Origin: Thermomicrobium sp. 4228-Ro | Lineage (GTDB): Bacteria > Chloroflexota > Chloroflexia > Thermomicrobiales > Thermomicrobiaceae | Length of the DNA stretch: 64,000 bases | Assembly: GCF_026241205.1 (NCBI RefSeq) | Contig: NZ_JAPFQM010000001.1 | Coordinates: forward strand, 1 to 64,000 | Reading direction: 5' to 3' | Part shown: positions 1-64,000 of the stretch, one piece after another | Position numbering within the stretch: position 1 is the first letter of the stretch | Layout of the letters: the number at the start of each line of letters is the position of its first letter | The notes under the pieces: model-generated | The model's input: only the letters and a program-made list of their open reading frames with translations | Database searches by the model: none | Told to the model about the DNA's origin: nothing | Translations under genes and position numbers: made by a program

Positions 1-1192
<1,192 letters not shown>

Positions 1193-1210
1193 GCTGAGGG
1201 GTGAGCGACG

Positions 1211-1528
1211 ATGTCGCGCAGACCGGCACAACGGATTCGGATCCGGCTGAAATCGCACGATCACCGGATCCTCGATCAGTCGGCTCGACAGATCGTCGAG
1301 ACGGCTGAAAGTACTGGTGCAAAAGTGGCGGGACCGATACCCCTGCCCACGCGGATCGAACGGTTCACCGTTATCCGCTCGCCGTTCATCGACAAGGACT
1401 CGCAGGAGCACTTCGAGATCCGCACCCACAAGCGGCTGATCGACGTGCTCGAGCCGAGTCCGTCGACGATCCGCGCGCTGATGCGGCTGACGTTGCCGGC
1501 AGGGGTAGACATCGAGATCAAGCTCTGA
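1211..1528 (+). CDS. rpsJ: 30S ribosomal protein S10
   Basis: Small-subunit protein and NusB partner in antitermination; first gene of the S10 operon block. 105 aa, normal family length. The segments RIRLKSHDH near the N-terminus and [12 protein letters not shown] in the middle are typical S10. ATG at 1211 follows a GAGGGGTGAG-type ribosome binding site. It lies 18 bp downstream of tuf, so it is probably cotranscribed. Confidence 0.97.
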
Positions 1529-1587
1529 ACGTGGGAGACCACGTTCCTGATCATGCTCGTCGTGTGGCGAGGGCACGTGAGAGTGCC
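1527..1587 (+). other. Intercistronic hairpins between rpsJ and rplC
   Basis: The 89-bp rpsJ-rplC gap is unusually long for this operon. A perfect 8-bp stem (GAACGTGG/CCACGTTC, 1527-1534 and 1539-1546) is capped by a GAGA tetraloop and begins inside the rpsJ stop codon. A smaller 5-bp hairpin GGCAC/GTGCC lies at 1572-1587. No U-tract follows, so a terminator is unlikely. A translation-regulatory or processing structure is possible but is inference. Confidence 0.4.
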
Positions 1588-1617
1588 TGGGGCCACCAGA
1601 GGTAGTGGGGAGAGCCA

Positions 1618-2262
1618 ATGATCGAGGGACTGTTGGGTCGCAAACTCGGCATGACCCAAATCTTCGACGAGGCTGGACGGGCGATACCTGTTACTGTCCT
1701 CGAAGTCGGCCCATGCGTTGTCACGCAGGTGAAAACCAAGGAGCGCGATGGCTACGAAGCTGTCCAGCTCGGCTTCGGGCACCGCAAGCGACAGAACAAG
1801 CCGATGCAGGGGCACTTACGGGCCTCAGGGGCGTCGCCACGGTATCTCAAAGAAGTCCGTGTCGATGACCCGAGCCAGTTCCAGGTCGGGCAAGTCGTCG
1901 ACTGCAGCATCTTCCAGCCGGGGCAGCTGGTCGACGTGATCGGCTGGCGCAAGGGACGCGGCTTTCAGGGGGGTGTGAAGCGGCACGGGTTCGCGGGGGG
2001 ACCGAAGACACACGGACAATCGGATCGGCATCGCGCGCCGGGATCGATCGGGCCGACCACTGACCCCGGTCGTGTCCATAAGGGCAAGCGTATGGCGGGC
2101 CGTATGGGACCGGTGCGGGTCACGGTGCAGAACCTCAAGGTCATGCAGGTCGACCCGCAACGGAATCTCGTCCTGGTGCGGGGAGCAGTGCCTGGGCATC
2201 CGAACGGACTCGTCATCGTCCGTCATGCGATCAAGCAGCGGCGGGCGAAGGCATCGGCGTGA
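1618..2262 (+). CDS. rplC: 50S ribosomal protein L3
   Basis: Early-assembly large-subunit protein near the peptidyl transferase centre. 214 aa. The N-terminus [16 protein letters not shown] and the central loop [20 protein letters not shown] (conserved Gln methylation site region) are diagnostic. ATG at 1618 is preceded by GGGGAGAG. The stop overlaps the next gene's upstream region by one base (TGATGG), implying translational coupling with rplD. Confidence 0.97.
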
Positions 2263-2279
2263 TGGAGGGAGAGCGAGGC

Positions 2280-2918
2280 ATGTTGGTTCCAGTCTACGAC
2301 CTCGAGGGACGGGCAGTCGACAATATCGAGTTGGCTGACTCTGTCTTCAACATCACGCCGAATATTCCGGTCATGCACCAGGCGCTGGTGCGTCAGCGCG
2401 CGAACGCGCGTGCTGGTACGCACGATACCAAGACGCGTGGTGAAGTGCGTGGTGGTGGTCGAAAACCGTGGCGGCAGAAGGGGACGGGCCGGGCACGCCA
2501 GGGAAGCATCCGGGCACCGCACTGGAAGGGCGGTGGCGTGGTCTGGGGTCCGCACCCCCGGTCGTATCGGCAGAAGATGCCACGGAAGATGCGCCGGCTA
2601 GCGATTCGGTCGCTCCTGTCGGTCAAGCAGCGCGAGAATCAGATCGTCGTGGTGCAGGGACTCAACGAGATCGAGCCGAAGACCAAGGTGATGAAGAGTG
2701 TCCTCCAGCGCCTGCCGCTCGCCGATGCACGGTCGACACTGATCGTCGTCGATCAGCGTCGCGAGAACGTGCGGCGAGCAGCCGGGAACCTGGAGGATGT
2801 GAAGGTGCTCGTTGCGCACAATATGAATGTCCGGGATGGGCTCAAGTACGAGCGCATGATTCTCACACCTGAGGCGATCGACGTGATCCATCGCCTTTGG
2901 GCGCAGGAGGGGGTGTGA
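2280..2918 (+). CDS. rplD: 50S ribosomal protein L4
   Basis: Large-subunit protein lining the exit tunnel; in many bacteria it represses its own operon. 212 aa from ATG 2280. This start is preferred because GGAGGGA (2264-2270) sits 9 bp upstream and [10 protein letters not shown] is the normal L4 N-terminus; GTG 2259 or ATG 2262 would add seven residues. The [18 protein letters not shown] tunnel-loop motif is present. Ends 3 bp before rplW. Confidence 0.96.
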
Positions 2919-2921
2919 GCG

Positions 2922-3227
2922 ATGGAACTCACCTATCAGGAAATCATCCGGCGCCCGCTGATCACGGAGAAGAATACGCGGCTCATGGAGATGAACCAGT
3001 ACATGTTTGAGGTGCACCCGGCCGCGAACAAGATTCAGATCAAGGAAGCGATCGAGCGGACGTTCAACGTCAAGGTGAAGAAGGTGAACACCATGAACGT
3101 TCGCGGCAAGGTGCGCCGCCGATTCCGCAAGCGTGGTGCGCCGATCGTTGGTCGCGAACGATCGTGGAAGAAGGCGATCGTGACGCTCGAACCCGGGTAC
3201 ACGATCGACCTCTTCAGTCAGCTCTGA
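2922..3227 (+). CDS. rplW: 50S ribosomal protein L23
   Basis: Large-subunit protein at the tunnel exit that docks trigger factor and SRP. 101 aa, normal length. The [12 protein letters not shown] start and the basic loop [11 protein letters not shown] are typical. Its ATG lies 3 bp after the rplD stop within a GGAGGGGGTGTGAGCG context, so it is tightly coupled. Confidence 0.96.
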
Positions 3228-3250
3228 CGCGTCTGAGATGAGGTGTCGCA

Positions 3251-4078
3251 ATGCCGATCAAGGTCTACAAACCGACGACGCCTGGGCGCCGCAACATGTC
3301 GGTGCTCACGTATGAGGAGATCACGAAGGACGAGCCGGAAAAGTCGCTGATCGAGCCACTGAAGAAGTATGCCGGTCGGAATAACCGGGGCGTGATCACC
3401 ACTCGTCACCGGGGCGGTGGGAACAAGCGCTTCTATCGCATCATCGACTTCCGGCGCGACAAGTGGGGCATCCCAGCGAAGGTGGCTGCGATCGAGTATG
3501 ACCCGAATCGTACCGCTTTCATCGCGTTGTTGCACTACGCGGATGGCGAGAAGCGGTACATTCTCGCACCGCTCGGACTCAGGGTGGGTGACGTCGTGCA
3601 GTCTGGGCCGGGATCGCCGATTCGCGTCGGCAATGCATTGCCGCTCCGGGACATTCCCTTGGGGACCTTTGTCCACAATGTGGAGTTGTACCCCGGTCGC
3701 GGTGGCCAGCTGGCGCGTGCAGCGGGAGCTGTCGCCCAGGTGGTCGCGAAGGTGGATAATTATGTACATCTACGCCTGCCTTCCGGGGAGATCCGGATGG
3801 TGCATGCTGACTGCATGGCCACCATTGGGCAGGTGGGGAATCTCGATCACCAGAACGTGAGTATCGGGAAGGCCGGTCGAAAGCGGCACATGGGGTGGCG
3901 TCCGACCGTGCGTGGTTCGGCGATGACGCCGCGTGATCACCCGCACGGAGGTGGAGAAGGAAAGGCACCGCGTGGGATGCCACCGAAGACCCCGTGGGGG
4001 GAGCCGGCGCTCGGGAAGCGCACGCGCCGGAACAAGCGGTCAGACCGGTTCATCATCCGGCGGCGCTACGAGGCCTAG
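3251..4078 (+). CDS. rplB: 50S ribosomal protein L2
   Basis: Universally conserved 23S rRNA-binding protein needed for subunit joining and peptidyl transfer. 275 aa. It shows the RNA-binding [13 protein letters not shown] region and the C-terminal block [18 protein letters not shown] containing the conserved histidine. ATG at 3251 follows GATGAGGTGTC. Normal length with no interruption. Confidence 0.97.
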
Positions 4079-4097
4079 CCGGTGAGGAGGTGTCGCG

Positions 4098-4382
4098 ATG
4101 GGGCGTTCATCGAAAAAGGGTCCGTACATCGATCCGAAACTGAAGAAGAAGATCGACGAGCTGAACCGAACCGGGGAGCGTCGGGTCATCCGTACCTGGG
4201 CGCGTGACTGCACGATTTTCCCCGAGATGGTCGGCCACACGATCGCAGTCCACGATGGACGGCGGCACGTGCCGATCTACATCACGGAGCAGATGGTCGG
4301 CCATAAACTCGGGGAATTCGCGCCCACCCGGACGTACCGCGGCCATGGGAAGGACGCTGAGCGGACGACCCGGCGTCGCTGA
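4098..4382 (+). CDS. rpsS: 30S ribosomal protein S19
   Basis: Head protein of the small subunit that contacts the A-site tRNA region with S13. 94 aa. It starts [10 protein letters not shown] and contains [15 protein letters not shown] and [14 protein letters not shown], all characteristic. A GGTGAGGAGGTG ribosome binding site precedes ATG 4098. The 19-bp gap to rplB supports cotranscription. Confidence 0.97.
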
Positions 4383-4411
4383 GTGGTCTGTGTGAGAGGG
4401 AGTGGTTCGAC

Positions 4412-4768
4412 ATGGAGGTCCGTGCCAAGGTACGCGAGGTCCGGGTGTCACCCAAAAAGGCGCGAATGGTGATCGACGTCATTCGCGGGAAGCCGCTTCA
4501 GGAAGCTCTGGCGATTCTGCAAGCGCTGCCGCAGAAGACAGCACCGATCGCCTGGAAGCTTTTGCGGTCTGCTGCGGCGAACGCTGAGCACAACTACGAT
4601 CTCGATCCTGAGCGGCTCTACATCAAGCGGATCTACGTCGATGAGGGGCCACGCTACAAGCGTTGGCAGCCCCACGCGCGCGGACGGGTCGGGCGCAAGT
4701 GGCGCCGGACCTCGCACATCACGGTGATTCTCGATGAGCTACCGGAGAAGGGAGCGCCGCGTGGGTAG
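4412..4768 (+). CDS. rplV: 50S ribosomal protein L22
   Basis: Large-subunit protein whose beta-hairpin lines the exit tunnel. 118 aa. [17 protein letters not shown] and the hairpin region [14 protein letters not shown] identify it. It ends inside the next gene: its TAG at 4766-4768 overlaps the first codons of rpsC by 8 bp, a coupling arrangement. Confidence 0.96.
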
Positions 4769-5435
4769 GAAAGTCAATCCGATCGGCTTTCGCCTCGGTA
4801 TCGTCCACGACTGGGAATCAAAGTGGTTCGCTGAGAAGGACCGGCAATACCGGGAGCAACTGCACGAGGATCTCGACATTCGCGAGATCATCCAGCGGGA
4901 GCTTCCGCGTGCCGGTATCTCGCGTATCGAGATCCAGCGCGCGGTGAATCGCGTCGACGTGACGATCCACACTGCGAAGCCGGGTGTGGTTATCGGAAAG
5001 CAAGGCGCCAATGTCGAGCGACTGCGACAGTTGCTCGAGGCACGCATCGGGAAGAAGGTTCACCTGAACATCCACGAAGTGCGAAAACCCGAACTCGATG
5101 CGCGCCTGGTGGCGGAAAGCATTGCGGAGCAAATCACGCGGCGTGTTTCCTACCGTCGAGCGATGAAGCACGCCGCTGCTGCGGCGATGCGGGCAGGTGC
5201 GAAAGGAATCAAGATTCGCGTCAAAGGGCGCCTCGGTGGAGCCGAGATGAAGCGGATGGTCTGGGAGATGGTAGGCCGGGTGCCGCTGAGCACCATCCGT
5301 GCGAACATCGATTACGCGGTAGTCCACGCTCCCACGATTTACGGACAGATCGGCGTGAAGGTATGGATCTACCACGGTGATGTGCTGCCCGAGGCGAAGC
5401 CGACAGCGGCTGCCGCCGGGGTGACGGCTGAATAG
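4761..5435 (+). CDS. rpsC: 30S ribosomal protein S3
   Basis: Small-subunit head protein with two KH-like domains, part of the mRNA-entry helicase. 224 aa from GTG 4761. This start is chosen because the protein then begins [12 protein letters not shown], the standard S3 start, with GGGAG at 4750-4754; an upstream in-frame start at 4734 would add nine residues. The type II KH motif [14 protein letters not shown] and the C-terminal [10 protein letters not shown] block are present. Confidence 0.95.
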
Positions 5436-5451
5436 GGAACGAGGTGCGACG

Positions 5452-5892
5452 ATGTTGATGCCACGACGGGTGCAACACCGCAAACAGCATCGGTATCGCA
5501 CGAAGGGGATCGCCTGGCGGGGTAGCACGCTGGCCTTCGGGGAGTACGGCATTCAGGCCCTGGAACCAGCGTGGGTCACTGCCCAGCAAATCGAGGCGGC
5601 ACGCCGTGCGATCACCAATGCCGTCCGGCGTGGCGGGAAGGTGTGGATCCGCGTCTTCCCGGACAAGCCGGTCACGAAGAAGCCGGCTGAGACACGGATG
5701 GGGAGCGGTAAGGGTAACCCGGAATACTGGATGGATGTCGTCAAGCCTGGGCGGATCCTTTTCGAGCTCGCTGGGGTGCGCGAGGAACTCGCCATGGAAG
5801 CGCTCACGCGTGCGATCCACAAGCTGCCTTGTAAGTGCCGGATCGTCAAACGCGAGCGACTCGGCGAGACCGTCGGGGAGGAGCAGGCATGA
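5452..5892 (+). CDS. rplP: 50S ribosomal protein L16
   Basis: Large-subunit protein that organises the A-site tRNA elbow region. 146 aa. It starts [14 protein letters not shown] and carries [23 protein letters not shown], the conserved L16 core. A GGGAACGAGG ribosome binding site precedes the ATG. It overlaps rpmC by 4 bp (ATGA). Confidence 0.97.
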
Positions 5893-6173
5893 AACCGGAC
5901 GAACTGCGCGCGATGACAGACGAGCAATTGCGGCAGAAGCTCGAAGAGCTCCGGAACCAGGTACGAGACCTGCGTTTCGCTGCAGCGCTCGGTCAGCTGA
6001 AGGACACATCGGCGATTCGCAAGTCCCGGAAGGATATTGCGCGTATCTTGACGATCCTGACCGAGCGCGAGCGTGCACGACTCGCGCAGGAGGGCAAGCT
6101 GCCGCCACCCAAGCTGACTCGACGAGAGCGGAAGCGCCGGAAACAGCTGGAACTCCAGCAGCGAAAGGGGTGA
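5889..6173 (+). CDS. rpmC: 50S ribosomal protein L29, C-terminally extended
   Basis: Tunnel-exit protein beside L23. The ATG at 5889 overlaps the rplP stop (ATGA). The product is 94 aa; the first 65 or so residues ([39 protein letters not shown]) are normal L29. About 25 extra, highly basic residues ([17 protein letters not shown]) extend the C-terminus. The family is normally 60-70 aa, so the tail is a lineage feature or rRNA-binding extension. Confidence 0.93.
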
Positions 6174-6179
6174 TCGAGG

Positions 6180-6539
6180 GTGGAGGAGCGCAGCACACCT
6201 CAGCAGGGTTCGACGTCAGCTCCGCAGCAGCGACCGAAACGGCGGGTGACCAAGGTCGGTCGCGTCGTTTCGGATAAAATGGATAAGACCGTCGTCGTGG
6301 CGGTCGACTATTGGCGTCGCCATCCGTTGTACAAGAAGACGATCCGTCGCACGAGCAAGTTCTATGCACACGACGAATACAACCTCTGCCGCATCGGTGA
6401 TCTGGTTCTGATCGAAGAGACGCGGCCGATTAGCAAAACGAAGCGATGGATCGTCCGCAAGATTCTGGAACGTGCGACGCCCGAGGTGCAAGCGGAGATC
6501 ATCGAGGAGACCGAGGGCGAGGGTGAGGGCGAGCTATGA
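6180..6539 (+). CDS. rpsQ: 30S ribosomal protein S17, with N- and C-terminal extensions
   Basis: Primary 16S rRNA-binding OB-fold protein. 119 aa from GTG 6180, longer than the usual 80-90. A Gln/Ser/Pro-rich N-terminal tail of about 20 residues precedes the core ([44 protein letters not shown]). An acidic Glu/Gly tail follows it. A GAGGGTGGAGGAG stretch spans the start. It overlaps rplN by 4 bp. Confidence 0.93.
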
Positions 6540-6904
6540 TCCAGCCGCTGTCGAAGCTGGTGGTTGCGGACAACACCGGTGCGAAGGAAATCATGTGTAT
6601 CCGTGTCCTCGGAGGTTCCAAGCGTCGGTACGGGACGGTGGGGGACCTTATCGTCGCGTCGGTGAAGAAGGCCGAGCCGAATGCGTCGGTCAAGAAGGGC
6701 GACGTCGTCTATGCCGTGATCGTGCGCACGAAGAAGGAGTACCGACGCAAAGACGGCTCCTACATCAAGTTCGACGATAACGCAGCGGTGCTCGTGACGC
6801 CACAGGGGCAGCCGCGGGGTACCAGAATCTTTGGCCCGGTCGCGCGGGAGCTGAGAGACCGACAGTACATGCGTATCGTCTCCCTGGCACCGGAAGTACT
6901 GTGA
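6536..6904 (+). CDS. rplN: 50S ribosomal protein L14
   Basis: Large-subunit protein at the subunit interface, and the docking site of RsfS (rsfS is also in this window, at 28261-28632). 122 aa, exactly the family length. [19 protein letters not shown] and the C-terminal [23 protein letters not shown] are diagnostic. ATG overlaps the rpsQ stop (ATGA). Confidence 0.97.
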
Positions 6905-6916
6905 GGGGTGCCAACC

Positions 6917-7261
6917 ATGGCTGACAAGATCGTCACAGGAGACGAAGTGATCGTCATCCGCGGCAAGGATAAAGGAGCGCGTGGTCGGGTTCGCCGCAAC
7001 TTTCCGCGGGAAGACCGGGTGATCGTCGAAGGAGTGAACATCGTCAAAAAGCACCAGCGGGCGATCCCCGGTGTGCGGCAGGCTGGCATTATCGAGATGG
7101 AGGCACCGATCCACGTTTCGAAAGTGATGCTGATTTGCCCGAACTGCGGCAAACCGACACGCGTTGGTTTCCGCTTCACGGAAGATGGTGAAAAGGTTCG
7201 CTATTGCAAGAAGTGTGGCCAGACGATCGAAAAGCCGACTGCACAACGTCGAGCGAAGTGA
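6917..7261 (+). CDS. rplX: 50S ribosomal protein L24
   Basis: Assembly-initiator protein with a KOW domain. 114 aa from ATG 6917, chosen because GAGGGG (6903-6908) is 8 bp upstream; GTG 6908 would add three residues. KOW signature [18 protein letters not shown] is at the N-terminus. It contains a C-x2-C...C-x2-C pair (CPNCG, CKKCG), a zinc-ribbon-like feature seen in some L24 proteins. Confidence 0.95.
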
Positions 7262-7273
7262 GGCGAGTGAGCG

Positions 7274-7840
7274 ATGGCGACGGAAGTGCATGAGCGAGTC
7301 GAGCCGCGATTGAAGCGCCGGTATCGCGAAGAGGTGGTTCCGAAGTTGATGGAAGAGTTCGGGTACCCACACCGCTTCGCGGTACCGCGGCTCGAGAAGA
7401 TCGTGCTCAATATCGGGTTGGGCGAGGCAGTCTCCAATCCGAAGGCGATCGACTACGCGATGAACGATCTGGCTGCGATCACTGGCCAACGGCCGGTGGT
7501 GCGACGTGCGCGAAAGTCGATCGCTGGTTTCAAGTTGCGGAAAGGCATGCCGATCGGCGTCATGGTGACCTTGCGCGGCAATCGCATGTGGGACTTCTTG
7601 GATCGACTGATCGCGATCGCGTTGCCGCGAATCCGTGACTTCCGGGGGGTCTCGTCCCGCTCCTTCGATGGCCGCGGAAATTACTCGCTCGGTCTGCGTG
7701 AGCAAATCGTCTTTCCCGAAGTGGATTACGATAAGATCGACAAGGTTCGGGGGCTGGAAGTCACGATCGTGACAACGGCGCGGACCGATATCCAAGCAAA
7801 ACGGCTGCTGGAATTGCTCGGCATGCCGTTCCGTGACTGA
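7274..7840 (+). CDS. rplE: 50S ribosomal protein L5
   Basis: 5S rRNA-binding protein of the central protuberance. 188 aa. Typical segments: [44 protein letters not shown] and [23 protein letters not shown] at 7274 follows GAGGCGAGTGAGCG. Slightly longer than the usual 179 aa because of an N-terminal extension. Confidence 0.97.
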
Positions 7841-7863
7841 GGACATGGAGGCGAGTAGAGGAC

Positions 7864-8049
7864 ATGGCTCGGAAAGCGAAAATCGTCGCTTCTCTGAAAC
7901 CGCCGAAGTATGCGGTACGCCAGCGGAATCGCTGCAAGTTGTGTGGGCGACCGCGTGCATACATGCGAAAGTTCGGTTTGTGCCGAATCTGCTTCCGGCA
8001 GCTCGCTTCGATGGGGAAACTGCCGGGGGTCAAGAAGGCGAGTTGGTGA
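7864..8049 (+). CDS. rpsZ: 30S ribosomal protein S14, zinc-binding (type Z)
   Basis: 61-aa zinc form of S14. The C-x2-C-x12-C-x2-C cluster (CKLCG ... CRICF) is intact. S14 sits in the small-subunit head near S3 and S10. The ATG follows GGAGGCGAGTAGAGGAC. Only a zinc-form copy is seen here; a zinc-free paralogue elsewhere cannot be excluded. Confidence 0.96.
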
Positions 8050-8085
8050 AGGATGCTGGAACGGTTGAGTGGGACGTGGAGAGCG

Positions 8086-8484
8086 ATGACGGTCAATGAT
8101 CCGATCGGCGATATGCTCACACGGATTCGGAACGCCGGAATGGGGCGGAAAGCGGAAACCACAGTTCCGGCGTCCAAGATCCTCGTGGAGATCGCTCGCA
8201 TCCTGAAAGAGGAAGGATACATTGCGGATTACATTGTTGAACCGGCCGAGCCACGACCGATCTTGCGGATTCGCTTGAAGTACACGCCGGACAAGCGGCC
8301 TGCGATCCGCGAGATCAAGCGCGTCTCGAAACCCGGTCTGCGCATCTATGTCGGCAAAGACGAGATCCCGCGCGTGAAGGGCGGGCTCGGAATTGCGATT
8401 CTCACCACATCGCAGGGGGTGATGACGGATGCGGAGGCGCGCCGTCGTGGCATCGGCGGTGAAGTGATCTGCACAGTGTTTTAG
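8086..8484 (+). CDS. rpsH: 30S ribosomal protein S8
   Basis: 16S rRNA central-domain binder. 132 aa from ATG 8086, the exact family length, beginning MTVNDPIGDMLTRIRNAG. The in-frame ATG at 8053 would add 11 residues. C-terminal VMTDAEARRRGIGGEVICTVF is diagnostic. GGAGAG lies just upstream of the chosen start. In enteric bacteria S8 represses the spc operon; whether that holds here is unknown. Confidence 0.94.
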   Translation: MTVNDPIGDMLTRIRNAGMGRKAETTVPASKILVEIARILKEEGYIADYIVEPAEPRPILRIRLKYTPDKRPAIREIKRVSKPGLRIYVGKDEIPRVKGGLGIAILTTSQGVMTDAEARRRGIGGEVICTVF

Positions 8485-8499
8485 GTCGGGAGGCCGCAG

Positions 8500-9054
8500 A
8501 TGTCGCGCATCGGCAAGCGACCGATTCCGATCCCACCTGGTGTGGACGTGCACATTGCCGACGGGCTCGTTCGGGTGAGCGGACCGAAAGGACAGCTGGA
8601 ACTCAAGGTTCATCCGCAAATGATCATTCAGCGGGTGGATGGAACCATTCAGGTCCAGCGTCCCTCGGATGAGCGCTTCTTCAAGCAGTTGCACGGCTTG
8701 TACCGCACCCTGATCGCCAATATGGTGCAAGGGGTGACGGAGGGATTCCGTAAAGATCTGGAGATTCACGGAGTCGGGTATCGTGCGGCGCTCGAGGGGA
8801 AGGCGCTCGTTCTCAACGTCGGCTATTCCCATCCGGTGCGGATCGAACCGCCGCCAGGTATCAGCTTTCTCGTCGAATCGCCGACCCGAATCGCCGTCTT
8901 GGGTATCGACAAGCAGCTGGTCGGGGAAGTGGCTGCTCAAATCCGTCGCGTCCGTCCGCCGGAGCCATACCAAGGCAAGGGCATTCGGTACGTCGGTGAG
9001 GTCGTCCGCCGGAAGGCGGGCAAGACCGGGAAGACAGGCAAGGCACGCAAGTAG
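8500..9054 (+). CDS. rplF: 50S ribosomal protein L6
   Basis: Large-subunit protein near the factor-binding site. 184 aa. [12 protein letters not shown] start, [20 protein letters not shown] and the C-terminal motif [24 protein letters not shown] are characteristic. A CGGGAGGCC ribosome binding site precedes the ATG. Confidence 0.97.
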
Positions 9055-9075
9055 CGTCTGTCTCCGGCCTCGGTT

Positions 9076-9114
9076 GCCGCTCGAAAGCGCCTGATCAGGC
9101 GGGGATCGAGCGGC
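9076..9114 (+). other. Structured RNA element between rplF and rplR
   Basis: The 83-bp gap holds a nested inverted repeat. The outer 9-bp stem is GCCGCTCGA (9076-9084) with TCGAGCGGC (9106-9114). Inside is CGCCT-GATC-AGGCG (9088-9101), separated by an internal loop. No T-run follows and the genes are otherwise packed, so a terminator is unlikely. It may be a protein-binding or processing site in the mRNA. Confidence 0.45.
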
Positions 9115-9137
9115 TCATGCGGTGATGGAGGGATAGG

Positions 9138-9512
9138 ATGCGGTTCCAGTACAAGCGGCGACTCTCGCCGCGGAAGCGCCGTCACTTACGCGTTCGGGCG
9201 CGAGTTTTCGGTACACCGGAGCGTCCGCGCCTGAACGTTTTCCGGAGCAACAAGCACATCTACGCACAGATCATCGACGATTCGCGCGGCCACACCTTAG
9301 TGGCTGCCTCGACCTTGGAGCGCGAGGTGCGGGAACGGTTCCCGGACCCGCATCCGAAGGTGGAGGAGGCACGCGTCGTGGGGCAGGTCATCGGTGAGCG
9401 AGCGCTCGCGCAGGGTATCACGAAAGTCGTTTTCGATCGCGGTGGTTACAAGTACCACGGACGGGTAAAGGCGCTCGCAGATGGTGCCCGCGCTGCCGGT
9501 CTGCAGTTCTAG
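9138..9512 (+). CDS. rplR: 50S ribosomal protein L18
   Basis: 5S rRNA-binding protein of the central protuberance. 124 aa. [34 protein letters not shown] and [21 protein letters not shown] are typical. A GGAGGGATAGG ribosome binding site lies before ATG 9138. Preceded by the 83-bp structured gap. Confidence 0.97.
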
Positions 9513-9530
9513 TGTGAGGCGAGGGCAACA

Positions 9531-10085
9531 ATGGCGATACTGAAGGAACATCGACGAGTCGATCCGAGCCGTGTTGGCGAATTGCGTGAACGAGTCATCC
9601 AAATCGCACGCGTCGCCAAGGTCGTCCAAGGTGGCCGCCGTTTCCACTTCCGGAGCGTCGTCGTGGTCGGTGACGGCCAGGGGCACGTCGGAGTCGGGAT
9701 CGGCAAGGCCACCGAGGTTCCAGACTCGATCCGGAAGGCGGTCGAAAACGCCAAGAAGAACCTCATCGAGGTGCCGCTCGACCGGGCGACCATTCCACAC
9801 GAGGTGGAAGTGACGTTCAAGGCGACGCGGGTGCTGATGAAGCCGGCTGCTCCGGGTACCGGTGTCATCGCTGGAGCGGGGGTACGGGCAGTCGCAGAAG
9901 CTGCTGGGATCCGCGATTTGATCGCGAAGACGCACGGCAGCAACAATCCCGTGAACGTCACGCAGGCTGCCCTGCTCGCGCTGAGTCAGCTGGAGTCGCC
10001 GGAGGAAGTCGCAGCCCGGCGCGGTTTGCCGGTCGAACGCGTCTTGCGTGGTCGACGAAAGCGGGTGGAGAGCGATGGCGAATAA
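9531..10085 (+). CDS. rpsE: 30S ribosomal protein S5
   Basis: Small-subunit body protein that influences decoding accuracy. 184 aa. It has the double-stranded-RNA-binding N-terminal domain ([22 protein letters not shown]) and the C-terminal segment [29 protein letters not shown]. It overlaps rpmD by 11 bp. Confidence 0.97.
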
Positions 10086-10278
10086 GCGACTCCGTATCAC
10101 CTACGTGAAGAGCGCGATCGGGTATCGCGAGGAACAGCGTGAGACCCTACGCTCGTTGGGATTGAAGCGGCTCCGTCAAGTCGTGGAGCACCCTGATACC
10201 CCAACGATCCGTGGGATGATCAAAAAGGTCCAGCATCTCGTGCGCGTCGAGGAAGTCGACCAGGACAGCGGTCACTGA
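10075..10278 (+). CDS. rpmD: 50S ribosomal protein L30
   Basis: Small large-subunit protein. 67 aa from ATG 10075 ([17 protein letters not shown]), within the normal 60-70 aa range. The start lies inside the rpsE 3' end with GGTGGAGAG upstream; in-frame codons before it would only extend over rpsE. Core [25 protein letters not shown] is typical. Confidence 0.95.
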
Positions 10279-10293
10279 GGCGGGAGGACCGTC

Positions 10294-10734
10294 ATGAGGT
10301 TGCACGAACTGAAACCAGCTCCGGGGTCCAGGCGACCGAAAACTCGAGTCGGACGCGGGATCGCGGCTGGCAAAGGGAAGACAGCGGGTCGAGGAACGAA
10401 GGGACAATGGGCGCGCAACCGAGTTCGCCCCGGCTTCGAGGGAGGCCAGAACCCGCTGTATCTCCGCTTGGGGAGGAAGCGGGGTTTCAAGAATCCGTTC
10501 AAGATCGTGTTCGAGGTCGTGAATGTCGGACGGTTGAACGATCTGCCGGTGGAGGGCGTGATTACGCCGGGTGTCCTGCGAGCCTATCGGCTGGTTCGCG
10601 AGGAGGGGGCACCAGTCAAGATTCTGGGTGACGGTGAGGTGACTCGCCCGCTGCATGTCCGAGCACATGCCTTCTCCGAAAGTGCGCGCCAGAAGATCCT
10701 TGCAGCCGGCGGCACCGTGGAGGTCATTCGCTGA
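10294..10734 (+). CDS. rplO: 50S ribosomal protein L15
   Basis: Late-assembly large-subunit protein. 146 aa. [22 protein letters not shown], the Gly-rich [12 protein letters not shown] segment and the C-terminal [16 protein letters not shown] are diagnostic. GGCGGGAGGACC precedes the ATG. Its stop shares one base with the secY start (TGATG). Confidence 0.97.
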
Positions 10735-12032
10735 TGCTCGAAGCAGTGGTCAGTGCGTTCAAGTTGCCCGACCTGCGGCGCAAACTGCTGTTCACGCTCG
10801 GTATCTTGATCGTCTTCCGATTCGTGGCGACGATACCGGTACCCGGTGTTGACCAGCAGGCGCTCCAGCGCCTGCTGGAAACCAACCAGTTTCTGGGCGT
10901 GCTCAATTTGTTTTCCGGCAGCACGTTGACGAACTTTTCGATCGTTGCACTCGGTGTCTATCCTTATATCACCGCCTCGATCGTCATGCAGCTGCTCACG
11001 CCGGTCATTCCGCGGCTCACTGAGTTATCGAAAGAGGGAAACATCGGCCGTGCGAAGATCAATCAATATACACACTGGCTGACTGTCCCATTGGCATTCC
11101 TGCAGGCGTACGGACACGCTGCGCTGATGAGCAGTGCGGGCGTATTGCGCGATTTTGGTCTCTTCCAGAGCGACACCTGGCTGCGGAGCCTGGCACTATT
11201 GCTTACCCTCACTGCCGGTACGGTGTTTCTCGTCTGGCTCGGCGAACTCATTACCGAAAACGGGATCGGCAACGGGGTCTCGATCATCATTCTCGGCGGT
11301 ATCGTCGCGCGTCTACCGAGTGCCGTCGGCCGCCTGGTTACCGGTGGTACGCTCTCCCAGAACTTGATTGGAACTGTGGCTTTCTTGGCCATCGGCTTGC
11401 TCATTATCGTCGGCATCGTGCTCATCACTGAGGGCCAGCGCCGGATTCCGGTCCAGCATGCTCGGCGTGTGCGACGCGGACGGGTCTACGGAGGCGGGAT
11501 GACGTACATCCCGCTCAAGGTAAACTCTGCTGGGATGATTCCGCTCATCTTTGCGATTTCGATCCTGCTGCTTCCTGGCATGGTTGCCAACTTCCTCGCA
11601 ACTTCGGAAATCGGGTGGTTGCGCGATCTGGCCAACGGGCTAGCACGGGTATTCGATCCGAACAGTTTGCCCTATCAGATTGCGTACTTCGTGATGGTGG
11701 TCGCGTTCACGTACTTCTACACGTTGATTCTCTTTCAGCAGCAGAACATCGCTGAAACACTGCAGCGTCAAGGAGCCTTCATTCCTGGCATTCGCCCTGG
11801 TCGGGCGACCGATGAGTATCTCACCAAGGTGTTGATGCGTATCACTCTCATCGGTGCGCTCTTTCTCGGTGTGATTGCAGTAATGCCCTACCTCGTAGCG
11901 AAAATCACGGGTGTGACGGTGCTGTTTCTGAGTTCGACCTCGCTGTTGATCGTGGTCGGGGTGGCGATCGACACGATGCGACAGCTCGAGGCACAACTAC
12001 TCATGCGGAATTACGAGGGTTTCATCCGCTAG
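10734..12032 (+). CDS. secY: Protein translocase subunit SecY
   Basis: Channel subunit of the Sec translocon in the inner membrane. 432 aa with ten hydrophobic segments. Conserved blocks are visible: RFVATIPVPGVD after TM1, the plug-region YPYITASIVMQLLTPVIPRL, the cytosolic loop EGQRRIPVQHARR with YIPLKVNSAGMIPLIFA, and FIPGIRPGRATDEYL. It sits between rplO and adk as in the classical spc operon, with a one-base overlap with rplO. Confidence 0.97.
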   Translation: MLEAVVSAFKLPDLRRKLLFTLGILIVFRFVATIPVPGVDQQALQRLLETNQFLGVLNLFSGSTLTNFSIVALGVYPYITASIVMQLLTPVIPRLTELSKEGNIGRAKINQYTHWLTVPLAFLQAYGHAALMSSAGVLRDFGLFQSDTWLRSLALLLTLTAGTVFLVWLGELITENGIGNGVSIIILGGIVARLPSAVGRLVTGGTLSQNLIGTVAFLAIGLLIIVGIVLITEGQRRIPVQHARRVRRGRVYGGGMTYIPLKVNSAGMIPLIFAISILLLPGMVANFLATSEIGWLRDLANGLARVFDPNSLPYQIAYFVMVVAFTYFYTLILFQQQNIAETLQRQGAFIPGIRPGRATDEYLTKVLMRITLIGALFLGVIAVMPYLVAKITGVTVLFLSSTSLLIVVGVAIDTMRQLEAQLLMRNYEGFIR

Positions 12033-12040
12033 GGGGGCGT

Positions 12041-12742
12041 GTGGCAGGGCGGTGTCACGTCATTCTGATCGGGCCACAAGGATCCGGCAAGGGCACGCAG
12101 GCGGCACGAATCGCTGCACCGCTCGGACTCGTGCATGTTGCGACTGGAGATCTCTTTCGCCAGTTGATGACGCGCGATGACGATCTCGCGCGCGAGGTAC
12201 GGAGTTACTACGATCGAGGCGAGCTGGTCCCGGACGATGTGACGCTCCGGGTCCTGCTGTCGCGGCTCGATGAGCTCGAGCGAGCGATGCCGAACTATCG
12301 CGGGGCACTCTTGGACGGGTATCCGCGTAATCGATCCCAAGCGGAGGCGCTCGATCGCGTGCTCCAGGACCGAGGTGACACGATCGCCGCTGTCGTGCAT
12401 TTGGCTGTACCGCGTGCAGTACTGATCGAGCGACTCAGCGGACGGCTGATTTGCCCACAGTGTGGTGCGACGTATCATCGCGTCTTCGCTCCCCCGCGCG
12501 TGGAGGGACTGTGCGATCAGTGCGGCGCAGCACTCGTGCAGCGCACGGACGATACGCCGGAAGCGATCGCCCGTCGACTCGATACCTACGAGCAGCAGAC
12601 TGCACCGCTCCTGGAATATTATCGCCAGCGAGGTCTCGTCCTGGACATCGACGGCAATCAACCGATCGACGAAGTCACGCAGGCGATTCTCTCGGCACTG
12701 GAACCGGTACTGGGCGATCCTGCCCGATGTCGATCGTCCTGA
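12041..12742 (+). CDS. adk: Adenylate kinase, zinc-containing
   Basis: Interconverts ATP+AMP and 2 ADP. 233 aa, starting at GTG 12041. P-loop GPQGSGKGTQ at residues 11-20, the AMP-binding TGDLFR segment and DGYPRN are present. The LID carries a C-x2-C...C-x2-C zinc knuckle (CPQCG, CDQCG), common in Gram-positive and thermophilic enzymes. Overlaps map by 16 bp. Confidence 0.96.
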   Translation: MAGRCHVILIGPQGSGKGTQAARIAAPLGLVHVATGDLFRQLMTRDDDLAREVRSYYDRGELVPDDVTLRVLLSRLDELERAMPNYRGALLDGYPRNRSQAEALDRVLQDRGDTIAAVVHLAVPRAVLIERLSGRLICPQCGATYHRVFAPPRVEGLCDQCGAALVQRTDDTPEAIARRLDTYEQQTAPLLEYYRQRGLVLDIDGNQPIDEVTQAILSALEPVLGDPARCRSS

Positions 12743-13476
12743 AGTCACCGAGCGAGATCGAGCGGATGCGGCGGGCCGGGAGGATCGTGGCACGAGTCTT
12801 GGACGAATTGCGCTCGCTGGCTCGCCCTAGCGTGACGACCGCAGCGCTCGACGCGCGAGCACGAGAACTGATCGCACGCGAGGGCGGTACGCCCTCCTTT
12901 CTCGGTTACCGTGGCTTCCCAGCGGCTATCTGCACGTCGGTGAACGATGAGGTTTTGCACGGTATTCCGGGTCAGCGGCGACTCCGGGAAGGAGATCTCC
13001 TGAAAATCGATGTGGGCGTCGAGTGGGGCGGGCTGCATGCCGATGCTGCGGTCAGCGTCATCGTCGGTCGCGGCAGTGTGCTTGCGGAGCGCCTGGTACA
13101 GGCTGTTGAAGAGGCGTTTTGGGCGGCATGCTCGGTGGCCACCGTCGGTGCTCATCTCGGTGACATCGGGGCAGCGATCGCGGCGGTCGTACGACAGTAC
13201 GGTTTTTCGGTGATCGAGGGGTACACAGGACACGGGATTGGGAGAACATTGCACGAGGAACCAGCTGTTCCCAACTGGGGTACACCTGGCCACGGTGTCC
13301 GATTGCGCGAGGGGATGACGCTCGCTGTCGAACCGATGGTGAGCGCGGGAAGTGGTGCGACTCGCGTCAAGCGGGACGGGTGGACGGTCGTGACAGCTGA
13401 CGGGAGTCTGGCAGCGCACTACGAACACACCGTGTGGATCTCGCGTGAGGGACCGGTGGTGCTCACGTGCACGTGA
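12727..13476 (+). CDS. map: Methionine aminopeptidase, type I
   Basis: Removes N-terminal Met from nascent proteins. 249 aa from ATG 12727, which gives the normal type I length; upstream in-frame sequence is only the adk gene read in another frame. Metal ligands are all visible: D95, D106, H169 (TGHGIGRTLHE), E202 (VEPMV) and E233 (HYEHTVWI). Overlap with adk suggests translational coupling. Confidence 0.96.
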   Translation: MSIVLKSPSEIERMRRAGRIVARVLDELRSLARPSVTTAALDARARELIAREGGTPSFLGYRGFPAAICTSVNDEVLHGIPGQRRLREGDLLKIDVGVEWGGLHADAAVSVIVGRGSVLAERLVQAVEEAFWAACSVATVGAHLGDIGAAIAAVVRQYGFSVIEGYTGHGIGRTLHEEPAVPNWGTPGHGVRLREGMTLAVEPMVSAGSGATRVKRDGWTVVTADGSLAAHYEHTVWISREGPVVLTCT

Positions 13477-13484
13477 GGACATGG

Positions 13485-13490
13485 TATACT
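13485..13490 (+). promoter_or_regulatory. Candidate extended -10 promoter before infA
   Basis: TATACT at 13485-13490 is preceded by TGG, giving the extended -10 pattern TGnTATACT. No good -35 is seen. It lies in the 62-bp map-infA gap, 48 bp before the infA start, and could supply extra transcripts of the alpha block. Confidence 0.4.
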
Positions 13491-13538
13491 GCACATTTGT
13501 GATGCGTGCGAGTCGATCGCGCGTGAGCGGGGTGGCGT

Positions 13539-13778
13539 GTGCCGAAGAAGGACGTCATCGAGGTAGAAGGAACGGTCACCGAGGCATTACCGAACGCGAT
13601 GTTCCGGGTGCAACTGGACAATGGCTACGAAGTGCTTGCGCACGTTGCTGGACGACTGCGCATGCATTTCATCCGGATCCTGCCAGGTGACCGAGTTCGT
13701 GTAGAGCTTTCACCGTATGACCTGACGCGCGGTCGGATCACGTATCGATTGCGCGGCCCGACGCGCGGCGAAGAGTAG
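13539..13778 (+). CDS. infA: Translation initiation factor IF-1
   Basis: OB-fold protein that blocks the A site during initiation. 79 aa from GTG 13539 ([24 protein letters not shown]). Core [36 protein letters not shown] is typical, although the usual Lys in the HISGKMR segment is here AGRLR. Normally 71-73 aa; the slightly longer C-terminus (GPTRGEE) is unremarkable. Confidence 0.95.
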
Positions 13779-13799
13779 AGCATCGAGGGGGTGAGGACG

Positions 13800-13913
13800 A
13801 TGAAAGTGTCAGCGTCGGTGAAGCGTCGCTGTGCGAAGTGCCGGATCATCCGACGCCACGGAGTGGTCCGGGTAATCTGCGAGAATCCGAAGCACAAGCA
13901 GCGTCAGGGATGA
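13800..13913 (+). CDS. rpmJ: 50S ribosomal protein L36
   Basis: 37-aa zinc-ribbon protein of the large subunit, too short for most ORF lists but unmistakable. It begins [20 protein letters not shown] and has zinc ligands C11, C14, C27 and H32. ATG at 13800 follows GAGGGGGTGAGGACG. It lies between infA and rpsM, its universal position. Confidence 0.96.
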
Positions 13914-13922
13914 GGGGGAGCG

Positions 13923-14306
13923 ATGGCCCGTATCGCAGGTGTCGACCTGCCGCGTGACAAGCGTCTCGAATACGCACTGACCCTCATTTATGGGATCGGG
14001 TGGTCCACGGCGCGGAAGATCCTGGAGCGAACCGGCATCGATCCGTGGACCAAAGTCCGGGATCTCACGGACGACGAGGTGCAAAGACTGCGTGACATCA
14101 TCGAGAAAGAGATGGTCGTCGAGGGTGACCTGCGGCGCCAAGTCGCGATGAACATCAAGCGACTGATCGACATCGGTTGTTATCGCGGACTGCGTCACCG
14201 GATGGGTTTGCCGGTTCGCGGGCAGCGAACGCGAACCAACGCGCGCACCCGCAAGGGACCGCGCCCGCGCATCGGTGTGAAGAAGAAGGCGAAGCAGCAG
14301 GCGTAA
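13923..14306 (+). CDS. rpsM: 30S ribosomal protein S13
   Basis: Head protein contacting the P-site tRNA and the large subunit. 127 aa. [26 protein letters not shown] and the C-terminal [25 protein letters not shown] are diagnostic. GATGAGGGGGAGCG precedes the ATG, 9 bp after rpmJ. Confidence 0.97.
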
Positions 14307-14343
14307 GCCTCGATTGCGCCGTGTATGAAGGAGAGCGGTGAGG

Positions 14344-14751
14344 ATGGCCGATCGAAGACGAGCAGCGCAGCGTGGGGCACGGCCGCGGCGGCGGGAGCGC
14401 AAGAATGTGCCGCGTGGGCGTGCCTACATCCACGCGACATTCAACAACACGATCGTCACGATGACGGACCCGAACGGGAATGTGATCGCCTGGGCGAGCG
14501 CTGGCTCGAGCGGCTTCAAGGGGACACGCAAGAGCACACCCTACGCTGCCCAGGTCGCCGCTGAGAACGCGGTACGCAAGGCTATGGAACACGGCATGCG
14601 GCAGGTTGACGTCTTCGTCAAGGGGGCCGGCGCTGGGCGGGAGATGGCCATCCGGGCGCTCGCGGCAGCGGGGTTGCAGGTCATGTCGATCACCGATATC
14701 ACGCCGGTGCCACACAATGGGTGCCGGCCACCGAAGCGTCGGCGAACATAG
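14344..14751 (+). CDS. rpsK: 30S ribosomal protein S11
   Basis: Platform protein near the E site. 135 aa from ATG 14344 (AAGGAG at 14328-14333 is 10 bp upstream); GTG 14338 is an alternative two codons earlier. [36 protein letters not shown] and the C-terminal [17 protein letters not shown] are characteristic. Confidence 0.96.
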
Positions 14752-14775
14752 TACGGAAGCGGACGAGGAGGTTCG

Positions 14776-15429
14776 ATGGGAAGGTATATCGGCCCTGTCT
14801 GTCGGCTCTGCCGGCGGGAGGGTGTGAAGCTCTATCTGAAGGGTGAACGCTGCTTCGGGCCGAAGTGCCCGATCGTGAAGCGTCATCCGAACAAGAACTA
14901 CCCGCCGGGGCAACACGGACCGATGCAGCGTGCAGCTCGGCGGCCATCCGAGTATGCACTGCAGCTGCGCGAGAAGCAGAAGTTGAAGAGGGTCTATGGC
15001 ATTCTTGAGCGACAGTTCCGGCGCCACTACAACGAGGCAGCGCGGCGACCGGGGCTGACCGGCGACAACTTGCTGCAGATTCTCGAGTCCAGGCTCGATA
15101 ACGTCGTCTATCGGCTCGGATTCGCCGACTCCCGTCGCCAGGCGCGCCAGTTGGTTCGCCATGGTCATTTCCTGGTGAACGGTCGGAAGACGGATATCCC
15201 GTCGTATCTGGTGCGCCCCGGTGACATCATCGCCGTACGGCCGGAGAGTCGCCGGCGCGAGTATTTCAAGGTGCTCGAGGAGACGGCGAAGAACAAGTCT
15301 GTGCCGGATTGGTTGAGCCGCGACCTGGAGACGATGAGCGGGCGCGTCTTGCGGTTGCCGACGCGCGACGAAATCGATATCCCGCCGGTCAATACGCAGC
15401 TCATCGTTGAGTACTACAGCCGGCGGTAA
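14776..15429 (+). CDS. rpsD: 30S ribosomal protein S4, zinc-type
   Basis: Primary assembly protein at the 5' domain of 16S rRNA; translational repressor of the alpha operon in some bacteria. 217 aa. It has four N-terminal Cys (CRLCRR ... CFGPKC), the zinc form, then the S4 RNA-binding domain ([31 protein letters not shown]). ATG at 14776 follows GGACGAGGAGG. Confidence 0.97.
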
Positions 15430-15462
15430 TGCATACCGACGCTGAGCGGGGAGGCGAGATTC

Positions 15463-16443
15463 GTGCTCGACTTTGCACGACCGCGAGTAATCCAGACTCA
15501 TGCGGCACCGACCTACGGGCGGTTCGTCGTCGAGCCACTCGACCCAGGGTACGGTACGACGCTCGGAAACGCCTTGCGGCGCATCCTTTTGCGCTCGTTG
15601 CCAGGTGCTGCGATCACGCGCATCCGCATCGCTGGCGTCTGGCACGAGTTCTCAACGATCGAGGGTGTGCGCGAGGACGTCACTGAAATTGTGCTCAACC
15701 TCAAGGGCGTTCGCTTGCGCGCTTTGACGGAGTTCCGCGAAGCGCGTGCGACGCTCTTCGCGCAAGGCGAAGGGGTGGTGCGAGCTGGCGATATCGATTG
15801 GCCGGCGGAAGTCGAGGTCGTGAATCCCGACCATGTCATTGCGACCTTGGATAACGATGACGCTCGATTGGAGATGGATCTCTGGATCGGGCGTGGCCGC
15901 GGTTATCTGCCAGCTGAGGCGCAAGAGATCCGTTCGATCGGAGAGATTCCGATCGATGCCATCTTTACACCGATCCTCAAGGTCAACTATGTCGTCGAAC
16001 ACACCCGGGTTGGTGGTGCGACGGACTATGACCGTTTGATCCTGGAAATCGTGACCGACGGAACGGTCGAGCCACAGAAAGCGCTGATCGAAGCTGCACG
16101 GATTCTCGTGCAGCATGCCAGATGGATCGCCGAGTTCGAGAGCGAGAGGACCGAGGAACCGACTGAAGAGTGGGGACCATCGCACGTGGATGATTCGCGA
16201 CTTCTTTCGGAGATCGGGCTGTCGCAGCGTGTGCTGAACGCGCTGCGCGCTCGGGGTATCGAGCGAGTCAGCCAAGTGCTCCAGATGCGCCCGGATCAAC
16301 TCCTGGGTATTCGCAATTTCGGCCCCCGAGCGTTACAGGAGCTCCGGGAGCGGTTACAGGAAAACGGCTACACTGAGGGACCGCTCTTCACCGGAGCGAT
16401 TCCCGAGGTGAGTGTCAGTGCCGGTGAGAGCGAGGAGGAGTAA
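15463..16443 (+). CDS. rpoA: RNA polymerase alpha subunit
   Basis: Assembly platform for the polymerase, with a promoter/regulator-contacting C-terminal domain. 326 aa from GTG 15463. N-terminal domain motifs: EPLDPGYGTTLGNALRRILL and the VTEIVLNLK segment. Alpha-CTD (about 245-310) has IGLSQRVLNALRARGIERVSQVL and LGIRNFGPRALQELRERL. An acidic/Ser tail closes the protein. The preceding 33 bp contain a GGGGAGGCGAG ribosome binding site. Confidence 0.97.
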   Translation: MLDFARPRVIQTHAAPTYGRFVVEPLDPGYGTTLGNALRRILLRSLPGAAITRIRIAGVWHEFSTIEGVREDVTEIVLNLKGVRLRALTEFREARATLFAQGEGVVRAGDIDWPAEVEVVNPDHVIATLDNDDARLEMDLWIGRGRGYLPAEAQEIRSIGEIPIDAIFTPILKVNYVVEHTRVGGATDYDRLILEIVTDGTVEPQKALIEAARILVQHARWIAEFESERTEEPTEEWGPSHVDDSRLLSEIGLSQRVLNALRARGIERVSQVLQMRPDQLLGIRNFGPRALQELRERLQENGYTEGPLFTGAIPEVSVSAGESEEE

Positions 16444-16445
16444 CC

Positions 16446-16799
16446 GTGCGACATCGTAAGGGAGGGCGGAAATTCGGCCGCCGAACCAATGCGCGGAAGA
16501 ACCTCTTCCGCAATCTCGCCGTGTCGCTGATTCTCCACGAGCGTATGACGACAACTCTGGCGAAAGCGAAGGCGGTGCAGCCGATCGTCGAGAAGCTCGT
16601 CACACTGGCTCGGGAGGACACGGATTATCACCGACGTCTCGCGCGGGCACGGCTCGGTGATGAACGAGCAGTCGCGAAGCTCTTCGAGGTTATCGCACCG
16701 CGGTTCGTGGGGCAACCCGGAGGCTATACCCGCATCTATCGGATCGGTCAGCGACGCGGAGACGGAGCGCCGCTCGCGCTGATCGAGTTCGTCGCCTGA
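16446..16799 (+). CDS. rplQ: 50S ribosomal protein L17
   Basis: Tunnel-exit large-subunit protein. 117 aa from GTG 16446 (MRHRKGGRKFGRRTNARKNLFRNL). The C-terminal GGYTRIYRIGQRRGDGAPLALIEFV is diagnostic. It begins two bases after the rpoA stop, with GAGCGAGGAGGAG inside the rpoA end as ribosome binding site. Confidence 0.97.
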   Translation: MRHRKGGRKFGRRTNARKNLFRNLAVSLILHERMTTTLAKAKAVQPIVEKLVTLAREDTDYHRRLARARLGDERAVAKLFEVIAPRFVGQPGGYTRIYRIGQRRGDGAPLALIEFVA

Positions 16800-16821
16800 C
16801 GGTACCAGCGATGACGCGAGC

Positions 16822-17664
16822 ATGGAAGTTCAGCGCTATCGCATCGACTTCGGCTACGAGGGGACGGCTTTCAGTGGTTCCCAACGGCAGCCAGGATTGC
16901 GAACTGTCCAAGGCGTGCTCGAAGAAGCCTTGGCGCAGCTTGCGGGCCAACCGGTTCGGACGGCATTGGCTGGGCGGACGGATGCCGGAGTCCATGCGGT
17001 CGGACAAGTGGCGAGCTGTGACTTGCCGTGGCGACATGGAGAAGCGACCCTGGCTCGGGCGCTACGGGCCTGGCTTCCGGAGGATGTCGTCGTCTTCCGC
17101 GCCACGGTCGCGGTTCCTGGCTTCCATGCTCGTCGCTGGGCCATCGACCGAGAGTACCGGTACCGCATCTGGTTGGGAAAGCGCCCGCCGCTGCTTCTGC
17201 GCCGCTTCGTGTGGACCTACCCCGGGGACCTGGATATGGGCCTTCTCCAGCGTGCGGCCAGGTTGTTTCTCGGGGCGCATGACTTTCGGTCATTTGCGGG
17301 TCACGGTATGGGGGGGCCGAAGGCGACCACTCCGCGCATACGCACGATCACGGTCTCGGAATGGCACGTTCTGGAACCGGCGGTCGAACGGCACGAGCGT
17401 GAGGCACTGTTGTTGGAATACCGTGTCAGGGCGAATGGCTTCCTTCCCCAAATGGTGCGCACCATGGTTGCCGCACTCGTGCGAGTGGGAAGCGGGATGG
17501 AGCCGCCGGATTGGATTTCGGAGCTGCTCGCTCGGCACGACCGACGGCTCGCACCGCCTCCGGCACCACCGAGCGGGCTCGTTCTCTGGCGAGTCCGCTA
17601 TCCGGAGGATCTCGGTGAACAGCGATTCACTGAGCACGCGAGCGGAACGGGCAGAGAGCGATGA
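16822..17664 (+). CDS. truA: tRNA pseudouridine synthase A
   Basis: Converts U38-U40 of the tRNA anticodon arm to pseudouridine. 280 aa. The catalytic Asp is D54 in LAGRTDAGVHA. Further TruA features: FHARRWAIDREYRYRI, DFRSFAGHG and the C-terminal FLPQMVRTMVAALVRVGSG. It lies 22 bp after rplQ and ahead of rplM, as in many bacteria, so it is probably part of the same transcript. Confidence 0.95.
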   Translation: MEVQRYRIDFGYEGTAFSGSQRQPGLRTVQGVLEEALAQLAGQPVRTALAGRTDAGVHAVGQVASCDLPWRHGEATLARALRAWLPEDVVVFRATVAVPGFHARRWAIDREYRYRIWLGKRPPLLLRRFVWTYPGDLDMGLLQRAARLFLGAHDFRSFAGHGMGGPKATTPRIRTITVSEWHVLEPAVERHEREALLLEYRVRANGFLPQMVRTMVAALVRVGSGMEPPDWISELLARHDRRLAPPPAPPSGLVLWRVRYPEDLGEQRFTEHASGTGRER

Positions 17665-17694
17665 TTCAGGCAACGAATCGGGGAGCGGACAGCG

Positions 17695-18162
17695 ATGACG
17701 GTCAAGGCGCAAAAGCGCAAGTACCTGCAGCGAACCTACGTGGCGAAGCCAGGCGAGGTCGAGCGCAAGTGGTGGGTCGTCGATGCCGAGGGGAAGCGAC
17801 TGGGCCGCCTGGCAAGCCAGATCGCAGCGATCCTCCGTGGGAAACACAAGCCACAGTACACACCGCATGTCGATGTCGGTGACTTCGTGATCGTGATCAA
17901 TGCAGAAAAGGTACGCTTGGCTGGGACGAAGGAACGCGACAAGATCTACTGGCGGCACTCGCAGTACCCCGGTGGTCTGCGGTTGATGACCTTCCGGGAA
18001 ATGATCCAGAAGCACCCGACCCGTCCCATCGAACTGGCTGTGCGACGGATGTTACCGAAGGGTCCGATGGGCCGGAAGCTCTTCAAGAAGCTGAAGGTCT
18101 ATGCAGGCCCGAATCATCCCCATGCGGCACAAAAGCCTGAAGTCCTGAACATCGAGGCCTGA
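17695..18162 (+). CDS. rplM: 50S ribosomal protein L13
   Basis: Early-assembly large-subunit protein. 155 aa. [47 protein letters not shown] and [21 protein letters not shown]-type end (here [17 protein letters not shown]) are typical. It is slightly longer than the usual 142-147 aa because of an N-terminal extension. Paired with rpsI as in nearly all bacteria. Confidence 0.97.
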
Positions 18163-18185
18163 GGTCAGAGAGGAGCGTGAGCGAC

Positions 18186-18617
18186 GTGGTCGAAGCGGCC
18201 CGAACGCAGCAGACAGCGCACACGAAACTCGTGTATTACTACGGGCTCGGGCGCCGCAAAACAGCGGTGGCACGTGTCCGCCTCTATCCGGGTACCGGTC
18301 AGATCATCGTCAACGGTCGGCCGGCCGACCAGTACTTTGGAAACCGCCTCCTCTATTACGTCATGATCACCGAGCCTCTGCGCCTGACCGGATTGCAGGA
18401 CCATTTCGATATCCGGGCGCGCGTCGTCGGTGGTGGACTTTCTGGCCAAGCTGGTGCGATTCGCCACGGTGTGGCGCGAGCTCTTCTTCGATACAACCCT
18501 GACCTACGGCCGGTACTCAAGCGCGCCGGTTTGCTCACGCGCGATCCGCGCATGAAGGAGCGCAAGAAGCCAGGTCTCAAGCGTGCTCGAAAGGCGCCGC
18601 AGTACACGAAGCGCTAA
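18186..18617 (+). CDS. rpsI: 30S ribosomal protein S9
   Basis: Head protein whose C-terminal tail reaches the P-site tRNA. 143 aa from GTG 18186, which has AGGAG (18171-18175) at a 10-bp spacing; GTG 18177 is in frame but only one base from that site. [34 protein letters not shown] and the C-terminal [17 protein letters not shown] (ending in KR) are diagnostic. Confidence 0.95.
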
Positions 18618-18670
18618 ACCGGCGCGGCTAGGCCCGGCACTGTGTCGTTGTGTGATATCAGTTCCCCTCG

Positions 18671-18701
18671 CTGAGGCGCAAGCACGCGCCTCAGTTCGTT
18701 T
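18671..18701 (+). terminator. Hairpin terminator after rpsI
   Basis: A perfect 9-bp inverted repeat CTGAGGCGC/GCGCCTCAG (18671-18679, 18686-18694) with a 6-nt loop is followed by TTCGTTT. It closes the ribosomal block and lies right at the end of the convergent gene at 18691, so it may serve both directions. Confidence 0.7.
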
Positions 18702-19542
18702 CCGGAGTGCTGCCCGGTATCGAGGAGGGCGAAGGATCGCGTGGATCGTTGAGCCACTGTCGGACAGCCGCGATCGCTCCCGCGAGTCGTTGAACGATCA
18801 GCCGCGGACGGACGGCAAAAAGTGGAACCGGACTCAATTCCAGGGTGAGCGATCTGGCATACCCCGACGATCGGAGCGTACGAAGAACGGAGCCGAGTGC
18901 CAACCGGCCGCTACCCGGGAGCCGATGGTCGCGCAGCAGGGCATTGGCAAGCGCGAACTTGAAATCGCGGTCGTGTGCATCGCTCAGGTGCACGTGTGCG
19001 AGACGCGGTAGGCAAGAGTGCAGCGATGGCACGAGATCCCAACCGAGGCTCGCAGCGTGTGCTGTATCGAACGTGATCGCGAGATCCCATTCCTCGACGA
19101 AACGAAGGAAAAGCTCGATCGAATCATACGGCGCGGGACGGTCCGTTGCGGTGTGTTGTCCGAGAATCTCGACGCCAACCTTCAGTCGGGCATCCCTCTC
19201 CATCCGAGCGGCTTGCAACGCGCGTAGCCAGTAATGCGCATGGGCAATTGGTCGAGGAGGATGAACGACGACCACTGTACAGTCGGGAAGCGTCTGCGCG
19301 AAGTGCACGGAATCGCGGAGTTCGCTCGTTGTGCAATCCCGCCATGGTGCGAGGACGGCGTGCACAGCGCGGATCGGCACACCGAAATCCCGTGCGCGTT
19401 GGGCTAATCCGAAGGGATCGCGATGGATCAAGTGGGGCGTCAGAAGCAGCTCAATGCCGTCCGCACCAGCAGCGGCGATAATCCGAAAGCGTTCGTTCAG
19501 CGGCAACCACGGAAGCGAGCCGGTGGAGAACAAAACCTGCAT
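18691..19542 (-). CDS. Sugar phosphate isomerase/epimerase-like TIM-barrel protein
   Basis: 283 aa from ATG 19542 (the GTG/ATG-type start at 19557 would add five residues). It resembles the xylose-isomerase-like/AP endonuclease 2 superfamily: FSTGSLPWLPLNERFRIIAAAGADGIELLL at the N-terminus, VGVEILGQH in mid-protein, ITFDTAHAASLG, and LAHVHLSDAHDRD. These carry the metal-binding Glu, Asp/His and His positions of that fold. The substrate cannot be told. Last gene of a three-gene minus-strand group behind the MBL and P1 genes, with a 90-bp gap. Confidence 0.65.
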   Translation of the reverse strand: MQVLFSTGSLPWLPLNERFRIIAAAGADGIELLLTPHLIHRDPFGLAQRARDFGVPIRAVHAVLAPWRDCTTSELRDSVHFAQTLPDCTVVVVHPPRPIAHAHYWLRALQAARMERDARLKVGVEILGQHTATDRPAPYDSIELFLRFVEEWDLAITFDTAHAASLGWDLVPSLHSCLPRLAHVHLSDAHDRDFKFALANALLRDHRLPGSGRLALGSVLRTLRSSGYARSLTLELSPVPLFAVRPRLIVQRLAGAIAAVRQWLNDPRDPSPSSIPGSTPETN

Positions 19543-19631
19543 CGATGCCCCTTGCACTCGTCGAAAGACGACCGCGTGGTACGGCGACAGTGTAGCACGT
19601 GACGATCGGAGCTGATGCTGTCAGGTCATAG

Positions 19632-20546
19632 TCATAGGGGAGGGACGCTCGCGAGCAGAGCCTGCTCCACCGCAACTTCGGTTGCCGTAGCGACTTTGAG
19701 GATGCGTGTTGGTGGTGTCGGCGCTTCGTCGCGTGCGAGAACGAAGACCGTATCGCCGTCGAAGATGGTGTGGGCTGGACGGATGACGCGTGCCAGCGCG
19801 TCGTGGGCTGCGATCGCCATGCGTGTCAGGGCGTGGTAATCGAGCGCGAGGTCGGTCACGACCACGACGAGTGTCGTGTTCGTTGCGGCTTCAAAGTCGG
19901 GTAGAGGGATACGCAAGATCGCTTCCCGGCTATCGCGCCAACCACTGTCCTGAGTGCGGACACCGGCGACGATCCGGCCGGTTGCCGGATCGATGATATC
20001 TCCAAGGGCATTGACAACAGCGAGTGCCGCGAGATGACCGCCCTCGACTGCAAGGAAATGCGTTCCGATGCCGGTCGGGGTGGCGCCCTCTCGGCCGAAA
20101 ACCTTCCCGACGGTGGTTCCTGCTCCAGCGCCGAAACGACCGTTCTGCCAACCATCGGGTCGTGCGGCCGAGCAGGCGGCGTAACCGGCATCGGCATCCG
20201 GATACACGAGGTCAGGCCCGCTCAAGTCATAGACGACGGCCGCAGTGACGATCGGAACGGGAAACACCGGTGTCGGAAAGCCCTGACCACGCTCGCGGAG
20301 CCAGCGTACCACTCCCTCTGCTGCCGCGAGACCGAAAGCGCTCCCGCCTGTCAACAGAACGGCATCGACTCGCCGGACGAGGCTACCAGCGGTCAAGAGG
20401 TCGGTCTCGCGTGTTCCCGGAGCACCGCCGCGCACATCGCGAACAGCGACAGCAGGTCGTTCAGCGAGGATCACGGTACAGCCGGTTCGTCCAGTCGGAT
20501 GTGTCCAGTGCCCGACAGCGAAGCCGGGTACGGTGAACACAGTCAT
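19632..20546 (-). CDS. P1-family (DmpA/NylC-like) N-terminal nucleophile aminohydrolase
   Basis: 304 aa. Features of the P1 peptidase family are GAPGTRETDLL, the LLTGGSAFGLAAAEGVVRWL stretch, GAGAGTTVGKV and the late ATNTTLVVVVTDLAL motif. In characterised members autocleavage occurs before the nucleophile at this last motif. Here it would be N223/T224, a Thr nucleophile as in NylC rather than the Ser of DmpA/BapA. Likely an aminopeptidase or amidase. The ATG overlaps the upstream MBL gene's stop by 4 bp, so the two are coupled. Confidence 0.8.
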   Translation of the reverse strand: MTVFTVPGFAVGHWTHPTGRTGCTVILAERPAVAVRDVRGGAPGTRETDLLTAGSLVRRVDAVLLTGGSAFGLAAAEGVVRWLRERGQGFPTPVFPVPIVTAAVVYDLSGPDLVYPDADAGYAACSAARPDGWQNGRFGAGAGTTVGKVFGREGATPTGIGTHFLAVEGGHLAALAVVNALGDIIDPATGRIVAGVRTQDSGWRDSREAILRIPLPDFEAATNTTLVVVVTDLALDYHALTRMAIAAHDALARVIRPAHTIFDGDTVFVLARDEAPTPPTRILKVATATEVAVEQALLASVPPL

Positions 20547-21334
20547 GGCGAGGTCCTCTCCGTGAGTTCCAAAACCAGTCCCGGTCGAGCGATCTCCACC
20601 GGTTTACCGAACTCCCGTACCGCAGCGGCAAGCTGCAGCGCAAAGTTGTTGTTCGACCAGTAGTGTGTCAGAACGACCTGTCGAGCCTCGATGAGTGTCG
20701 CCATCCGACCAGCTTCACTGATCGTGAGGTGCCCTTCACGTTCTGCAGGTGACGCATCGTCCGGTAGAGTGGCTTCGATGATCAGAAGGTCAGCGCCGCG
20801 GAGAAACGACACGAGCTGTTCATCCCAGCCCGTGTCAGCGGTGTATGCGATGGTCCCTCTTCCTGGAATCTCCAGTCGCATCGCCCAGCACGGGATCCAA
20901 TGACGGGTTCGATGAAAGCGGATGTGCCACTGTTCCAGGGCGAGTGGCGCAGTCGGGTCGAACTCGAGAAACTCATAGGTTTCCTCGAAAAAAGACGTTT
21001 GTCCGTCGCTGTCGTGGGCCAGCGTGAGTCCGAGCGCGTCGAAGAAAGCCCGCCCGCCAGGCGGGATCCAAACGGGAAGGTGCCGTCGCCGTAAGCCTGG
21101 GGCGTATTTGAGCCCGTAACGCAGCGGAATGAGGTCGAGCATGTGATCCTGGTGGAGATGCGAGAGCAGGATCCCGTAGAGATCGTCGAGGCTCACGTGG
21201 GCGAGAAGTTCGGGGATGATCCCCGGTCCACAATCGAGCAGGAGGTTGATCGTACCGTCCGAGACGAGATACCCGCTGCAACCTTGTCGCGGGTTCGGAC
21301 ACGCGGCACTGCCTCCGAGCACGATCACGCGCAT
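20543..21334 (-). CDS. MBL-fold metallohydrolase (ribonuclease Z-like)
   Basis: 263 aa. Metallo-beta-lactamase fold with HLHQDH (zinc site), LLLDCGPG, the YTADTGWDEQL segment with metal-bridging Asp, the GHLTISEAGRMA motif and VVLTHYWSNN. The layout MRVIVLGGSAACPNPRQGCSGYLV resembles RNase Z and related phosphodiesterases. It lacks the obvious exosite of canonical tRNase Z, so the substrate is uncertain. First gene of a minus-strand trio; its start is divergent from nrdJ. Confidence 0.75.
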   Translation of the reverse strand: MRVIVLGGSAACPNPRQGCSGYLVSDGTINLLLDCGPGIIPELLAHVSLDDLYGILLSHLHQDHMLDLIPLRYGLKYAPGLRRRHLPVWIPPGGRAFFDALGLTLAHDSDGQTSFFEETYEFLEFDPTAPLALEQWHIRFHRTRHWIPCWAMRLEIPGRGTIAYTADTGWDEQLVSFLRGADLLIIEATLPDDASPAEREGHLTISEAGRMATLIEARQVVLTHYWSNNNFALQLAAAVREFGKPVEIARPGLVLELTERTSP

Positions 21335-21506
21335 GCGCTACTCCCTGAGTTCTCTCGATGGTCGTTCGTTCCGGTTCGATAGTGCTCGCGTCGGTACGAC
21401 GTCGGTTCGGTCCAGACACGACTCCTGAGCGGTGGCGAAAGACGCCTGCGAGACGTGCATGCTGCATCATACTGTACGGGTTTGGACGAATTCAGGAGGT
21501 GCGATC

Positions 21507-23276
21507 ATGACGGTGCCGCTCACTGAGTCAGCCCGCGCGCTGCTTCGCATGCGCTACTTGCGTCGGGACGACCAAGGCCGAGTTATCGAGAGTGAAGAGG
21601 AACTCTTCTGGCGTGTCGCACGAGCGGTCGCTGCAGCGGAGGATGCCTTTGCGAACGGTCGGCGGAGCGAAGAGGTGGCGGAGGAGTTCTACCGATTGCT
21701 GACATCGCTTCGTTTTTTACCAAATACCCCTGCACTCATCAATGCTGGAACCGAACTCGGGCAACTGTTCGCCTGTTTCGTTCTCCCGGTTCCGGATTCG
21801 TTGGACGGCATATTCGGCGCGGTACGCGACGCTGCCAAAATTCAACAGACTGGTGGCGGCACTGGGTTTTCGTTTTCCCATCTGCGACCGCGGGGCGACC
21901 TGGTTCGGTCGACACGCCGACCGTCATCCGGTGCGGTGTCCTTTATCCGGGTTTTCGATACGGCGAGTGATGTGATCGCTACTGAGAGTGTGCGCGGTGG
22001 GGCGAACATGGCGGTCCTGCGGTGCGATCACCCGGATGTGCGCGAGTTCATCAATGCCAAGCGCAATCCAGCGTTGTTCTCGCGTTTCAACTTCTCTGTC
22101 CTCGTTACGGATACGTTTCTGGAGGCGGCGCGTGCGCGCAAGGAGATCGACCTCATCAATCCCCGCACGGGTGCGCCGTTCAGCCGGGTGAATGCCGGTG
22201 ACCTGTTCGACGAAATGGTCGATGCTGCCTGGGAAGTGGGTGATCCTGGACTCTTGTTCTTCGATCGGATTCAACGTGACAACCCGCTCCCAGCATTGGG
22301 ACCCCTCGAGGCGACCAATCCATGTGGTGAGGTTCCCCTGCTGCCGTGGGAAGCGTGCGTTCTCGGGTCGCTGAACTTGAAAGCGTTCGTCGTCGAACAG
22401 GAGGGGGGCGTGTATTTGGATGAAGACGAGCTGCGGCGGGCTGCGCGACTCGCCTTGCGTTTCCTCGACAACATGGTCGAAGTTTCCCGCTATCCGAAGC
22501 GCGAGATCGAAGCAATTTGTCGGGCGAACCGAAAAGTCGGACTCGGAATCATGGGGTTTGCCGACCTCTTGCTCTTTCTGCGTATACCGTATGGCTCGGA
22601 CGAATCGATCGCCGTTGCCGATCGGGTCATGCGTATCGTCCAGGAAGCTGCGGTCGAGGCGAGTCGCGAAATCGCGCAGGAGCGCGGACCTTTCCCGAAT
22701 TTTCCGCTCAGCCGCTATGCTGAGCGAGGCGAACCACCGCGACGCAATGCAACCGTGACGACAGTGGCACCGACCGGGAGTATCTCGATTATCGCCGGCT
22801 GCAGTAGTGGTATCGAACCGCTCTATGCCCTTGCCTATCAACATGTGGGCGAGTTCGTCGGGATCGTCGAGCCGCATCCACTCTTGCTACGCGAACTCTC
22901 GCGGCTGGGGATACACGATCCGAGTCTTCTCCGAGAAATCGAGCTGACCGGACGCATCGGGCATCGGACCGATCTTCCTGAAGAGCTTCGCAGACTTTTT
23001 CGGGTTGCGACCGAGATTTCTCCCGAAGAGCATATTCGCGTCCAAGCAGCGATCCAACGGCACGTCGAGAACGCGGTCAGTAAGACGATCAATATGCCGT
23101 ACGAGGCGACACGCGACGACGTGCGGCGGGCCTTTTTGCTCGCGCACGAGCTCGCATGCAAGGGGGTGACGGTTTACCGAGAAGGTTCACCGAGAGGGCA
23201 GGTGCTTCAGGTGCTCGGGCACTGCTTGAGCTGCATGGGCGAGGATGTGGTGCCGGAGGCGCGCGCCAGGTATTGA
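21507..23276 (+). CDS. nrdJ: Ribonucleotide reductase, class II (adenosylcobalamin-dependent)
   Basis: Reduces ribonucleotides to deoxyribonucleotides with a cobalamin-generated thiyl radical. 589 aa from ATG 21507, with AGGAGG at 21494-21499; an upstream in-frame GTG at 21432 would add 25 residues with no ribosome binding site. Active-site residues are clear: C90, N271-P-C273-G-E275 and C284, with the 11-residue spacing of the class II site. C-terminal CLSC supplies the reducing thiols. No ATP-cone is seen at the N-terminus. No B12 riboswitch was recognised in the 172-bp upstream gap. Confidence 0.92.
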   Translation: MTVPLTESARALLRMRYLRRDDQGRVIESEEELFWRVARAVAAAEDAFANGRRSEEVAEEFYRLLTSLRFLPNTPALINAGTELGQLFACFVLPVPDSLDGIFGAVRDAAKIQQTGGGTGFSFSHLRPRGDLVRSTRRPSSGAVSFIRVFDTASDVIATESVRGGANMAVLRCDHPDVREFINAKRNPALFSRFNFSVLVTDTFLEAARARKEIDLINPRTGAPFSRVNAGDLFDEMVDAAWEVGDPGLLFFDRIQRDNPLPALGPLEATNPCGEVPLLPWEACVLGSLNLKAFVVEQEGGVYLDEDELRRAARLALRFLDNMVEVSRYPKREIEAICRANRKVGLGIMGFADLLLFLRIPYGSDESIAVADRVMRIVQEAAVEASREIAQERGPFPNFPLSRYAERGEPPRRNATVTTVAPTGSISIIAGCSSGIEPLYALAYQHVGEFVGIVEPHPLLLRELSRLGIHDPSLLREIELTGRIGHRTDLPEELRRLFRVATEISPEEHIRVQAAIQRHVENAVSKTINMPYEATRDDVRRAFLLAHELACKGVTVYREGSPRGQVLQVLGHCLSCMGEDVVPEARARY

Positions 23277-23282
23277 TCGAAT

Positions 23283-23310
23283 GACCCGAGAGGGGGGTCC
23301 CTCTCGGGTC
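23283..23310. terminator. Hairpin between convergent nrdJ and hsp20
   Basis: A 12-bp perfect stem (GACCCGAGAGGG/CCCTCTCGGGTC) has a 4-nt loop. It lies just after the nrdJ stop and between converging genes. No T-run on either strand, so it may act as a bidirectional or Rho-assisted terminator. Confidence 0.5.
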
Positions 23311-23329
23311 GCTGTTCCCTCTCGGATCG

Positions 23330-23761
23330 TTACGAACGGACCTGAACCGGTATTCGTCGCCGTTCTGCCGATTCTGCCTTGGGAATGCGAATTTCGAGCA
23401 CGCCGTGCTGGTACATTGCCTGGGCCTCGTCTTCGCGAACGGGGACAGGTAGGGTAATGGCACGGTAGGCGCTCCCGACACGCCGTTCGCGCACGTGCCA
23501 CTTCCCTCGCGTTTCCTCACGTTCCTCGCGGCTCTCGGCACGTATCGTGAGGACGCCCTGGCGGATCTCGACCGAAATATCCTCGGGCTTGACACCAGGC
23601 ACTGAGGCGCGCACGATGATCGCATCATCGGTTTCTTGGAGGTCGATCGGGATTCCGATTTCCTCCTCGCCGCGCCAGCGTGCCAGCTCACCGAACAGCC
23701 GATCGATACGCTCCCGCATCGTTTCCAGCTCGCGCCACGGATTCCACGCTGTGATGCTCAT
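23330..23761 (-). CDS. Small heat shock protein, Hsp20 family
   Basis: ATP-independent holdase chaperone. 143 aa from ATG 23761 (GGGAGGGA is 9 bp upstream; GTG 23770 would add three residues). The N-terminus MSITAWNPWREL is typical. The alpha-crystallin domain spans about 40-130 (IPIDLQETDDAIIVRASVPGVKPEDISVEI, GVLEIRIPKAE). It ends with an I-x-V-type anchor (RRIPVQVRS). Divergent from the hibernation-factor gene, fitting a stress role. No CIRCE element seen. Confidence 0.93.
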   Translation of the reverse strand: MSITAWNPWRELETMRERIDRLFGELARWRGEEEIGIPIDLQETDDAIIVRASVPGVKPEDISVEIRQGVLTIRAESREEREETRGKWHVRERRVGSAYRAITLPVPVREDEAQAMYQHGVLEIRIPKAESAERRRIPVQVRS

Positions 23762-23917
23762 CGCGTGCACTCCCTCCCAAATGCCATGAACCCGACATGG
23801 TCAAGGATACCTCTCGATCGTGCGTGAGGGAAGATCGGCAGTTGCACACGGACATTGTATCCTCAAGGCACGATACCGGCCGTAACCGGTGGGGGAAGAA
23901 GACGGAGGGAAAAGACA

Positions 23918-24331
23918 ATGCGGATTCGATACCACGATCTCGGTGTCAGCCAGGATAAGGTTGCGCCTATCGTCGAGCGGGAAATTCGCATCCTCGAGAA
24001 GAAGCTTGCCGATTTGGAAGATGATCTGAAGATGCTCGACATCACGATGGAGCACCTGCAAAGGAGCGGCACGTACGTTGCCAAGTTGCATCTGCGCATT
24101 CCGGGGCCAGACATCGTTGCTCGCGGTGAGGGCCAGAACCCTGCCCAGGCCTTGCGCGATGCGTTCGCTGACCTCTACGACGAGGTCGAGCGCCAAGTAG
24201 CGAAGTGGCGCCAAGAACCGTTCATCCGTCGTGCTCGGCAGCACCCGAGTTTGGCCAAGCCACCAGTCGGTATGCCGGAGGAGGCTGGAGAAAGCGAGTC
24301 CGGTGGGTCGGAGCCCGGAGGCGAGCGATGA
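23918..24331 (+). CDS. HPF/RaiA-type ribosome-associated hibernation factor-like protein
   Basis: 137 aa from ATG 23918 (GGAGGGA at 23904-23910). Residues 1-105 resemble the S30AE/HPF fold: an N-terminal strand, a long helix IVEREIRILEKKLADLEDDL, then HLHRSGTYVAKLHLRI-like strands and a second helix NPAQALRDAFADLYDEVERQV. This family parks ribosomes in the decoding site during stationary phase. The C-terminal Gly/Ser/Glu tail is low complexity. It overlaps the sigma-factor gene by 4 bp. Confidence 0.75.
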   Translation: MRIRYHDLGVSQDKVAPIVEREIRILEKKLADLEDDLKMLDITMEHLQRSGTYVAKLHLRIPGPDIVARGEGQNPAQALRDAFADLYDEVERQVAKWRQEPFIRRARQHPSLAKPPVGMPEEAGESESGGSEPGGER

Positions 24332-25023
24332 GCGTGTCAGGCCCGATGGAAAACGAACGAGAGCGGTTGTTGACGCGGATCGAGGAGCATCTCCGGAAAC
24401 TGGGAGAAGAGGGAGGGGGAGCACCGACTCGCCGAGAGTGGTTGGTCCAGCAGATCGTGGATCACTATCGACCACTCCGTCGCTTCGTTCGTCGGGAAAT
24501 CGGGCGCTACGTGGCGTTCGGCGTTCTTCCGTCCGGCATGTTGAACGACGAGGAAGTGACCGACACGGTCCTCGTGCGCGCCCTCCAACACTGGCGCGAG
24601 GCACCGGAACGTGGCCTGTTCCGATGGCTGCGGCGAACGGCTCGGAGAACGGTGCGCCAACTGGTCGATCAAGAGCGACGACGGATCGAGCACGAACGGT
24701 CTCTCGAAGAGCCAGTCGGGTACCAGGGCGATGAATGGCCGGATCAAGTCGTTCGCTTGATCGACATCCTGGCGGATCCCAAGGCCGAGATTCCGGAGCA
24801 GGTCGTCTTGGCGGAAGAAACGCAGCGCATCCTGGATGAAGCGTTGGATCGACTCCCCGAGACCTGGCGCGAAGTCTTCTTACTTAAGGTCGATGGTTGG
24901 ACGGACGAACAGATCGCACTCACCGAAGGCCTTGCGGTGGATCAGGTTGGCCGAATCGTCGAGGCGAGTCGAGCGTTCCTAGCCGATCTCCTGCGCGAAC
25001 GGCGGCAAGAGCTCGAGGCGTAA
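24328..25023 (+). CDS. Sigma-70-family RNA polymerase sigma factor
   Basis: 231 aa from ATG 24328, overlapping the upstream gene (ATGA). Residues 45-110 look like region 2 (VDHYRPLRRFVRREIGRYVAFG, EVTDTVLVRALQHW, LFRWLRRTARRTVRQLVD). Residues 165-225 look like region 4 (LDRLPETWREVFLLKVDGWTDEQIAL with a helix-turn-helix). The layout suits an ECF-like sigma factor. No anti-sigma gene is adjacent. Position behind a hibernation factor and before pncB suggests a growth-state or stress regulator; that is inference. Confidence 0.75.
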   Translation: MSVSGPMENERERLLTRIEEHLRKLGEEGGGAPTRREWLVQQIVDHYRPLRRFVRREIGRYVAFGVLPSGMLNDEEVTDTVLVRALQHWREAPERGLFRWLRRTARRTVRQLVDQERRRIEHERSLEEPVGYQGDEWPDQVVRLIDILADPKAEIPEQVVLAEETQRILDEALDRLPETWREVFLLKVDGWTDEQIALTEGLAVDQVGRIVEASRAFLADLLRERRQELEA

Positions 25024-25046
25024 TGCTGGGCATGGCTGGAGGCGCA

Positions 25047-26411
25047 ATGAGTCCGACGCCATATGAGATCGCACTCTCGACCGACCTGTATGAACTGACA
25101 ATGGCATCGAGCTACCACGTGCTCGGCAAAAGCGGCCGGGCGGTCTTCAGCCTGTTCATCCGGAAGTTTCCGCCGCATCGCCATTTCTTCGTCGTTGCCG
25201 GTGTGAACGAACTGCTCGAGCGAATACAGCGGTTAACGTTCGATGACGAAGCGCGAGCCTTCCTCCGCACGCTACCGATGCTTCGTCCGGAATTCGTCGA
25301 GTCGCTCCGTCATTTCCGCTTCGAGGGCGACATCTGGGCCGTTCGCGAAGGAACGGTGATCTTTCCAGAGGAACCGATTCTGGAGGTCGAGGCACCGATC
25401 GAGCAGGCCCAGCTCATCGAGACGCTCGTACTCAATGCGATCCACTACCCGACACTGGTCGCGACGAAGGCAGCACGGTGCGTTCTCGCTGCACCTGGGA
25501 AGGTACTCGTCGATTTCGGCTTGCGCCGCACGCCCAGCCTCGAGGCGGGTTTGGCCGCTGCACGGGCGGCATATCTGGCTGGCTTTGCCGCGACGAGCGA
25601 CGTTCTGGCCGGGGCGCGGTACGGTATTCCGGTGAGTGGTACGGTCGCGCATTCGTACATCGAGTCATTCCCGAGCGAGCTGGAGGCGTTTCGCGCCTTC
25701 GCACGGACGTACCCTGGTGATCCTATTCTCCTGATCGATACCTACGATACGCTGCGTGGTGCTGAGCATGCGGTGATCGTCGCACGCGAGCTGGCGCAGG
25801 AAGGCAGGCGTGTTCGTGCTGTTCGACTCGACAGCGGTGATCTGGTCTCCTTGAGCCGAGCCGTTCGCGAAATCCTCGACCGAGCTGGATTTCCGGAGAT
25901 CCAGATTTTCGCCAGTGGGGGGCTCGACGAATACGAACTCGCAGCGCTGGAAGCTGCCGGAGCGCCGATCGATGGGTTCGGCGTCGGATCGAAACTCGGC
26001 ACGTCGGCCGATGCGCCATTGGCGGACATGGCCTATAAGCTCGTCGAGTACGATGGTCAGCCGACGCTCAAGCTCAGCACCGGAAAACGAACGCTTGTCG
26101 GGGCAAAACAGGTATGGCGTCGGGTCGGTCAAAATGGGGCATACGTCGAGGATCTGATCGCCCTCCGGGAAGAACCACCGCCCGGGGCGGACTGGATTCC
26201 GCTCTTGCATCCGGTCATGCGCCGAGGGGAGATCGTCGAACTCCCCACTCTCGAGGAACTTCGCCAGCATCACCGGCGCGAGATGGAGCGTTTCCCGTCG
26301 TGGTTCCGCAGACTCGATCCAGCTGGAACCTATCCGGTGCGCCTGAGCGCACGGCTGGCGAGCCGGCAAACTGAGGCTGAGCGGACTGTGCGCGCACGTG
26401 AGGGGCTGTGA
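25047..26411 (+). CDS. pncB: Nicotinate phosphoribosyltransferase
   Basis: First step of NAD salvage (nicotinate + PRPP + ATP to NaMN). 454 aa from ATG 25047 (GGAGG just upstream); ATG 25023 would add eight residues. LSTDLYELTMASSYHVLG, the FGLRRTPSLEAGLAAARAAYLAGFAATSDVLAG block and the phosphorylated-His region SGTVAHSYIESFP are clear. So are DTYDTLRGAEHA and VRLDSGDLVSLSR. Continuous with the sigma-factor gene and the downstream glycosyltransferase. Confidence 0.93.
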   Translation: MSPTPYEIALSTDLYELTMASSYHVLGKSGRAVFSLFIRKFPPHRHFFVVAGVNELLERIQRLTFDDEARAFLRTLPMLRPEFVESLRHFRFEGDIWAVREGTVIFPEEPILEVEAPIEQAQLIETLVLNAIHYPTLVATKAARCVLAAPGKVLVDFGLRRTPSLEAGLAAARAAYLAGFAATSDVLAGARYGIPVSGTVAHSYIESFPSELEAFRAFARTYPGDPILLIDTYDTLRGAEHAVIVARELAQEGRRVRAVRLDSGDLVSLSRAVREILDRAGFPEIQIFASGGLDEYELAALEAAGAPIDGFGVGSKLGTSADAPLADMAYKLVEYDGQPTLKLSTGKRTLVGAKQVWRRVGQNGAYVEDLIALREEPPPGADWIPLLHPVMRRGEIVELPTLEELRQHHRREMERFPSWFRRLDPAGTYPVRLSARLASRQTEAERTVRAREGL

Positions 26412-26413
26412 CG

Positions 26414-27676
26414 ATGCTGCGCCGTGTCCACCTGGCCCCGGTTGCGCCGGAAGCGTATCAAGACACTGCGCCGACCGAGCAGATAGAAGAATGCCTTTCG
26501 CGTGCTCGGAATCTTCGAGGAATACGAATCGCCCATATCAATGCGACACCATATGGTGGTGGGGTATCGGAACTCTTACGCTCAGCCGTCGCTCTGGAAC
26601 GAGGGCTCGGCTTGGCGGTGGACTGGTTCGTCATCGCGGGGAACAACCGCTTCTTCGAGGTGACGAAGAGTCTGCATAACGGGCTCCAGGGGGCTCCGTT
26701 CCTGCCGAGTGCCGAATTCGAGGAGATCTATGAACTCAACAGTCGTGCGAATGCCGCCACTCTTCCGCGCGAGTACGATGTCATCGTGGTGCACGACCCG
26801 CAACCGGCTGCCCTCCGACAGCTCGCCAGCCATGTGGAAGCGCGCTGGATTTGGCGTTGCCACATCGATACGTCTCAGCCGGATCCCGCTGCGGAAGCGT
26901 TTTTGCTTCGCTGGTTAGATGGCTACGATGCGTACGTGTTCACGATGCCGGAATTCGTCTTGCCCGCGTTACAGGCGCGGAAAGTTGTCACGTTTCCGCC
27001 CGGGATCGATCCCTTGAGCCCGAAAAACCTGCCACTCGCAGCCATGCTGTGCCGCCGTATCGTCACCTGGCATGGGGTGGAGGCGGGGCGCCCGCTGCTC
27101 GTGCAAGTTTCCCGTTATGATCCTTGGAAGGATCCATTCGGCGTGATTCGCGTCTTCCGGCGGGCGCGTGAACGAGTTCCTGGTTTGCAGCTCGCGCTCA
27201 TCGGGTCGATGGCACTGGATGATCCAGAAGGCTGGCGACTGTATGAGCAGGTGCGCGCGGAAGCGGAACAGGATCCGGATATCCTGGTCGGGACGAACAT
27301 AACTGGCATCAGTTTTGTCGAAGTGAACGCGTTCCAACATTGTGCGTGGGTGGTCATTCAGAAGTCGATTCGGGAAGGTTTCGGTCTGGTCGTGAGCGAG
27401 GCGTTGTGGAAGGAGACCCCGGTCGTAGCCGGGCGGAGCGGCGGAATTACGCTGCAAATGGAGGACGGTATCGGTGGCTTTCTCGTTCCTCCAGAGGATG
27501 ACGATGCGTTCGTCGAACGCGTAGTCCAACTGCTGACCGATCGCGAGCTGGCACGCGCCCTCGGCCAGCGCGGACGTCAGCGGGTGCGCGAACGCTTTCT
27601 GATCACCCGTTACGTTCGGGACGAACTGCGGTTGATGACTGAGGTCCTGCATGGTTCTGCGGGGACGGAGGAGTGA
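26414..27676 (+). CDS. treT: Trehalose synthase-type (TreT-like) GT4 glycosyltransferase
   Basis: 420 aa from ATG 26414 (AGGGG 8 bp upstream). GT4, GT-B fold: AHINATPYGGGVSELL (nucleotide-sugar/acceptor N-domain), VHDPQPAALRQL, WRCHIDTSQPD, then a C-domain with VSRYDPWKDPFGV, SIREGFGLVVSEALWKETPVV (E-x7-E) and GGITLQMEDGIGGFLV. This pattern matches trehalose glycosyltransferring synthase, which makes trehalose from NDP-glucose and glucose. A thermophile would use it for compatible solute supply. Other GT4 roles are possible. Confidence 0.8.
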   Translation: MLRRVHLAPVAPEAYQDTAPTEQIEECLSRARNLRGIRIAHINATPYGGGVSELLRSAVALERGLGLAVDWFVIAGNNRFFEVTKSLHNGLQGAPFLPSAEFEEIYELNSRANAATLPREYDVIVVHDPQPAALRQLASHVEARWIWRCHIDTSQPDPAAEAFLLRWLDGYDAYVFTMPEFVLPALQARKVVTFPPGIDPLSPKNLPLAAMLCRRIVTWHGVEAGRPLLVQVSRYDPWKDPFGVIRVFRRARERVPGLQLALIGSMALDDPEGWRLYEQVRAEAEQDPDILVGTNITGISFVEVNAFQHCAWVVIQKSIREGFGLVVSEALWKETPVVAGRSGGITLQMEDGIGGFLVPPEDDDAFVERVVQLLTDRELARALGQRGRQRVRERFLITRYVRDELRLMTEVLHGSAGTEE

Positions 27677-27689
27677 AGGGAAGCACTCG

Positions 27690-28091
27690 ATGGGTCAGGT
27701 GTTCGATCCAGCATGGCTCGAGTCGATCCGCCAGCGGCTGATATCCCGGCGTACTGAGCTAGAACGGCAACGGGAGGACTTGCGTCGCGCGCTGGCTGCA
27801 GAAGGGCGCAGTCAGGCTGAAGAGGGCACAGTAGCGACGCACCCGGCCGACGCGGCGACCGACGTCACGATGGCCGAGTACGATCAAACAGTGCTCCGAA
27901 CTATCGAAGAAGAGCTGCACGAAATCGCCCTCGCGCTCCGACGGTTGGAACAAGGTACCTATGGTATCTGCGTCGACTGCGGGCGTCCGATCGAGCGCGA
28001 GCGACTAGAAGCCGTACCCTGGGCTGCGCGCTGTCTCGTCGACCAGGAGCGCTTCGAGCGAGAACTCGAACGCGCGCGGCGCGCGACTTAA
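27690..28091 (+). CDS. DksA/TraR-family zinc-finger protein
   Basis: 133 aa from ATG 27690. A coiled-coil N-terminal region (RQRLISRRTELERQREDLRRAL, then DQTVLRTIEEELHEIALALRRLEQG) precedes the finger GICVDCGRPIERERLEAVPWAARC. DksA-type proteins bind the RNA polymerase secondary channel. Three zinc Cys are present (C94, C97, C115). The fourth position is Asp (D118, RCLVDQ), so the finger is incomplete or uses a different ligand. It ends the five-gene + strand group. Confidence 0.82.
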   Translation: MGQVFDPAWLESIRQRLISRRTELERQREDLRRALAAEGRSQAEEGTVATHPADAATDVTMAEYDQTVLRTIEEELHEIALALRRLEQGTYGICVDCGRPIERERLEAVPWAARCLVDQERFERELERARRAT

Positions 28092-28092
28092 C

Positions 28093-28248
28093 TTATTGAA
28101 GGAAAACGGCCGGATCCGGTGGCCGGGATGTACCGCGCAACCGCCGGATAGGCCGCGTGAAGAGAAGACTGATCGTTACGCCGCTCGCTGTACCCAGAGC
28201 GAAACCGACGAAGAGAAATGCCCAGCTGCGTGTCGGAGGCAGTCGCAT
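28093..28248 (-). CDS. Small single-span membrane protein (51 aa)
   Basis: A short gene read directly from the sequence. ATG at 28248 follows GAGAGGGG. The product starts MRLPPTRS, then has a hydrophobic span WAFLFVGFALGTASGVTISLLF (about residues 9-30). A basic stop-transfer segment (RPIRRLRG) and a short Pro-rich tail follow, ending in Q before TAA. It starts 13 bp after the rsfS stop, so it is probably its operon partner. It ends one base from the convergent DksA-like gene. No function recognised. Confidence 0.7.
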   Translation of the reverse strand: MRLPPTRSWAFLFVGFALGTASGVTISLLFTRPIRRLRGTSRPPDPAVFLQ

Positions 28249-28260
28249 CGGTCGCCCCTC

Positions 28261-28632
28261 TCACTGAATGACGAGCACGCGCTGGGCGGCTGCCCAGTGG
28301 TCTTCAAGCCGGTAGTACGCTCGCTGCTCCGGCGTGAACAAGTGAATCATGACGGAGCCGTAATCCAAGATCACCCACCCGGATTCCGCCTCGCCCTCGA
28401 CGGCGTGGACGTTGACCCCGACGTCGTCGAGTGCGTTAGTAATATGCGACACGAGTGCACGGAGCTGCCGGGTGTTGTCGGCAGTGCAGACGACGAAGAG
28501 ATCGAAGAACGGGGTCAGCGCAGTGAGGTCGAGCACCTGAATGTCGCTTGCGAGAGCATCGGCCGCTGATTCGGCGGCGACTCGAGCGATCTCGTGTGGT
28601 GTCAAGCGAACTTCCTGTTCTACTCGCGTCAT
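28261..28632 (-). CDS. rsfS: Ribosomal silencing factor RsfS
   Basis: Binds L14 and prevents subunit joining in starvation. 123 aa from ATG 28632 (GAGGTGAGG upstream; two more residues if GTG 28638 is used). The DUF143 pattern is clear: DLTALTPFFDLFVVCTADNTRQLRALV, EGEAESGWVILDYGSVMIHLFTPEQRAYYRLEDHW. It lies downstream of a tRNA gene on the same strand; more often it neighbours nadD. Confidence 0.95.
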   Translation of the reverse strand: MTRVEQEVRLTPHEIARVAAESAADALASDIQVLDLTALTPFFDLFVVCTADNTRQLRALVSHITNALDDVGVNVHAVEGEAESGWVILDYGSVMIHLFTPEQRAYYRLEDHWAAAQRVLVIQ

Positions 28633-28671
28633 CCTCACCTCGCATCTACAGCGTCGGGAAACATCCCGCGG

Positions 28672-28743
28672 TGGGCCTGGTAGGATTCGAACCTACGACC
28701 CTGAGGTTATGAGCCTCGTGCTCTGCCGCTGAGCTACAGGCCC
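28672..28743 (-). tRNA. tRNA with CAT anticodon (elongator Met, or Ile2)
   Basis: 72-nt cloverleaf. Acceptor GGGCCTG pairs with CAGGCCC; D-arm GCTC/GAGC; anticodon loop CTCATAA (CAT); T-arm GTAGG-TTCGAAT-CCTAC; discriminator A; no encoded CCA. One C-A mismatch tops the anticodon stem. CAT in a non-initiator tRNA can be Met or lysidine-modified Ile2; they cannot be told apart here. A TACAAT -10 candidate lies about 13 bp upstream (28756-28761, minus). Confidence 0.93.
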
Positions 28744-28828
28744 CCGTCACACTCAATTGTAGCGGTGCACCCACACGAACGCCAGGTGCTGCGTAGTACC
28801 ATTTGCGGGCGGCTGGAGGTGGGCCCTC

Positions 28829-30313
28829 GTGGAGCGCCCTGTGGATTCGGAGCGAAGTGTAACGGACGACCGGAGCCGACGGATCGTTATTCCAGCTCTT
28901 TCGCTCGTTCTGCTGATCGGCCCTTCCGGTGCGGGAAAGTCGACGTTCGCTCACGCGCACTTCCGCCCCACCGAAATCCTCTCGTCCGATGCCTTCCGGG
29001 CGATGATCGCTGACGATGAAACGGACCAGTCAGCGACCCGGGAAGCGTTCCAGATCCTGCATCAAGTCGCGGAAGCTCGCTTGCGTCGCGGTCGGTTGAC
29101 GGTCATCGATGCGACCAATACGCGCCGCGAGTCGCGTCTTCCATTGCTCGAGCTGGCCCGCCGGTATCACGTACCCTGTGTCGCGATCATCTTCGACTAT
29201 CCGAAAGAGGTCTATATCGCTCACGACCGCCAACGGACCGGTCGGCATGTCGGTGAGGCCGTCATCGAACGACAAGTTCGACAACTGGACGAAAGTCGAG
29301 CGGCCTTACGAGAAGAGCCGTTCCAGCGCCGCTACTGGCTCAAAAATCCGCAGGAGGCGGCACGAGCAGTCGTTGTCCGCCGACCGCTGCAGTGTGACCG
29401 GCGATGGTGGCGTGGTCCGTTCGACATTGTCGGTGACGTTCATGGGTGCTTCGACGAACTGGTCGAGCTCTTGGAACGGCTCGGATATCGCGTCGCAGAG
29501 CAGCGGACACGTTCGGGGGAGGTCCACTATCAGTTGCTGCATCCGGAGGGGCGACGACTGCTCTTCGTCGGCGATCTGGTCGATCGCGGACCGAAGATCG
29601 TCCCGGTGTTGCGTCTGGTCATGGCTGCCTGCGGGCGTGGTCGGGCCGCTGTGGTTCTGGGTAATCATGACCGAAAGTTGCTGCGCTATCTCGAAGGGCA
29701 CACGGTACGAATCGCACATGGTTTCGAGGTCACCGTGGAGCAAATCGAAACCGAGTCGCATGAGTTCAAGCAGCGCGTGCGCAACTTCCTCCTGCGTCTT
29801 CCGCATCACCTGGTTTTGGACGGGGGACGTCTCGTCGTTGCCCATGCGGGATTGCCGGAAGAGTACCATGGGCGGGATTCACCGGTTGTGCGTCGGATCG
29901 CGCTCTTCGGTGTTACCTCTGGTGAAGTCGACGAGCGCGGACTGCCGATCCGGGTAAACTGGGCGCGCGAGTATCGAGGGCGAGCGTACGTGGTCTACGG
30001 CCATACACCAGTAACCGATGCGGTGTGGATCAACCGAACCATCAATCTCGATACCGGGTGTGTGTACGGCAACCGCCTGACTGCCCTTCGGTATCCGGAA
30101 ATGGAACTCGTCTCGGTGCCAGCGCACCATGTCTATGCGGTGCCACCGCGACGTTTGCTCGAGCCGATGGAACTCGCGGAACATCCGGTGCTCCTTCCTC
30201 GCGAAGAACTCCTGGCATTAGCTGAGCGCTCGCTGCTCCAGGAGCAGGGTGACCAACAGTTGGTCTCGACCGCACCGACGATCCCAGAGTCGCCCGGCTC
30301 GCAATCCGACTGA
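28829..30313 (+). CDS. Polynucleotide kinase-phosphatase-like protein without ligase domain
   Basis: 494 aa from GTG 28829, with a strong GGAGGT site 8 bp upstream. Residues 20-180 are a P-loop kinase: GPSGAGKST at 31-39 and DATNTRRESR at 94-103. Residues 198-410 are a calcineurin-type phosphatase: GDVHGC at 202, GDLVDRG at 248, GNHD at 278, VVAHAGLP and VYGHTPV. Bacterial Pnkp RNA-repair enzymes have this kinase-phosphatase order followed by a ligase domain. Here the ligase is absent: only about 95 residues follow. Likely a nucleic-acid end-healing enzyme; a protein phosphatase role is not excluded. Confidence 0.85.
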   Translation: MERPVDSERSVTDDRSRRIVIPALSLVLLIGPSGAGKSTFAHAHFRPTEILSSDAFRAMIADDETDQSATREAFQILHQVAEARLRRGRLTVIDATNTRRESRLPLLELARRYHVPCVAIIFDYPKEVYIAHDRQRTGRHVGEAVIERQVRQLDESRAALREEPFQRRYWLKNPQEAARAVVVRRPLQCDRRWWRGPFDIVGDVHGCFDELVELLERLGYRVAEQRTRSGEVHYQLLHPEGRRLLFVGDLVDRGPKIVPVLRLVMAACGRGRAAVVLGNHDRKLLRYLEGHTVRIAHGFEVTVEQIETESHEFKQRVRNFLLRLPHHLVLDGGRLVVAHAGLPEEYHGRDSPVVRRIALFGVTSGEVDERGLPIRVNWAREYRGRAYVVYGHTPVTDAVWINRTINLDTGCVYGNRLTALRYPEMELVSVPAHHVYAVPPRRLLEPMELAEHPVLLPREELLALAERSLLQEQGDQQLVSTAPTIPESPGSQSD

Positions 30314-30408
30314 AGGGAGTGAGCTGACGACTTCCGGCGATCGAGGAAGCTCGCATGGAGTGTGGCAGTGATCGACCGTGGTTGGTGGGGCACTTCGGGT
30401 GCTGATCC

Positions 30409-30437
30409 TTGACAGCGGCGTGATGGGTGCCTATACT
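30409..30437 (+). promoter_or_regulatory. Consensus promoter for tRNA-Gly
   Basis: TTGACA (30409-30414), a 17-bp spacer, then TATACT (30432-30437). This near-perfect sigma-70 promoter ends 42 bp before the tRNA-Gly 5' end. Confidence 0.88.
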
Positions 30438-30479
30438 ATGGGGTGCAAGGGTGGTGAGGAGCCGCCCAACAAGGAAAAT

Positions 30480-30552
30480 GCGGAAGTGGCTCAGCTGGTA
30501 GAGCACCTCCTTGCCAAGGAGGAGGTCGCGGGTTCGAATCCCGTCTTCCGCT
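30480..30552 (+). tRNA. tRNA-Gly (GCC)
   Basis: 73-nt cloverleaf. Acceptor GCGGAAG pairs with CTTCCGC; D-arm GCTC/GAGC; anticodon stem CTCCT/AGGAG with loop TGCCA region giving GCC; T-arm CGGG-TTCGAAT-CCCG; discriminator T. CCA is not encoded. Has its own promoter and terminator. Confidence 0.96.
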
Positions 30553-30555
30553 CCG

Positions 30556-30587
30556 ATTCCCCGGTCGTACCGGGGAATTTCTTGTTG
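30556..30587 (+). terminator. Rho-independent terminator of tRNA-Gly
   Basis: 10-bp perfect stem ATTCCCCGGT/ACCGGGGAAT (30556-30565, 30569-30578) with a 3-nt loop, followed by TTCTTGTTGT. Confidence 0.85.
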
Positions 30588-31465
30588 TGCCTCCATTGAT
30601 GCCGCGGCATCCTCGCTACCCCGAAATCACCGCAGGCAGTCACGAGGCGGTCACCGGTCATCGCTGTTGGGTGATACAGTTCCGATCTCTCAGGAGAGAC
30701 GACTTCTCGCGAACGATCGGCTGTTCCCCCTCTCTCGTGTCTGGCACTCTGACATCCTCAGCGCTTCCACTCGTCGACAATCGTCTGCACTGGCTCGAGC
30801 ATGAGAGAGTAGACCACTGCTCATGCTTCACTCGTAGAGCTCGGACACACCGGTCAGCGTGGTGCTACTGGATACCTCCTCCGATGAGGTGCGCAGTGCC
30901 AACGATGCGGAATAAGCTGCGGTGTATCGCTGGCTAGCCGGTCGCGCAATGTCTTCGCTGCGTGTGCCTGAGAGCAGCCGAGGAGACGTACCACTGGTTT
31001 GACCGAACCCGTCCACTGGGCGGCTGCGAAACGAGTAGTTCTCACCACAACGTCAAGCCGATGAAAACCTGGCGGCAGCCGGAGCGGATGATAGCCCGAC
31101 GGATGCCTGGCTCCGTGCCATCACGACCGGTGTCGATGAAGAGCGGTGGAGCTAGACCGTTTTTTCCCTTCTGAGCGCGCCCCGGGCTGGTGAGGGTGCC
31201 ACCGTTCCGTTTCACGCGTCTCGATAGTTGACGATCGGTCCCTCTTCTCTTGGACGAGACGTGTTGATTGGATCAGAACCACGCTATCAGGGGAAAAACA
31301 TCCCGGCCGCTGGTGGAGCAGTGCCGGGACATGGCCAGGTCAGGGCAGAGCTGACCCGGCACTGGTAAGCCTAGCCGATCGCCCCCGCTGGCCGTGTCGC
31401 CGGCGGGGGGTTCGTACAGGTGTTCGACCACAATTGGACCACGCTCATTCGACTCGGTGGTGCGG
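30588..31465. other. 880-bp stretch without a convincing gene
   Basis: Between tRNA-Gly and tRNA-Leu no reading frame has gene-like codon use or a recognisable product. The best open piece is 31039-31155 (+), 38 codons ending ITTGVDEERWS, without a credible start; it could be a gene remnant. T6 at 31160-31165 and the two hairpins listed at 31319-31409 are the only clear structure. Unusual in a window this tightly packed. Confidence 0.6.
31319..31409. other. Two strong hairpins downstream of tRNA-Leu, possible structured RNA
   Basis: First structure: CAGTGCCGG/CCGGCACTG (31319-31327, 31356-31364), enclosing a one-sided bulge and an inner stem GTCAG/CTGAC (31339-31343, 31351-31355). Second: CCCCCGC-T-GGC / GCC-G-GCGGGGG (31382-31409), 11 pairs with one G-T. 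Neither is followed by a good T-run. On the minus strand they lie 55 bp and further past tRNA-Leu. I tested the SRP RNA pattern against them and its GGAA tetraloop is missing. Confidence 0.4.
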
Positions 31466-31549
31466 TGCGGGGAGCGGGATTCGAACCCGCACGGGAGGTC
31501 TTCCCTGCCGTTTTTAAGACGGCTGCGTCTGCCGTTCCGCCATCCCCGC
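31466..31549 (-). tRNA. tRNA-Leu (TAA)
   Basis: 84-nt class II cloverleaf with long variable arm. Acceptor GCGGGGA pairs with TCCCCGC; anticodon stem GCCGT/ACGGC with loop CTTAAAA (anticodon TAA); variable stem around GGGAAGACCTCCC; T-arm GCGGG-TTCGAAT-CCCGC; discriminator A; no encoded CCA. Confidence 0.96.
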
Positions 31550-31809
31550 TCGGCGATCGTCACTTTCAAGTATGCGTTCTCGGATCCCTCGGTGGCGAGA
31601 GACTGCTTGACCCTTATGCCGTACTCTCAGTGAGCGACGTGGAGACCGCTTGGACGAGGCCCGTTCGACCGAGCCCGCTCGAGCAGCGTGGTGCGAAGGG
31701 CGGATCGTGTCGGTTCTCGACCAGTGCACCCGCTCGGTGAGGCGCAGCGTGTCTTCCGTTCGTCTCCTCGGTCGAGTCCGATCTGGTGCTGTCCCGCCGC
31801 TCGCACCGA

Positions 31810-32778
31810 TCACCGGGTCCAGGAAAGACCCGACACGGCATCGATACCGTTGACAGCGAAGAGCTTCTTGGGCTCGCTCGTGCGTGGGGTACCGTCCGCT
31901 CCGATGGAAAACTCGATCGCGTACACCGCGAAATCGGCTCCGTCGACCTGGAGGAAGGCGATGAAGCGGCCATCCGGTGACCATGTGGGAGTGGCAACCA
32001 GACCTGTTGAGGTGAGCTGTACCGGCTGTCCGCCGCTCGCTGGAACGACATACAAATCATTCGCCTCGCCGTGCCGGCCGACGTAGGCGATCCACTGTCC
32101 ATCGGGTGACCACGCTGGCGCGTATTGGCCGTCACCGCCTTCGACGAGCGGCGTCAGTTCACCTGTACGCAGGTCGACGATCCACAGGTCGGTCCGCCGT
32201 TGTAGGCCATCCTCACGCGTGACACGGTGCACGAAAACGATCCGCGTGCCGTCTGGCGAGAAGGCAGGCTGATCGACATTGTCGCCGAGGCGTGTCGATG
32301 CTTCGATGCGTTGGGGTGTACCGCCATCAGCCGGAATCAACCAGAGGAAGTTCTTGAGCGAATTGAGGTCCGAAACGTACACGATGGTCGTGCCGTCCGG
32401 AGCCCAGGCTGGGCTCAGTGCCCAGACTGCGTTCTGGACATACTGGTAGGATCCGGGAGTGAACGATGGCTGGTTCCGTGTCAGCTGGGTGATACCCTGA
32501 CCATCGCTCCGGGCAACGTACAGATCAGAATACGCATCACCGAAACGTACGAACGCGATGCGTGCACCGTCCGGCGACCAACGGGGCCACGCTGCATTAC
32601 CGAGCCGCAGCAAACGGTGGATTTTGCCGTTCTCCCAAACAGCGATGTCACCGTCTTGAACGAACAGGATTCTGCCACCTGGCGAGGCTGCCAACGTCGT
32701 CTCGCTGTCGAAGCGCGTTGCGCCTGGAGCGCAGGCTACGACGAGACTGAGGACTACGAGAAGGCCTGCTCTCAGCAC
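31810..32778 (-). CDS. TolB-like beta-propeller lipoprotein
   Basis: 322 aa from GTG 32778, which overlaps the murE stop (GTGCTGA). The start gives a clean lipoprotein signal: LRAGLLVVLSLVVAC with the lipobox Cys at about residue 16; longer upstream frames lie inside murE. At least five WD40-like/TolB repeats follow, each with the W/F-S/A-P-D-G core (PRWSPDGARIAFV, PAWAPDGTTIVYV, PAFSPDGTRIVFV, PAWSPDGQWIAYV, PTWSPDGRFIAFL). Probably extracytoplasmic and protein-binding; a Tol-Pal role is not implied because no other tol gene is present. Confidence 0.82.
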   Translation of the reverse strand: MLRAGLLVVLSLVVACAPGATRFDSETTLAASPGGRILFVQDGDIAVWENGKIHRLLRLGNAAWPRWSPDGARIAFVRFGDAYSDLYVARSDGQGITQLTRNQPSFTPGSYQYVQNAVWALSPAWAPDGTTIVYVSDLNSLKNFLWLIPADGGTPQRIEASTRLGDNVDQPAFSPDGTRIVFVHRVTREDGLQRRTDLWIVDLRTGELTPLVEGGDGQYAPAWSPDGQWIAYVGRHGEANDLYVVPASGGQPVQLTSTGLVATPTWSPDGRFIAFLQVDGADFAVYAIEFSIGADGTPRTSEPKKLFAVNGIDAVSGLSWTR

Positions 32779-34280
32779 CGATAACCGAGTTCGGTGAGGG
32801 CGCGTCGCGCCTCTTCCAACTCGTTCCATGGTCGACGTTCGTCGCCATAGATGATGCACCGTTCGTGTCCCTTCCCGAGGAGGAGCACGACATCTCCCGG
32901 CTCTGCGCGCCGCAGCGCTTCTCGGATCGCGAGAGCACGATCCTCGATGCACAGAAACGAGCGTCCCGCTCTACCGCCTGCCGTGCGGATGCCTTCGGCG
33001 ATTTCCTCCAGAATACGGTGAGGATCTTCGTGCCGTGGATCCTCCGAGGTCACGATGACGAAATCTGCCAGTCGAGCGGCGATCGCTCCCTGCAGCCTTC
33101 GCTTGATCCGGTCCCGTTCGCCAGCACTCCCGAATACGGCGATGACTCGTCCATGCGCGATACGACGAGCCAGCGGGAGCACACGCTGGAACGCTTCCGG
33201 AGTATGTGCATAGTCCACGATAACGGTAAAGGGCTGACCACAGTCGACCGGTGTAAAGCGACCGGGCACGCTCGCCAACTGCTCGAGTCCTCGCACGATA
33301 CCGTCTAACGGCAGCCCGAGAGCGATGCCGACGCCGGCGGCGGCCAGCGCGTTGTCGACATTCCATTCGCCGATCAACTGCAAATGGACGGGTATCACCT
33401 GTTCTTGGTACTCGAGGACGAAGCGAGTTCCCGCTGTGCTGACCGCGACATCGGTGGCGCGCAATGCGGCTGGAGCATCCACGCCGTACCAGAGGATGGG
33501 GACATCGCCCGCGAATGCAGCTAGGGAACGTGCTCCCTCGTCTCGGGCATTGAGCACGATTCGCCGCGGATACGGACGATCTTCCCGGTCCCGAACGAAT
33601 TCCACGAGCCTGGCCTTGGCGCGGCGGTAGGCTTCGATCGTGCCGTGAAAGTCGAGATGTTCCTGTGTGATGTTCGTCACCACCGCGATATCGAAGGGGC
33701 AGTGGTCGACTCGATGGAGCACGAGGCCGTGGCTCGTCGCTTCGACGACTGCCCAATCGACACCCGCGTCGCGCATCGCGGCCAGCAGCTGCTGAACTTC
33801 CAGCGCTTCCGGCGTGGTTTGGCGGAAGTCATGCTCGTGATAGTCCTCACCCACCCGGATCGCGACTGTACCGATGAGGCCGGTCCGAAACCCGTTCGCG
33901 CGCAAAAGCGAATCGATCAAGAAAGTCGTCGATGTCTTGCCGTCTGTTCCGGTTACGCCGATGAGTCCCAGGCTACGGCCGGGAAAGCCGTAGAAACGCG
34001 CGGAAACGGCTGACAGCGCCGCACGGGTATCGGGAACGCGAGCGACTGCCGGATACATCTCTGTATCGTCGGTCCATTCTTCGACCAATGCTGCGACGGC
34101 ACCTCGCTCCCGTGCGTCGCGCAGATAGCGATGTCCGTCGGTGTGCTGACCGCGCAGTGCGACGAAGAGGCTCCCAGGTTGTGCGCGCCGAGAATCGTAC
34201 GCAATTGCTGAGATCGAGACCTCGGCATCCCCGCGGATGTCGGCAGGCAAATCCTGGAGCACGTCTCGGAGACTGGGCAT
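32772..34280 (-). CDS. murE: UDP-MurNAc-tripeptide synthetase MurE
   Basis: Adds the third amino acid to UDP-MurNAc-L-Ala-D-Glu in peptidoglycan synthesis. 502 aa from ATG 34280; longer frames upstream lie antisense to the FemAB gene. ATP loop GVTGTDGKTST at 108-118, EATSHGL at 180-186, TNITQEHLDFHG at 202-213, VDYAHTPEAF at 355-364, and GKGHE near the end. The motif that selects the third residue reads S-E-D-P-R-H-E-D (412-419) rather than the DNPR of DAP enzymes, so the added amino acid (DAP, Lys or Orn) is uncertain. Followed by a FemAB-like gene upstream on the same strand. Confidence 0.94.
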   Translation of the reverse strand: MPSLRDVLQDLPADIRGDAEVSISAIAYDSRRAQPGSLFVALRGQHTDGHRYLRDARERGAVAALVEEWTDDTEMYPAVARVPDTRAALSAVSARFYGFPGRSLGLIGVTGTDGKTSTTFLIDSLLRANGFRTGLIGTVAIRVGEDYHEHDFRQTTPEALEVQQLLAAMRDAGVDWAVVEATSHGLVLHRVDHCPFDIAVVTNITQEHLDFHGTIEAYRRAKARLVEFVRDREDRPYPRRIVLNARDEGARSLAAFAGDVPILWYGVDAPAALRATDVAVSTAGTRFVLEYQEQVIPVHLQLIGEWNVDNALAAAGVGIALGLPLDGIVRGLEQLASVPGRFTPVDCGQPFTVIVDYAHTPEAFQRVLPLARRIAHGRVIAVFGSAGERDRIKRRLQGAIAARLADFVIVTSEDPRHEDPHRILEEIAEGIRTAGGRAGRSFLCIEDRALAIREALRRAEPGDVVLLLGKGHERCIIYGDERRPWNELEEARRALTELGYRC

Positions 34281-34284
34281 CGTC

Positions 34285-35304
34285 TCAACCTTCCAGAGGT
34301 CTGAGGCGGCGCCACGCGGCGACGAGGAGCGGATTCCGGACACACTCGCGCATGCCCGGGTAAGTATACGAGGTGCCACCGAACCCGAGCTTGAACCGAT
34401 AGACTCCCCAGAGCCCAGCACGCACGTTTCGCTGGTCAGCGGAGGCCTCTGGCGGTGGCTCGTCGTCATCAGGAATGCCCCAGAGGTCATACCAACGGCA
34501 TCCGTGCTCGCGCGCCCATTGCAGAGCACGCCACTGGACAGCGTACGCTGGCATGTGTCGCTGCAGCTCGGTTCGCGAAGCGCCATACAGGTAGACTGCT
34601 TCGTCGCCGAATCGGACGACCAAGGCGGCAGCAGCGAGTGCACCGTCGAACTCGGCGAAGATCAGGGCAGCATCTTGACCGAATGTCTCCAGGAGGTCAG
34701 CGAAGTACTCAGGACGATGGATGCCGAACCCGTCACGCCGAGCGGTCTCCTCCAAGAGTTCATAGAAAGCGCCAAGTTCATGTGGATCAGCGAGACGAGT
34801 CGTGACGCCGCGACGACAGGCGAGCCGCACGTTGTACCGGGCCTTGGGCTTCATCTGGCGAAGCAATGCATCATCGTCACCTACTGGCACCTTGAGGGTG
34901 CGTCGAGGTTGGACGACCGTTGGGCTCGGTCGCCAGCCCAGCGATTGTGGCAGGAGTGCGGCCCCTCGTTCGTCTTCCGGTTCGACGAGGACGATGATCG
35001 CCCGTGTCTCGCGCGCGAGAGTATCGAGCGTCGTCTTCACGGCTTCAGCGAGTGCTGGCTCGGGCCGATCGCAAACTGGTCCGCGCGGCACGTACACGAG
35101 CGAAAGACCCCAAATGCTCCGGACGAGGGCTTGCGCTGCCGCGACAGCCTGGTTCGTCTCGAAGAGAAAGCGATACGGTTTCCACCCGTGTCGCTCCTTG
35201 AAAAGCCCCCAACGCCAGCTCTGGAGAAGCCGACCGCCCAGACGCGCGACGGTCGCATCCCATGCGGTCGCGTCGGTGGCCAGGGAAACGCGAGTCGTCA
35301 CCAT
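34285..35304 (-). CDS. FemAB-like peptidoglycan interpeptide-bridge aminoacyltransferase
   Basis: 339 aa. FemABX family, a double GNAT fold: LLQSWRWGLFKERHGWKPYRF at the N-terminus, VYVPRGPVCD, LLRQMKPKARYNVRLACRRGV in the middle, LYGASRTELQRHMPAYAVQWRALQWAREHGCRWYDLWGIP and LYRFKLGFGG-like VYRFKLGFGGTSYTYPG at the end. Family members add amino acids to the peptidoglycan side chain. It lies 4 bp ahead of murE, which supports a cell-wall role. Overlaps the HEAT-repeat gene by 7 bp. Confidence 0.88.
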   Translation of the reverse strand: MVTTRVSLATDATAWDATVARLGGRLLQSWRWGLFKERHGWKPYRFLFETNQAVAAAQALVRSIWGLSLVYVPRGPVCDRPEPALAEAVKTTLDTLARETRAIIVLVEPEDERGAALLPQSLGWRPSPTVVQPRRTLKVPVGDDDALLRQMKPKARYNVRLACRRGVTTRLADPHELGAFYELLEETARRDGFGIHRPEYFADLLETFGQDAALIFAEFDGALAAAALVVRFGDEAVYLYGASRTELQRHMPAYAVQWRALQWAREHGCRWYDLWGIPDDDEPPPEASADQRNVRAGLWGVYRFKLGFGGTSYTYPGMRECVRNPLLVAAWRRLRPLEG

Positions 35305-36218
35305 GGGGTCGCTCGGAGTGGGTCGCTCGCGAACACTGCCTCAGCCAGCGCTTCTTCCGCAGCCTCGCGCACGACCGGATCAGCTGATCGGACAAGCTGT
35401 CGAAGGACGTTGGTGGCGAGGGTACCCCCGATGCGACCGAGTGCGAGGATCGCGGCTCCCTGCACATCGCGGTCAGTGTCGCTGGTCAAGCGAATCAGAT
35501 CGTCGATCGCTTCCTCTGCGCCGATCTCGCCGCACGCAGTGGCCGCCTCGTACCGCAACTCCGGATCTTCGGACTGGAGTTCGTCGAGAAGAAGGGGAAG
35601 CCAGCGACGATCGAGCGAGCGACCCATCGCGTAGATCGCACTCACGCGCAGGCGATGATCTCCCGACCAGTACGCTTCTTCGATCGCAGAGAGGACTGTA
35701 GGGTCCGGATAGACAGCGATCGCTTCGAGCGCGCGCCGCCGCACCTCCACTGGCTCCGATGAGGCGAGCAGGCTCGTCAGTGCTTCGCGGATTCGTTGCC
35801 CTTCATGCTCGGGAAGGCGACCGTGAACATCCAGTTCCGCAAAGCGTCCGAGTGCTTGCGCGAGCGCAGCTCTCACGCTCGGTTCGGTTTCGATCGAGAG
35901 CCGAGCGAGCAGCCGATGCAAGACGCCAGTGTCCTCAGCTTCCCACAGCCCTTCGATGGCCGACCGGCGAACGTCAGCGTCCGGATCGTCGAGCGCAACG
36001 ACGAGGACCTGGCGGAAGTTGAGATCGATATTCGCTTCGCTCATTTCGACCATCAGATCGACAATGCGTCGACGATGGGTAGGAGGCAGTTGGGGCCACA
36101 ATTCGGCGATGAGCGGAACCATGGCCCGCGGGAGATCCGAAAGTTGCGCGATGTCAGTAGCTCGAATCTCTCGCTGCAGGCGCTCGAAAAGTTGTCGGAG
36201 TCTATCCGTCGTGAGCAT
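35298..36218 (-). CDS. HEAT-repeat protein
   Basis: 306 aa from ATG 36218. At least five HEAT-like helical repeats, each near 30 residues with D-x-D/E-x-R/V patterns (ALDDPDADVRRSAIEGLWEAED, IETEPSVRAALAQALGRFAE, SSEPVEVRRRALEAIAVY, GDHRLRVSAIYAMGRS, SEDPELRYEAATACGEIG, DTDRDVQGAAILALGRIGG). Such scaffolds bind proteins or nucleic acid; no catalytic domain is seen. Located between the 540-aa unknown gene and the cell-wall genes on the same strand, so possibly in one operon. Confidence 0.85.
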   Translation of the reverse strand: MLTTDRLRQLFERLQREIRATDIAQLSDLPRAMVPLIAELWPQLPPTHRRRIVDLMVEMSEANIDLNFRQVLVVALDDPDADVRRSAIEGLWEAEDTGVLHRLLARLSIETEPSVRAALAQALGRFAELDVHGRLPEHEGQRIREALTSLLASSEPVEVRRRALEAIAVYPDPTVLSAIEEAYWSGDHRLRVSAIYAMGRSLDRRWLPLLLDELQSEDPELRYEAATACGEIGAEEAIDDLIRLTSDTDRDVQGAAILALGRIGGTLATNVLRQLVRSADPVVREAAEEALAEAVFASDPLRATPW

Positions 36219-36240
36219 CGTTTCACGTCTGTCTCTCGGC

Positions 36241-37863
36241 TTAACGATGTGGTGTGAAATAGAACAGGTCTTCGACCTCCGGATCAACTTCGAATTGTGT
36301 GAAGTCGGGTGACGTGAGAATTTCCCGGATCTTTTCCGCACTCAAGGGCCGTTCCACGTTCACGGCTGCAACGAGATCGTCGAGCGTTGCCATATAGCGT
36401 GGCGCTTCCGGCGTGCCGACATTTTCGCCGATACGCTCGAACGTCACTTCGAGGACCCGTTCGTAGGAACGACGCGTCCGCTCATCGAGCGGCTGCTGCC
36501 CAGCGAAGCGCGGGAAGCGTTGCTCGGTCAAGAGCATACTGTCCTGGACAGCGCAGAAGTAGACGGTCGGGCGAAAGATGTAGCGTCGCTGCTTCTCATC
36601 GAGGGCAAGCAGGCGGCGTTCCTGACGGGAAATCGGTAGATAATCGATGACGAACCGTCGTGGATCCTCCTTCCGCTCGATCGTGATCAATGCACCGGCA
36701 ACGAGGTTGCTCGCGAAGAAGGACTCGAATCCGAACAGAAACCCTCCGCGATTGCTCGTCGGGTACCGGAGTTCGACGAAGAACGTCTCGTGCGTTTGCT
36801 GTGCTTCGAATTGCAGGATCGCGCGTGTCTGTCCAGGAAAGACCCGATCAGGTAGCACCGCGGCGAGCGCGGCGTTGTACGGGAGGACGCCATGGAAGTG
36901 CTCGTAGAATGTCAGCACATGGTCGACGACGGCTTCGCTACCCGGCCGTAGTGTCGTGGTTTCCTCGAGTAGGAACCGGTAATCCTGCCCGATGTCGGTC
37001 GGACGCCGTTTGGGCGCGGGTACCGGATTGACCTCGCGGATCGTCCACGCATGCGCGCCGGGGACTCCGACGAACTCGAACTCGTTTTCAGTGGCGAGGT
37101 GGGCGTCGAGAGCCAGTTGATGGAGCAAGGCTTCCAGAGAAGTTACTGAAATGCGGAAGACGTCTTCGAGAATTTCGGTGTCGGTGAGCGGCTCGCCACG
37201 CTCAGCGATGTACTCGCGAACCCGGCGCACATCACCGCGCGAGAGGCGCGGAACGATATCAGCGGGTGCCCAGAGGTCGCCGAAACCGACCACACCGGGT
37301 AACTGAGCCAGAGCAGCACGCACTGCTTCGATCAGTTGCTCGTCGCTCAGCTGACCGATGTCTTCGACGAGCGTCTCGACGGCCGCTGCCTTCTCGACCT
37401 GCTCGGTTGCCGTTGGTGCTGTCTCTTCCGCCGGGGGAAGCTCTGGCTCGGCGCGCCGCGGTCGGGCGACCGGGACGGCTACGGTAGGGGGCGGCTCCAT
37501 GAATCGATGCGGAAGTTGATGCGCTGTATCGATCAAGGCTTCGGGTGCCGGGGGTGGAGTTCCCGCTCGTGTGGTGGCCACGATCACTTCATCGCCGCTC
37601 ACTTCGAGCGCGAATACGTGGTCGTTCACCTCGAGCGCGTGCTTCAGGCGTGTCAGCCACTCGTCTGGACTCCCGGGAGACTCGATCGACGCGAAGTGCT
37701 CGGCGAGCACCCGAAGCGGAACCCGAATCGGGGCATGGAGCGGGTAGAAACGGGCGCTCGCGCGCAGAAGTGCATGCACGCGCTCGGCAAGCTCGCGCTC
37801 GCTTACCTCGCCCCGGAACGACAATTCCGCATCGGCAGTCAACGAGCGTGTCGTATCGCTCAC
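36241..37863 (-). CDS. Uncharacterised 540-aa protein
   Basis: I do not recognise this protein. Starts at GTG 37863. Residues 20-95 may be a folded helical domain (ERVHALLRASARFYPLHAPIRVPL). Residues 100-160 are a Pro/Ala/Glu-rich linker. Residues 165-280 look like tandem winged-helix elements (QLIEAVRAALAQLPGVVGFGDLWAPADIV; EYIAERGEPLTDTEILEDVFRI). The C-terminal 250 residues form a mixed alpha/beta domain with FFVELRYPTSNRGGFLFGFES and RYIFRPTVYFCAVQDS. No signal peptide, transmembrane span or nuclease/ATPase motif is evident. It forms a pair with the 45-aa gene 20 bp upstream. Confidence 0.6.
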   Translation of the reverse strand: MSDTTRSLTADAELSFRGEVSERELAERVHALLRASARFYPLHAPIRVPLRVLAEHFASIESPGSPDEWLTRLKHALEVNDHVFALEVSGDEVIVATTRAGTPPPAPEALIDTAHQLPHRFMEPPPTVAVPVARPRRAEPELPPAEETAPTATEQVEKAAAVETLVEDIGQLSDEQLIEAVRAALAQLPGVVGFGDLWAPADIVPRLSRGDVRRVREYIAERGEPLTDTEILEDVFRISVTSLEALLHQLALDAHLATENEFEFVGVPGAHAWTIREVNPVPAPKRRPTDIGQDYRFLLEETTTLRPGSEAVVDHVLTFYEHFHGVLPYNAALAAVLPDRVFPGQTRAILQFEAQQTHETFFVELRYPTSNRGGFLFGFESFFASNLVAGALITIERKEDPRRFVIDYLPISRQERRLLALDEKQRRYIFRPTVYFCAVQDSMLLTEQRFPRFAGQQPLDERTRRSYERVLEVTFERIGENVGTPEAPRYMATLDDLVAAVNVERPLSAEKIREILTSPDFTQFEVDPEVEDLFYFTPHR

Positions 37864-37883
37864 TTCGGTCGCCCCCTATGGTC

Positions 37884-38021
37884 TCACTTGGCCGACTCGT
37901 TCTGTCGCACGCGCTCCCGGAGCAACCGTGCCAGCTCTTCCGTGGTGACGGGCCGACCGAGTTCGCGGAGTATCTCCAGGAGCACTTGTTGGATTCTCGG
38001 GCTCAATGTCGGTGCGGACAT
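37884..38021 (-). CDS. Small helix-turn-helix-like protein (45 aa)
   Basis: Short gene read directly from the sequence. ATG 38021 follows AGCGAGGGGG with a promoter 30 bp upstream. The product (MSAPTLSPRIQQVLLEI..., ending RQNESAK) is two or three predicted helices. The RELGRPVTTEELARLLRERV segment is reminiscent of a winged-helix recognition unit. It stops 20 bp before the 540-aa gene, on the same strand. Function unknown; a DNA-binding or partner subunit of the large protein is a guess. Confidence 0.6.
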   Translation of the reverse strand: MSAPTLSPRIQQVLLEILRELGRPVTTEELARLLRERVRQNESAK

Positions 38022-38051
38022 GCCCATCCCCCTCGCTCGTGCCGACTTCTA

Positions 38052-38080
38052 AGCATACTCCTTTCTTCCGGCCTCGCCAA
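38052..38080 (-). promoter_or_regulatory. Promoter for the 45-aa/540-aa gene pair
   Basis: On the minus strand TTGGCG (38080-38075), a 17-bp spacer and TATGCT (38057-38052). Predicted start of transcription is about 38045, giving a leader of some 25 nt before ATG 38021. Confidence 0.6.
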
Positions 38081-38142
38081 GACGGCAGATGCCTGGGCTC
38101 GTTTGTGCGGAGCTGGAATGACCGAGAAACGTCGATACCACC

Positions 38143-39135
38143 CTAGACCCGTGCGAGCGCGAGCGCGATAGCACCGATGACCGGCGCATCCGGCCCGAGC
38201 TCGGCGAGCGCGATCCGTACCCGGCGAAGCGAAGCCGGATAGGTAAACTGACGCACCCGGCCTTGCAGCGGTTCGAGGAACGCCGCGCCGCTCTCCGCGA
38301 TCGTGCCCCCGATGATGACCGCTTCCGGGTTCAAGCTGGCGATGAGCGACGCGATCGCGAGTGCCAACTTCTGAACGGTGTCGGCGATAACGTCCCTGAT
38401 CGCTGGGCTGATCGCGACGTACTGGAAGAGTTCTGGGACGCGGAACGGTCGCCGGACGAGTTCGTGACCAGGATCTTCCGGGTCGAGAGCCAATGCTTCC
38501 CAGATGCGGGCGCGCAGCGCAGGCTCTGACGCATACGCTTCGAGATGCCCGGGTTTCCCGCAGGAGCAGAGAGGGCCACCGGCAGTCACGACGATATGAC
38601 CGATTTCACCAGCAGTGTTCGATGCTCCGTAGACGAGACGGCCGTCGACGATGATTCCCCCACCGACACCCGTTCCGAGGTGAATGTAGATGACCGTCTG
38701 GCAGCCGCGGGCAGCACCGAATACTGCCTCGCCGAAAGCGGCAGCGCGAGCATCGTTCTCGAGCACAGTCGGAACGCCGAGTCGCTCCTCGATCAAGGCC
38801 GCGAGTGGGAAGTCCTCGAAACCAGGTGAACGTGGGGAAAAGATCGTCACGCCGCGAAGTGGATCGACCGGTCCGCCGAAGGCGATACCGACTGCCTTGA
38901 CGTCCGCAGTGGTGAGCCCAGCTGTGCTCAATGCCGCGACGGCGAGGTGCTGCAGACGATGGAACACACCGTACGCATCCAGATTATCGAGAGATTCCGC
39001 AGCATGGCTCAAGATCTGCCCCTTGCCATTGGCCACGACCGCGCGCAACAGACCGCCGGCGATCGCGAGGCCGAGTACTCGTTCGCTCGCAGCCGGAGGG
39101 CGGGCACGGAAGCGCTTGACAGTGAACTCGGTCAC
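38143..39135 (-). CDS. ROK-family sugar kinase
   Basis: Likely glucokinase or N-acetylhexosamine kinase. 330 aa from GTG 39135 (a TTG at 39159 would add eight residues). ROK pattern: LGLAIAGGLLRAVVAN, GIAFGGPVD, VLENDARAAAFGEAVFGAARG, HLGTGVGGGIIVDGRLVYGASNTAGEIGHIVV and VIIGGTIAESG. The zinc-binding stretch reads C-S-C-G-K-P-G-H, so the third Cys of the usual CxCGxxGC motif is His. The first loop has IAGG rather than the usual DxGGT, a deviation that may affect ATP binding. No N-terminal DNA-binding domain. Confidence 0.82.
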   Translation of the reverse strand: MTEFTVKRFRARPPAASERVLGLAIAGGLLRAVVANGKGQILSHAAESLDNLDAYGVFHRLQHLAVAALSTAGLTTADVKAVGIAFGGPVDPLRGVTIFSPRSPGFEDFPLAALIEERLGVPTVLENDARAAAFGEAVFGAARGCQTVIYIHLGTGVGGGIIVDGRLVYGASNTAGEIGHIVVTAGGPLCSCGKPGHLEAYASEPALRARIWEALALDPEDPGHELVRRPFRVPELFQYVAISPAIRDVIADTVQKLALAIASLIASLNPEAVIIGGTIAESGAAFLEPLQGRVRQFTYPASLRRVRIALAELGPDAPVIGAIALALARV

Positions 39136-39226
39136 TCGTCTCGATCCATCTCGCTCCAACGCTCGAGCACTTGTACTAGGCGATGTATCCTACCACCCGC
39201 GGGCAGGACGGGAAAGGATCGCCAAG

Positions 39227-40126
39227 ATGGTGCATGTAGAGGCAGCTCGGGAACAGCGCCGGGAATTCTGGTTCGGCCTGCTGTTTGCCGGTTCCGGTGT
39301 TTTGGCAGTTTCGACGAGCGCGGTACTGGTTCGTCTCGCCGAAGGAGTGAGTTCATTCGAAATCGCGTTCTGGCGCCTCGCAATCGCGACGCTCGTCCTC
39401 CTGCCGTTCACCCTGCATCGTGGTCTCTGGCGGGAAGCAGCAACTGCCGGCTGGCGGCGGCTCGCTCTCTACGGTGGAGCATTGGCGATCCACTTCGTGG
39501 CGTATATCGCGGCGCTCCAGCTCGCGCCAGTCGCACACGTTCTCCCTCTTCTTTATACGTCGAGCATCATGCTCGCCGTCCTCTCGGCTGTCCTGCTGGC
39601 CGAACCGCTGAGGAGGGCACAGATCGCCGGAATCGTCATCGTCCTCGGCGGCGTGACCATCCTGGCCGGATTCGAGCCACGTCTCACGGCTCGGACCCTA
39701 CTGGGAGATAGCCTGGCGCTGGTATCGGCGGCAGCGTATGCTGCTTACTCGTTAATCGGGCGAAGGGAACGGACTCGTCTGCCGCTGCTCGTCTACGCGA
39801 CTGCTGTCTACGGTTTCGCCGCCTGCTGGGTCTTTCCGTTCGCTATCGGAACGACACTCCGGGCTGACGCAGTGCTCGATCGCTACGATCTTCGCGTCGT
39901 GTTGGCATTGCTGGGACTCGGACTGGTCCCGAACACGCTGGGACATACGCTCTATAACGCGGCGGTGCGGCGTCTCAATGCGGCGGTGGCGAACGTGATC
40001 TTTACCCAGGAGATGACGGGTGCGATCATCCTGGCCTGGCTGATCCTCGGAGAGGTGCCGAGCGTCAATGCGCTCGCCGGTGCCTCGATCATGCTGGTCG
40101 GTATCCTCCTCGTCTTGCTTCGTTGA
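39227..40126 (+). CDS. EamA/DMT-family transporter
   Basis: 299 aa from ATG 39227 (GGAAAGGA upstream). Ten hydrophobic spans in two EamA repeats: LLFAGSGVLAVSTSAVLVRLAEG...EIAFWRLAIATLVLLPF, and the second with LVSAAAYAAYSLIGRR and NTLGHTLYNAAVRRLNAAVANVIF. Drug/metabolite transporter family, inner membrane; the substrate is unknown. Divergent from the ROK gene; it ends one base from convergent moeA. Confidence 0.88.
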   Translation: MVHVEAAREQRREFWFGLLFAGSGVLAVSTSAVLVRLAEGVSSFEIAFWRLAIATLVLLPFTLHRGLWREAATAGWRRLALYGGALAIHFVAYIAALQLAPVAHVLPLLYTSSIMLAVLSAVLLAEPLRRAQIAGIVIVLGGVTILAGFEPRLTARTLLGDSLALVSAAAYAAYSLIGRRERTRLPLLVYATAVYGFAACWVFPFAIGTTLRADAVLDRYDLRVVLALLGLGLVPNTLGHTLYNAAVRRLNAAVANVIFTQEMTGAIILAWLILGEVPSVNALAGASIMLVGILLVLLR

Positions 40127-40127
40127 T

Positions 40128-41438
40128 CTAGAGAAGAATCTGTCGCAGTACGGCCGTATCGTAAAGTTCGATCTCGATCTCAGAGCCGGCCGGTGCTTCG
40201 GCCCACTCTTCTGGAACGACCGCGAGGCAGTTTCCCGCGGCGAGCCCGCTCAAGACACCGGCACCCTGGTTCGGGACAGGGGTCACCACGAGTTCGTTAC
40301 CGCGCCGTTCGACTCGGGCTCGAACGAAGTGTCGTCGCTGGCCGCTGTTCTCGATCCGTTGCGTCAGGCGCGCGCGCAGCCGGATCGGTTCGAGGTCGGA
40401 GCGACCCAGTAGACGCAAGATCGCTGGACGCGCGAATTGGAGGAACGCGACGACACTCGCCACCGGGTTGCCCGGCAAGGCGATGACGGGAATGCCGTCG
40501 ATGAACCCGAATGCCATCGGCTTGCCCGGCTTGATCCGAACTTGCCAGATGTCGAACTGGCCGCGGGCTCGCAAGAACTCCTTGACGCGGTCGTAGTCGC
40601 CTTGCGAAACCCCGCCCGAAGTGAGGATGAGGTCGGCTCCCGCTGCGGCGCGGAAACGGCGCTCGAGATCAGCGTCGTGGTCGGTTGCGATGCCCACGAG
40701 ATGCGGGATACCACCGCACTGGGTGACGAGCGCGGCGAGGACGTACGAATTGCTGTTTCGGATCTGTCCTGGCTCCAGAGGGTAGTCTGGCGGCAGAACT
40801 TCATCACCGGTTGCCAGGATCGCGACGTTCGGGCGGGGATGCACGAGAACCCAGGTATAGCCGAGTGCTGCGAGAATGCCGAGGTGAGCCGGACCCAATA
40901 CGGTACCGGGTGGAAGAACGAGCGTTCCGGCGGCGATATCTTCCCCGGCCGGGCGCACGTTTTCGCCGGCTCGAACGGGGCGGTAGATGCTGACCACTTC
41001 GCGCACCGCTGACTGGTCGCTTGCCTCATCAGTTTCCTCGAAACGGACGACAGCGTCCGCGCCGGGCGGGAGCACGGCACCCGTCATAACGCGCACAGCC
41101 GTACCCGGTTCGACAGACTGTTTCACGCCTTCGCGCCAGCGTGGTGCCGCTCCACCGGCGGGAGCTTCACCGACGATGCGCAACTGTACCGGGTGATCGC
41201 GCCGAGCACTGAGTGTATCGATGGCACGGACGGCATAGCCGTCCATCGCCGCGTTCGTGAACGGTGGCACCGATTCACGCGCGTAGATCGGTTCGGCGAG
41301 CACGAGACCCAATGTGTCGAGCAGTGGAAGCCGGCGAGGCAGCAGTGGCTGGAAATCACGCAGAATACGCTCACGCGCTTCGTCGACGCCGAGGAGTTGC
41401 TGGATCGGGCCGAGCGCTGAGCGAACAGTCCCGGACAT
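40128..41438 (-). CDS. moeA: Molybdopterin molybdotransferase MoeA
   Basis: Inserts molybdate into adenylylated molybdopterin. 436 aa, starting at ATG 41438. PPFTNAAMDGYAVRA near the N-terminus, the GEAPAGGAAPRW segment, VRVMTGAVLPPGADAVVR, the MoCF-like domain with ATGDEVLPPDYPLEPGQIRNSNSYVLAAL and LTSGGVSQGDYDRVKE, and LPGNPVASVVAF. A typical single-copy MoeA. No other molybdopterin gene lies in the window. Confidence 0.95.
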   Translation of the reverse strand: MSGTVRSALGPIQQLLGVDEARERILRDFQPLLPRRLPLLDTLGLVLAEPIYARESVPPFTNAAMDGYAVRAIDTLSARRDHPVQLRIVGEAPAGGAAPRWREGVKQSVEPGTAVRVMTGAVLPPGADAVVRFEETDEASDQSAVREVVSIYRPVRAGENVRPAGEDIAAGTLVLPPGTVLGPAHLGILAALGYTWVLVHPRPNVAILATGDEVLPPDYPLEPGQIRNSNSYVLAALVTQCGGIPHLVGIATDHDADLERRFRAAAGADLILTSGGVSQGDYDRVKEFLRARGQFDIWQVRIKPGKPMAFGFIDGIPVIALPGNPVASVVAFLQFARPAILRLLGRSDLEPIRLRARLTQRIENSGQRRHFVRARVERRGNELVVTPVPNQGAGVLSGLAAGNCLAVVPEEWAEAPAGSEIEIELYDTAVLRQILL

Positions 41439-41462
41439 GATGCCGCCCCATTCATCGATCCA

Positions 41463-42537
<1,075 letters not shown>

Positions 42538-44216
42538 GTGGTCGAACGGATCGCTTTGATCGGGCTCAGCGGGTCGGGGAAAAGTGCTGTCGCACCGTTG
42601 GTCGCCGCTCGGTTGGGATGGATGGCGCTCGATACCGACGACCTGGTGGTTCGTCGCTTCGGAATGCCGATCGCGGAAATTTTCGCCCGCTTCGGCGAGC
42701 CGGTATTCCGTGCGGCCGAGCGCGAGGCGTTGCTCGAGGCGCTCCGGAACGAGCGGGTCGTGGTTGCTACAGGCGGCGGGATCGTCCTAGACGAACGCAA
42801 CTGGGTTGCGCTCCGTAGTGATACGGCGGTGGTGCACCTGACCGCTCGGCTGGAAACGCTGGCCAGCCGACTGCGGGCTCAGGTGAGCGGTGAAAACGGG
42901 GCAGTGCGGCCACTACTCGCTGGCGCGCTCGAGGAGCGCCTGCGATCGCTGTGGGAACAGCGCCGGAACCTCTACCGGCGGGCTGATGTCACGGTCGAAA
43001 CGGACGATCGGACGCTGGACGCGGTGGCAGACGAGATCGTGCGTGCCGTGCGTTCGCTCAGCGAACGCGGATTCGTTCCGTTTCTCTCCCTGGCGGGAGG
43101 ATCCGGGCGTTCGGATCTCTTCGTCCGTTCTGGTTTATTGGAGGCAGTCGGTGAGCTCGTCCGGCGACGCTGGCCGAACGTGCGCCGCGCCTTCGTGATT
43201 ACCGATGATCATGTCGAGCGTCTTTGGGGCGAGCCGGTCCGCCGAGCGCTGGAGCGCGCTGCGTTTCAGGTCACGACGCTGACGATTCCTGCTGGCGAGC
43301 AATCGAAGAATCTCGGGGTGGTGGAGCGGTTGCTCGATCAGCTCCTGGAGAGCGGGATCGAGCGCAGCGATGTGGTCGTCGCACTCGGCGGTGGCGTGGT
43401 CGGTGACATCGCTGGCTTCGTCTCGTCGATCGTCTTGCGCGGAGTGGGTCTCGTCCAGGTTCCGACCAGCTTGTTGGCGATGGTCGATGCGAGCGTCGGC
43501 GGGAAGACCGGCGTCGATCATCGGCTCGGGAAAAATCTCATCGGAACGTTCTATCAGCCGCATCTCGTCATCGCCGATCCGGTCGTTTTGTCGACGTTGC
43601 CCGAAGCGGAGCGACGTTCTGGCTGGGCTGAGGTCGTCAAGCATGCGATGATCGAGTGCACCGCCACCGACAGCACGGAGCCGAGCTTGCTACCGCTCCT
43701 CATGAGCCGCGCATTCTCGGCTTGGTGGGAAGCGGGTGCACTGGACGAGGTGGTTCGCCGCAACATCGCGATCAAGGCGGCTGTCGTGGCAGCGGACGAG
43801 CGCGAGTCAGGCTTGCGGCGGATCTTGAATTATGGCCATACACTGGGGCACGCGGTCGAGGCAGCGAGCGACTATCGCCTGCGACATGGCGAGGCGGTCG
43901 CGATCGGTATGCGGGCGGTCGCGCGCCTCGCCCAGCGCCTGGGAGCCTGTTCGGCGGAGGTGGTACGCCTGCAAGACGAGTTGCTGGACGCTGCAGGACT
44001 GCCGCGTTCGATCGACCTGCCGATCGAGGCGGTTCTGGAGCGGCTGCGCTACGACAAGAAGGTCGAAGGCGGTGTACCGACATGGATCCTACCGACGCGT
44101 CCGGGTCGCGTGGTGATCCGACGCGACGTGCCGCTCGATGCGGTGCGCGACGTCGCTCGCTCTGTGCTCGCACCCCACTCGGAAGTCGGTGGGCCGTTGC
44201 CGCGGCGGAGGATGCC

Positions 44217-44220
<4 letters not shown>
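42538..44220 (+). CDS. aroKB: Fused shikimate kinase / 3-dehydroquinate synthase
   Basis: Bifunctional shikimate-pathway enzyme, 560 aa from GTG 42538 (GGAGG 8 bp upstream); ATG 42523 would add five residues. Residues 1-165: kinase with GLSGSGKSAVAPLVA, DTDDLVVRRFGMPI and ATGGGIVLD. Residues 180-540: dehydroquinate synthase with GEQSKNLGVVERLLDQLLE, ALGGGVVGDIAGFVSSIVLRG, QVPTSLLAMVDASVGGKTGVD, the metal ligands E (GWAEVVKHAMIE) and H (NYGHTLGHAVE, LRHGEAVAIGM). Fusions of this order are known in some thermophiles. The stop overlaps mtnA (ATGA). Confidence 0.94.
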
Positions 44221-46573
<2,353 letters not shown>

Positions 46574-46630
46574 GGCAAGCACGGCTATCAGCGGTGCGCG
46601 TGCCGTGTTCGAATGAAGGGGTTGGGAACG

Positions 46631-47860
46631 GTGACGCTCAGCATCATGCGTGCCCCGCGCACGTTCTTCACGTCGGAATCGGTGACGGAAGGGCATCCGG
46701 ACAAGCTGTGCGACCAGGTTTCCGACGCGGTCCTCGATGCCGTTCTCGCCCAGGATCCGCTCGGGCGCGTGGCCTGCGAGGCGGCGACGACGACCGGGTT
46801 GATGATCGTGATCGGTGAGATCACCACGACCGCGCGCGTCGACTTCGCCGAGGTCGCACGGCAGGTCGTGACCGAAGCGGGCTATACGTCGTCGGACTAC
46901 GGTATCGACGGGCGGACGATGGGTGTGATTGTCTCGGTAAAAGAGCAGGCACCGGAGATCGCGTTCGGGGTCTCGGAATCGCTCGAAGTCCGAGAAGGCA
47001 TCGCGACCGACGAATTCGATCGCATCGGTGCAGGAGATCAGGGTATGGTTGTCGGGTTCGCCTGCACCGAAACCCCAGAGCTGATGCCGCTCCCGATCGC
47101 GCTCGCGCACGGTCTCGTCCGGCGCTTAGCGCAACTGCGGAAGTCCAGGGAGCTTCCGTATCTCCGGCCGGACGGCAAGAGCCAGGTGACGGTCGAATAC
47201 CGGTACGGGCAGCCAGCGCGGGTCGCGGCGGTTGTCCTCTCTGCCCAGCACGATCCTGATGTCTCACAGGAGCGGTTGCGGCGTGACCTCGTCGAGGCGG
47301 TCGTTCGCTCGGTGATCCCAGCGCAGCTACTCGATAGTGAGACGACCATTCTCGTGAATCCGAGCGGCTCCTTCGTCCTCGGTGGCCCGAGAGCTGATGC
47401 CGGTATGACAGGCCGCAAGATCATGGTCGATACCTATGGTGGCATGGCGCGGCACGGTGGCGGCGCGTTCTCCGGGAAGGATCCGACTAAAGTCGATCGC
47501 TCGGCCGCATACGCAGCGCGCTATGTAGCGAAGAACGTCGTTGCGGCTGGTTTGGCGGAGCGCTTCGAACTCCAGATTTCCTACGCGATCGGGCGCGCTC
47601 GTCCGGTAGCGATCCACGTGGAGACGTTCGGCACGGGGAAGGTGGACGAGGAGCGGATCATCGAACTGATCCAGCGACACTTCGATCTCCGGCCAGCGGC
47701 GATCATCCACCAGCTCGACCTGCAGAAGCCGATTTACCGGCAGGTAGCGGCTTACGGACATTTCGGCCGACCAGATCTCGACCTACCGTGGGAACGGACC
47801 GACAAGGCAGACCTGCTGCGTGCTGAGGCTGGGCTCGTCGGGAGCGTGCCGGACCGATGA
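46631..47860 (+). CDS. metK: S-adenosylmethionine synthetase
   Basis: Makes SAM from methionine and ATP. 409 aa from GTG 46631 (AAGGGG upstream); ATG 46646 and ATG 46613 are alternatives. [41 protein letters not shown] (ATP/Met site), [21 protein letters not shown] and [29 protein letters not shown] are textbook. No SAM riboswitch was seen in the 57-bp gap before it. Functionally linked to ahcY and mtnA. Confidence 0.97.
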
Positions 47861-47878
47861 GGTGAGAGCGATCAGGCG

Positions 47879-48841
47879 ATGCCGCGTGCGCTGATCACGG
47901 GAGCGTCGGGTTTCGCCGGCAGCCACCTCGCGGAACGCTTAGCGCGATCGGGTGGCTGGGAGGTCATCGGCCTTTCGGCTCGGCCGAGTCCTCCGTCACC
48001 GTACGTCGCGCACCATCTGGTGTGCGATCTCCTGAACGGGGAACTGGTCAAACGGACGTTCAGCCACTGGCGTCCCGATGTCGTGTTCCATCTGGCGGCG
48101 GTGAGCTACGTCCCGCGTTCCTTCCAGGATCCGGTCGGAACCATCGCGAACAATATCATCGGGCAGGTGCACCTGCTCGAAGCAGCCCGCGCGCTCGATC
48201 CGCCACCAGTCGTGATCGTGGTCAGTTCATCCGATGCCTATGGCCTCGTGCATGAGAATGAGCTTCCGGTGCGGGAGTCCCAGCCGTTTCGCCCCTTGAG
48301 TCCATACGGGGTCAGCAAGGCAGGACAGGATCTCCTCGGCCTGCAGTATTTCCTGGCTTACGAACTGCCGGTCGTGCGTGTCCGGCCGTTCACGCATGTC
48401 GGACCGGGACAGAGCGAGCGCTTCGCGATCGCGGGATTTGCCCGACAAATCGCGGAGGCAGAGTTAGGGCTCGCCCCGCCAGTCTTGTTGGTCGGCGATC
48501 TCCAGGTCGAACGTGACCTGCTCGATGTCCGGGACGTCGTTTGCGCGTACGAAATGCTGGCTGATCGGCGGTTCGCTGGTGAGGTCTTCAACATCGCCAG
48601 CGGACGATCCTGGAGGCTGGCCGACGTCGTCGAGCAACTCCTCGCTCTCGCCCGCGTGCCGATGCGCGTGGAACAGGATCCGGGACGCCTCAGACCTGTC
48701 GACGTCCGGGTTCTCCGGGGCGATGCGAGCGCACTGCGTGCCGCGACTGGGTGGGAGCCGACGATTCCGCTGGAGCAGACGTTGGCCGACACACTGGATT
48801 ACTGGCGAAGCGTGTTGCGGAGAACCCGATCCGGCGGATGA
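47879..48841 (+). CDS. NAD(P)-dependent nucleotide-sugar epimerase/reductase (GDP-4-keto-6-deoxymannose reductase-like)
   Basis: 320 aa extended SDR. TGASGFAGSHLAERL (Rossmann, 7-21), HLAAVSYVPRSFQDP, S117/S118 with Y143-x3-K147 in SPYGVSKAGQD, then RPFTHVGPGQ and a C-terminal substrate domain. SYVPRSFQDP and FTHVGPGQ resemble Rmd-type GDP-6-deoxy-D-mannose reductases, which make GDP-rhamnose. Neighbouring genes do not confirm the substrate. Its 3' end overlaps the convergent formyltransferase gene by 43 bp. Confidence 0.75.
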   Translation: MPRALITGASGFAGSHLAERLARSGGWEVIGLSARPSPPSPYVAHHLVCDLLNGELVKRTFSHWRPDVVFHLAAVSYVPRSFQDPVGTIANNIIGQVHLLEAARALDPPPVVIVVSSSDAYGLVHENELPVRESQPFRPLSPYGVSKAGQDLLGLQYFLAYELPVVRVRPFTHVGPGQSERFAIAGFARQIAEAELGLAPPVLLVGDLQVERDLLDVRDVVCAYEMLADRRFAGEVFNIASGRSWRLADVVEQLLALARVPMRVEQDPGRLRPVDVRVLRGDASALRAATGWEPTIPLEQTLADTLDYWRSVLRRTRSGG

Positions 48842-49725
48842 ACGACCGTTGCCTCGACGGTGATCCAGCTCCGACCGAACAGGATCGAGAGACGACGACC
48901 ATCGTATTCGGGTACGAGGGGTTCGGCTGTCCAGGCGAGAAAGCGCCAGATCCGCCAGAGCTGGTCGCTCCGGTCGGTGATGAACAGCTCATAACCGAGC
49001 GGCAAGACACCCCCGAGGAAGTGGACGACTTGCCAAGCTGGCCAACTGACGTCGATCGTCCGGTCGGCTGTGCCCGGCACGCGTGCCCAAGAACTCTGGG
49101 TGTTCGGTTGTTCCATCATCCGCTCGTGTGGCGTTGCCTGCCAGTGTGCGATGAGAAGTCCGCAGCCGTACCAGGCGAGCCAGGCTTCTAGACGATCACC
49201 GGGAAACGCGAGAGGAAGCGTGCAGACGACACGGCCGACGACTGGGCCTGCGTCGAGGTCTTCGGTCACCTGGTGGATTGTCACGCCGGTGCGGAGCCGC
49301 CCGTCACGATACTGCCAGAAGAGCGGTGCGGGGCCAGGATACTCCGGCAGCGGAGATGGGTGCAGGTTGAACATCCCGAGCGGGTACCGCTCGATGAGAC
49401 GAGCGGGAAGTTTCCACGGGAAGCAGGAGACGACAGCACATTCAGCCGCCGGCAAGGCGTCAGCCGAGAGTACTTCGAGGTCATGCTTGCTCTCGAGAAC
49501 GACGACAGGAATGTTCGATCGTTGAGCCACGGCTGCGGGATCGTCGCTCCAGGGGGCTGCGGGAACAGCGATTCCGGGTGAGCGTGCGCGATCGCTGCGT
49601 CGGGCGAGTACCAGACCGGTCACCGGTACACCAGCGCGCAGTAAAGCTGCCAGCGTCACGCTCGTCTGCCGGCACGGTAATCCACACACTGTGACCCTGG
49701 GAAACCGCGTCGTGCGCTTTGACAT
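48799..49725 (-). CDS. Formyltransferase-family protein (Fmt/ArnA-like)
   Basis: 308 aa. Rossmann-type N-terminal domain; the catalytic centre FNLHPSPLPEYPGPAPLFW supplies Asn and His, and EDLDAGPVV the Asp. GVTIHQVTEDLDAG is typical of 10-formyl-THF transferases. The C-terminal half (residues 200-300) does not look like the tRNA-binding domain of Fmt. A sugar or small-molecule formyltransferase is therefore possible, perhaps tied to the nucleotide-sugar gene on the opposite strand. The substrate is not determined. Confidence 0.75.
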   Translation of the reverse strand: MSKRTTRFPRVTVCGLPCRQTSVTLAALLRAGVPVTGLVLARRSDRARSPGIAVPAAPWSDDPAAVAQRSNIPVVVLESKHDLEVLSADALPAAECAVVSCFPWKLPARLIERYPLGMFNLHPSPLPEYPGPAPLFWQYRDGRLRTGVTIHQVTEDLDAGPVVGRVVCTLPLAFPGDRLEAWLAWYGCGLLIAHWQATPHERMMEQPNTQSSWARVPGTADRTIDVSWPAWQVVHFLGGVLPLGYELFITDRSDQLWRIWRFLAWTAEPLVPEYDGRRLSILFGRSWITVEATVVHPPDRVLRNTLRQ

Positions 49726-49790
49726 GCCGTGATCCGCTTCGCTACGCTTGCCTGCAGCATGCGAGCTGCACCGGCGAGAGGAATGTGACG

Positions 49791-50099
49791 ATGACGCGTA
49801 TGGTGTTCTGCGTGAAGCTCAAGCGGGAGCTGCCTGGACTGGAACGCCCACCTTTCCCCGGCGAGCTGGGGGAACGGATCTACCGGGAAGTCTCGCGCGA
49901 TGCCTGGGAGATGTGGCGGGAATACCAGACGATCGTTATCAACCATTACGGCCTCAATCCCGCTGACCCCGACGATCGGGCGATCCTGCGCCAACACATG
50001 GAGGCGTTCCTGTTCGGCGAGACCGAGGACTTGCCGGAAGGCTGGGTGCCCCCTGGCACGGGCCAACCGGCGAAGGGTGCACCTGCACGCAAGAAGTGA
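49791..50099 (+). CDS. Probable Fe(2+)-trafficking protein (YggX-like)
   Basis: 102 aa from ATG 49791. The segment MVFCVKLKRELPGLERPPFPGELGERIYREVSRDAWEMW followed by NHYGLNPADPDDRAILRQHMEAFLFG matches the YggX family, about 90 aa. The family protects Fe-S clusters under oxidative stress and keeps a conserved Cys near residue 7, present here as FCVKL. Short basic tail. Convergent with the ATP-grasp gene, 24 bp apart. Confidence 0.85.
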   Translation: MTRMVFCVKLKRELPGLERPPFPGELGERIYREVSRDAWEMWREYQTIVINHYGLNPADPDDRAILRQHMEAFLFGETEDLPEGWVPPGTGQPAKGAPARKK

Positions 50100-50123
50100 G
50101 ATGGCACCACTGGACTGCTCTCA

Positions 50124-51383
50124 CTACTGCAGCACCGGCTGGAGCGGCACCTCCGGGACGATACGGATCGCCAGGCGGCTGTGAGCCAGCCGTAACGCTG
50201 CCTCGACCGCATCGGGAGTCTCCCCCCGCGCGAAGATGAAGCCGAGATAACTCGCTCCCTCCGGGAGTGGCACGATCCGGTGATTCCGCTTCGCGGTAAT
50301 CTCCACGTCGACGATACCTGGTACCGCACGTGCTGCGTCGATGCCATCGACCGCTTTGAGGATGCCGCGCCCGGGTATGGGAATCATCATGACCCCGGCG
50401 GCTCCGTCACGTCGAACGAGGGTCGGCAGTGGATCGCCGACGGCATGGGCGAGAATCAGTTCTTCGAGCGTCATACCGGTTCCGAACTCGAGAATGCGTG
50501 AACAGAGACCGCCGATCGACCGTCCAGCGATTTCGATGACCCACGGTCCCCGCTCGTTCACCCGTAATTCCGCATGGATCGGCCCAGTCCGGAGGCCGAG
50601 GGCCTTGGCTGCCTTTTCGGTCGTGTGGGCGATCGCATGCTGGATGTTCTGTGGCAACCGCGAGGGGGTGACGTAAATCGTTTCCTCGAAGAACGGCCCG
50701 TCGAGCGGATCTGGTTTGTCGAAGATGGCGAGGACGGTCAAGGTGCCGTTGGTGAGCAAGCCCTCGACGGCGACCTCGAACCCGGGAACGAACTGCTCGA
50801 CGAGAATGAGCGCATTCGCCAGATCGAGACCGTCACTCGCCAGAATTTGCCGCACGCGCTCGACGGCCTGGGCCAATTGCTCGGGATCATCGGCACGAAT
50901 GACGCCGCGACTCCCGGACAGTCGTGTCGGTTTGACGACGCACGGGAACGTGACGTGTGAAACAATCTCTGGCAGATCGGCGAGAGCCGGAAACGCCCGG
51001 GCGATCGGCGCAGGAACGGCAGCGGCAGCGAAGCGCTGGCGCATGACCCACTTGTCGCGCGCGGCCAGGGCTGCGTCCGGATCGTTGCTCGGTAACCCGA
51101 CTCGGGAAGCGACAAGTGCCGCGAGTACGGTCCCGGCGTCGTCGACGGGAACGATCGCCCGAACAGGAAACTCCCTCGTGAGCGCGATGAGGGCATCGAC
51201 AGCTTCGTCGAGTTTCGAGAAATCGACCGCAAACGGTGAATGCCAGGTAGCGCGTAGAAACTCGGGTGTGTCCTCGACGACCAGGGTCTCGATGTGCAAA
51301 CGTTCGGCTGCCTGCAGGAATGCTTGCGTGCGGTAGCTCGACGGTGTCGTCAACAACAGAACCCGGCGTGGGCTGTCTCGCAT
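50124..51383 (-). CDS. ATP-grasp ligase
   Basis: 419 aa from ATG 51383. ATP-grasp fold: pre-grasp domain (RVLLLTTPSSYRTQAFLQAAERLHIETLVVEDT), VPVDDAGTVLAALVA, ATP-binding FPCVVKPTRLSGSRGVIRADD and LILVEQFVPGFEVAVEGLL, and the metal-binding HAELRVNERGPWVIEIAGRSIGG. This form is like L-amino-acid/dipeptide ligases or biosynthetic carboxylate-amine ligases. No purine or carbamoyl context nearby. It may be cotranscribed with uxuA, 109 bp upstream. The product cannot be named. Confidence 0.8.
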   Translation of the reverse strand: MRDSPRRVLLLTTPSSYRTQAFLQAAERLHIETLVVEDTPEFLRATWHSPFAVDFSKLDEAVDALIALTREFPVRAIVPVDDAGTVLAALVASRVGLPSNDPDAALAARDKWVMRQRFAAAAVPAPIARAFPALADLPEIVSHVTFPCVVKPTRLSGSRGVIRADDPEQLAQAVERVRQILASDGLDLANALILVEQFVPGFEVAVEGLLTNGTLTVLAIFDKPDPLDGPFFEETIYVTPSRLPQNIQHAIAHTTEKAAKALGLRTGPIHAELRVNERGPWVIEIAGRSIGGLCSRILEFGTGMTLEELILAHAVGDPLPTLVRRDGAAGVMMIPIPGRGILKAVDGIDAARAVPGIVDVEITAKRNHRIVPLPEGASYLGFIFARGETPDAVEAALRLAHSRLAIRIVPEVPLQPVLQ

Positions 51384-51492
51384 CGTCGACGTTCTCCCGT
51401 GCCACTCGCGACTGCCCGCTGCTAAGTGTATCCGGTCTCGGCAGTCATCGGTGGTTCCTCCCGCCAAGCGTGTACTAGGTAACGAGTGCAGC

Positions 51493-52539
51493 TCATTGCG
51501 CGCGAGCAGCTGTCTTCAGGACCGCTTCCCGGAGGCCTTTCATGTAGCCGATCGCGAACAGCCTTCCGAGCATCATGTAGCCGGGCTCGGTATTCGGCTC
51601 GCCTTCCATCGTCGGGACATGGTCGGGTCGCATGACGCCACGGAAACCGACCTCGTAGTAGGCGCGCATCGCTTCGAACATATCGGTCTGTCCGTCGTCG
51701 TGGAAGGTTTCGACGAAGCGGGTCGGGGTGCCACGAACGTCGCGGAAATGGACGAAGTGAATCTTGTTCTGCTGACCGAAATATCGAATCCATCGAGGGA
51801 CATCGACGCCCATCGTCGAGAACGTTCCCTGGCAAAAGGTCAACCCGTGCTGCGGACTCTGGTAGAGATCCAAGGCTTTTTGGAGGTTTTCAGGCGTAAT
51901 CAGGATACGGGCGATACCGCGCAGCGAGGGGACCGGTGGATCGTCCGGATGCAGCGCGAGTTTGACGCCGGTTTCCTCGGCGACCGGGACGACAGCTTCG
52001 AGAAAGTAGCGCAAGCTGTCCCAGAGCTGTCGTTCGGCCACCGAACCGACCTCGGTCGGTCCTGCCTGTTCCATCAGTTCATGGTCATAGCTCGTCGTGA
52101 GGGCACCGCCGCGGGTCGGCGTCGTGACCGACGTCCGGGCCCAGTTGATGACCGCCATCCAGTTCCAGCACCAAACGGGAATTTCGAGCTTGCCCATATT
52201 GCGCAGCAGGGTGATGACCCATTCGATCTCCTCGTCACGACCTGGAAGACCGAGGCGGGCGCGATGCATCGGTGGTGATGCCTCGATGACAGAAATGGTG
52301 AGGCCGGCCTCCCGGAAGCGCTGAACCATGAGCAGCAGGGGCATGAAGTCCCAGGGGCGGTGTTCCTTCGGCGGAAGATCGGGCGGAACGATCGTCTGGG
52401 GAACACCAGGTGGGCTATAGGCCTGATGTCCGCCGGCGACATGGCCGGGAAGCGTCGTGACGGCATGGGTCACACCCAGCTGGAGAGCCAGGCGCCAGCG
52501 CTCGTTCGGCCACGGTGGAAGGACAAGTGCGAGTTCCAT
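51493..52539 (-). CDS. uxuA: Mannonate dehydratase
   Basis: Converts D-mannonate to 2-keto-3-deoxygluconate in hexuronate catabolism. 348 aa from ATG 52539. TIM-barrel family with VWCWNWMAVINWARTS, LALHPDDPPVPSLRGIARILI, LTFCQGTFSTMG, IHFVHFRDVRGTPTRFVETFHDDGQ and RPDHVPTMEGEPN, all UxuA hallmarks (metal-binding His/Cys residues in the last blocks). Divergent from an SDR gene, likely its pathway partner. No uxaC, kdgK or KDPG aldolase gene is in the window. Confidence 0.9.
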   Translation of the reverse strand: MELALVLPPWPNERWRLALQLGVTHAVTTLPGHVAGGHQAYSPPGVPQTIVPPDLPPKEHRPWDFMPLLLMVQRFREAGLTISVIEASPPMHRARLGLPGRDEEIEWVITLLRNMGKLEIPVWCWNWMAVINWARTSVTTPTRGGALTTSYDHELMEQAGPTEVGSVAERQLWDSLRYFLEAVVPVAEETGVKLALHPDDPPVPSLRGIARILITPENLQKALDLYQSPQHGLTFCQGTFSTMGVDVPRWIRYFGQQNKIHFVHFRDVRGTPTRFVETFHDDGQTDMFEAMRAYYEVGFRGVMRPDHVPTMEGEPNTEPGYMMLGRLFAIGYMKGLREAVLKTAARAQ

Positions 52540-52814
52540 CGTTGCACCACCTTTCCGTATGGGGCGATTGTCGCCCAACTCGTGACCGCTGGGAAGCGGC
52601 TTTGCACCGAGCCTCGTGGTCGAGCACCGTGCTGGCAGGATCGGGCTCGGGGGCGTTCGATCGTGTTCGACACGACAACGTCGCGTCCAGCAGCAGAGGA
52701 GCCAGGAAAGAGAAGCTGGTCCCGCTTGCCGCAAAGGGCGTTCCCGGTACGGGCGGCTTGCCTCATACTGACGGGTCGGTACCGGTGGGACGTCGGGATC
52801 GAAAGGGGGACAGT
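52540..52814. promoter_or_regulatory. Divergent uxuA/SDR control region with palindromic operator candidate
   Basis: 275 bp between divergent genes. TCGTGT-TCG-ACACGA (52661-52675) is a perfect 15-bp palindrome in mid-region, the size and layout of GntR- or LacI-type operators. No clear -35/-10 pair. No regulator gene is adjacent. Confidence 0.5.
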
Positions 52815-53600
52815 ATGGGCAAGCTGGACGGAAGGCGTGCTCTGGTCACTGGCGCGGGGATGGGCATCGGACGTGGCATTGCGCTCGCTCTGGCGCAGGA
52901 AGGAGCAGCCGTCGCGCTGCACTACGCGCACAGCCGCAGCGGAGCGGAAGTCGCAGCCGAGGAGATCCGCAGGGCTGGGGGCGACGCGTTCGTGATCGGC
53001 GGCGACTTGCGCTCCGTCGCCGAGTGTCGTCGTGTCGTCGACGAAGCAGCCGCAGCGCTCGGCGGACTCGATATTCTCGTCAACAATGCCGGGGTAACGC
53101 GAGCACGACCCTTCCTCGATTTTCCCGAGGACGTGTACGATGAACTCTTCGACCTCAACATGCGAGGCACTTTCTTCTGTTCACAACAAGCGGCGCGGTA
53201 CATGGTTGAACGAGGGGGCGGCGTCATCCTGAATATCACCTCGATCCATGGGGCGGCTGGATTCCCGCGGCACGCGGCCTACGCCGCGACGAAGGGGGCG
53301 ATCATCGCCTTTACGCGTTCGCTCGCCATCGAGCTCGCGCCGTTACGCATCCGCGTCAACGCGATCGGTCCCGGTCTGATCGAGGTGCCCCGATATTTCG
53401 AGATTCCCGGCTACACGACGGAATTCGGAAATTCGCTGGTACCGTGGGGTAGAGTGGGGCGGCCCGAGGATGTGGGAAAGGCTGCCGTGTTCCTCGTCTC
53501 GGACGATGCCGAATTCATCACCGGACAAGTGCTCTTCGTGGACGGGGGCACGCAGGCGCGAATGGGACTCTGGTGGGAGCAAGCCGAGGCACCACAGTGA
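52815..53600 (+). CDS. SDR-family oxidoreductase (possible D-mannonate/fructuronate oxidoreductase)
   Basis: 261 aa from ATG 52815 (GGGGGACAGT upstream). Classical SDR: TGAGMGIGRGIALALAQEGAAV (cofactor), NNAGVTRARPF, S-x12-Y-x3-K catalytic triad (ITSIHGAAGFPRHAAYAATKGA), and a C-terminal GQVLFVDGGTQARMG. Divergent from uxuA with a shared regulatory region, so a hexuronate step is a reasonable inference; 3-oxoacyl reductase-like function is an alternative. Confidence 0.8.
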   Translation: MGKLDGRRALVTGAGMGIGRGIALALAQEGAAVALHYAHSRSGAEVAAEEIRRAGGDAFVIGGDLRSVAECRRVVDEAAAALGGLDILVNNAGVTRARPFLDFPEDVYDELFDLNMRGTFFCSQQAARYMVERGGGVILNITSIHGAAGFPRHAAYAATKGAIIAFTRSLAIELAPLRIRVNAIGPGLIEVPRYFEIPGYTTEFGNSLVPWGRVGRPEDVGKAAVFLVSDDAEFITGQVLFVDGGTQARMGLWWEQAEAPQ

Positions 53601-53651
53601 GCGGTGCGTACGTGGCAGGGGTCGGGACGTGCCTTGCGCTACCGATCTCAC

Positions 53652-53687
53652 CGAAAAGCGAGAGCGCGGTCAGACGACCGCGCTCTC
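53652..53687 (-). terminator. Terminator of tRNA-Asp
   Basis: 12-bp perfect stem GAGAGCGCGGTC/GACCGCGCTCTC (53660-53671, 53676-53687) with 4-nt loop. On the minus strand it is followed by GCTTTTCGG. It also lies just past the SDR stop, so it may work in both directions. Confidence 0.8.
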
Positions 53688-53693
53688 GATCAG

Positions 53694-53767
53694 CGGAAGC
53701 GACGGGATTCGAACCCGCGATCTCGGCCTTGACAGGGCCGCGTGTTAGGCCTCTACACCACGCCTCC
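53694..53767 (-). tRNA. tRNA-Asp (GTC)
   Basis: 74-nt cloverleaf. Acceptor GGAGGCG pairs with CGCTTCC (one G-T); D-arm GTGT/ACAC; anticodon stem CGGCC/GGCCG with loop CTGTCAA (GTC); T-arm GCGGG-TTCGAAT-CCCGT; discriminator G, as expected for Asp; CCA not encoded. Confidence 0.95.
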
Positions 53768-53830
53768 GCATTGTCACGTCAGGAGTATGGCACAACGATG
53801 CCCAGGTTGTCAAGGGACGGTCTCTACCGT

Positions 53831-55507
53831 TCAGGAAAGCGCCTGCGAGGACTCGCGGACTCGTCTCAGGATCACCGAAGCCTCGTCGCTTCGTGCCAAG
53901 CGAGGGCGGTGGTAGTCCTGGATGATCACTGGCACGAGGTGGTAGCGACGGAGTTCGGCTCCGGAAAACCAGAGATGAAGGATCAAGCCTTGCTTCGTTT
54001 CGAACGACCACTCCTGGTCGAAAACGAAGTTTCCGAGCGAGTAGAAGATCGGTCTCCCACGGTACCACTCGATTCCCTGGACCCAGTGCGGATGCGAACC
54101 GACGACGAGCGTCGCTCCGCTATCGATCGCGAGATGCGCGATCCGCCGTTGGGTTTCGGTCGGGATGAGCGTGTATTCGACTCCCCAATGAAAGTACGGT
54201 ATTACGATGTCCGCGCAATCGGCTGCTCGACGGATGGCAGTCGCAACGATCTCGGGTTCGAGTGGAGCCGTGCCAGCAGTCGTTTCCGTCGCTCCAGACC
54301 ACTGTGCGGAAATACCGTCGAAACCGAGCAAAGCGATGGTGACGTTCCCGACGCGGAGTACCGCTGGCTCACTCGCCTGTCGCAGATCGTCCCCCGCTCC
54401 GAACCAGCTGATGCCGGCTCGGTCGAGGGCGGCCTGCGTGTCACGCAGTGCGTCCGCACCGAAGTCCATGCTGTGGTTGTTGGCGAGACTGACCGCATCG
54501 ATACCAGCGAGCGTCAAGCCGTCGACTGCTCGCGGGAAGGTGAGAAAGCGCATCGTGTATGGATCGTCGGGTGGAGGGAAGCGGTCGCTCAGAGCGCACT
54601 CGAGGTTTCCGATCGTCAGGTCGCTCCGAGCGAGCTCGTCGGCAACGTCGCGAAAGGGAGCCTGCCAATCGTCGAGACGCTCCATGATGCGATGGACGGT
54701 GCGACCGAGAATCATGTCACCGACGACCGTCACAGTCAGGAAACGCGGCCGATCGATCGTAACGGGAAGCTGAGCTTCGTCGGGCAGCAGCTGCACTGGT
54801 CCCTCGACGACGAGCCACTCGGTCAGTACCTCCGGAATGGCTGCACCGTGCGCCTGACGGAGCGGGTCGCGACTATCGAGCGTGAGTACCGAGAGTCGAG
54901 GGTGGATCGCGGTCGGCTCGACGAAGGCCAGCACGCCTGGTTGTGCCAGAGTCAACAGTTCTGGAACTCGCGCAACGACGGCGAGCGGATTGGAGAACAC
55001 GAATCCCTCGTCTCGAACCGAAACACGTGCGATCGGGAGCGATTCGACACTGCCAAGAGCTTGCCAGTCGTCAATCGTTCCATCCAGAATGGCTGGAAGC
55101 GCCGCGACCGGTAGATCCTGCACCAGATTGTCGTGCGAGGTCACCGGGACGAACCAACGACCACCGATCGGCAAGCCGGTCGGCGAACCCTGGATCGTAC
55201 GAAGGCGGAAAGTTCCGTTGTCGTCGTTCAGCTGGAGACGCCAATGCGGCGGGATAGAGCTGGTGAGCTGGTGGAGCCATCGCTGTGCCTGGTGTCGTAA
55301 GGTTGGCGGGAGTGGTGGTACCGCAATGTCGATGACGGGACGGGCCGGCAGTGTTCGTGGCGAACTCGATGTAGAGCGAAGCATTCGGTGCCGAACCGCG
55401 TCGGCAGTGGTGGCTTGCGGTGCTGGCAACCCTTCGGTAGGACTCGACGTTTGCCCGCAGCTTGCCAGCAACACTGATAAACTAGCGAGGAACTGTCGTC
55501 GGGTCAC
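53831..55507 (-). CDS. CapA-family metallophosphatase-like lipoprotein with N-terminal solute-binding-like domain
   Basis: 558 aa from GTG 55507. N-terminal RRQFLASLSVLLASCG is a lipoprotein signal with the lipobox Cys near residue 16. Residues 60-260 resemble a degenerate phosphate/molybdate-type binding protein (FVPVTSHDNLVQDLPVAALPAILDGTIDDWQALG). Residues 285-545 are the CapA/PgsA domain: VVGDMILGRTV, GNLECALSDR, SLANNHSMDFG, GFDGISAQ, and HFHWG-like YFHWGVEY with SGATLVVGSHPHWVQGIEWYRGRPIFYSLGNFVF. CapA proteins are linked to poly-gamma-glutamate or capsule export. No other pgs gene nearby. Confidence 0.82.
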   Translation of the reverse strand: MTRRQFLASLSVLLASCGQTSSPTEGLPAPQATTADAVRHRMLRSTSSSPRTLPARPVIDIAVPPLPPTLRHQAQRWLHQLTSSIPPHWRLQLNDDNGTFRLRTIQGSPTGLPIGGRWFVPVTSHDNLVQDLPVAALPAILDGTIDDWQALGSVESLPIARVSVRDEGFVFSNPLAVVARVPELLTLAQPGVLAFVEPTAIHPRLSVLTLDSRDPLRQAHGAAIPEVLTEWLVVEGPVQLLPDEAQLPVTIDRPRFLTVTVVGDMILGRTVHRIMERLDDWQAPFRDVADELARSDLTIGNLECALSDRFPPPDDPYTMRFLTFPRAVDGLTLAGIDAVSLANNHSMDFGADALRDTQAALDRAGISWFGAGDDLRQASEPAVLRVGNVTIALLGFDGISAQWSGATETTAGTAPLEPEIVATAIRRAADCADIVIPYFHWGVEYTLIPTETQRRIAHLAIDSGATLVVGSHPHWVQGIEWYRGRPIFYSLGNFVFDQEWSFETKQGLILHLWFSGAELRRYHLVPVIIQDYHRPRLARSDEASVILRRVRESSQALS

Positions 55508-55637
55508 CCCTGCGTCGCTCCCGAACGTGTTCGCTCTCAGCTGGTGATGCTCGAGAAACGATAGCGTCCCCGTATAGCAATGGCAAGGTGCCCACAAACG
55601 CGTTCCGGAATCTCAGAAACCATGATAGGGGAAACAA

Positions 55638-55662
55638 CGGGGAGACAGCAACTGTCTCCCCG
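55638..55662 (-). terminator. Terminator after the extradiol dioxygenase gene
   Basis: 10-bp stem CGGGGAGACA/TGTCTCCCCG (55638-55647, 55653-55662) with 5-nt loop. On the minus strand it is followed by TTGTTT. It closes the four-gene minus-strand aromatic unit. Confidence 0.7.
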
Positions 55663-55690
55663 GCTCGTACGTGTCGAACGATCCCGCAAG

Positions 55691-56671
55691 CTAGCGGGCG
55701 ACCGCGACCGGTGGCGTGCCGTGTGTGTGGAAGGTAGCCACAGTCGGAAGGCCCCAGGCCTGACCGCGCTTCCGCTCTTCCTCTGTCCAGACGATCGGCT
55801 TCCAGTCTGGGGCGACGACGAGGCGCGCGCCCGGGCAGCCGATCTCGACACGGTGACCGCCCGGCTCGATCACGTAGAGGAATACGGTCTGCTGCACCGC
55901 ATGCTTGTGCGGGCCGTATTCGATCTTGTAACCGAACTCGATCGCGATATCGGCAGCGCGAAGCACCTCCTCGCGGGTGTCGACCGCGTAGCAGACATGG
56001 TGGAAACGGCCGCGGGCGCCCGTGCCGTCCTCGGTGACCGCGATCTCGTACCCCTTATTGTTCGACGTCACCCAGGCTCCCTTCTCGGATCCGTCATCGA
56101 AGATGATGCACTCCGTCAGTTTGAGCCCGAGGTACTTCTGGAGGAAGATCCGCGTCGAACGGACATCGGCAGCGAAGACGTTGATGTGATCGAGTCGCCG
56201 CACATTGCAGCCGCGAGCGGGGAAGCGGGAGGCTTGATTCTTGAGAGCTGGCTTCGTTTCCGGTGTCGGCTGGTACCATTCGATCTCCCAGATGAGCTCA
56301 CCGATATGGCCGTCCGGAGTTCGGAACCGATACGCTGGACCGTGACCGGCATCGCCGTCGATCCAGCCCAAGCCGAGGCCCGACTGCTCGAGGAGTGCGA
56401 CACGGCGCTGGAGTGCCTCGGGCGTGCTGACCCGGTAGGCGAAGTGTTCCATCGCGGGAACCGGACCGACTGTAAGCTTGAGGGTGTGGTGCGCGTAGTC
56501 GTCCCACCCGCGTAGATACACCGAGTTCCCTCGCTGCTCGGTCACGTACATCCCCATGTACTCGACGAAAAACCGAACGCTTTCATCGAGTACCGGAGTC
56601 GTGAGTTCGAGATGGGCAAGGTGGGCCATATCGAAGCTCGGTTCACCGATATAGAGGGTCACATCGTTCAT
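55691..56671 (-). CDS. Type I (VOC) extradiol ring-cleavage dioxygenase, catechol 2,3-dioxygenase-like
   Basis: 326 aa. Two vicinal-oxygen-chelate domains. The N-terminal half (MAHLAHLELTTPVLDESVRFFVEYMGMYV, GNSVYLRGWDDYAHHTLKL) and the C-terminal half (RRLDHINVFAADV, GRFHHVCYAVD, GGHRVEIGCPG) match catechol 2,3-dioxygenases. Iron ligands would be H162, H225 and E276, with spacing like that of XylE. It cleaves a catecholic ring beside one hydroxyl. The actual substrate (catechol, protocatechuate, gallate type) is not readable. Last gene of the unit with RraA, GalB-like and amidohydrolase genes. Confidence 0.85.
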   Translation of the reverse strand: MNDVTLYIGEPSFDMAHLAHLELTTPVLDESVRFFVEYMGMYVTEQRGNSVYLRGWDDYAHHTLKLTVGPVPAMEHFAYRVSTPEALQRRVALLEQSGLGLGWIDGDAGHGPAYRFRTPDGHIGELIWEIEWYQPTPETKPALKNQASRFPARGCNVRRLDHINVFAADVRSTRIFLQKYLGLKLTECIIFDDGSEKGAWVTSNNKGYEIAVTEDGTGARGRFHHVCYAVDTREEVLRAADIAIEFGYKIEYGPHKHAVQQTVFLYVIEPGGHRVEIGCPGARLVVAPDWKPIVWTEEERKRGQAWGLPTVATFHTHGTPPVAVAR

Positions 56672-56720
56672 CGCGAACCTCCCCTGCGTTGATGACCGAT
56701 CACCGACTGATCCCCCAACC

Positions 56721-57386
56721 TCACCGTTGTCCCTCGACGACCTGGCGCAGGCCGTGGATATCGAAGCTCAGTTCCCCAAACTTCAGTCGCTCACGCATCC
56801 GCGCTTCGCGCTCGGCACGGGCGCGGGCTGCTTCGAGGACCGCTTCAGCTCGGTTCCGTGCAACCACGACAGCCCCGTCGTCGTCGAGGACGACGATGTC
56901 ACCCGGGGCCACGCGTGCACCGCCCACTGTCACCGGAACCTCGAGTTGACCGATTTTGTCTTTCGTCGCTCCACGCACCCGAATGAATCGCGTCCACACC
57001 GGCAGATCCATCGCCCGCAGTTCGTCGACATCGCGGACCGCTGCGTCGACGAGGAGCGCCGCTGCACCACGAACCTTGGCCTGGATCGCGAGGAGTTCGC
57101 CAACCAGGGCGACGGGCTCCGGCTCCGGCATCGTGAGGACCAGAACAGCACCAGGATAGACGCGTTCCATCACTGCATGCACCATGAGGTTGTCACCCTG
57201 CCCGCAGAGGACTGTCAATGCTGGGCCTGCGACACGACGGTCCGGAAGCAAGGGGATGAGCGGAATATCGATCAAGCCCTCACGGCCCGATGCTTCGTAG
57301 ACAGTCGCCACCCCCAGCTCTGCGAATGCGCGGGAAAGTTCGAGAGCGGTCGCATCGGGGACGGTAGCCTGGCGCACTTCGGTCAT
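56721..57386 (-). CDS. RraA/GalC-like 4-carboxy-4-hydroxy-2-oxoadipate aldolase
   Basis: 221 aa. RraA-fold protein with GELLAIQAKVRGAAALLVDAAVRD, containing the G96...R118-D119 pyruvate/metal site of CHA aldolases, and an N-terminal ATVYEASGREG segment. In the gallate and protocatechuate 4,5-cleavage pathways this enzyme splits CHA to pyruvate and oxaloacetate. Length and neighbours (GalB-like and dioxygenase) favour aldolase over the RNase E inhibitor RraA. 20 bp after the GalB-like gene. Confidence 0.82.
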   Translation of the reverse strand: MTEVRQATVPDATALELSRAFAELGVATVYEASGREGLIDIPLIPLLPDRRVAGPALTVLCGQGDNLMVHAVMERVYPGAVLVLTMPEPEPVALVGELLAIQAKVRGAAALLVDAAVRDVDELRAMDLPVWTRFIRVRGATKDKIGQLEVPVTVGGARVAPGDIVVLDDDGAVVVARNRAEAVLEAARARAEREARMRERLKFGELSFDIHGLRQVVEGQR

Positions 57387-57406
57387 CGGTGTGTCCTCCT
57401 CTCCGA

Positions 57407-58138
57407 TTAGCCGTGGCCGGGGAGTACGCGAGCCACGAGCGGTGTGACACGCTGGAACGCTTCAGCGTAGCGGATGTCCTTGATGCCGGATATACGGCGG
57501 GCGTGATTGGCGCGACGCTCGCCGAGTTCGGCGTAATACCGTTGCAAGTACTGCTGAGAAGCCATGACCTGCATGGCAGCGAGCTTCTTCTCCCATACCG
57601 GCGTGATGTCGACGAACATGTTGGGGACAAAGCCGCATAGTTCCGGCTGGTGCGGTTCGAAGTAGTACAGAGGTGGTGGCTCGACAGTCTCGAAGGCGCT
57701 GGCAACGCCGGCGCCGGAAGAGAGCAGGCGAGCCTGCTGCACCGCCTGATTGGCCACCGGATGATCTGGATTGAAGGGATCGACCGGTGTGTGCGTGATG
57801 ATCGCTTCAGGACGGAATTCGCGGATCAACTGCGCGAGGCGCTCCGTCGCTTCCCTGTCGACCTGGAGAGGGTAATCGCCGAGGTCGTAACACAGGAAGC
57901 GTGCCCCGATCGCTGCAGCGGCGCGCTCAGCCTGTTCGCGCCGGATCGCCTTCACCCGTTCGACGGTTTGACCCGGTTCCTTCCATAGTTCTCCGGATTC
58001 TCCGCGTTCACCGTAGGAGAGTGCGAGGACGATCGCTTCCCCGCCGTTCGCGGTGACCGACGCGATCACACCGGCTGCGCGCCAGACGAAGTCCGCAGCG
58101 TGTGCGCCGACGACCAAGAGGCGCTGTACTCCTTTCAT
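57407..58138 (-). CDS. PIG-L-family protein, GalB-like 4-oxalomesaconate hydratase
   Basis: 243 aa. The zinc site is H13, D16 (GAHAADFVWRAAG) and H126 (DPFNPDHPVAN). The AHAAD form, instead of the AHPDD of deacetylases, and the following LSYGERGES...LWK are what I recall for the GalB-type hydratase of gallate catabolism. Other supporting segments are FEPHQPELCGF and YYAELGERRANHAR. It would hydrate 4-oxalomesaconate to CHA, the substrate of the next gene's aldolase. ATG at 58138 overlaps the amidohydrolase stop by 4 bp. Confidence 0.75.
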   Translation of the reverse strand: MKGVQRLLVVGAHAADFVWRAAGVIASVTANGGEAIVLALSYGERGESGELWKEPGQTVERVKAIRREQAERAAAAIGARFLCYDLGDYPLQVDREATERLAQLIREFRPEAIITHTPVDPFNPDHPVANQAVQQARLLSSGAGVASAFETVEPPPLYYFEPHQPELCGFVPNMFVDITPVWEKKLAAMQVMASQQYLQRYYAELGERRANHARRISGIKDIRYAEAFQRVTPLVARVLPGHG

Positions 58139-59061
58139 TCGTCCCTCCCCGTCGCGAGTCGCACCGTATTCCGCACTGCCATCGTCCGGATGTCGTCCTC
58201 GCTGAAGCCCGCCTGGAGGAGACGATCGGCGAAGAGTGCGAGACCATCTTCGACCGGTGGGTTATCCGGTTGGCCGAGATCGGTACTGAGTACGACACGG
58301 TCCGGTCCGACCGCACGGATGTGCGCGAATGCTGTCTCCCAGGCGACCTTGCCGCTGTACAGCGGCGTGAAACAGTGCTCCATGTAGGCGCCCAACTCGG
58401 CCAGCGCGAGCTGATCCTCGACTGAAAGCGCTTGCGAGGGGAAATCGGGGTGCGTCACGACGATGTGGCGGACACCTTCCTCCCGTGCCGCCTTCACGAC
58501 CGCGACGATTTCGTCCCGGCCGAGATGACCCGTCGCGAGCACGAGGCCGTGCCGGGCGATGATGCGGAGAACGGCACGAAGTTCGGGCACCACCTGTCCG
58601 TCTGGTCCGAGAACCTCGACCGGTGGTACAGCAAAACCTGCCTCGCGCATTTCGCGTTGCAGACGTGCCCAATACGGGAGTTTCGTACCGGGTGCCGCGT
58701 GCTCCAAATGCCGCCGCTCGTTCGCAGCGTCGACAGTCGGTAACCAGACGATCCTCGCTCCTTCGCGCGCGGCGATTTCGACCGCGAGCGGGTTCAACCC
58801 GCCGACAGCCCGGTTGAGCGTGATCGACCCGAGGACCTGGACTCCGGGAACGGCTGCGCGAGCCACCGCAGCTCGCTCGGCGGTCGGTACGTAATGCGAC
58901 TTGATGACATAGCCTGCCAAACCCACCTCGAGAAAGCGACGGGCGAGGTCGATATCGTCGATCCGCCGCGGCATGACATCGGGACCCGAGTGGACGTGGA
59001 GATCGTATGCTCCTCGGACGAGTTCGCGTGCCCGCTCCGATGGGGTCGGGTGCATGGTCAT
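58135..59061 (-). CDS. Amidohydrolase-superfamily protein
   Basis: 308 aa. Metal-site residues of a TIM-barrel amidohydrolase are visible: D20-L-H22-V-H24, K54/H56, H179 (LATGHLGRDE), H204 (VVTHPDFPSQ) and D261 (STDLGQPDN). In aromatic pathways, superfamily members act as pyrone/lactone hydrolases (LigI), OMA hydratase (LigJ) or decarboxylases (LigW). This one is not close enough to name. First gene of the four-gene unit, preceded by an extended -10 promoter; AAGGGTGAAGA is the ribosome binding site. Confidence 0.72.
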   Translation of the reverse strand: MTMHPTPSERARELVRGAYDLHVHSGPDVMPRRIDDIDLARRFLEVGLAGYVIKSHYVPTAERAAVARAAVPGVQVLGSITLNRAVGGLNPLAVEIAAREGARIVWLPTVDAANERRHLEHAAPGTKLPYWARLQREMREAGFAVPPVEVLGPDGQVVPELRAVLRIIARHGLVLATGHLGRDEIVAVVKAAREEGVRHIVVTHPDFPSQALSVEDQLALAELGAYMEHCFTPLYSGKVAWETAFAHIRAVGPDRVVLSTDLGQPDNPPVEDGLALFADRLLQAGFSEDDIRTMAVRNTVRLATGRDE

Positions 59062-59154
59062 TCTTCACCCTTTCGCTTCAGACTGTTCGCTACGAGACAC
59101 GACCCTCCGGCAGGGTAGTGGCACTGCTGGTCGACCGGAGTCTTTTCGTCCTGC

Positions 59155-59163
59155 ATTGTAGCA
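59155..59163 (-). promoter_or_regulatory. Extended -10 promoter for the amidohydrolase unit
   Basis: Minus strand TGC-TACAAT (59163-59155), about 95 bp before ATG 59061. No good -35, as expected for an extended -10 promoter. Lies between the SBP terminator and the first gene. Confidence 0.45.
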
Positions 59164-59201
59164 CACGGTATGCCAAGTTTTACTCCTGAAACAAGAAGCC
59201 T

Positions 59202-59225
59202 CGGGCCGGTACCGCGACCGGCCCG
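59202..59225 (-). terminator. Terminator after the substrate-binding-protein gene
   Basis: 9-bp stem CGGGCCGGT/ACCGGCCCG (59202-59210, 59217-59225) with 6-nt loop, followed on the minus strand by AGGCTTCTTGTTT. It sits 21 bp after the SBP stop codon. Confidence 0.7.
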
Positions 59226-59245
59226 GGCTCGCTGTCGGACGCCGG

Positions 59246-60403
59246 TTACAGTTGTTTGGCCGCGTTCTCGACGAAGCTGAAGTCAACCAATTGTTCGACA
59301 GGTACGGTGCGCTGGATCTTCCCGCGCTGTTGCCACAGTTGCTGGGCCTCGGTGATCTTCGCGACGTCGAACATGCCGTTTTCGGAAACCCCCGGCCAGG
59401 TCATCTGCTCGTACAACGCATCGTCCTTGAGCGGTGTCCGGTTCTTGAGGATCTGTACAACCTCCGCACGGGTTTCGGGATCCTCCAGCGCCTTTAGGTA
59501 GTACCGAGCACCCTTGAGATACCCAACCAGGAACGCTTCGAGCAACGGGCGATCCTGTACCATCGGCGGTCCGGCCACGATAACGGAAATCGGAAAGTTG
59601 TCGCCGATGATGTCGATCAGCTCGTCGCCAGCGACGATTGGTACACCGGCGCCCAGCTGTTTCGTCGCAATTGTCGCATAGGGCTCTACCAACTCCGCAG
59701 CGTCGACAGCGCCGTTCTGAAGCGCCGCTGGCATATCGGGGAGTCGAATAAGCTGCATCTTGATGTCTTCCAGGGTCAGTCCGCCGGACTCGAGCACGAG
59801 CTTGAGTTCGAGCAGATCGATCCCCGCGTCACTCGGCATGGCGAGCGCGCGACCGCGCAAGTCCGCGACGGTTCGGACTCCCTGGTCGTACAGCTCCTTG
59901 CGGACCGCATAGGCGTGGTAGACGTTGCCGCGCTCGAGAGCTCCTTCGCCCGCGACGATCGTGACATCAACTCCTTGTAGCTTCGCGTTGACGAGCGCTG
60001 CGACGATGGCTCCGCTGAAGAGGTGCAAGTCACCCACAGCCAGGAGGGGGATCACTTCTCCTGGCGTGCCTTGCGTGGTGACCAATTCGACGTCGAGGCC
60101 GGCTTCGCGGAAGAATCCCTTCTCTACTGCGATGTAGTTGCCAGCCTCCTCCGTCGCGAGCGCGACGCGCATCTTGAGCTTCCGCGTCTGCACTACAGTG
60201 GGGGCCGCAGTCGGCGTTGCGGCAGCTCCAGTCGTTGGCGTAGGGGCGGCAGCTGTTGGACTTGCAGCCGGTGCTGCGGCGGTCGGCGTTGCCGGTGCCG
60301 GCGTTGGCGTCGGCTCGGCACCGCCGCAGGCGGTCAACAACGCACTGGCGGCCGCTCCAGTAGTGATGAGGAACAAACGACGACGAGTCATAGACGTGCG
60401 CAC
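59246..60403 (-). CDS. ABC transporter substrate-binding lipoprotein (NMT1/SsuA-like)
   Basis: 385 aa from GTG 60403 (AGGAGGG upstream). Lipoprotein signal TRRRLFLITTGAAASALLTAC with lipobox Cys26, then a Thr/Pro/Ala-rich linker (29-69). The binding domain is of the nitrate/sulfonate/HMP type: LATEEAGNYIAVEKGFFREAGLDVELV, VGDLHLFSGAIVAALVNAKLQGVDV, VADLRGRALAMPSDAGIDLLELKLVLESGGL and GAVDAAELVEPYATIA. No permease or ATPase gene is in the window. Position between the demethylase and ring-cleavage genes suggests an aromatic-acid or related ligand. Confidence 0.85.
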   Translation of the reverse strand: MRTSMTRRRLFLITTGAAASALLTACGGAEPTPTPAPATPTAAAPAASPTAAAPTPTTGAAATPTAAPTVVQTRKLKMRVALATEEAGNYIAVEKGFFREAGLDVELVTTQGTPGEVIPLLAVGDLHLFSGAIVAALVNAKLQGVDVTIVAGEGALERGNVYHAYAVRKELYDQGVRTVADLRGRALAMPSDAGIDLLELKLVLESGGLTLEDIKMQLIRLPDMPAALQNGAVDAAELVEPYATIATKQLGAGVPIVAGDELIDIIGDNFPISVIVAGPPMVQDRPLLEAFLVGYLKGARYYLKALEDPETRAEVVQILKNRTPLKDDALYEQMTWPGVSENGMFDVAKITEAQQLWQQRGKIQRTVPVEQLVDFSFVENAAKQL

Positions 60404-60792
60404 CGTATGCCCTCCTCACGTGATCTCGAACCATCTCCTCGCTTCTCGTGGTCCTGAACTCTCGGTGTTCTCGCTACAGAGACCGGTGATCCCGAGAGGA
60501 ACATCTCCATTTGGTCACAACAACCGCGTGTGTTCTCTTGCTGGGTAATAAAGTGCTAAGTCACCATGCAAGAGCTATCGGAGTATACAATAGAAAACAC
60601 GTACCTGTGTTAGGTGTTCGGATATTCTGAACACAAAAGCAGCCCATCTCTGCCTTCATACTAGTGATCCAATGAAGCTGTGTCAAGATGCTGTCATGCT
60701 ACGGACCTGTAGCGAGGGCATGAAGCGGCCGTGCCACGACGCGCTCGCTGACGTCGGTACACCGTGACGTAGCTGCGCGGCCGGATGATGGA
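60404..60792 (-). promoter_or_regulatory. Promoter, palindrome and long leader upstream of the substrate-binding gene
   Basis: AT-richer non-coding stretch. On the minus strand TTGACA (60686-60681), 17-bp spacer, TAGTAT (60663-60658) is a near-consensus promoter with start near 60651. GTGTTCGG-ATATT-CTGAACAC (60614-60634) is a near-perfect palindrome (7 of 8 pairs) at about +17 to +37, a repressor-type position. A second short repeat AACAC-N6-GTGTT lies at 60596-60611. The remaining leader to GTG 60403 is about 250 nt. I see no gene in it. Confidence 0.7.
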
Positions 60793-60833
60793 ACGACCCC
60801 GCTGCCCCTCGGAGGACGGGGCAGCGGGGTCGT
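60793..60833 (-). terminator. Hairpin terminator after ligM
   Basis: 16-bp perfect stem ACGACCCCGCTGCCCC with GGGGCAGCGGGGTCGT (60793-60808, 60818-60833), 9-nt loop, 17 bp after the ligM stop. No T-run on the minus strand, so strength is uncertain, but the stem is the longest in the window. Confidence 0.65.
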
Positions 60834-60850
60834 GGGACGATCAGGGAACA

Positions 60851-62251
60851 TCAGCTCTTCTGTCGCGATCGGCGCACCTGCTCGCGGTAGCGGCGGGCAG
60901 GCTCGGCGTACGGCACGGGGCCGACGGTAACCCACACGTCGGTCTGCACGTGCCGCTCCACCGAGGGCTTGCGTGACCCACCGTTCGGCTCACCCCACAC
61001 GATGCGGAGCCGCGTGCCTTCCTTGGCGTACTCCTGGTCGATCGTCGCGAGGGAAAGGATACGCTCCTCGTTGGAGCTGAAGCCGGTCCACATCGAAAAC
61101 CCGACGACTTCGCCGGCATCGTTGAGGACCGCGTCGTACATCCAGGTGGCGTACTGGGCCAGCGGCAGGTCGAAGTACTTGTAGCGCTGCCCCTTGGGCT
61201 TGGTGACCAGGCTGGAGAGCACCCGCGCTGCCTCGTCCGGATCCCAGACCAGCGTCACCTTCTTGCGGTGCGGCTGGTCCTTCAGCCGCTCCAGCGCAGC
61301 CCGCCCAACGAAGTCGTGGTCGAACTTGATGAGGCGCCCATACCCCAGATCCCACGGCGTGAGGTAGTAGTCCTCGATGTTGGGGCTGACGAAGCTTCCA
61401 CCCAGTGAGCCGACCGCCTCGTAGGCGTTGGCTGGCAGCCACTCGCGGTACCGCTGCAGCTCCGGGCTGGTGTAGATCGCCGGCAGCGGGTTCGGAATCC
61501 AGCCCGACTCGAGCCCGTTCGTCGCGTATGCCCGAGAACCGACCTGACGCAGGCCGAACTCCTTACCGGCCTCGAGGATGGCGGCCTTGACGGCGGGGCC
61601 GTCGGCGAAGTCACCGAAGAACTCGGCGCCGGAGACACCGCTCATGCCGTGGTGGAGGAGTCCGACGGTTTTACCCGCGATCTGGACGCGGGTGAAGTGG
61701 AAGAAGGGGATCTCCGGGGGTGGGCCGCCGAGCAGCTTCTCCAGGACCTTGGGGGCGTTGGGCCCCTGGATCTGGAAGCGGAAGGTCTTGCGTGGCTTGT
61801 GGGGATCGGCGACCGACCACTCGTCGCGCTCGTCGGTGACGTTGGCCCCGCTCGTCTCGGCATGGAACTGTACCCAGTTGTGCGCGCTCGGCCGTCCCAC
61901 AAGCTGGAAGGTACCGTCTTCAAGATAGAAGAGAATCACGTCGCCGATGATGTACCCCTCTGGCGAGACCGGGATGTACTGCTTGGCCTGGCCGGGCTCG
62001 AATCCCTCGAAGGAGTTGATGCCGAGCTGGCGCAGGAGGGCGAAGGCGTCGGGGCCGCGGAGGAAGAGGTCGGTCATGTGGTAGGAGAGGTCGAAGAGGC
62101 AGACGGTCTCGCGCCAGGCGTGCTGCTCGTCGCGCCAGTTGGTGAACTCGGGGGGCACGACCGGATAGACCCGTGCACCCGTCTGGTTGTTGTACAGGTA
62201 CTCCTGAATGTTTGGTGCCTGATCGAACACCTCTTGGAGATTCCTGGCCAT
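60851..62251 (-). CDS. ligM: LigM-like THF-dependent aromatic O-demethylase (GcvT fold)
   Basis: Transfers the O-methyl group of methoxylated aromatic acids (vanillate, 3-O-methylgallate) to tetrahydrofolate. 466 aa, close to LigM (about 470) and much longer than glycine-cleavage T protein (about 365). VYPVVPPEFTNWRDEQHAWR, INSFEGFEPGQAKQYIPVSPEGYIIGD, SAHNWVQFHAETSG, GSRAYATNGLESGWIPNPLPAIYT, SNIEDYY-type SPNIEDYYLTPWDLGYG, and VWGEPNGGSRKPSVERHVQ match what I recall of Sphingobium LigM. It lies 57 bp downstream of fhs; the pairing with formyl-THF synthetase is also known in SYK-6. Confidence 0.85.
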   Translation of the reverse strand: MARNLQEVFDQAPNIQEYLYNNQTGARVYPVVPPEFTNWRDEQHAWRETVCLFDLSYHMTDLFLRGPDAFALLRQLGINSFEGFEPGQAKQYIPVSPEGYIIGDVILFYLEDGTFQLVGRPSAHNWVQFHAETSGANVTDERDEWSVADPHKPRKTFRFQIQGPNAPKVLEKLLGGPPPEIPFFHFTRVQIAGKTVGLLHHGMSGVSGAEFFGDFADGPAVKAAILEAGKEFGLRQVGSRAYATNGLESGWIPNPLPAIYTSPELQRYREWLPANAYEAVGSLGGSFVSPNIEDYYLTPWDLGYGRLIKFDHDFVGRAALERLKDQPHRKKVTLVWDPDEAARVLSSLVTKPKGQRYKYFDLPLAQYATWMYDAVLNDAGEVVGFSMWTGFSSNEERILSLATIDQEYAKEGTRLRIVWGEPNGGSRKPSVERHVQTDVWVTVGPVPYAEPARRYREQVRRSRQKS

Positions 62252-62308
62252 CCCTCATTCCTCCATTCAGGCAAACCACTGACCGCGTCGCAGCCTGTCA
62301 CGACCCAC

Positions 62309-63964
62309 TCATGAGACACCGAGGATGTTGCCGTGCTCGTCGATATCGATCTGCGCTGCCCGCGGCTTGCGTCCCAGCCCCGGCATCGTCTGGATGTCGT
62401 TGAGGAGCACGACGACATACCCCGCTCCTGCGAAGAGCCGAAGCTCTCGCACCTCGACGGTGAAACCTTCCGGGCGTCCGAGCAGATTAGGATCGGCACT
62501 GAGCGATATCGGTGTCTTCGCCATGCAGACTGGCAACTTGTCGTAGCCATGGCGGGCCAGTTCCTCGAGTTGCCGGCGCGCAGCTGCGCTGAAGTGCACC
62601 CCAGCTGCACCGTAGATCGTTCGGGCGATCGCTTCGACCTTCTGCTCGAGGGGCCAGTCGAGCTCATAGACCGGCTTGAATGCTGGTTCACTGGCAGCTG
62701 CTCGCAGCACGGCCTGGGCTAGATCGATCCCGCCTTCACCGCCACGGCTGTAGACCTCGACGACAGCCGCGTCGCTCGCGCCCGCATCGATCGCAGCCTT
62801 ACCGACCAGCTCGAGTTCACGAGAAGTGTCGCTGGGGAACCGATTGATCGCGACGACTGCCGGGACACCGAAGGTCTTCAGGTTCTCGATGTGCTTGATG
62901 AGGTTGGGTAAACCAGCTTCGAGCGCCGCAAGATCTTCGCCTCCCTGCTCGACCTCGCGGACACTCTTGCCACCCTGTACCTTGAGCGCACGTACCGAGG
63001 CGACGAGCACCGCGGCATGCGGGGCGAGGCCGCTCGAGCGACACTTGAGGTGGAAGAACTTCTCTGCACCGAGATCAGTACCGAAACCGGCCTCGGTAAT
63101 CACGACGTCGCCGAGTCGGGTGGCCAGCATGTCGGCGACGACCGACGAGGTTCCCGTTGCGATATTCCCGAAGGGGCCCGCGTGGACGAGGGCAGCGGTT
63201 CCCTCGCTCGTTTGCACGAGGTTCGGCTTGAGTGCGTCGACCAAGAGTGCTGCCATAGCTCCAGCTGCTCCTAAGTCATCCGCGGTTACCGGTTTCCCGT
63301 CCCAGGTGAAGCCGACGACGATCCGCCCGAGACGCTGGCGGAGATCGCGGTAGTCGCGAGCCAGCGCCAGGATGGCCATGACCTCCGAGGCTGGTGTGAT
63401 ATCGAACCGTGTCAAGCGGACGGTACGGGCCGACTCCCCCAGACCCAGGACGAGCTGGCGCAGCGCCCGGTCATTCAGATCGATCACGCGGGGCCACGTG
63501 ACCGTACGGGGATCGAGTGTGGTCGTTCCCTGGTAGAGTGCGTTGTCGAGGACGGCAGCGAGAAGGTTGTGTGCGACCGTGACGGCATGGTTGTCGCCGG
63601 TGAAGTGGAGCGCGAGATCGGGGAAGGGGTGCAGCTGCGCCGCACCGCCACCGGCGCCCGCACCTTTAGTCCCGAAGACGGGTCCCATCGACGACTGCCG
63701 TACCGTGATGATCGAGCGGAGGCCGAGACGTCCGAATGCCTGGCCGAGCCCAACCGAGACGGTCGTCTTGCCCTCGCCGAAGGGGGTCGGCGTGATACCC
63801 GTAACCAGAACGTACCGAGCGCGGGGAGGCCCGAGACGCTCGATGGCCTCGAGACGGACCTTTGCTTTGTAGGGGCCGTAGAGTTCGAGTTCCTCGGGGT
63901 GCAGGCCGAGTTCACTCGCGATGTCACTGACCGGTCGCAGCTTAGCGAGCTGCGTTCCGCCCAT
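62309..63964 (-). CDS. fhs: Formate-tetrahydrofolate ligase (LigH-like)
   Basis: ATP-dependent synthesis of 10-formyl-THF from formate, or the reverse under catabolism. 551 aa from ATG 63964 (GGAAAGGAG upstream; 63985 is an alternative). ATP site TPTPFGEGKTT at 58-68, QSSMGPVFGTKGAGAGGGAAQ, FTGDNHAVTVAHN, TEAGFGTDLGAEKFF and NRFPSDTSRELELV are standard. Directly ahead of ligM on the same strand; in methoxyaromatic catabolism it would process C1 units released by demethylation. Confidence 0.95.
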   Translation of the reverse strand: MGGTQLAKLRPVSDIASELGLHPEELELYGPYKAKVRLEAIERLGPPRARYVLVTGITPTPFGEGKTTVSVGLGQAFGRLGLRSIITVRQSSMGPVFGTKGAGAGGGAAQLHPFPDLALHFTGDNHAVTVAHNLLAAVLDNALYQGTTTLDPRTVTWPRVIDLNDRALRQLVLGLGESARTVRLTRFDITPASEVMAILALARDYRDLRQRLGRIVVGFTWDGKPVTADDLGAAGAMAALLVDALKPNLVQTSEGTAALVHAGPFGNIATGTSSVVADMLATRLGDVVITEAGFGTDLGAEKFFHLKCRSSGLAPHAAVLVASVRALKVQGGKSVREVEQGGEDLAALEAGLPNLIKHIENLKTFGVPAVVAINRFPSDTSRELELVGKAAIDAGASDAAVVEVYSRGGEGGIDLAQAVLRAAASEPAFKPVYELDWPLEQKVEAIARTIYGAAGVHFSAAARRQLEELARHGYDKLPVCMAKTPISLSADPNLLGRPEGFTVEVRELRLFAGAGYVVVLLNDIQTMPGLGRKPRAAQIDIDEHGNILGVS

Positions 63965-64000
63965 CAATCGGCTCCTTTCCCTCACTCAGCAACCGAGCCG

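What the first reader, a model, noticed from the sequence alone, without database searches (positions are those of the whole stretch)
55691..63964. Methoxylated-aromatic (lignin-type) catabolic cluster
Seen: on one strand, formate-THF ligase, a LigM-like O-demethylase, an ABC substrate-binding lipoprotein, an amidohydrolase, a GalB-like hydratase, a GalC/RraA-like aldolase and an extradiol dioxygenase. Known: in Sphingobium SYK-6, LigM moves vanillate/3-O-methylgallate methyl groups to THF and LigH (Fhs) handles the C1 unit; GalB and GalC finish gallate/protocatechuate 4,5-cleavage. Inferred: a compact demethylation, C1 disposal, uptake and ring-cleavage route in a thermophile of Chloroflexota.
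Basis: partly seen in the sequence, partly recalled or inferred. Interest (0 to 1): 0.82.

Follow-up and report, generated by a model that had tools for sequence, protein, structure and literature searches.

The report
Gallate pathway with an unexpected ring-opener
A heat-loving Thermomicrobium carries one compact gene set that should strip methyl groups from lignin-type aromatic acids and break the resulting ring, and the ring-opening step appears to be done by an enzyme family not previously linked to this pathway.

Summary
On the minus strand, 55691-63985 encodes Fhs (LigH type), a LigM/DesA-family O-demethylase, an NMT1/SsuA-type binding lipoprotein, a DUF6282 amidohydrolase-fold protein, GalB (4-oxalomesaconate, OMA, hydratase), a LigK/GalC aldolase and an extradiol dioxygenase. 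A metF-type gene starts just past the window edge, 21 bp upstream of fhs, recreating the metF-ligH-ligM trio of Sphingobium SYK-6.

It is a type I enzyme of the catechol 2,3-dioxygenase superfamily, in a supported clade where Tyr replaces the second-sphere His200. Clade members lie beside galB, ligK/galC and a curated OMA tautomerase in Acidobacteriota and Alphaproteobacteria, including an Agrobacterium plasmid operon ending in tannase. This points to gallate cleavage to OMA. In Thermomicrobium, Armatimonadota, Thermus and two Actinomycetota lineages DUF6282 replaces the tautomerase gene; no locus has both, and Thermomicrobium has no PrpF-family gene.

Best reading: syringate/3-O-methylgallate-type acids are demethylated to gallate, cleaved by a type I dioxygenase and sent through OMA to pyruvate and oxaloacetate. 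No activity was measured. New variant of a known kind.

The parts
63986..64000 (-). 3' end of a metF-type (MTHFR, PF02219) gene; the full gene is contig C1:63986-64864, 292 aa, 21 bp upstream of fhs
62309..63964 (-). formate-tetrahydrofolate ligase (Fhs/LigH type); ATG start at 63964, GTG alternative at 63985
60851..62251 (-). LigM/DesA-family aryl O-demethylase, 466 aa; equivalents of LigM Y247 (window Y242), H60 and E215 conserved; LigM R122 kept as R120
60658..60686 (-). promoter-like site TTGACA-17-TAGTAT in the 447-bp gap upstream of the binding-protein gene (pattern match only)
59246..60403 (-). NMT1/SsuA-type substrate-binding lipoprotein with twin-arginine-like N terminus (MTRRRLFLI...LTAC); no permease or ATPase adjacent
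58135..59061 (-). DUF6282 protein, amidohydrolase-type TIM barrel with HxH, K, H, H, D set invariant (H22, H24, K54, H56, H179, H204, D261); proposed stand-in for OMA tautomerase, or PDC hydrolase
57407..58138 (-). GalB-type hydratase of the OMA pathway (PIG-L fold, AHxADFVWRA signature shared with P. putida GalB); overlaps DUF6282 by 4 bp
56721..57386 (-). 4-carboxy-4-hydroxy-2-oxoadipate aldolase (LigK/GalC)
55691..56671 (-). type I (VOC) extradiol dioxygenase; Fe ligands H162, H225, E276; Tyr208 at the position of HPCD His200; proposed gallate dioxygenase
55638..55662 (-). terminator-like hairpin (11-bp stem) directly after the dioxygenase gene

Best explanation
A catabolic gene set for methoxylated aromatic acids (syringate and 3-O-methylgallate most likely; vanillate possible) in a Thermomicrobium. 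LigM/DesA-family enzymes move methyl groups to tetrahydrofolate; MetF, FolD and Fhs oxidise and release the C1 unit. The resulting gallate is opened by a type I extradiol dioxygenase to the oxalomesaconate (OMA) tautomers; DUF6282 brings the product to the tautomer that GalB hydrates (taking the place of the PrpF-type OMA tautomerase GalD/LigU); GalB makes 4-carboxy-4-hydroxy-2-oxoadipate and LigK/GalC splits it to pyruvate and oxaloacetate. Shown by sequence: the gene content, the families, the conserved linkage and the Tyr-for-His change. Inferred: the substrate, every reaction, and the roles of the dioxygenase and of DUF6282.
For: Demethylase: LigM model passed, catalytic Tyr invariant in 105/105 relatives, far from GcvT. 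metF-fhs-ligM trio as in the SYK-6 ligM-metF-ligH operon (= PMC6888825); FolD in the genome. Lower pathway: GalB and CHA aldolase both match solved enzymes of that step. Ring-opener: clade members sit with galB + ligK in Thermomicrobium and two sister genera, Armatimonadota, Thermus, Rubrobacter, Acidobacteriota and several Alphaproteobacteria. In Acidobacteriota and Agrobacterium the next gene passes the curated OMA-tautomerase model (534 and 494 against 440). In Agrobacterium pAt the operon is GalB - type I dioxygenase - CHA aldolase - OMA tautomerase - tannase, with no LigB/GalA gene in the stretch; tannase releases gallate. No intradiol (PF00775) and no DUF1932 gene in the genome, and its only LigB-family protein is a weak match (65 bits) kept in most related genomes. 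DUF6282 and PrpF never co-occur in the compared cassettes, and the own genome plus 20 relatives have no PrpF. One Thermomicrobium (G004, 99% complete) lacks GalB, DUF6282 and the Tyr-clade dioxygenase and keeps only a broken demethylase gene.
Against: No activity, expression or growth evidence. TIGR03211 would name the dioxygenase a catechol 2,3-dioxygenase (309 against 320; a close relative passes at 322). A PDB relative in the Tyr clade is labelled 'catechol 1,2-dioxygenase' (9wgj). In Roseomonas and Chelativorans J32 the clade member lies beside a LigB-type dioxygenase, so it may do something else there. One galB-linked dioxygenase (Solirubrobacteraceae L115) has His, not Tyr, and lies outside the clade. 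Several clade members have no galB within 8 kb. DUF6282/PrpF exchange needs only 2 changes on the tree, so the exclusivity rests on few independent events.
Confidence: 0.62

Rival explanations
1. Protocatechuate 4,5-cleavage version: vanillate is demethylated to protocatechuate, the type I enzyme cleaves it at 4,5, a dehydrogenase elsewhere makes 2-pyrone-4,6-dicarboxylate (PDC), and DUF6282 is the PDC hydrolase (LigI analogue).
For: Fold search puts LigI-type PDC hydrolases (2ffi, 4d8l) among the DUF6282 matches. In Thermus oshimai the same dioxygenase-DUF6282-GalB-LigK set lies with a 4-hydroxybenzoate 3-monooxygenase, an aldehyde dehydrogenase and a DUF1932 oxidoreductase.
Against: The window cluster holds no dehydrogenase, and DUF1932 is absent from Thermomicrobium genomes. 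The Agrobacterium tannase operon points to gallate. The LigI match is one of many amidohydrolase matches at modest TM-score.
Confidence: 0.18
2. 3-O-methylgallate is itself cleaved (no second demethylation), giving CHMOD/PDC plus methanol, and DUF6282 hydrolyses PDC or the methyl ester to OMA.
For: Known branches of syringate catabolism run this way (PMC12314914). DUF6282 has a hydrolase-type fold with a full metal-ligand set.
Against: The PrpF-type versions of the cassette have no hydrolase in this slot. Agrobacterium pAt needs only gallate from tannase.
Confidence: 0.15
3. An ordinary catechol meta-cleavage cluster: the dioxygenase is a plain catechol 2,3-dioxygenase and its neighbours are incidental.
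For: Near-threshold TIGR03211 score; other catechol-2,3-dioxygenase relatives in the same genome.
Against: No semialdehyde dehydrogenase or 2-hydroxymuconate enzymes in the cluster; GalB and LigK handle a tricarboxylic intermediate; linkage is conserved across phyla; the ordinary paralogs keep His and lie elsewhere, one beside HpaB.
Confidence: 0.05

Closest known systems
Sphingobium sp. SYK-6 syringate/vanillate system (DesA, LigM-MetF-LigH, DesB/LigAB/DesZ, LigI, LigU, LigJ, LigK)
   Same: Tetrahydrofolate-dependent O-demethylation with metF and fhs beside the demethylase, and an OMA/CHA lower pathway ending in LigK
   Different: Type I instead of type II dioxygenase; GalB (PIG-L fold) instead of LigJ; DUF6282 in the cassette and no LigU/PrpF; demethylase in a third clade; one compact locus
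Pseudomonas putida gallate pathway (GalA, GalB, GalC, GalD)
   Same: GalB hydratase and GalC aldolase; in related cassettes also GalD-type OMA tautomerase
   Different: GalA is a type II enzyme, replaced here by a type I enzyme; GalD replaced by DUF6282; O-demethylase and C1 genes attached
Pseudomonas sp. NGC7 syringate pathway (VanAB, MgaABCD, GalBCD; PMC12314914)
   Same: Syringate-type substrate feeding GalB/GalC
   Different: Vanillate-type oxygenase demethylase and LigAB-like MgaAB dioxygenase there; none of these in the window cluster
Type I extradiol dioxygenases: homoprotocatechuate 2,3-dioxygenase (1f1x/1q0c), catechol 2,3-dioxygenase 3lm4, PDB 9wgj
   Same: Fold, 2-His-1-carboxylate iron site (H162, H225, E276)
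   Different: His200 is Tyr208 here and throughout the clade (also in 9wgj); genomic context is the OMA pathway
DesA-like aminomethyltransferases of lignin-assimilating thermophiles (PMC9296663)
   Same: Branch on the DesA side with the methyl-transfer Tyr kept; thermophilic hosts
   Different: The passages read there do not describe a linked ring-cleavage set of this kind; its exact sequences were not compared

Membership tests
LigM/DesA tetrahydrofolate-dependent aryl O-demethylase | Passes the curated family model and groups apart from GcvT | tested here: met
   LigM model 588.6 against 580; GcvT models at most 82 against 300; tree
LigM/DesA tetrahydrofolate-dependent aryl O-demethylase | Catalytic Tyr247 (LigM numbering) conserved | tested here: met
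   Invariant in 105/105 aligned relatives, window Y242
DesA (syringate-specific) | Passes the curated DesA model | tested here: not met
   640 against 800, while three sphingomonad relatives score 827-902
LigM/DesA tetrahydrofolate-dependent aryl O-demethylase | O-demethylation of vanillate/syringate with tetrahydrofolate | not testable with these tools
   needs enzyme assay
Gallate/3-O-methylgallate dioxygenase of known (type II, LigB/GalA/DesB/DesZ) kind | LigB-family fold (PF02900) | tested here: not met
   Protein is VOC/glyoxalase fold (PF00903); no PF02900 match
Type I extradiol dioxygenase (C23O/HPCD superfamily) | VOC domains with 2-His-1-Glu iron site | tested here: met
   H162, H225, E276 aligned to the HPCD ligands and kept in the clade except one row
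Type I extradiol dioxygenase (C23O/HPCD superfamily) | Second-sphere His200 | tested here: not met
   Tyr208 in the window protein; Tyr in 28 of 29 clade rows, His in the ordinary paralogs
GalB (4-oxalomesaconate/KCH hydratase) | Similarity to solved GalB, with AH-x-AD motif instead of the deacetylase AHPDD motif | tested here: met
   213 bits to 5cgz; window GAHAADFVWRA against SAHSADFVWRA; bacillithiol deacetylase model 67 against 182
LigK/GalC CHA aldolase | Passes the curated CHA aldolase model | tested here: met
   NF006731 207 against 179; the stricter TIGR02798 is not passed (190 against 304)
OMA tautomerase (GalD/LigU, PrpF family) | PF04303 protein encoded in cassette or genome | tested here: not met
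   None in G000 or 20 related genomes

The most novel reading that the evidence does not exclude
A clade of type I (VOC) extradiol dioxygenases, marked by Tyr in place of His200, is a widespread gallate (and/or 3-O-methylgallate) dioxygenase of independent origin from LigAB/GalA/DesB/DesZ. Because gallate has three adjacent hydroxyls, cleaving between two of them gives the same product whether the geometry is extradiol or intradiol, so the usual His may be dispensable. In the Thermomicrobium/Thermus/Armatimonadota/Actinomycetota form, DUF6282 is a new, unrelated OMA tautomerase (or PDC hydrolase), giving a first function to part of that family.
Probability: 0.5. Interest if true: 0.72.

Novelty: new variant of a known kind. 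Interest (0 to 1): 0.6.

Why it matters
If right, genomes in several phyla carry an unrecognised gallate-opening enzyme now annotated as 'catechol 2,3-dioxygenase', so lignin- and tannin-degrading capacity is being missed or misnamed. It would also give a testable role to DUF6282, supply probably heat-stable enzymes for lignin conversion, and offer a natural case for how a second-sphere residue steers ring cleavage. Several cassette carriers are cultured organisms or plasmids, so a direct test is easy.

Tried and rejected
Structure prediction of the dioxygenase gave too poor a model (pLDDT 62.7) and was not used. Sequence search of DUF6282 against the PDB, singly and as a profile, found nothing meaningful. 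Literature searches for DUF6282, 9WGJ, Thermomicrobia with O-demethylase, and Agrobacterium with tannase and ring cleavage found nothing; searches aimed at a type I gallate dioxygenase returned nothing that names one, judged from titles, abstract openings and the passages read. That is absence from an open-access library, not proof of novelty. The LigM structure paper was not held, so the role of R122 as carboxylate binder rests on memory. Considered and rejected: GcvT-like or dimethylglycine-type enzyme; PIG-L protein as deacetylase; the LigB-family protein at C1:1223454 as the ring-opener, since it is a weak match found in most related genomes and far from the cluster.
Full report
WHAT IS THERE. 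Reading 5' to 3' on that strand: fhs (62309-63964), a LigM/DesA-family O-demethylase (60851-62251), an NMT1/SsuA-type lipoprotein (59246-60403), DUF6282 (58135-59061), galB (57407-58138), ligK/galC (56721-57386) and an extradiol dioxygenase (55691-56671). The contig beyond the window shows a metF-type gene at C1:63986-64864, 21 bp upstream of fhs. Spacings suggest two runs: metF-fhs-ligM (21 and 57 bp) and DUF6282-galB-ligK-dioxygenase (-4, 20 and 49 bp), with the lipoprotein between them after a 447-bp gap holding a promoter-like match. A terminator-like hairpin follows the last gene. These last two are pattern matches; co-transcription was not testable.

WHOSE GENOME. The window is contig C1 of a 3.07-Mb, 99.9%-complete genome. 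Two congeners are identical over long stretches to Thermomicrobium sp. CFH 73360 and to HRbin28, so the genus is taken to be Thermomicrobium. The genome has six LigM/DesA-family genes (the others 95, 70, 59, 51 and 45% identical to the window copy).

O-DEMETHYLATION AND C1. The window enzyme passes the curated LigM model narrowly and fails the DesA model. On a tree it belongs to a third, fully supported clade, largely of thermophiles, on the DesA side of the family and very far from GcvT; this resembles the 'DesA-like' group reported for thermophilic lignin users (PMC9296663), though those exact proteins were not compared. LigM Y247, H60 and E215 are invariant in 105 sequences. SYK-6 has a ligM-metF-ligH operon (PMC6888825); the same three functions are adjacent here, and FolD is in the genome. 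LigM R122, which I recall as a substrate-carboxylate contact, is kept in the window enzyme but is V, N or A in three own paralogs. Two of those lie in a cluster on contig C11 with curated HpaD, HpaE and HpaG, so a separate homoprotocatechuate-type route with its own demethylase is likely.

RING CLEAVAGE. In the published routes met here, gallate and 3-O-methylgallate are opened by LigAB/GalA/DesB/DesZ/MgaAB enzymes. The window enzyme is instead a VOC-fold, type I protein of the catechol-2,3-dioxygenase superfamily. Its iron ligands align as H162, H225, E276, but the position of homoprotocatechuate dioxygenase His200 is Tyr208. His200 is one of the second-sphere residues held responsible for extradiol rather than intradiol regiospecificity (PMC6308299). 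A tree built without that column gives a supported clade (96/88) of 29 rows; 28 have Tyr, and the exception also has a changed iron-ligand position. Ordinary paralogs, including those in the same genome, have His.

WHY GALLATE. Clade members are linked to galB and ligK in Chloroflexota (three genera), Armatimonadota, Thermus, Rubrobacter, Acidobacteriota and several Alphaproteobacteria. In the Acidobacteriota and Alphaproteobacteria versions the next gene is a PrpF-family protein; two were tested against the curated OMA-tautomerase model and both pass. On an Agrobacterium pAt plasmid from walnut the operon reads GalB - type I dioxygenase - CHA aldolase - OMA tautomerase - tannase, with no LigB/GalA gene in the 21 kb shown. 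Tannase yields gallate, and no dehydrogenase is needed between gallate and OMA. This is an inference from context, not a measured activity.

DUF6282. In the Thermomicrobium, Armatimonadota, Thermus, Rubrobacter and Solirubrobacteraceae versions, DUF6282 fills the slot. No compared cassette has both DUF6282 and PrpF, and no PrpF-family gene exists in the own genome or 20 relatives. On the dioxygenase tree this needs only two changes, so the support is suggestive. The predicted structure (pLDDT 86.7) is an amidohydrolase-type barrel; PDC hydrolases are among many matches. Tautomerase is my first choice, PDC hydrolase my second.

CO-LOSS. Among Thermomicrobium genomes, G004 lacks galB, DUF6282 and the Tyr-clade dioxygenase, and its nearest demethylase gene is interrupted by several stops. 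This fits a single functional unit.

LIMITS. The Roseomonas and Chelativorans J32 clusters hold both a LigB-type dioxygenase and a clade member. Thermus carries a 4-hydroxybenzoate hydroxylase and an aldehyde dehydrogenase beside the cassette, which would also suit protocatechuate. The Solirubrobacteraceae cassette uses a His-type enzyme. The substrate could therefore vary across the clade. Novelty is judged only against an open-access library.

VERDICT. Real and conserved. The unexpected parts are the type I ring-opening enzyme with Tyr for His200 and the probable replacement of OMA tautomerase by DUF6282.

Noticed in passing
L030 (genome contig C11:1-15882): Second demethylation-linked catabolic cluster: two LigM-family genes lacking the R122 equivalent, a second galB, a liv-type ABC transporter, and curated HpaD, HpaE and HpaG; probably a homovanillate/homoprotocatechuate route.
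   Followed up: partly
L031 (genome contig C6:290000-309900): A LigM-family gene beside a tannase/feruloyl-esterase family protein (PF07519), a thiamine-diphosphate enzyme and a branched-chain-type binding protein; also found in Thermomicrobium sp. CFH 73360.
   Followed up: partly
L029 (genome contig C1:571294-572682): A 95% identical LigM copy standing alone between uvrC and an HD-domain gene/dnaG; in congener G005 an fhs-ligM pair precedes genes of the same sizes, suggesting movement or duplication between the two places.
   Followed up: partly
L028:5536-14158 (contig C1 about 65.5-74.2 kb, just past the window): A phage-type integrase followed by a row of short same-strand ORFs directly upstream of the metF-fhs-ligM run; possible integrated element.
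   Followed up: no
L049:8331-9899: Armatimonadota version of the cassette carries a fused MTHFR plus DUF5981 (methylene-tetrahydrofolate reductase C-terminal) protein next to ligM, an alternative metF form.
   Followed up: no
L185, L187, L188, L189, L217, L218, L219, L221: DUF1932 NAD-binding proteins recur near these dioxygenase/galB/ligK clusters outside Thermomicrobium; possible dehydrogenase of this pathway.
   Followed up: partly
window 53831-55597: PGA_cap-domain protein on the same strand just downstream of the terminator; kept beside the cassette in congener G001.
   Followed up: no
L214:9293: Acidobacteriota clade member with His instead of Tyr and a changed iron-ligand position; perhaps a non-functional duplicate or an alignment problem.
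   Followed up: no

Follow-up and report, generated by a model that had tools for sequence, protein, structure and literature searches.

A type I extradiol dioxygenase gene clustered with gallate-type lower-pathway genes in Thermomicrobium sp. 4228-Ro and in other phyla

Type II (LigB-fold) ring cleavage has been described for gallate, for 3-O-methylgallate, and for the 4,5-cleavage of protocatechuate (PMC12314914, PMC6888825). In Pseudomonas sp. NGC7, the syringate pathway runs through VanA1B1, MgaAB, MgaC, MgaD, and GalDBC (PMC12314914), and the syringate/vanillate system of Sphingobium SYK-6 and its relatives includes DesA, LigM, DesB, LigAB, and DesZ (PMC12314914, PMC6888825). Our search of the open-access literature, with subscription papers outside its scope, found no description of a type I enzyme in the 4-oxalomesaconate (OMA) route and no mention of the Pfam family DUF6282.

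The locus analyzed here is from Thermomicrobium sp. 4228-Ro (GCF_026241205.1, contig NZ_JAPFQM010000001.1, positions 1-64,000); this whole 64,000-nucleotide stretch is referred to as the window. Family searches placed a VOC dioxygenase gene, a 4-carboxy-4-hydroxy-2-oxoadipate (CHA) aldolase gene, a GalB-type OMA hydratase gene, and a DUF6282 gene at 55691-59061 on the minus strand, which was the four-gene cluster reported at the same coordinates in an initial annotation. That annotation had also described tight spacing and one terminator. The spacing was borne out, as the intergenic gaps were -4, 20, and 49 bases, and purine-rich, ribosome-site-like stretches preceded the gene starts; this layout is consistent with co-transcription. 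The case for a terminator was modest: the hairpin directly behind the VOC gene had 8 G-C pairs among its 11 and a weak T tract, the 86-base fold at this site gave z = -1.95, and the region did not exceed shuffles in its number of terminator-like sites (3 observed versus 4.5). Sigma-70-like promoter candidates numbered 2, compared to 1.0 expected from shuffles. The same strand upstream (59246-64948) carries four genes that were absent from the initial annotation, namely those for a substrate-binding protein that probably functions in uptake, a LigM/DesA-type demethylase, a formate--tetrahydrofolate ligase (FTHFS), and an MTHFR-like protein (Table 1).

Table 1. Features of the putative operon, with coordinates in the window
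Feature	Position	Strand	Support
Terminator-like hairpin, 11 pairs	55638..55662	-	hairpin scan
Type I (VOC) extradiol dioxygenase, 326 aa; proposed ring cleaver	55691..56671	-	PF00903
RraA-fold 4-carboxy-4-hydroxy-2-oxoadipate aldolase, LigK/GalC type, 221 aa	56721..57386	-	NF006731 above cut-off
PIG-L-family 4-oxalomesaconate hydratase, GalB type, 243 aa	57407..58138	-	5cgz match
DUF6282 protein, 308 aa; proposed isomerase/hydrolase, OMA-tautomerase slot	58135..59061	-	PF19799, 237 bits
NMT1/THI5-like ABC substrate-binding protein (SBP), 385 aa	59246..60403	-	PF09084, PF13379
Sigma-70-like promoter candidate, upstream of SBP gene	60658..60686	-	consensus match only, 10/12
Tetrahydrofolate-dependent aryl O-demethylase, LigM/DesA type, 466 aa	60851..62251	-	NF047885
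Formate--tetrahydrofolate ligase (FTHFS), LigH role	62309..63985	-	NF010030, 719 bits vs cut-off 652
MTHFR/MetF-like gene, terminal part in window	63986..64000, continuing to contig position 64948 (L002:8986-9948)	-	ORF; assigned by eye

We consider it fairly likely that these genes form the ring-cleaving and lower portion of a syringate/vanillate-type methoxylated-aromatic operon, in which the VOC enzyme replaces LigAB or GalA in the OMA route. Specifically, the LigM/DesA enzyme would transfer O-methyl groups to tetrahydrofolate, yielding gallate or 3-O-methylgallate, and the MTHFR-like protein and FTHFS would recover the C1 unit. The VOC enzyme, a type I dioxygenase standing in for type II enzymes such as GalA/DesB/LigAB, would then cleave the ring to give OMA, a C7 tricarboxylate, or its methyl ester or lactone form; its substrate may be gallate, 3-O-methylgallate, or protocatechuate. 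The DUF6282 protein would bring the cleavage product into a form that GalB accepts, either as a GalD-like tautomerase or by ester or lactone hydrolysis. Finally, GalB would hydrate this compound to CHA, and the RraA-type aldolase would split CHA into pyruvate and oxaloacetate.

The demethylase matched the LigM model NF047885 at 588.6 bits, narrowly over the cut-off of 580, and aligned with the LigM structure 5tl4 (E 5.3e-157). Its score against the DesA model NF047633 was 639.9, under the cut-off of 800; the narrow pass and the miss both count against our main reading. Genes for a LigM/DesA-type demethylase, FTHFS, and an MTHFR-like homologue also lie beside the cassette in another genus (locus L028). 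By its family, the upstream demethylase points to syringyl or vanillyl acids, so a new substrate is unnecessary. The initial annotation had left the choice between a pathway variant and an undescribed substrate; the locus turned out to be a recurrent variant, as shown below.

The PIG-L protein was close to Pseudomonas putida GalB (PDB 5cgz, E = 3e-62). GalB residues H13, D16, E47, H126, and H163, which we take to have individual metal-binding or catalytic roles, were invariant in 81 of 81 alignment rows, and on this closeness and conservation the protein is a predicted GalB. The RraA protein scored 207.3 bits against the CHA-aldolase model NF006731 (cut-off, 179), matched 3noj (E 8.6e-47), and did not reach the narrower aldolase model TIGR02798 (190.3 versus 304.5). 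Its residues R118, D119, and E194, the equivalents of Arg-123, Asp-124, and Glu-199, were invariant in 75 of 75 rows.

The AF2 model of the VOC protein (pLDDT 86.7) had a two-module VOC fold, with Foldseek TM values of 0.89 to 3lm4 and 0.86 to 1mpy. The metal ligands H162, H225, and E276, as well as H257 and the active-site Tyr Y266, were present in the window protein and in all 54 cassette relatives. The protein matched VOC-type families only and lacked the LigB fold (PF02900) of type II GalA/DesB/LigAB. Its fold, 2-His-1-Glu site, and active-site Tyr assign it, at the level of sequence and model, to the type I extradiol dioxygenases. At position 208, the equivalent of HPCD H200, Tyr was found in the window protein and 43 of 54 relatives, and His was found in 11. 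We take H200 to be an acid-base His that is common in type I extradiol dioxygenases and not strictly defining. Because position 208 is Tyr instead of the HPCD His, the chemistry of the enzyme may differ, and Tyr208 counts against the main reading. All 54 cassette VOCs had R300 and a Lys or Arg at 302, and HPCD R243 and R293 were not kept, which is the pattern expected for a different acidic substrate. Catechol 2,3-dioxygenase was the nearest NCBI model, matched by 20 of 20 members of A3, and this also counts against the main reading; the window protein scored 308.8 bits against that equivalog (TIGR03211), below the curated cut-off of 320.2.

We then counted neighbors within 8 kb at 80 GalB loci from public genomes, with all counts derived from a stop-to-stop ORF search. 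A VOC gene was present in 55 of the 80 loci, spread over six phyla, and an RraA gene was present in 75. Because the linkage was this frequent, the VOC and gallate-type genes are not chance neighbors; thus, the pairing that the initial annotation had pointed out, a type I dioxygenase with gallate/protocatechuate-type lower enzymes, is real and recurrent. LigAB genes were close to GalB in three loci and never together with VOC (0/80), and LigC-like genes were confined to two LigAB loci. A scan of the 80 loci revealed no fusion proteins between cassette members. In a reverse test with 301 Chloroflexota genomes, 13 VOC matches scored at least 470 bits, and 10 of them were within 3 kb of a GalB match; none of the 27 weaker matches listed (<470 bits) adjoined GalB within that distance. 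Three of the 13 top matches were in genomes without a GalB match, an observation that counts against the main reading. One cassette-bearing MAG (L056) is HOT.MB2.74, which shares its name with a MAG that became 13C enriched from lignin (PMC9296663).

A search for a LigB-type gene elsewhere in the genome yielded a single family member, which is on the same contig but unlinked, at a distance of 1.17 Mb, and this left the VOC reading standing. The case for this homologue as the true dioxygenase was weakened by its distance and by its occurrence elsewhere: of the 21 genomes searched, 18 carried it, among them a congener (G004) that gave no GalB match. When 15 other genomes with the VOC cassette were tested, 10 lacked a LigB homologue. 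An intradiol dioxygenase (PF00775) was not found in the genome. The initial annotation was right that the cluster has no dehydrogenase (LigC) gene. This absence is not anomalous, however, because cleavage of gallate or 3-O-methylgallate requires no aldehyde dehydrogenase in the published scheme (PMC12314914).

The missing GalD tautomerase, likewise remarked on in the initial annotation, extended to the entire genome: a PF04303 search found no PrpF/GalD homologue (controls were positive in 2/14). This slot is probably filled by the DUF6282 protein. Its AF2 model (pLDDT 86.6) was an amidohydrolase-superfamily-like TIM barrel resembling amidohydrolases that include LigI (4dia, E 4.6e-5), and its only family match was PF19799. 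Each of the 53 untruncated VOC loci had one, and only one, of three genes: PrpF, DUF6282, or a CHMI-like isomerase. This count leaves out L087 and L108, where the contig stops shortly after the cassette. In VOC loci with PrpF, the protein matched the OMA tautomerase model NF033377 in 22 of 22 cases (E <= 1e-100). Because each locus carries exactly one of the three, DUF6282 probably performs the OMA-tautomerase role or an equivalent hydrolase step. The slot label switched just 4 times on the VOC tree, so independent replacements were few. DUF6282 was also present in genomes without a GalB match and hence is not exclusive to the OMA route, which counts against the main reading; as a cassette marker it was rejected (41/301 Chloroflexota genomes versus 15/301 with GalB at the thresholds used).

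In a narrower form of the main reading, the VOC enzyme would cleave 3-O-methylgallate and DUF6282 would be a CHMOD methyl-ester (or PDC lactone) hydrolase, analogous to MgaC, DesC/DesD, or LigI. The upstream LigM/DesA-type demethylase and the amidohydrolase fold fit this idea, a CHMOD hydrolase is required for 3-O-methylgallate cleavage in Pseudomonas NGC7 (PMC12314914), and 8 of the 9 loci that have LigM nearby contained DUF6282, versus 36 of 71 without it (Fisher, p = 0.037, uncorrected for relatedness). However, 36 of the 44 DUF6282 loci had no LigM nearby, and DUF6282 alternates with a tautomerase (PrpF), not with a hydrolase, so that we regard this form as rather unlikely.

We also think it unlikely that the VOC enzyme acts as a protocatechuate 4,5-dioxygenase fed in the window by vanillate, with CHMS converted to PDC by a dehydrogenase (DUF1932 where present), DUF6282 acting on PDC as a LigI analogue, and GalB and the aldolase finishing the route. 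A fold resembling those of amidohydrolases such as LigI would suit that role, vanillate is within the scope of the LigM model, and a DUF1932 dehydrogenase gene neighbored GalB in 42 of the 80 loci, including 30 of the 55 VOC loci. PobA was beside the cassette in three VOC loci, all from Meiothermus, which points to protocatechuate there and counts against the main reading. In contrast, the window cluster holds no dehydrogenase gene, a genome search with a DUF1932 protein gave one 25%-identical relative on C11 as its sole match, and 22 VOC loci had PrpF and neither DUF6282 nor LigI. DUF1932 as a straight LigC replacement was weakened by locus L107, which carries DUF1932 in addition to a LigC-like gene. 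It is quite unlikely that the VOC gene encodes an ordinary catechol or homoprotocatechuate dioxygenase and merely adjoins gallate-type genes: the TIGR03211 score of its product is near the cut-off and the genome encodes a further five VOC dioxygenases, among them a clear HpaD, but the linkage is kept across six phyla, GalB linkage is restricted to the top-scoring VOC subgroup among the matches listed, and a family search of the window cluster found no catechol meta-route semialdehyde dehydrogenase or hydrolase.

Returning to the OMA-route operon, a broader proposal is possible, and we make it tentatively. A separate, widespread type I lineage, comprising the Tyr208/R300 group and a His208 branch, might cleave the ring of gallate-type acids in the OMA route of Thermomicrobiota, Deinococcota, Armatimonadota, Actinomycetota, Anaerolineae, and Bacteroidota. 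DUF6282 might then be a hitherto unrecognized amidohydrolase-fold OMA isomerase replacing the PrpF-type tautomerase, and the pathway would have been rebuilt at two steps from unrelated parts. If the main reading is right, a capacity for syringyl and vanillyl acid breakdown is being overlooked in thermophiles and Bacteroidota, a ring-cleaving enzyme from a thermophile is available for lignin streams, and DUF6282 gains a directly testable reaction.

Among proteins with known structures, AphC of Rhodococcus RHA1 (3lm4, 7q2a) shares the type I fold with the window VOC (37% identity, TM 0.89). AphC was crystallized with 4-ethylcatechol and has His at the H200 position, whereas most cassette VOCs have Tyr208 and all have R300. 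PDB 9wgj, deposited as a catechol 1,2-dioxygenase, is 49% identical to the window VOC and has Tyr at 208 and the RKRGQAWG motif; it was not among the best 50 Foldseek matches listed for the VOC model. Among described pathways, Sphingobium SYK-6 resembles the window in its folate-dependent demethylase with C1-recovery genes, but its ring cleavers are type II, unlike the window VOC, and LigJ is named as a hydratase beside GalB (PMC12314914, PMC6888825). The Pseudomonas sp. NGC7 pathway and the proposed route both lead from a methoxy acid to OMA and then through GalB and GalC; NGC7 uses a VanAB-type demethylase and the LigAB-like MgaAB, whereas the window has a folate demethylase and VOC (PMC12314914). 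The galTAP/galBCD system of P. putida KT2440 has a type II LigB-fold GalA and a PrpF-type GalD where the window has VOC and, presumably, DUF6282, and the two have the OMA hydratase GalB and the CHA aldolase in common (PMC12314914).

The initial annotation had described four tightly spaced genes, and this arrangement was borne out for adjoining VOC, RraA-fold, PIG-L and DUF6282 genes, with intergenic gaps of -4, 20 and 49 bases and an 11-pair hairpin (folding z -1.95) behind the last gene. Upstream on the same strand were genes for an NMT1-like binding protein, a LigM/DesA-type O-demethylase and formate-THF ligase (FTHFS), followed just outside the window by an MTHFR-like gene. The order was MTHFR-FTHFS-LigM, a 447-base gap containing a candidate promoter-like site, and then binding protein-DUF6282-GalB-RraA-VOC. 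The genome is related to Thermomicrobium: among the matches listed, the closest named GalB loci were HRbin27 and Thermomicrobium records, and the VOC tree agreed. A tyrosine-integrase-like ORF, recognized by eye, was directly upstream of the MTHFR-like gene (L002:10457-11632; contig C1, ~65.5-66.6 kb), so a mobile element may border the operon. A PGA_cap protein (PF09587; window 53831-55597) weakly matched an MslH lasso-peptide epimerase model (80.6 vs 700 bits).

Location of the cassette and sizes of its products
Feature	Position	Strand	Length
VOC, RraA-fold, PIG-L and DUF6282 genes, adjoining	55691-59061	-	
VOC protein			326 aa
RraA-fold protein			221 aa
PIG-L protein			243 aa
DUF6282 protein			308 aa

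The PIG-L protein matched the solved Pseudomonas putida hydratase GalB (5cgz) at E 3e-62, whereas the next PDB matches reached only 1e-9. The RraA-fold protein scored above the cut-off of the CHA-aldolase/oxaloacetate decarboxylase model (207.3 vs 179) and retained equivalents of Arg-123, Asp-124 and Glu-199, whose roles are described in the available part of PMC5065237. The demethylase matched LigM (5tl4) at E 5e-157; it was narrowly above the LigM cut-off (588.6/580) and below that for DesA (639.9/800).

The predicted VOC structure was of good confidence (pLDDT 86.7) and superposed on AphC, XylE and HPCD. With HPCD as the reference and the L059 fragment excluded, all 54 cassette VOCs retained the metal ligands H162, H225 and E276, as well as H257, Y266, N164 and W200. 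HPCD H200, in contrast, was replaced by Tyr208 in the window VOC and by Tyr in 43 of the 54. His stood at this position in the remaining 11, which came without exception from Solirubrobacterales or related Actinomycetota and represented one change on the VOC tree. R243 and R293 of HPCD, which we take to be carboxylate binders, were not retained, but R300 was invariant and position 302 was Lys or Arg in 54/54. The pocket thus appears, by sequence comparison, to suit an acidic substrate other than that of HPCD.

We scanned one genome per species with a GalB alignment and analyzed the best 80 of at least 576 confirmed relatives, a sample biased towards close GalBs. Within 8 kb of GalB were RraA (75 loci), VOC (55), DUF6282 (44), a DUF1932 dehydrogenase (42), PrpF (26), LigM (9) and PobA (5). 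The VOC loci spanned Thermomicrobiota, Chloroflexota (Anaerolineae), Deinococcota (Thermus, Meiothermus), Armatimonadota, Actinomycetota and Bacteroidota. The type II dioxygenase LigAB was within 3 kb of GalB only in L106, L107 and L111, none of which had a VOC; LigC- and LigI-like genes occurred only in L107 and L111, and L076 had a LigB-like match 9 kb away. Because LigAB was never beside GalB together with VOC, the two dioxygenase types were mutually exclusive at these 80 loci. In the reverse test with 301 Chloroflexota genomes, 10 of 13 VOC matches of at least 470 bits were within 3 kb of a GalB match, compared with 0/27 weaker matches among those listed. The three off-pattern top matches (one in G306, two in G338) were in genomes without a GalB match at 1e-50.

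A LigB-type gene elsewhere could also supply the substrate, as the initial annotation had recognized. The window genome had one PF02900 homologue (65 bits, C1:1223454); it recurred in 18 of the 21 genomes searched (the window's own and its relatives), among them G004, where no GalB match turned up. When the genomes of 15 of the 55 VOC loci were tested, 10 of these genomes, whose completeness is not stated, had no PF02900 match and five did (L036, L039, L063, L072 and L084); a match was present in 17/25 non-VOC genomes. The proposed mix of a type I dioxygenase with gallate-type lower-pathway enzymes stood.

The 55 VOC loci carried DUF6282 (27), PrpF (22) or a CHMI-like isomerase (4), never two together; L087 and L108 had none of the three, and their sequence ended close behind GalB or RraA. 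Across all 80 loci, DUF6282 and PrpF occurred together twice and alone 42 and 24 times, respectively; the p-value for this pattern is uncorrected for relatedness. The label of this tautomerase slot switched four times on the VOC tree. All 22 PrpF proteins of VOC loci matched the NCBI OMA tautomerase model (E <= 1e-100), and one scored in full exceeded its cut-off (467.5/440). These matches gave the clearest indication that the product of the VOC enzyme would enter the OMA pool and that DUF6282 may do a similar job. DUF6282 was predicted to fold into a barrel of the amidohydrolase type (pLDDT 86.6), with matches to DHOase/PTE (Z ~20) and LigI (4dia, E 4.6e-5). H24, S55, H56, H179 and D261 were invariant in 45 rows, and H22, K54 and H204 were present in at least 95%; an amidohydrolase-type active site is therefore likely. 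The modeled fold is compatible with isomerase, esterase and lactonase alike and alone cannot separate them.

As substrates, the demethylase gene set points towards syringyl or vanillyl acids. According to the available part of PMC12314914, gallate cleavage yields OMA directly, 3-O-methylgallate cleavage yields the methyl ester CHMOD, which goes to PDC (half-life ~70 min), and the SnoaL-like MgaD of Pseudomonas NGC7 is a proposed CHMA isomerase. A SnoaL/NTF2-like gene adjoined the cassette in L042, L046, L065 and L070. The window cluster had no dehydrogenase, which the protocatechuate route needs. Those Meiothermus cassette loci that carried PobA and DUF1932 may use protocatechuate; therefore, the cassette family may cover several related acids. 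Two LigM-type genes were present in each of the cassette loci L056 (Rubrobacteraceae HOT.MB2.74) and L052 (Armatimonadetes SKYB51), the latter also with FTHFS. From the shared name, L056 appears to belong to MAG MB2.74, which is reported to have been 13C-enriched from synthetic lignin; the available part of that report (PMC9296663) describes DesA-like aminomethyltransferases, and its main text has no word starting with "dioxygenase".

The genome of the window carried a second aromatic cluster (L021; G000:C11:1-15882). It held a pair of LigM-like genes, another GalB and an unambiguous HpaD (412.7/321.4 bits); inspection by eye added an HpaE-like dehydrogenase, proteins of the FAH and HpcH types and an ABC transporter. 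GalB within homoprotocatechuate-type surroundings is odd. Three more VOC dioxygenases (L031 and L032; C1 ~672, 757 and 768 kb) shared 49, 45 and 45% identity with the window VOC, each preceded by what, by eye, we presume to be an HpaB-type 4-hydroxyphenylacetate hydroxylase gene.

The available part of Colatriano et al. (PMC6123686) reports many ring-cleaving dioxygenases, including possible novel variants, in marine Chloroflexi, and the cassette is absent from that part. In the open-access literature searched, partly available, we found no description of a type I enzyme in an OMA route, and the published routes found use type II ring cleavage. We rate the cassette as a new form of an already known pathway.
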